Shown: positions 1 through 9,881 of the stretch, in pieces
How the letters are laid out: every line of letters begins with the position of its first letter
How positions within the stretch are numbered: the first letter of the stretch is position 1
NCBI GenBank assembly: GCA_025774615.1
Contig: JALGVQ010000102.1
Coordinates: 1-9,881, forward strand
Length of the DNA: 9,881 nt
Direction of reading: 5' to 3'
Origin: a bacterium
GTDB lineage: Bacteria; Blakebacterota; Blakebacteria; Blakebacterales; Blakebacteraceae
Program-made: the position numbers and the translations under genes
The notes under the pieces: generated by a model
What the model was told of the DNA's origin: nothing
The model's database searches: none
Seen by the model: the letters and a program-made list of their open reading frames with translations, nothing else

Positions 1-261
1 CACTTCGAGATAATCCCCTGCGCGCTTGTCGTAGTACATTCTCAACTCACGTTCCCGCTCAACGACCAGTTTTGCCAGTTCTTCCCGCGACAGGTTCCCG
101 GGCGTTTCATCGGTTGGGTCGAAGGGATCAGTCAGGAAGTGAAAGACGTTCAGCTGTATTCCATGCTTCCGTGTCAGCTGGAGCGCATAGTCGAACGCAC
201 GATCACCCTCCTCAGAGTAATGGGCACAGAATCCGACTGCGTTGAGTGTTGGGTTTGCCAT
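1..261 (-). CDS. universal stress protein family (UspA-like), C-terminus beyond the left edge
   Basis: This is the N-terminal 87 residues of a small soluble protein, cut by the window edge. It starts at ATG 261 and is preceded by a strong AAGGAG ribosome site with good spacing. The start reads as a Usp fold: a first beta strand (LNAVGFCAHYS), a helix typical of the family (EEGDRAFDYALQLTRKHG), then a second strand (IQLNVFHFL). The charged stretch after residue 55 (EELAKLVVERERELRMYYD) fits the following helix. Usp domains are usually about 140-160 residues, so roughly 60 should lie outside. The usual P-x-D-x-S loop after strand 1 is not conserved, so ATP binding cannot be assumed. It lies 63 bases downstream of the NifX-like/DUF1847 gene on the same strand and is probably co-transcribed with it. 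The family is linked to stress, energy limitation or redox adaptation; no specific role can be read here. Confidence 0.7.
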   Translation of the reverse strand, partial: MANPTLNAVGFCAHYSEEGDRAFDYALQLTRKHGIQLNVFHFLTDPFDPTDETPGNLSREELAKLVVERERELRMYYDKRAGDYLEV

Positions 262-324
262 GTGACTTCTCCTTTTTCTTTCGACGGTTTCGAGTCGGAT
301 AAAGCAGGTCGATAGAATCCGCTT

Positions 325-1314
325 TCAGAAATCCTCCAGGTAGTAGTTGGAGTAGACGGCACCGATCGGGTTATTCGCCAGTGACTTGTCTTTCACGAAT
401 ATCGTCGTGACTGGCGCATGGCTCTCTCTGGTGAAGATGCAATCAGCACCTACACAGAGACCGACGATGACATTGATGTCGGTATCAAGAGAGTTCAGGA
501 TCGCTGCCTGGCCAGAGGGGTTACAGGCTGTTGCAGCCAGATCGACGGATCCTCCCCCCGGTCCGGCATGCACCTGGGATGCGTCGAGGGTGATCCCCCC
601 CACTTTACAGCACACAGGGAATGCCTCGAAAAATCGCTGGAGCACCCCGGTGAGGATTGAAGCGGGTTGCAGCAAGTCGGTGCAGTAAGCCACGCCCAGG
701 CGACGGTAGCCCATATCGAGGCAGAAGTAGACGAGTTCGGCCAGGCGACAGAGTTTACGTTCACTCTCGCAGGCCACATCGATCGCTGATTCCAGAATAT
801 CCTGAGTCCATGCGGGCGGGACACACTCTTCAATGATAGTTGCCAGTGAACAAGCCTCTCCCCGGAGGCATTTTCGATCCACACACTCCAGACAGTTGAT
901 CTGACTTTCCGCCGGTCCGTTGCCTGTCTGGTCGGATGCAGGCGGGGTCATCACATCGCTGTCATCAGAACTCTCATCGAATCCCTCATCTTCGACGAGG
1001 CCGAATCCCGGATGGATACGGTCTTGTCTCAATGCGTCGATGATCCGGTCTGTGGTGCCTGTGACGTTATCTATGACATCTATCTCCAGGACCTGGACAG
1101 ATTCCCGGGTGGATGGACTGATGCCTCCGCATACCAGCGTGTCAACTCGTTGATCTGCCAGGACCCGGGCAAGGTCTGCCCACGTGGTTCCTTCCAGCGG
1201 AACAACAGTCTGCTCCAGAATCCGCCTGCGATTGACCGACACCAGAAGCACCGAATCGGCAAAGGTGCACCGTGGGGCGACTCGATCAGAGAGTATGGGG
1301 ATTCCAAATCGCAT
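325..1314 (-). CDS. two-domain protein: NifX/NifB-type dinitrogenase cofactor domain fused to DUF1847 metal-binding domain
   Basis: A 329-residue cytoplasmic protein with no signal peptide or membrane segment. Residues 1-100 resemble the FeMo-cofactor-biosynthesis (NifX/NifY/NifB C-terminal) fold: start MRFGIPILSDRVAPR, then VDTLVCGGISPSTRESVQ. A disordered acidic linker (about 104-140, with DESSDDSD) leads to a DUF1847-like domain at 141-329. That domain has C141, C144, C149 and C155 near its start, then CCKVGGI (C235, C236), CNPSGQA (C264), VGLCVGADC (C287, C292) and the end pattern APVTTIFVKDK...NNPIGAVYS. Such cysteines suggest metal or Fe-S cluster binding, but the biochemical role of DUF1847 is not known to me. 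ATG 1314 is preferred over the upstream GTG at 1338 because the NifX-like strand begins there and a GAGGA site precedes it, though its spacing is short. The gene is divergent from the redox operon, which suggests a regulatory or metal-trafficking link (inference). No nif genes are visible. Confidence 0.8.
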   Translation of the reverse strand: MRFGIPILSDRVAPRCTFADSVLLVSVNRRRILEQTVVPLEGTTWADLARVLADQRVDTLVCGGISPSTRESVQVLEIDVIDNVTGTTDRIIDALRQDRIHPGFGLVEDEGFDESSDDSDVMTPPASDQTGNGPAESQINCLECVDRKCLRGEACSLATIIEECVPPAWTQDILESAIDVACESERKLCRLAELVYFCLDMGYRRLGVAYCTDLLQPASILTGVLQRFFEAFPVCCKVGGITLDASQVHAGPGGGSVDLAATACNPSGQAAILNSLDTDINVIVGLCVGADCIFTRESHAPVTTIFVKDKSLANNPIGAVYSNYYLEDF

Positions 1315-1406
1315 GGCTTCCTCGTCGTCATTGGTCACGGGATAATCAAAGCAACTCCCATGCCGATAAGAAGAGATGGTGCTGTGCGATCGTAAAATCG
1401 GTGATC

Positions 1407-1436
1407 CTTATACATGAGATCTGTACTGCGTGTCGC
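1407..1436 (-). promoter_or_regulatory. candidate promoter for the leftward NifX/DUF1847-Usp unit
   Basis: On the minus strand GCGACA (1436-1431, four of six matches to TTGACA) is followed after 18 bases by TATAAG (1412-1407, five of six matches to TATAAT). Transcription would start near 1400 and give a leader of about 85 bases before ATG 1314. The inverted repeats at 1442-1478 would then lie just upstream of the -35 element, a position usual for an activator. This is pattern matching only; sigma-factor preferences of this organism are unknown. Confidence 0.3.
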
Positions 1437-1441
1437 ACGTA

Positions 1442-1478
1442 CTGTTGCATTGCATCGTGGTGTTGCAACAGATGCAAC
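1442..1478. promoter_or_regulatory. cluster of GTTGCA/TGCAAC inverted repeats, candidate operator
   Basis: Overlapping dyads are packed into 37 bases. TGTTGCAACA (1461-1470) is a perfect 10-base palindrome. CTGTTGCA (1442-1449) pairs perfectly with TGCAACAG (1464-1471), and GTTGCAT (1444-1450) pairs perfectly with ATGCAAC (1472-1478). TGTTGCA also recurs as a direct repeat 18 bases apart (1443-1449 and 1461-1467). Such nested, helically spaced half-sites look like binding sites for a dimeric regulator acting on one or both divergent operons. The regulator cannot be named: the motif is not a clear match to the FNR, CRP or Rex consensus. A structured RNA element is the alternative. Confidence 0.45.
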
Positions 1479-1680
1479 GTCATTCCGGTGCTGGTCAGAC
1501 AGGAGGGCCTTACACTCATCCCCCCCGACGACACAGCTATTTTCCCAATAAACAGGACGTTTCTGACCGATCAGGAGATTTGCTCAGGTACCGGTACGAT
1601 CGATTTTAGATCGGATTGAGGAATTGGTACGGGCTTTGCAAGGGATACAGGTAATCACAACGTGCAACAAGGAACACCGA

Positions 1681-3132
1681 ATGGAAACCGCCACTGTATT
1701 ACCTGCTGCAATACCTGCCACCGAGATGACCGAGACCCCTTCGCGACGGGTATTCCCATACCACCTGCTGGAGCGCCCGGACGATGAACTGGTGGATCGT
1801 TTTCTTGAGGCGTTCGGCCGGGTCCTTGAGTTCACCGACTACAAACCGCTCCTTGATTCCTACCGAAGGTCAAACACGAAGTGCAACCGGTGTGCCGTGG
1901 CGTGTCCTGTCCTGCAGGCGTCAGGGGATCCGAAGGATATCCCCTGCTACCGGACCAACCTCCTGTTGGACATCTATGAGCGGTATTTCACTCTCGACGG
2001 ATGGTTCAAGTCACGACTCACGAACGCGTTCGAGCTGACCGAGGAGATCATCGATGAGATGGGGGATATCTTCTACCGGTGCACTGCCTGCCGTCGTTGC
2101 ACCAGGGTGTGTCCCCTCGGATTCGATCACGGACTCATCACGCGGCTTGGACGATATCTGCTCAGTCTGATCGGTATCGTTCCCAAGGCGCTTCAGGTCA
2201 GCGTTCAGGAGCAGCTCGAGGGAGAGACCCACAACACTTCGAAGGTGCCGAGGGCAGGATTGATTGACGTGCTGGAATTCCTCGCCGAGGAGATGGAGGA
2301 GATGCTGGGAGTGGAGCTGGAGTTTCCGACCGACAAGGTCGATCGGGACTATGTCTTCTTCTGCGCCGTCAGCGATTACCTCATGGAGCCCGATACCCTC
2401 ATGGGCAACGCTGCCGTGCTCTATGCTTCCGGTGACTGGGACAGGTGGACCATCGGGCTCTGCAACTACGACGGGATCAACTACGGTCTCTTCTACAGCG
2501 ACTGGCACCTTGAGAACATCATCAAGCAGCTGGTGTCAGAGGTGGACCGCCTGCGTGGCAGGAACATCCTCATCGGTGAATGCGGGCATGCGTCCCGGGC
2601 CGCTCACGACTTCGTCCCCACCTTCATGGGGCGCAAAGCCCCACCGGTACTGAACTTCATGGAATACACCCTCGACTGTATCAGGAAGGGTAGAATCACC
2701 CTCGACCCCAACGTCATCACTGAACGGGTCACCTACCACGATCCCTGCAATATCGCCCGCTCGGGCTGGATCATTGAGCAGCCCCGGGAGATCATACGGA
2801 GTTTCATAGGGGATTTCGTCGAGATGACACCAAAGGGATCGGACAATCTCTGCTGTGGAGGTGGGGGCGGTCTTGTATCGATCGACGAAATGCACGAATT
2901 CCGGATGGAGATCGCCGGAAAGATGAAGGCAGAGCAACTCCGGCAGACGGGAGCTGAGATCGTGGTGGCGCCCTGCGCCAACTGCAAGAAACAGCTCAAA
3001 GAACTCGTGGATTACTACGAACTACCCTGCCGTGTGATGGGGCTTCACGACCTGATACTTCAGGCAATCGAGATCCCCGGCGGTATCAGTCCCATGGAGC
3101 GTAAAGAACAGGCGGCTCTCTATGCCATCTGA
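1681..3132 (+). CDS. HdrD/DsrK/HmcF-like Fe-S oxidoreductase with CCG domain
   Basis: A 483-residue cytoplasmic Fe-S protein, the likely catalytic or terminal electron-exchange subunit of the complex encoded here. The first ferredoxin motif is C68-x2-C71-x3-C75-P; the second is C134-x2-C137-x2-C140-x3-C144-P. The CCG domain is C356-x34-C391-C392-G-x38-C432-x2-C435, close to the canonical form that binds a non-cubane [4Fe-4S] cluster in HdrB/HdrD. An earlier ECGHASRA segment (C301) is a remnant of the first CCG repeat, as is usual in the DsrK/HmcF/TmcB branch. There is no signal peptide or membrane segment. The first ferredoxin motif lacks its first cysteine (N65); C89 could substitute. ATG 1681 is chosen because AAGGA lies seven bases upstream; a TTG at 1624 would add 19 unlikely residues. 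It is the first gene of a four-gene operon. Relatives exchange electrons with thiol/disulfide partners such as DsrC or heterodisulfide; no such partner is encoded in the window. The exact subfamily is uncertain. Confidence 0.88.
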   Translation: METATVLPAAIPATEMTETPSRRVFPYHLLERPDDELVDRFLEAFGRVLEFTDYKPLLDSYRRSNTKCNRCAVACPVLQASGDPKDIPCYRTNLLLDIYERYFTLDGWFKSRLTNAFELTEEIIDEMGDIFYRCTACRRCTRVCPLGFDHGLITRLGRYLLSLIGIVPKALQVSVQEQLEGETHNTSKVPRAGLIDVLEFLAEEMEEMLGVELEFPTDKVDRDYVFFCAVSDYLMEPDTLMGNAAVLYASGDWDRWTIGLCNYDGINYGLFYSDWHLENIIKQLVSEVDRLRGRNILIGECGHASRAAHDFVPTFMGRKAPPVLNFMEYTLDCIRKGRITLDPNVITERVTYHDPCNIARSGWIIEQPREIIRSFIGDFVEMTPKGSDNLCCGGGGGLVSIDEMHEFRMEIAGKMKAEQLRQTGAEIVVAPCANCKKQLKELVDYYELPCRVMGLHDLILQAIEIPGGISPMERKEQAALYAI

Positions 3133-3153
3133 GGAGAGGTCAGGGGATACGTG

Positions 3154-3852
3154 ATGGAAGCATGGCTCGACTTCGCGAGAGGACCCCTCTTCGCATTCAC
3201 ATTCGGTATCATGCTGGCCGGATTGTGTCGCCAGGTGGCTCTTCAGATCTACTTCCTCTCGGTGAATAAGGGTCGGCGTCTGAAGGAGGTTCCCTGGATG
3301 ACCATGGTCAGGGATTCGCTGAGCTGGGTGATACCGATTCGCCACATCGAACCGGGGACAAAGATCTTCTCGATAGCGTCTTTCCTGATGCATATCGGAC
3401 TGATCATCGTGCCCCTCTTTCTACTCGATCATGTAGTCAGATGGGAACGCTTCCTGGGTCTGAACCTGCCTGCCATAGGCAAAGGTGTCGCGGATATCCT
3501 GACACTGTTGACCATCGCGTGCAGTCTGCTCCTGCTTGCATACCGGACCTTCCGGGCTCGCCACCGCATGGTGAGCGGGCCGATGGATTATTTCCTCCTG
3601 ATGCTGCTCCTGCTGCCCTTCGTGTCCGGGTATCTCGCCGCGCATCCCGCGATCAATCCGGCCCCCTGGGATGTGATGATGTTGACCCACATCCTGAGCG
3701 CCGAGGCGCTCTTCATTATGGTGCCAGCCTCCAAGCTGGCACATGTCGTGCTCTTCTTCTTCGATCGGATCTCGGCGGTGCACTGGCAGCTCCGTCCCGG
3801 GGCCGGGGACAAGGTGGCCGAAGCGCTGTTCGGTGAGGAGGCGAAGATCTGA
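3154..3852 (+). CDS. NarI/DsrM/HmcE-like membrane cytochrome b subunit
   Basis: A 232-residue integral membrane protein with about five hydrophobic segments (roughly 8-34, 71-92, 112-130, 144-163 and 176-203), the fold of the nitrate reductase gamma superfamily. These proteins carry b hemes and exchange electrons with (mena)quinone. H179 and H197 in the last helix are 18 residues apart, the spacing I recall for the NarI ligands in that helix. H80 in helix 2 is a plausible partner. The second helix-2 histidine expected about ten residues earlier is not evident (K70), so possibly only one b heme is bound; H64 and H93 lie at helix ends. The start is ATG 3154 or the adjoining GTG 3151, both served by AGGGG at 3142-3146. 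It follows the CCG protein by about 20 bases. The HdrD-like/NarI-like pair is the same module as DsrK-DsrM, TmcB-TmcC and HmcF-HmcE, which supports a membrane anchor linking the quinone pool to the CCG protein. Confidence 0.88.
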   Translation: MEAWLDFARGPLFAFTFGIMLAGLCRQVALQIYFLSVNKGRRLKEVPWMTMVRDSLSWVIPIRHIEPGTKIFSIASFLMHIGLIIVPLFLLDHVVRWERFLGLNLPAIGKGVADILTLLTIACSLLLLAYRTFRARHRMVSGPMDYFLLMLLLLPFVSGYLAAHPAINPAPWDVMMLTHILSAEALFIMVPASKLAHVVLFFFDRISAVHWQLRPGAGDKVAEALFGEEAKI

Positions 3853-4700
3853 TGAAAGGGATCCTGGTAGATGTCACAAAATGCTCGGGATGCGAGCGAT
3901 GCGTAGCCGCCTGCATCACTGAGAACGACTCCGATCCGGTCAGGGCTCACATGGACCGGGTGCTCACGAAGGACGGCCTGTCGGAAAACCGCCTTCTCAG
4001 CGTGCTGAGTGTGGATGATGGACGATTCGCCCGGAAGAGCTGTATGCACTGTCTGGAACCGAGTTGTGTCTCGGCCTGTCTTGTGGGAGGGATCACGAAG
4101 ACCCCTGAAGGACCTGTCATCTACGACCCGGACAAGTGCATCGGATGCCGGTACTGCATGCTGGCGTGCCCCTTCACCATTCCCCGATACGAGTGGCAGG
4201 AAACGACCCCCTTCATGAGGAAGTGCGAGATGTGTTTCGAGAGGGTGAAAGACGGGCTGGATCCGGCGTGTGTCGAGGCCTGCCCTCATGGAGCCCTGTT
4301 ATTCGGGGAGAGGGATGATCTGCTCCGCGTGGCATATAGTCGCATCGCTTCAGGCAATGACGTGTACCTGCCACGGGTGTGGGGTGAGAACGAGTTCGGA
4401 GGCACCTCGGTTCTCTACATCTCCGATGTTGATTTGAGCCCTATCGGTTGGCCGGAACCTGATGTGGAATCGATTCCCTCGATGACGGAGCCGCTCATTA
4501 CCAAAACACCGATCATCGGGATGAGCGTAGCGAGCAGTCTGCTGGGAGTGAACTGGATCATCCGGCGCAGGATGAAGCTTCAGAACGAAATCGCTGGTTC
4601 AGGTGAAACCACAATATCAACTGAAGCCACAAGTCCAGCTGAAACCGCTGGATCAGTTGGACCAGACAGGAGTGACCAGAAGGGGGGTGAGGGAGCATGA
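3852..4700 (+). CDS. HybA/HmcB/DsrO-like ferredoxin subunit with four [4Fe-4S] clusters and a C-terminal hydrophobic segment
   Basis: A 282-residue electron-transfer protein with four cysteine groups, enough for four [4Fe-4S] clusters: C11/C14/C17/C21, C64/C67/C72/C76, C96/C99/C102/C106-P and C125/C128/C140/C144-P. This is the HybA/PhsB/NrfC layout of subunits that dock onto an NrfD-type membrane protein, which is exactly the next gene. Residues about 216-237 form a moderately hydrophobic segment followed by RRRMK, a possible membrane anchor. The tail (about 245-282) is low complexity, with loosely repeated T/E/A/S residues. There is no Tat or Sec signal: the first cluster motif begins at residue 11. 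HybA and DsrO relatives normally carry a Tat signal, so this subunit may be cytoplasmic. However, positive charges after the anchor would favour a cytoplasmic C-terminus, and that conflict is unresolved. GAGGAGG lies 10 bases before ATG 3852. The start overlaps the previous stop by one base and the stop overlaps the next start by four bases, implying translational coupling. Confidence 0.9.
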   Translation: MKGILVDVTKCSGCERCVAACITENDSDPVRAHMDRVLTKDGLSENRLLSVLSVDDGRFARKSCMHCLEPSCVSACLVGGITKTPEGPVIYDPDKCIGCRYCMLACPFTIPRYEWQETTPFMRKCEMCFERVKDGLDPACVEACPHGALLFGERDDLLRVAYSRIASGNDVYLPRVWGENEFGGTSVLYISDVDLSPIGWPEPDVESIPSMTEPLITKTPIIGMSVASSLLGVNWIIRRRMKLQNEIAGSGETTISTEATSPAETAGSVGPDRSDQKGGEGA

Positions 4701-6640
4701 TGCGCCGGACCCGCACTCTGAAGGATATCCTGTGGGCGTTAGCCATGGCCGGACTGGTGGCGGGAATGTTCCGGCTCTGGTTCGGACTCGGGGCGACGAC
4801 CAATCTTACTGATGCCGTGCCGTGGGGACTCTGGAAGATTCTCAACATGATTGCCGGAGTAGCCATCTCGACCAGTGGCTTCACGATCGGCTTCCTGGTC
4901 TATGTCCTTAAACTGGAACGGTTCCGTCCCCTGATGAAACCGGCCATCCTGCTGGCCTTTCTGGGGTACGGATGCTCATGTCTGGCGCTGCTGTTCGATA
5001 TCGGTCTCCCGTTCCGTTTCTGGCACCCGTTCTTGATGTGGAACGAGCATTCGTTCCTTTTCGAAGTGTTCTGGTGCGTGATCCTCTACTTCACGGTCAC
5101 CGCTATCGAACTGGGCCCCACAATATTTGAAAAACTGCGAATCGAGCGGGTAGCGGAGTATCTGCACAGCATTGCGTTCGGTGTCGTGGTCGTGGGCATA
5201 TCGCTCTCCTCACTACATCACTCCTCGCTCGGATCACTTTTTCTGGTGACACCACAGCGGCTCCACCCGCTGTGGTACTCCTCCCTGCTACCGCTGTTCT
5301 TCATTATCTCGGCTATGGGCGCGGGGATGATGTTCATCGTACTCATCAAGATCCTCTATGCCAGGCTGTACAATCGGGAGTCGGTATTCGGACCAAAGGG
5401 AGAAGAGACGATCTTCCTGGCACCTCTGTCTGAGAGGAAGGCCGGGAACGGAAATCATCGGTCTGTTGGCAGAGACATGCCCATGCTGATCGGTCTTGCT
5501 TCCATCGCTGTTTCCATCCTGGGTGTTTTCGGGATTCTTCAGATCATCGACCTGCTTGTCAGTGGATCATGGCGTGCTCTGATTGCAGGTACCTGGGAGA
5601 GCTGGCTCTTCGGCCTCGAGATGATACTCCTGGCAGGTCTCCCCTCTTTCCTGGTCTGGAATCCCCGGACCCGACGCTCCCCGACCGCCCTGGGTATGGC
5701 AGCGTTCTCGGCCTGTTCAGGGCTGATGCTCAACCGGCTGGATGTCGGTATCTTCGGTTATTTCAGGAATGCCGGAGCGTTCTATTTCCCCTCTCTGGCC
5801 GAGTGGGCACTCTCCATCGGAGTCATTGCGGCAGCCGGACTGGCATTCCTCTTCTTCGTTGAGAACTTCCCCATCTTCGATGAGGAGTGGAGAAACCGGC
5901 GGAAAGACATGGGGGTATTCAGAGCCTCTTTCGACTCACTCTCCCGTGTCTGGAATACGGCCCTGAGCAGTGGCTTGGAGCGGACGACAGTGATTGCGGT
6001 GCTCGTGATCCCGTTGGCATGGGGCATTATGTATCCGATGTATTCGCGGGCAGATGGCATTGAGGCGATAGAACCGGCTGTCGGACTCGATATCACCCGG
6101 ACTGAACTCTGTATTGATGGTAACAAGACAGGTGTTACTACCAACTTCCCCCATGCCGATCATCGGGAGAGGCTGGGCGGGGAATCCTCATGTCGAAGTT
6201 GCCACCATATGTCACTCCCCGGAGATGAGACGACGGCCTGTTTCCGCTGTCATAGACAGATGGTGCAGTCGACACTCATATTCGATCATACTGGACATAC
6301 CCGGGCAGTCGCTGAAAGCGAGCAACTCAAGGGGATCCATCCGTCGAATCACTCCTGCGCTGTATGCCACCATGAGGGTGAAGCGAAATCAGCCGAGAGC
6401 TCCAAACCGTGTCTCGATTGTCACAAGGAGGACACAGCATGGGCGGAACGGTCCGACGGGGAGGATGATCTCGCGTATGCCGTGAGTTACATGGAAGCCA
6501 TGCACAATAACTGTATCCCGTGCCACCGGGAAAAAGCGGAAGAAGTGGACCGGAAGACTCTGGGTGACTGCTCCACATGCCACCGGTCACTTGTTGCCCG
6601 GCAGATCGTGTCAGAGACACTCGTTCCGGATGATCATTAG
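4697..6640 (+). CDS. NrfD/HybB-type quinone-interacting membrane protein fused to a hexaheme cytochrome c domain
   Basis: A 647-residue two-part protein. Residues 1 to about 395 hold about ten hydrophobic segments and resemble NrfD/HybB/HmcC/DsrP subunits, which interact with quinone and bind a HybA-like ferredoxin, encoded immediately upstream. A further membrane helix (about 429-448) leads to a periplasmic domain with six CxxCH heme sites: C499, C515, C554, C572, C606 and C625 begin the motifs. Additional histidines (H486, H489, H504, H531, H534, H548, H552, H559, H603) are available as distal ligands. Motif spacing and the SYMEAMHNNCIPCH segment resemble class III multiheme cytochromes (cytochrome c3/HmcA type). 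HybB-family proteins are normally about 390-420 residues without hemes. The reading frame through the junction is continuous and the extra helix makes topological sense, so this looks like a real fusion rather than an assembly error. The start is ATG 4697 or 4700; an AGGGGGG run at 4681-4687 serves either. It is the last gene of the operon. Heme attachment needs a Ccm system encoded elsewhere. Confidence 0.9.
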   Translation: MMRRTRTLKDILWALAMAGLVAGMFRLWFGLGATTNLTDAVPWGLWKILNMIAGVAISTSGFTIGFLVYVLKLERFRPLMKPAILLAFLGYGCSCLALLFDIGLPFRFWHPFLMWNEHSFLFEVFWCVILYFTVTAIELGPTIFEKLRIERVAEYLHSIAFGVVVVGISLSSLHHSSLGSLFLVTPQRLHPLWYSSLLPLFFIISAMGAGMMFIVLIKILYARLYNRESVFGPKGEETIFLAPLSERKAGNGNHRSVGRDMPMLIGLASIAVSILGVFGILQIIDLLVSGSWRALIAGTWESWLFGLEMILLAGLPSFLVWNPRTRRSPTALGMAAFSACSGLMLNRLDVGIFGYFRNAGAFYFPSLAEWALSIGVIAAAGLAFLFFVENFPIFDEEWRNRRKDMGVFRASFDSLSRVWNTALSSGLERTTVIAVLVIPLAWGIMYPMYSRADGIEAIEPAVGLDITRTELCIDGNKTGVTTNFPHADHRERLGGESSCRSCHHMSLPGDETTACFRCHRQMVQSTLIFDHTGHTRAVAESEQLKGIHPSNHSCAVCHHEGEAKSAESSKPCLDCHKEDTAWAERSDGEDDLAYAVSYMEAMHNNCIPCHREKAEEVDRKTLGDCSTCHRSLVARQIVSETLVPDDH

Positions 6641-6670
6641 GGGAAGAGGCAGGATTCCTCAGGGGTAGTG

Positions 6671-7765
6671 TCAGGATATGTTGGTTTGTATCCGCTCCTC
6701 CAGCTTTTCACGTCCCTCGACATCGGTCATGATGATGAGCCGCATCCCCGCCTCGAGGACCGTGCCGGCATCAGGTTTGAACTCCGAGTCTTCCCGGCCG
6801 GGCCGGTGGAGAGCCAGGAGCACTGTTCCTTCGATCTGGTCGATCTCAAGCGATCCGAGGGTGTCGCCGGTCACGGGTGATTCCTTGTGGATCTTCACTT
6901 CCTCAACCCTGAGTGTCCCCCCTCCGACACGGAGCATCTGATCGAGGAACGAGACCACCGTCGGCCTGATGAGTTCTGATGCCATCCGCATGCCTCCGAT
7001 GTGGGTCGGACTCACGATCGCGTCAGCTCCGGCCGCTCTCAGTTTCGCGATCGTCTCGGGTCGTTCGGTTGAAGCGATGATGCGGATACCGGGTGACAGC
7101 CTTCGAGCGGTCAGTACTCCAAGGAGGTTGTCTTTGTCATCGGCCATTGAGAATACGACTCCGGAAGCCTCGATCACGCCCGCTTCGATGAGCACTTCAT
7201 CGTCGCTGGGGTCACCTACGACTCCCGGAATATCACCCAGTCGTTCGGTGGCTTCATCGATCAATTCCTGGGAGGAGGTCACCAGAACGACACTGCGTCC
7301 GGTCTTGGTCAGTTCCTCGGTAACGTACCACCTGGCGAACGTATCGCCGCAGACGATGAAATGGTCTTTCATCCGTCCGATCCTCCTCTGCATCTGCCGT
7401 CTGGTGAAAATATGGCGGAGCTGGCCCTCAATAACAAATGAGGCGAGTGTGAGCATGGTATAGGCGACGATCCCCATCCCCCCGAGCAGGAGGAACATGG
7501 TGAACACCCTGCCGGCGGGATTTGCCGACATATCGATGACCTCACTGAACCCGACGGTCGTGAGGGTGATGAACGTCATGTAGGTGGCATCGATCAGACT
7601 GTACTCACCATCGCCGATGAGCATGAATCCGACCACCCCGAAAGCGGTCACCAGGATGAGTGCGAGGATCGCCAGTTCCAGGCGTTTCTGGATACGATGG
7701 AATTCTGCCATCCGGCCGCTCAGTTTGATTTTACGAACGGCACGATTCTTGGTCGATCTGCTCAT
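6671..7765 (-). CDS. potassium channel with RCK (TrkA-N/TrkA-C) regulatory module, MthK-like
   Basis: A 364-residue two-helix K+ channel of the inner membrane. After a basic cytoplasmic N-terminus it has TM1 (about 30-50), a pore helix and filter with T69-T70-V71-G72-F73, and TM2 (about 85-113). A cytoplasmic RCK module follows: TrkA-N Rossmann fold at about 134-255 and TrkA-C at about 285-350 (EEVKIHKESPVTGDTLGSL...AGMRLIIM). The filter is TVGFSE instead of the classic TVGYGD, a variation seen in bacterial channels. The nucleotide loop is CGDTFARW rather than GxGxxG, resembling the divergent loop of MthK, so NAD binding is not certain. Ca2+ or nucleotide gating cannot be predicted. ATG 7765 is the best start, though its ribosome site (GGA about ten bases upstream) is weak; Met-19 (ATG 7711) is an alternative. 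It lies 27 bases downstream of the DUF1080 gene, is probably co-transcribed with it, and converges on the redox operon. Confidence 0.9.
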   Translation of the reverse strand: MSRSTKNRAVRKIKLSGRMAEFHRIQKRLELAILALILVTAFGVVGFMLIGDGEYSLIDATYMTFITLTTVGFSEVIDMSANPAGRVFTMFLLLGGMGIVAYTMLTLASFVIEGQLRHIFTRRQMQRRIGRMKDHFIVCGDTFARWYVTEELTKTGRSVVLVTSSQELIDEATERLGDIPGVVGDPSDDEVLIEAGVIEASGVVFSMADDKDNLLGVLTARRLSPGIRIIASTERPETIAKLRAAGADAIVSPTHIGGMRMASELIRPTVVSFLDQMLRVGGGTLRVEEVKIHKESPVTGDTLGSLEIDQIEGTVLLALHRPGREDSEFKPDAGTVLEAGMRLIIMTDVEGREKLEERIQTNIS

Positions 7766-7769
7766 CGAT

Positions 7770-7797
7770 CAGATTCCATTACACAGATCCCATTACG
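7770..7797. repeat. 14-base tandem duplication across the DUF1080 stop and the channel gene's ribosome site
   Basis: Two adjacent 14-base units, 7770-7783 (CAGATTCCATTACA) and 7784-7797 (CAGATCCCATTACG), match at 12 of 14 positions. On the minus strand the first-transcribed copy contains the DUF1080 TAA stop and the second supplies the GGA-type ribosome site before the channel ATG. It is probably a small local slippage duplication that created the short intergenic spacer. Confidence 0.6.
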
Positions 7798-8602
7798 GCT
7801 CGATCTCCCGGATCTTGATATTCCGGTAGCATACGGCGTCGGTATGATCCTGCAGAACGATGTGACCCTTTCGTGTATCAGCGAAACCGGCGATGCCCCG
7901 GTATTTGCTCCCCCGGAACAGCAGGCGGAAACGATCGGTATCGAGATCGTATTCGACAACCTTCGTGCCATTCAACCAGTGCTCACCATGTCCACCATGG
8001 AAGATGATCCGACCGGTGTTGAATCCACCTACCGGCTTGAGGATCTTCCCGGCAGGCGGGATCAGGTCATACAGCGCGCCGGCCGTCCGGTTCTCCCCGT
8101 TCAGGGCATCCGGATGACTGGCATCATCGAGGACCTGATACTCGAAACCGAGGGCGGCATTCCGGGGCGGGCTCGAGACGGACATCTCTTCGGAAACGTT
8201 GTACTTGATCCCGCTGTTACCCGCGGGAGAGATTTTCCATTCGAAGAAGAGTTCGAAATTCTCGAACGTCCGTTCGGTCATGAGATCACCACCCTGGAGT
8301 GGCTGGCCATCCGCCTGAAGGGGGACCTCACCGCTCGCGACCTTTTTCAGGGCTCCATTCTCGATGGTCCAGTGGCCCTCGGGAATCCCATCCTGCCCGA
8401 GTCCTCTCCAGCCGTCGAACGTCTCGCCATCGAACAGGAGTATCCAGCCCTCTGCCCTCTCGGCATCGGTGAGTGTATTGAATTCGGCTCCGACCCGTTC
8501 GGATCTCGATCCGTCGTCCGGCTGGCATGAGACGGTCGAGACAGCGAAGGTGATGAGAAGCAGGAGCAGGAGATGAGGGATGCTCCTGATGCCTTTGGTC
8601 AT
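7793..8602 (-). CDS. DUF1080 (3-keto-disaccharide hydrolase family) lipoprotein
   Basis: A 269-residue secreted lipoprotein. The signal peptide is basic start MTKGIR, a leucine core, and a lipobox-like TVSC with C26 as the lipidated cysteine. The mature part has the hallmarks of the DUF1080/concanavalin-like family: DAERAEGWILLFDGETFDGW near the start, FELFFEWKISPAGNSGIKYN, GFEYQVLDD...HPDA, then GEHWLNGTKVVEYDL and KGHIVLQDH near the end. The domain is complete. Members act outside the cytoplasm on 3-keto-glycosides, cleaving or eliminating the glycosidic bond after another enzyme has oxidised C3. ATG 8602 is chosen because AGGAAGG lies nine bases upstream and it gives a clean signal peptide; an upstream in-frame ATG at 8650 would add 16 residues before it. 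It is divergent from a Tat-exported Gfo/Idh/MocA oxidoreductase, the expected partner for such chemistry. The exact substrate is unknown. Confidence 0.9.
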   Translation of the reverse strand: MTKGIRSIPHLLLLLLITFAVSTVSCQPDDGSRSERVGAEFNTLTDAERAEGWILLFDGETFDGWRGLGQDGIPEGHWTIENGALKKVASGEVPLQADGQPLQGGDLMTERTFENFELFFEWKISPAGNSGIKYNVSEEMSVSSPPRNAALGFEYQVLDDASHPDALNGENRTAGALYDLIPPAGKILKPVGGFNTGRIIFHGGHGEHWLNGTKVVEYDLDTDRFRLLFRGSKYRGIAGFADTRKGHIVLQDHTDAVCYRNIKIREIEP

Positions 8603-8661
8603 GGCCAGGTGCCTTCCTGTGTTGCGAGCATGAAAAGTGCCGACTGCCAACTCCGGTTCAA

Positions 8662-8670
8662 TGGTATAGT
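8662..8670 (+). promoter_or_regulatory. candidate extended -10 promoter for the Gfo/Idh/MocA gene
   Basis: TGGTATAGT matches an extended -10 element (TG-n-TATAAT with one mismatch). No good -35 hexamer is found 16-18 bases upstream, as is common for extended -10 promoters. Transcription would start near 8677 and give a leader of about 29 bases before ATG 8706. It lies in the 103-base divergent region shared with the DUF1080 gene, whose own promoter I could not place. Confidence 0.35.
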
Positions 8671-8705
8671 ATCCTGATTGGAGCGTTCAGTACAAAGGAG
8701 ACGAG

Positions 8706-9881
8706 ATGAAGAAGATGGCACGACGCACGTTCCTTGAGAACTCGACGAAGGCTGCCGCCGGCACCGCCTTCATGGCGGCGGGTCTCACTCCGGGAGCCGA
8801 AGGAGAAGTCATGTCACAACAGGTTGGTCCGAATGACCGGATCGCCGTGGCTCTGATCGGCAGTGGTGACCAGGGCAAGGCGAATCTGAACCAGTTCCTC
8901 CGTGTGCCTGAGGTGGAGTGTCTGGCGGTCGCCGATGTGGATGAGACACGCCTCGAAGAAGGCCTTGCGCTCGTTGAGGAGAGACGGGGAAAACGGCCGG
9001 ACGGGTATGGGGACTTTCGACGGATCATCGAACAGGATGACATCGATGTCGTGATCGTGGGCACCCCCGACCACTGGCATGCGCTTCCCACCATTCTTGC
9101 CTGCCAGTCAGGCAAGGATGTCTATGTCGAGAAACCACTTGCGACCACGATCAGTGAGGGGCGGGCCATGGTGGAAGCGGCGCGTCGATACGATCGGGTG
9201 GTACAGGTCGGTACCCAGCAGCGCAGTGCCGGCCACTTCGCCGACGCGGTGGAGTTCGTGACCTCCGGCAACCTCGGCAACATCCGCATGGTACGGGCAT
9301 GGACCTACCTCGACTGGAAAGGCGATCTGGGATTCCCGCCCGATGAAGAGCCCCCGGCACACCTCGATTACGACTTCTGGCTCGGTCCGGCGCCCCTGCG
9401 GCTGTACAATCCGCTGCGCGTTCATCACAATTTCAGATGGTCGTGGGATTACTCGGGTGGTCTCATGACCGATTGGGGCGCCCATATGATCGATGTCGCC
9501 ATGTGGGCGATGAAAGAGGACCCGGTCGGCGCCATGGCGATCGGCGGAAAGTACGGATTCCCCGAAGATATCCGCGAGACACCCGATACTCAGCAGTCGA
9601 TCATCGAGTTCCCGTCTTTCTCGATCCTCTGGGAGCATATGATCGGTTGTGGCGTGGGACCATGGCAGCGTGAACATGGGGTCGAGTTCCACGGAAAGAA
9701 CGGCATCCTGGTTGTGGATCGCGGCGGCTGGGAAGTCCATTCCGAGACCGATGCGTACAATCAGCCCCGGGCAAAACGGATGGAGGACGTGGAACGCCAG
9801 CCGGCATCACGCGACTATCACTTCGGTCATGTGCAGAACTTCCTCGAATGTGTGAAATCCCGACAGAAGCCGGTCGCTGAC
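8706..9881 (+). CDS. Tat-exported Gfo/Idh/MocA family oxidoreductase, C-terminus beyond the right edge
   Basis: The first 392 residues of an NAD(P)-dependent sugar-type oxidoreductase; the frame is open at the right edge. A twin-arginine signal (MARRTFLENS with R6 and R7, then an alanine-rich hydrophobic stretch) predicts folded export with its cofactor bound. The Rossmann domain begins IAVALIGSGDQGKAN (G52-x-G54-x2-G57). It is followed by PDHWHA (121-126) and the family's EKP motif (E142-K143-P144). The catalytic segment is D256-x-G258-x-H260-x2-D263 within GGLMTDWGAHMIDVAMW. Exported members often keep a tightly bound nicotinamide cofactor (family knowledge, not shown here). ATG 8706 has an excellent AAAGGAG site five bases upstream. 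Full-length exported members are usually about 420-480 residues, so the end should be near. Divergent pairing with the DUF1080 lipoprotein suggests oxidation or reduction at C3 of glycosides. Substrate and direction are not determinable. Confidence 0.93.
   Translation, partial: MKKMARRTFLENSTKAAAGTAFMAAGLTPGAEGEVMSQQVGPNDRIAVALIGSGDQGKANLNQFLRVPEVECLAVADVDETRLEEGLALVEERRGKRPDGYGDFRRIIEQDDIDVVIVGTPDHWHALPTILACQSGKDVYVEKPLATTISEGRAMVEAARRYDRVVQVGTQQRSAGHFADAVEFVTSGNLGNIRMVRAWTYLDWKGDLGFPPDEEPPAHLDYDFWLGPAPLRLYNPLRVHHNFRWSWDYSGGLMTDWGAHMIDVAMWAMKEDPVGAMAIGGKYGFPEDIRETPDTQQSIIEFPSFSILWEHMIGCGVGPWQREHGVEFHGKNGILVVDRGGWEVHSETDAYNQPRAKRMEDVERQPASRDYHFGHVQNFLECVKSRQKPVAD

Follow-up and report, generated by a model that had tools for sequence, protein, structure and literature searches.

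The window, which is the whole stretch of 9,881 nucleotides that was analysed, contains four genes on the plus strand and one divergent neighbour. The last of the four encodes an NrfD-like domain and a multiheme cytochrome c domain in one chain. The features are as follows, with residue numbers referring to the fused subunit:

325..1338, minus strand: DUF1847 / nitrogenase-cofactor-domain protein, divergent neighbour (Pfam)
1681..3132, plus strand: HmcF/DsrK-like cytoplasmic subunit with two 4Fe-4S sites and one CCG site (Pfam, NCBIfam, conserved Cys)
3151..3852, plus strand: HmcE/TmcC-like (NarI-type) di-heme b membrane subunit with four conserved His (NCBIfam, alignment)
3852..4700, plus strand: HmcB/HybA-like iron-sulfur subunit with 16 conserved Cys (four 4Fe-4S), a C-terminal membrane tail, and no Tat signal (NCBIfam, alignment)
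4697..6640, plus strand: fused subunit consisting of an HmcC/NrfD domain, helix 11, and a hexaheme class III cytochrome c domain (Pfam, NCBIfam, AlphaFold2)
4697..5887, plus strand: ten-helix NrfD-like quinone-site domain, residues 1-397, with the ActC fold (NCBIfam HmcC, VIA-align)
4844..4846, plus strand: codon of Asn50, at the quinone-site Asp position (HybB Asp58, NhcC Asp68, QrcD Asp70; alignment; PMC8076601, PMC6303296)
5972..6040, plus strand: membrane helix 11, residues 426-448, which takes the chain to the periplasm (AlphaFold2, apolar run in homologues)
6098..6586, plus strand: hexaheme domain, residues 468-630 (Pfam, conserved CxxCH and distal His)

The fused gene is a single uninterrupted frame of 647 amino acids in the ORF listing; its start codon shares bases with the stop codon of the gene before it (ATGA), and GAGGGAG is found just upstream. 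NrfD (PF03916) matches residues 36-225 with 32.7 bits (cut-off 25.8), and Cytochrom_CIII (PF02085) scores 47.1 bits (cut-off 22.9) with residues 529-629 as its best stretch. Both Pfam domains are thus above their curated cut-offs in one frame, as expected from the original prediction of an NrfD part and a six-heme cytochrome in one chain, and the CxxCH sites lie where it had placed them, at C499, C515, C554, C572, C606, and C625. The top NCBIfam model for the subunit is HmcC (233 bits, 5.9e-69; the equivalog cut-off of 550 is not reached), and HmcA is a weaker match to the C-terminal part. When the listed ORFs of at least 60 amino acids were checked for CxxCH, no separate multiheme cytochrome gene was found in the window, and within it the claim that the NrfD-like gene has no such neighbour holds. 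The sole other CxxCH is a chance motif in a 104-aa ORF running off the window start.

The source is a draft metagenome contig of 9.9 kb, and two genes might have been joined by a misassembly or a frameshift. However, the same-genus genome G001 encodes the fused protein in full, uninterrupted by any stop and 79% identical to the window protein, and the frame is also intact in tens of other, independent genomes. An assembly artefact is rejected on these grounds and has hardly any probability left; the G001 frame is free of the kind of interruption that had been named as a finding that would speak against the fusion. Both same-genus genomes also contain a second, distant fused copy (G000:C25 and G001:C414).

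For the distribution, a single genome of each species was scanned, with two peptide patterns limiting the search, and 80 loci were returned. Besides the window, 58 fused loci were found, 49 with six hemes and nine with five. According to the record titles they represent at least 11 phyla, the names being Gemmatimonadota, Acidobacteriota, Chloroflexota, Planctomycetota, Zixiibacteriota, Latescibacterota, Myxococcota, Poribacteria, Ignavibacteriota, Bacteroidota, SAR324, and one Proteobacterium. Fused proteins are encoded in tens of other genomes, and homologues within the fused clade stay unsplit instead of always falling into two genes at this point. Whole-phylum samples, each taking in the genome used as its centre, gave full-length fused matches (a single open frame covering approximately positions 1-600 of a profile with 615 positions) in 13 of 247 for Acidobacteriota, 2 of 121 for Gemmatimonadota, and 2 of 80 for the phylum of the Latescibacterota MAG. 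The fused architecture is scattered but widespread, and not rare in kind. A search of plasmids gave no fused match, only unfused HybB-like ones. At one locus (L040), only two CxxCH are present, and the cytochrome part is broken between frames on a 1.4x contig; this is probably a sequencing error.

Quick trees built from the NrfD part group the fused proteins in one branch, which has 60 rows and an SH-aLRT value of 100; when the longest branches are left out the branch contains 59 rows with a value of 99. The main fused family is one branch, which points to an old single origin; several independent fusions within it are unsupported at these values (SH-aLRT 99-100). Three proteins fall outside the branch. 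L089 and L094 contain different, c7-like heme modules after a helix, while L125 is a chain of 1071 amino acids comprising a Tat signal, an iron-sulfur domain, an NrfD domain, and 11 CxxCH. These two and the triple fusion look like further, separate fusions. The main family would have arisen when an hmcA-like gene lost part of its length and became attached to hmcC, and helix 11 would be the former signal peptide. Known versions of the cytochrome/NrfD-like pair are encoded by two genes. No description of an NrfD-cytochrome fusion was found in the open-access papers searched, and a review from 2021 of the NrfD-like subunits gives the cytochrome and NrfD-like parts as separate subunits, with neither "fused" nor "fusion" occurring in its main text (PMC8076601).

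An AlphaFold2 model of the fused subunit, made with 58 homologues, displays 11 long helices (pLDDT 80, pTM 0.74). Helix 11 is found at residues 426-445, close to the eleventh helix originally predicted at approximately 429-448. The linker at 448-464 is disordered (pLDDT <50), and the heme domain is modelled with medium confidence; with such a linker, the proposed location of the hemes next to the quinone site, close enough for electron transfer, is a possibility rather than a result. It is known that c hemes must be attached outside the membrane. As far as the loop that precedes helix 11, the 58 homologues have on average 2.2-4.2 Lys and Arg in each loop expected inside versus 0.4-1.2 in each loop expected outside. 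Because of this pattern and of the 11 helices, which give the right parity, the N-terminus is placed inside and the hemes in the periplasm after helix 11, the side to which they had been assigned. The order in L125 (Tat signal, iron-sulfur domain, tail, NrfD domain, helix, hemes) would follow from the same topology. In a VIA-align comparison, which bears on residues 1-397 and not on the heme domain, ActC of alternative complex III was found with Z 29-34; the best ActC match is 6btm_C (Z 33.5, rmsd 3.1 over 362 residues), while PsrC gave Z 17.9. With PF03916 above its gathering score and an NrfD fold, the window protein belongs to the NrfD/PsrC superfamily.

The C-terminal part is a class III multiheme cytochrome c, having both the PF02085 match and a candidate distal histidine for each heme. 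Of the 48 six-heme rows, 44-48 have each of these histidines, H486, H489, H504, H531, H534, and H603. The five-heme class has lost the third CxxCH site (C554) together with H531, while the other five histidines are retained. H531 is present in 47 of 48 six-heme rows versus one of ten rows of the five-CxxCH class, and this one (L086) has a CxxxCH elsewhere and six hemes. The joint loss of the heme 3 site and H531 speaks for this histidine as the heme 3 ligand. When the family profile was compared with PDB, the nearest solved relatives were 16-heme HmcA proteins (3e-19, 3e-17, 4e-14, and 1e-13), in agreement with the proposal that the fused domain takes the place of the cytochrome that Hmc-type complexes have as a subunit of its own; a phmmer search of PDB with the single window protein gave cytochrome c3 matches only.

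In the same profile alignment helix 11 lines up, as a weak match, with the HmcA signal peptide. It might be argued from this, from the signal-peptide orientation of the helix, and from the Ser-Arg-Ala that follows it in the window as a possible (-3,-1) site, that the fusion is made as one chain and then cut in the periplasm after helix 11, giving a separate six-heme cytochrome like HmcA or QrcA. However, the median apolar run of helix 11 in the 58 homologues is 18 residues, which is long for a signal peptide, AxA is found near the end of the helix in just 14 of 58 with no conserved AxA site, and one chain has been kept over at least 11 phyla. Cleavage is thus improbable, and the proposed 1:1 stoichiometry would apply in the cell as long as the chain stays whole.

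The pocket residues of the NrfD part divide the fused proteins. In the window clade (8/8) as in the five-heme sister class (9/9), position 50 is occupied by Asn, position 47 by Lys, and position 120 by Phe; in nearly all the other fused, unfused, HmcC, and HybB proteins these positions are Asp, Ile/Val, and Val/Pro/Ala, respectively. Position 50 corresponds to HybB Asp58 with a constant offset of 8 through R89, Y99, and D109 (Salmonella sequence), to NhcC Asp68 with a constant offset of 18 across nine listed residues (Asp68 through Glu163), and by residue spacing to QrcD Asp70, QrcD being absent from the genomes searched. The proton path that has been proposed at the menaquinone pocket starts with QrcD Asp70 (PMC6303296), and HybB Asp58 is reported to be important for quinone coordination (PMC8076601). 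The quinone chemistry may be different in the window clade, because the Asp of the quinone site is replaced by Asn. One could go further and suggest that the NrfD part of this clade makes no chemical use of quinone, and that, like ActF, it acts as a membrane anchor or as an ion-conducting link that connects hemes, iron-sulfur subunit, and HmcE. The reported role of HybB Asp58 and the changes at positions 50, 47, and 120 would fit this, but Asp101, Ser119, Glu123, His174, and other pathway residues are retained, and the conserved pocket serine present here is absent from ActF. This alternative is unlikely, although it deserves more weight than cleavage after helix 11. The change from Asp to Asn concerns a residue that is reported to be functionally important in Escherichia coli HybB, and it opens for a direct mutational test.

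When it comes to the upstream genes, the best NCBIfam models are HmcB (227 bits, cut-off 420), HmcF/DsrK (212/271 bits), and TmcC/HmcE (118/114 bits), and none of the four subunits attains its Hmc equivalog cut-off. The HmcF/DsrK-like gene probably starts at ATG 1681 as judged by comparison with homologues, while the ORF listing has TTG 1624. The E, B, and fused genes, which are the last three in the operon, overlap one another by a few bases and leave no room for HmcD between them. The gene order of the six-heme class is nearly always HmcF-HmcE-HmcB-[HmcC-c6]. Among the 50 six-heme loci, the window included, HmcB is found at most 200 bp upstream in 48, HmcE in 48, and HmcF in 43; among the 41 loci whose upstream sequence extends for 3.6 kb or more, they are found in 40, 40, and 39, respectively. 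A gene with at least 14 hemes was found upstream at none of the 50. The cofactor ligands are conserved, that is, four His in HmcE, eight Cys and the complete CCG set in HmcF, and 16 Cys, invariant in 51 homologues, in the HmcB-like subunit, where RR follows the membrane tail. Relatives of the DUF1847 neighbour are found at 15 of the 50 six-heme loci. Common neighbours of the fused loci are sigma-54 activators with PAS domains, histidine kinases, and response regulators.

No Tat signal (RRxFL-type) precedes the first cluster of the HmcB-like subunit in the window or in any fused locus examined, while the canonical HmcB in L120 carries the Tat signal RRHFLGLLG. Elsewhere, a signal-less iron-sulfur subunit has been explained by co-export with a Tat-bearing hydrogenase (PMC10924467), but no signal-bearing export partner was seen in the six-heme operons. 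The Tat-less subunit counts against a canonical Hmc, and its occurrence in every fused system examined challenges the usual rule for export to the periplasm.

The reading that we favour, with a probability of roughly 0.7, is that the four-gene operon encodes a compact Hmc-like transmembrane electron-transfer complex in which HmcC is fused to a shortened HmcA-like cytochrome. The fusion, its ancestry, the conserved operon, the cofactor ligands, and the topology are seen in the sequences themselves; we infer that the four products assemble, as well as the route, the partners, and the direction of the electrons. The ten-helix HmcC part would offer a quinone pocket on the periplasmic side, and helix 11 would carry the chain outward to six bis-His c hemes that, being tethered, could work as a wire for electron carriers in the periplasm. 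The clusters of the HmcB-like subunit should join the heme wire and the quinone pocket, while the hemes b of HmcE would connect the membrane with the cytoplasmic 4Fe-4S and CCG site of the HmcF/DsrK type. The complex would in this way exchange electrons of a thiol-disulfide couple in the cytoplasm with menaquinone or with cytochromes of the periplasm, an Hmc-like role at a DsrK/HmcF-type site being the most likely one.

The genome of the window, which is 82% complete, encodes DsrA, DsrP, and QmoC above the equivalog cut-offs as well as an FeFe hydrogenase, and it gave no match for a NiFe hydrogenase or a heme-copper oxidase. A background of Dsr genes is the setting in which Hmc is known. With DsrA in the organism, and with the CCG subunit scoring higher with DsrK (271 bits) than with HmcF (212 bits), the complex might instead be a relative of DsrMKJOP acting on DsrC. 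Against this, the HmcB, HmcC, and HmcE/TmcC models score far above those of DsrO, DsrP, and the QmoC/DsrM type, the DsrP model gives 24 bits versus a cut-off of 350, no triheme DsrJ is found in the window, and separate DsrP and DsrK are encoded elsewhere in the genome. A DsrMKJOP relative is slightly less probable even than cleavage of the fused chain. Most of the phyla hosting the fusion are not known as sulfate reducers, which counts against taking one shared physiological role of the Hmc-like complex for granted.

The five-heme sister class is found next to Rnf genes. Loci such as L045, L088, and L043 lie in one gene run that includes RnfC/D, G, E, A, B as well as a 16-heme HmcA-like cytochrome, and that lacks HmcE and HmcF. 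The arrangement suggests a link from Rnf to cytochrome or quinone. More tentatively, and with the odds rather against it, the fused systems might constitute an undescribed and widespread class of respiratory complexes. Such a class would have the quinone pocket and the heme wire in one chain and an iron-sulfur subunit exported without a Tat signal or a signal-bearing operon partner; in the window clade and the Rnf-linked five-heme sister, the Asn/Lys pocket would lead to a proton/electron coupling unlike that of Qrc, HybB, and Hmc. With both parts in one chain, geometry and stoichiometry could be fixed, and the passage of electrons between c hemes and an NrfD quinone pocket, as well as the electrogenicity of this step, may become testable in one polypeptide.

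Model scores, gene content, and fold comparison leave membership of DsrMKJOP, Qrc, or alternative complex III rejected or unsupported. DsrMKJOP shares a DsrK-like CCG subunit and di-heme b, iron-sulfur, and NrfD-like subunits with the system described here; however, its triheme DsrJ is a protein of its own, the B and C subunits found here are Hmc-like, and the genome has its own DsrP and DsrK. The menaquinone reductase QrcABCD, which is electrogenic (PMC6303296), resembles it in having a hexaheme c subunit (QrcA) and a ten-helix QrcD-like part. It differs in that here the cytochrome is fused, QrcD Asp70 is Asn50, HmcE- and HmcF-like parts are added, and no ORF for a molybdopterin-type QrcB is found among the operon genes. 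Alternative complex III provides the closest solved fold for residues 1-397 (ActC) and has a pentaheme c subunit, ActA, but the sequence identity is approximately 15%, and neither an ActB-type fusion subunit nor a second NrfD-like subunit, ActF, is present here. NhcABCD also contains an NrfD-like subunit, NhcC, which aligns with the constant offset given above, while its nine-heme NhcA is separate and its Asp68 corresponds to Asn50.

A further close known system is Hmc (HmcABCDEF) from Desulfovibrio. Here HmcA and HmcC are one chain, there are six hemes instead of 16, the order is F-E-B-CA, HmcB has no Tat signal, and no HmcD is seen; neither the window nor the upstream regions of the 50 six-heme loci contain a separate 16-heme HmcA. 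The window system lies outside Hmc as defined, because it lacks both a separate HmcA and a Tat signal on HmcB, and because its scores are below the equivalog cut-offs. It is nevertheless Hmc-like, with homologues of HmcF, HmcE, HmcB, and HmcC encoded together: an HmcC-type NrfD subunit, a four-cluster HmcB with a membrane tail, a di-heme HmcE, an HmcF CCG subunit, and a cytochrome domain related to HmcA.

Fusions of NrfD with heme modules were also found at other loci:

L125 (genome G048, contig C213), 3705-6920: apparent triple fusion, 1071 aa in one chain
L094, 1970-3919: NrfD with a c7-like heme module, six CxxCH
L089, 7959-9551: NrfD with a c7-like heme module, three CxxCH

The L094 and L089 proteins, with their c7-like modules, fall outside the single branch of the NrfD tree that carries the six-heme and five-heme fused proteins, and are likely to be independent fusions. 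The L125 chain comprises a Tat signal, an iron-sulfur domain, an NrfD domain and 11 CxxCH, and appears to be a triple fusion. Frames of similar length, about 1081-1171 aa, were also matched by the profile in other Acidobacteriota, among them genomes G201, G214, G239, and G374.

The features of the window considered here are:

325-1338, reverse strand: DUF1847/nitrogenase-cofactor-domain protein
3852-4700: HmcB-like iron-sulfur subunit, with counterparts in all fused loci
4835-4837: Lys47 codon, three residues ahead of Asn50
4844-4846: Asn50 codon, where the window's clade has Asn in place of the quinone-site Asp

The HmcB-like subunits of the window and all fused loci have a conserved membrane tail but lack a Tat signal, and these operons encode no partner that carries a signal. 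The DUF1847 protein or a short form of it is present at 15 of the 50 six-heme loci, with relatives 5' of HmcF in L054, L055, L059, L061, L078, L084, L090, and L109. Next to fused operons (L066, 8490-10301, and similar neighbours) lie histidine kinases that have PAS domains and a conserved motif rich in Cys, CYEVYKGRSERCENC; they are possibly redox or metal sensors.

In the window's genome dsrA adjoins DsrP (G000, contig C3, L032), and QmoC is found with HdrA-like genes followed by an NrfD-like gene (contig C270, L033); the organism is probably a sulfate or sulfite metaboliser. In the same-genus genome G001 (contig C414, L029, 8684-12375), a group A6 FeFe hydrogenase and a NuoF-like partner are found near the second, type-B fused operon.

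The five-heme fusions (L045, 3-9818, L088, and L043; also L041, L042, and L048) share their gene runs with Rnf subunits, with an HmcA-like cytochrome of 16 hemes and with an HmcB-like subunit that has no signal; neither HmcE nor HmcF is found in these runs. RnfB is here joined to a GltD/NfnB-like reductase, and in L045 a single frame holds the end of RnfC together with RnfD. The pair of Asn50 and Lys47 is specific to the window's clade and otherwise occurs only in the five-heme class; in nearly all other proteins compared, position 50 is the quinone-site Asp, corresponding to Asp58 of HybB.
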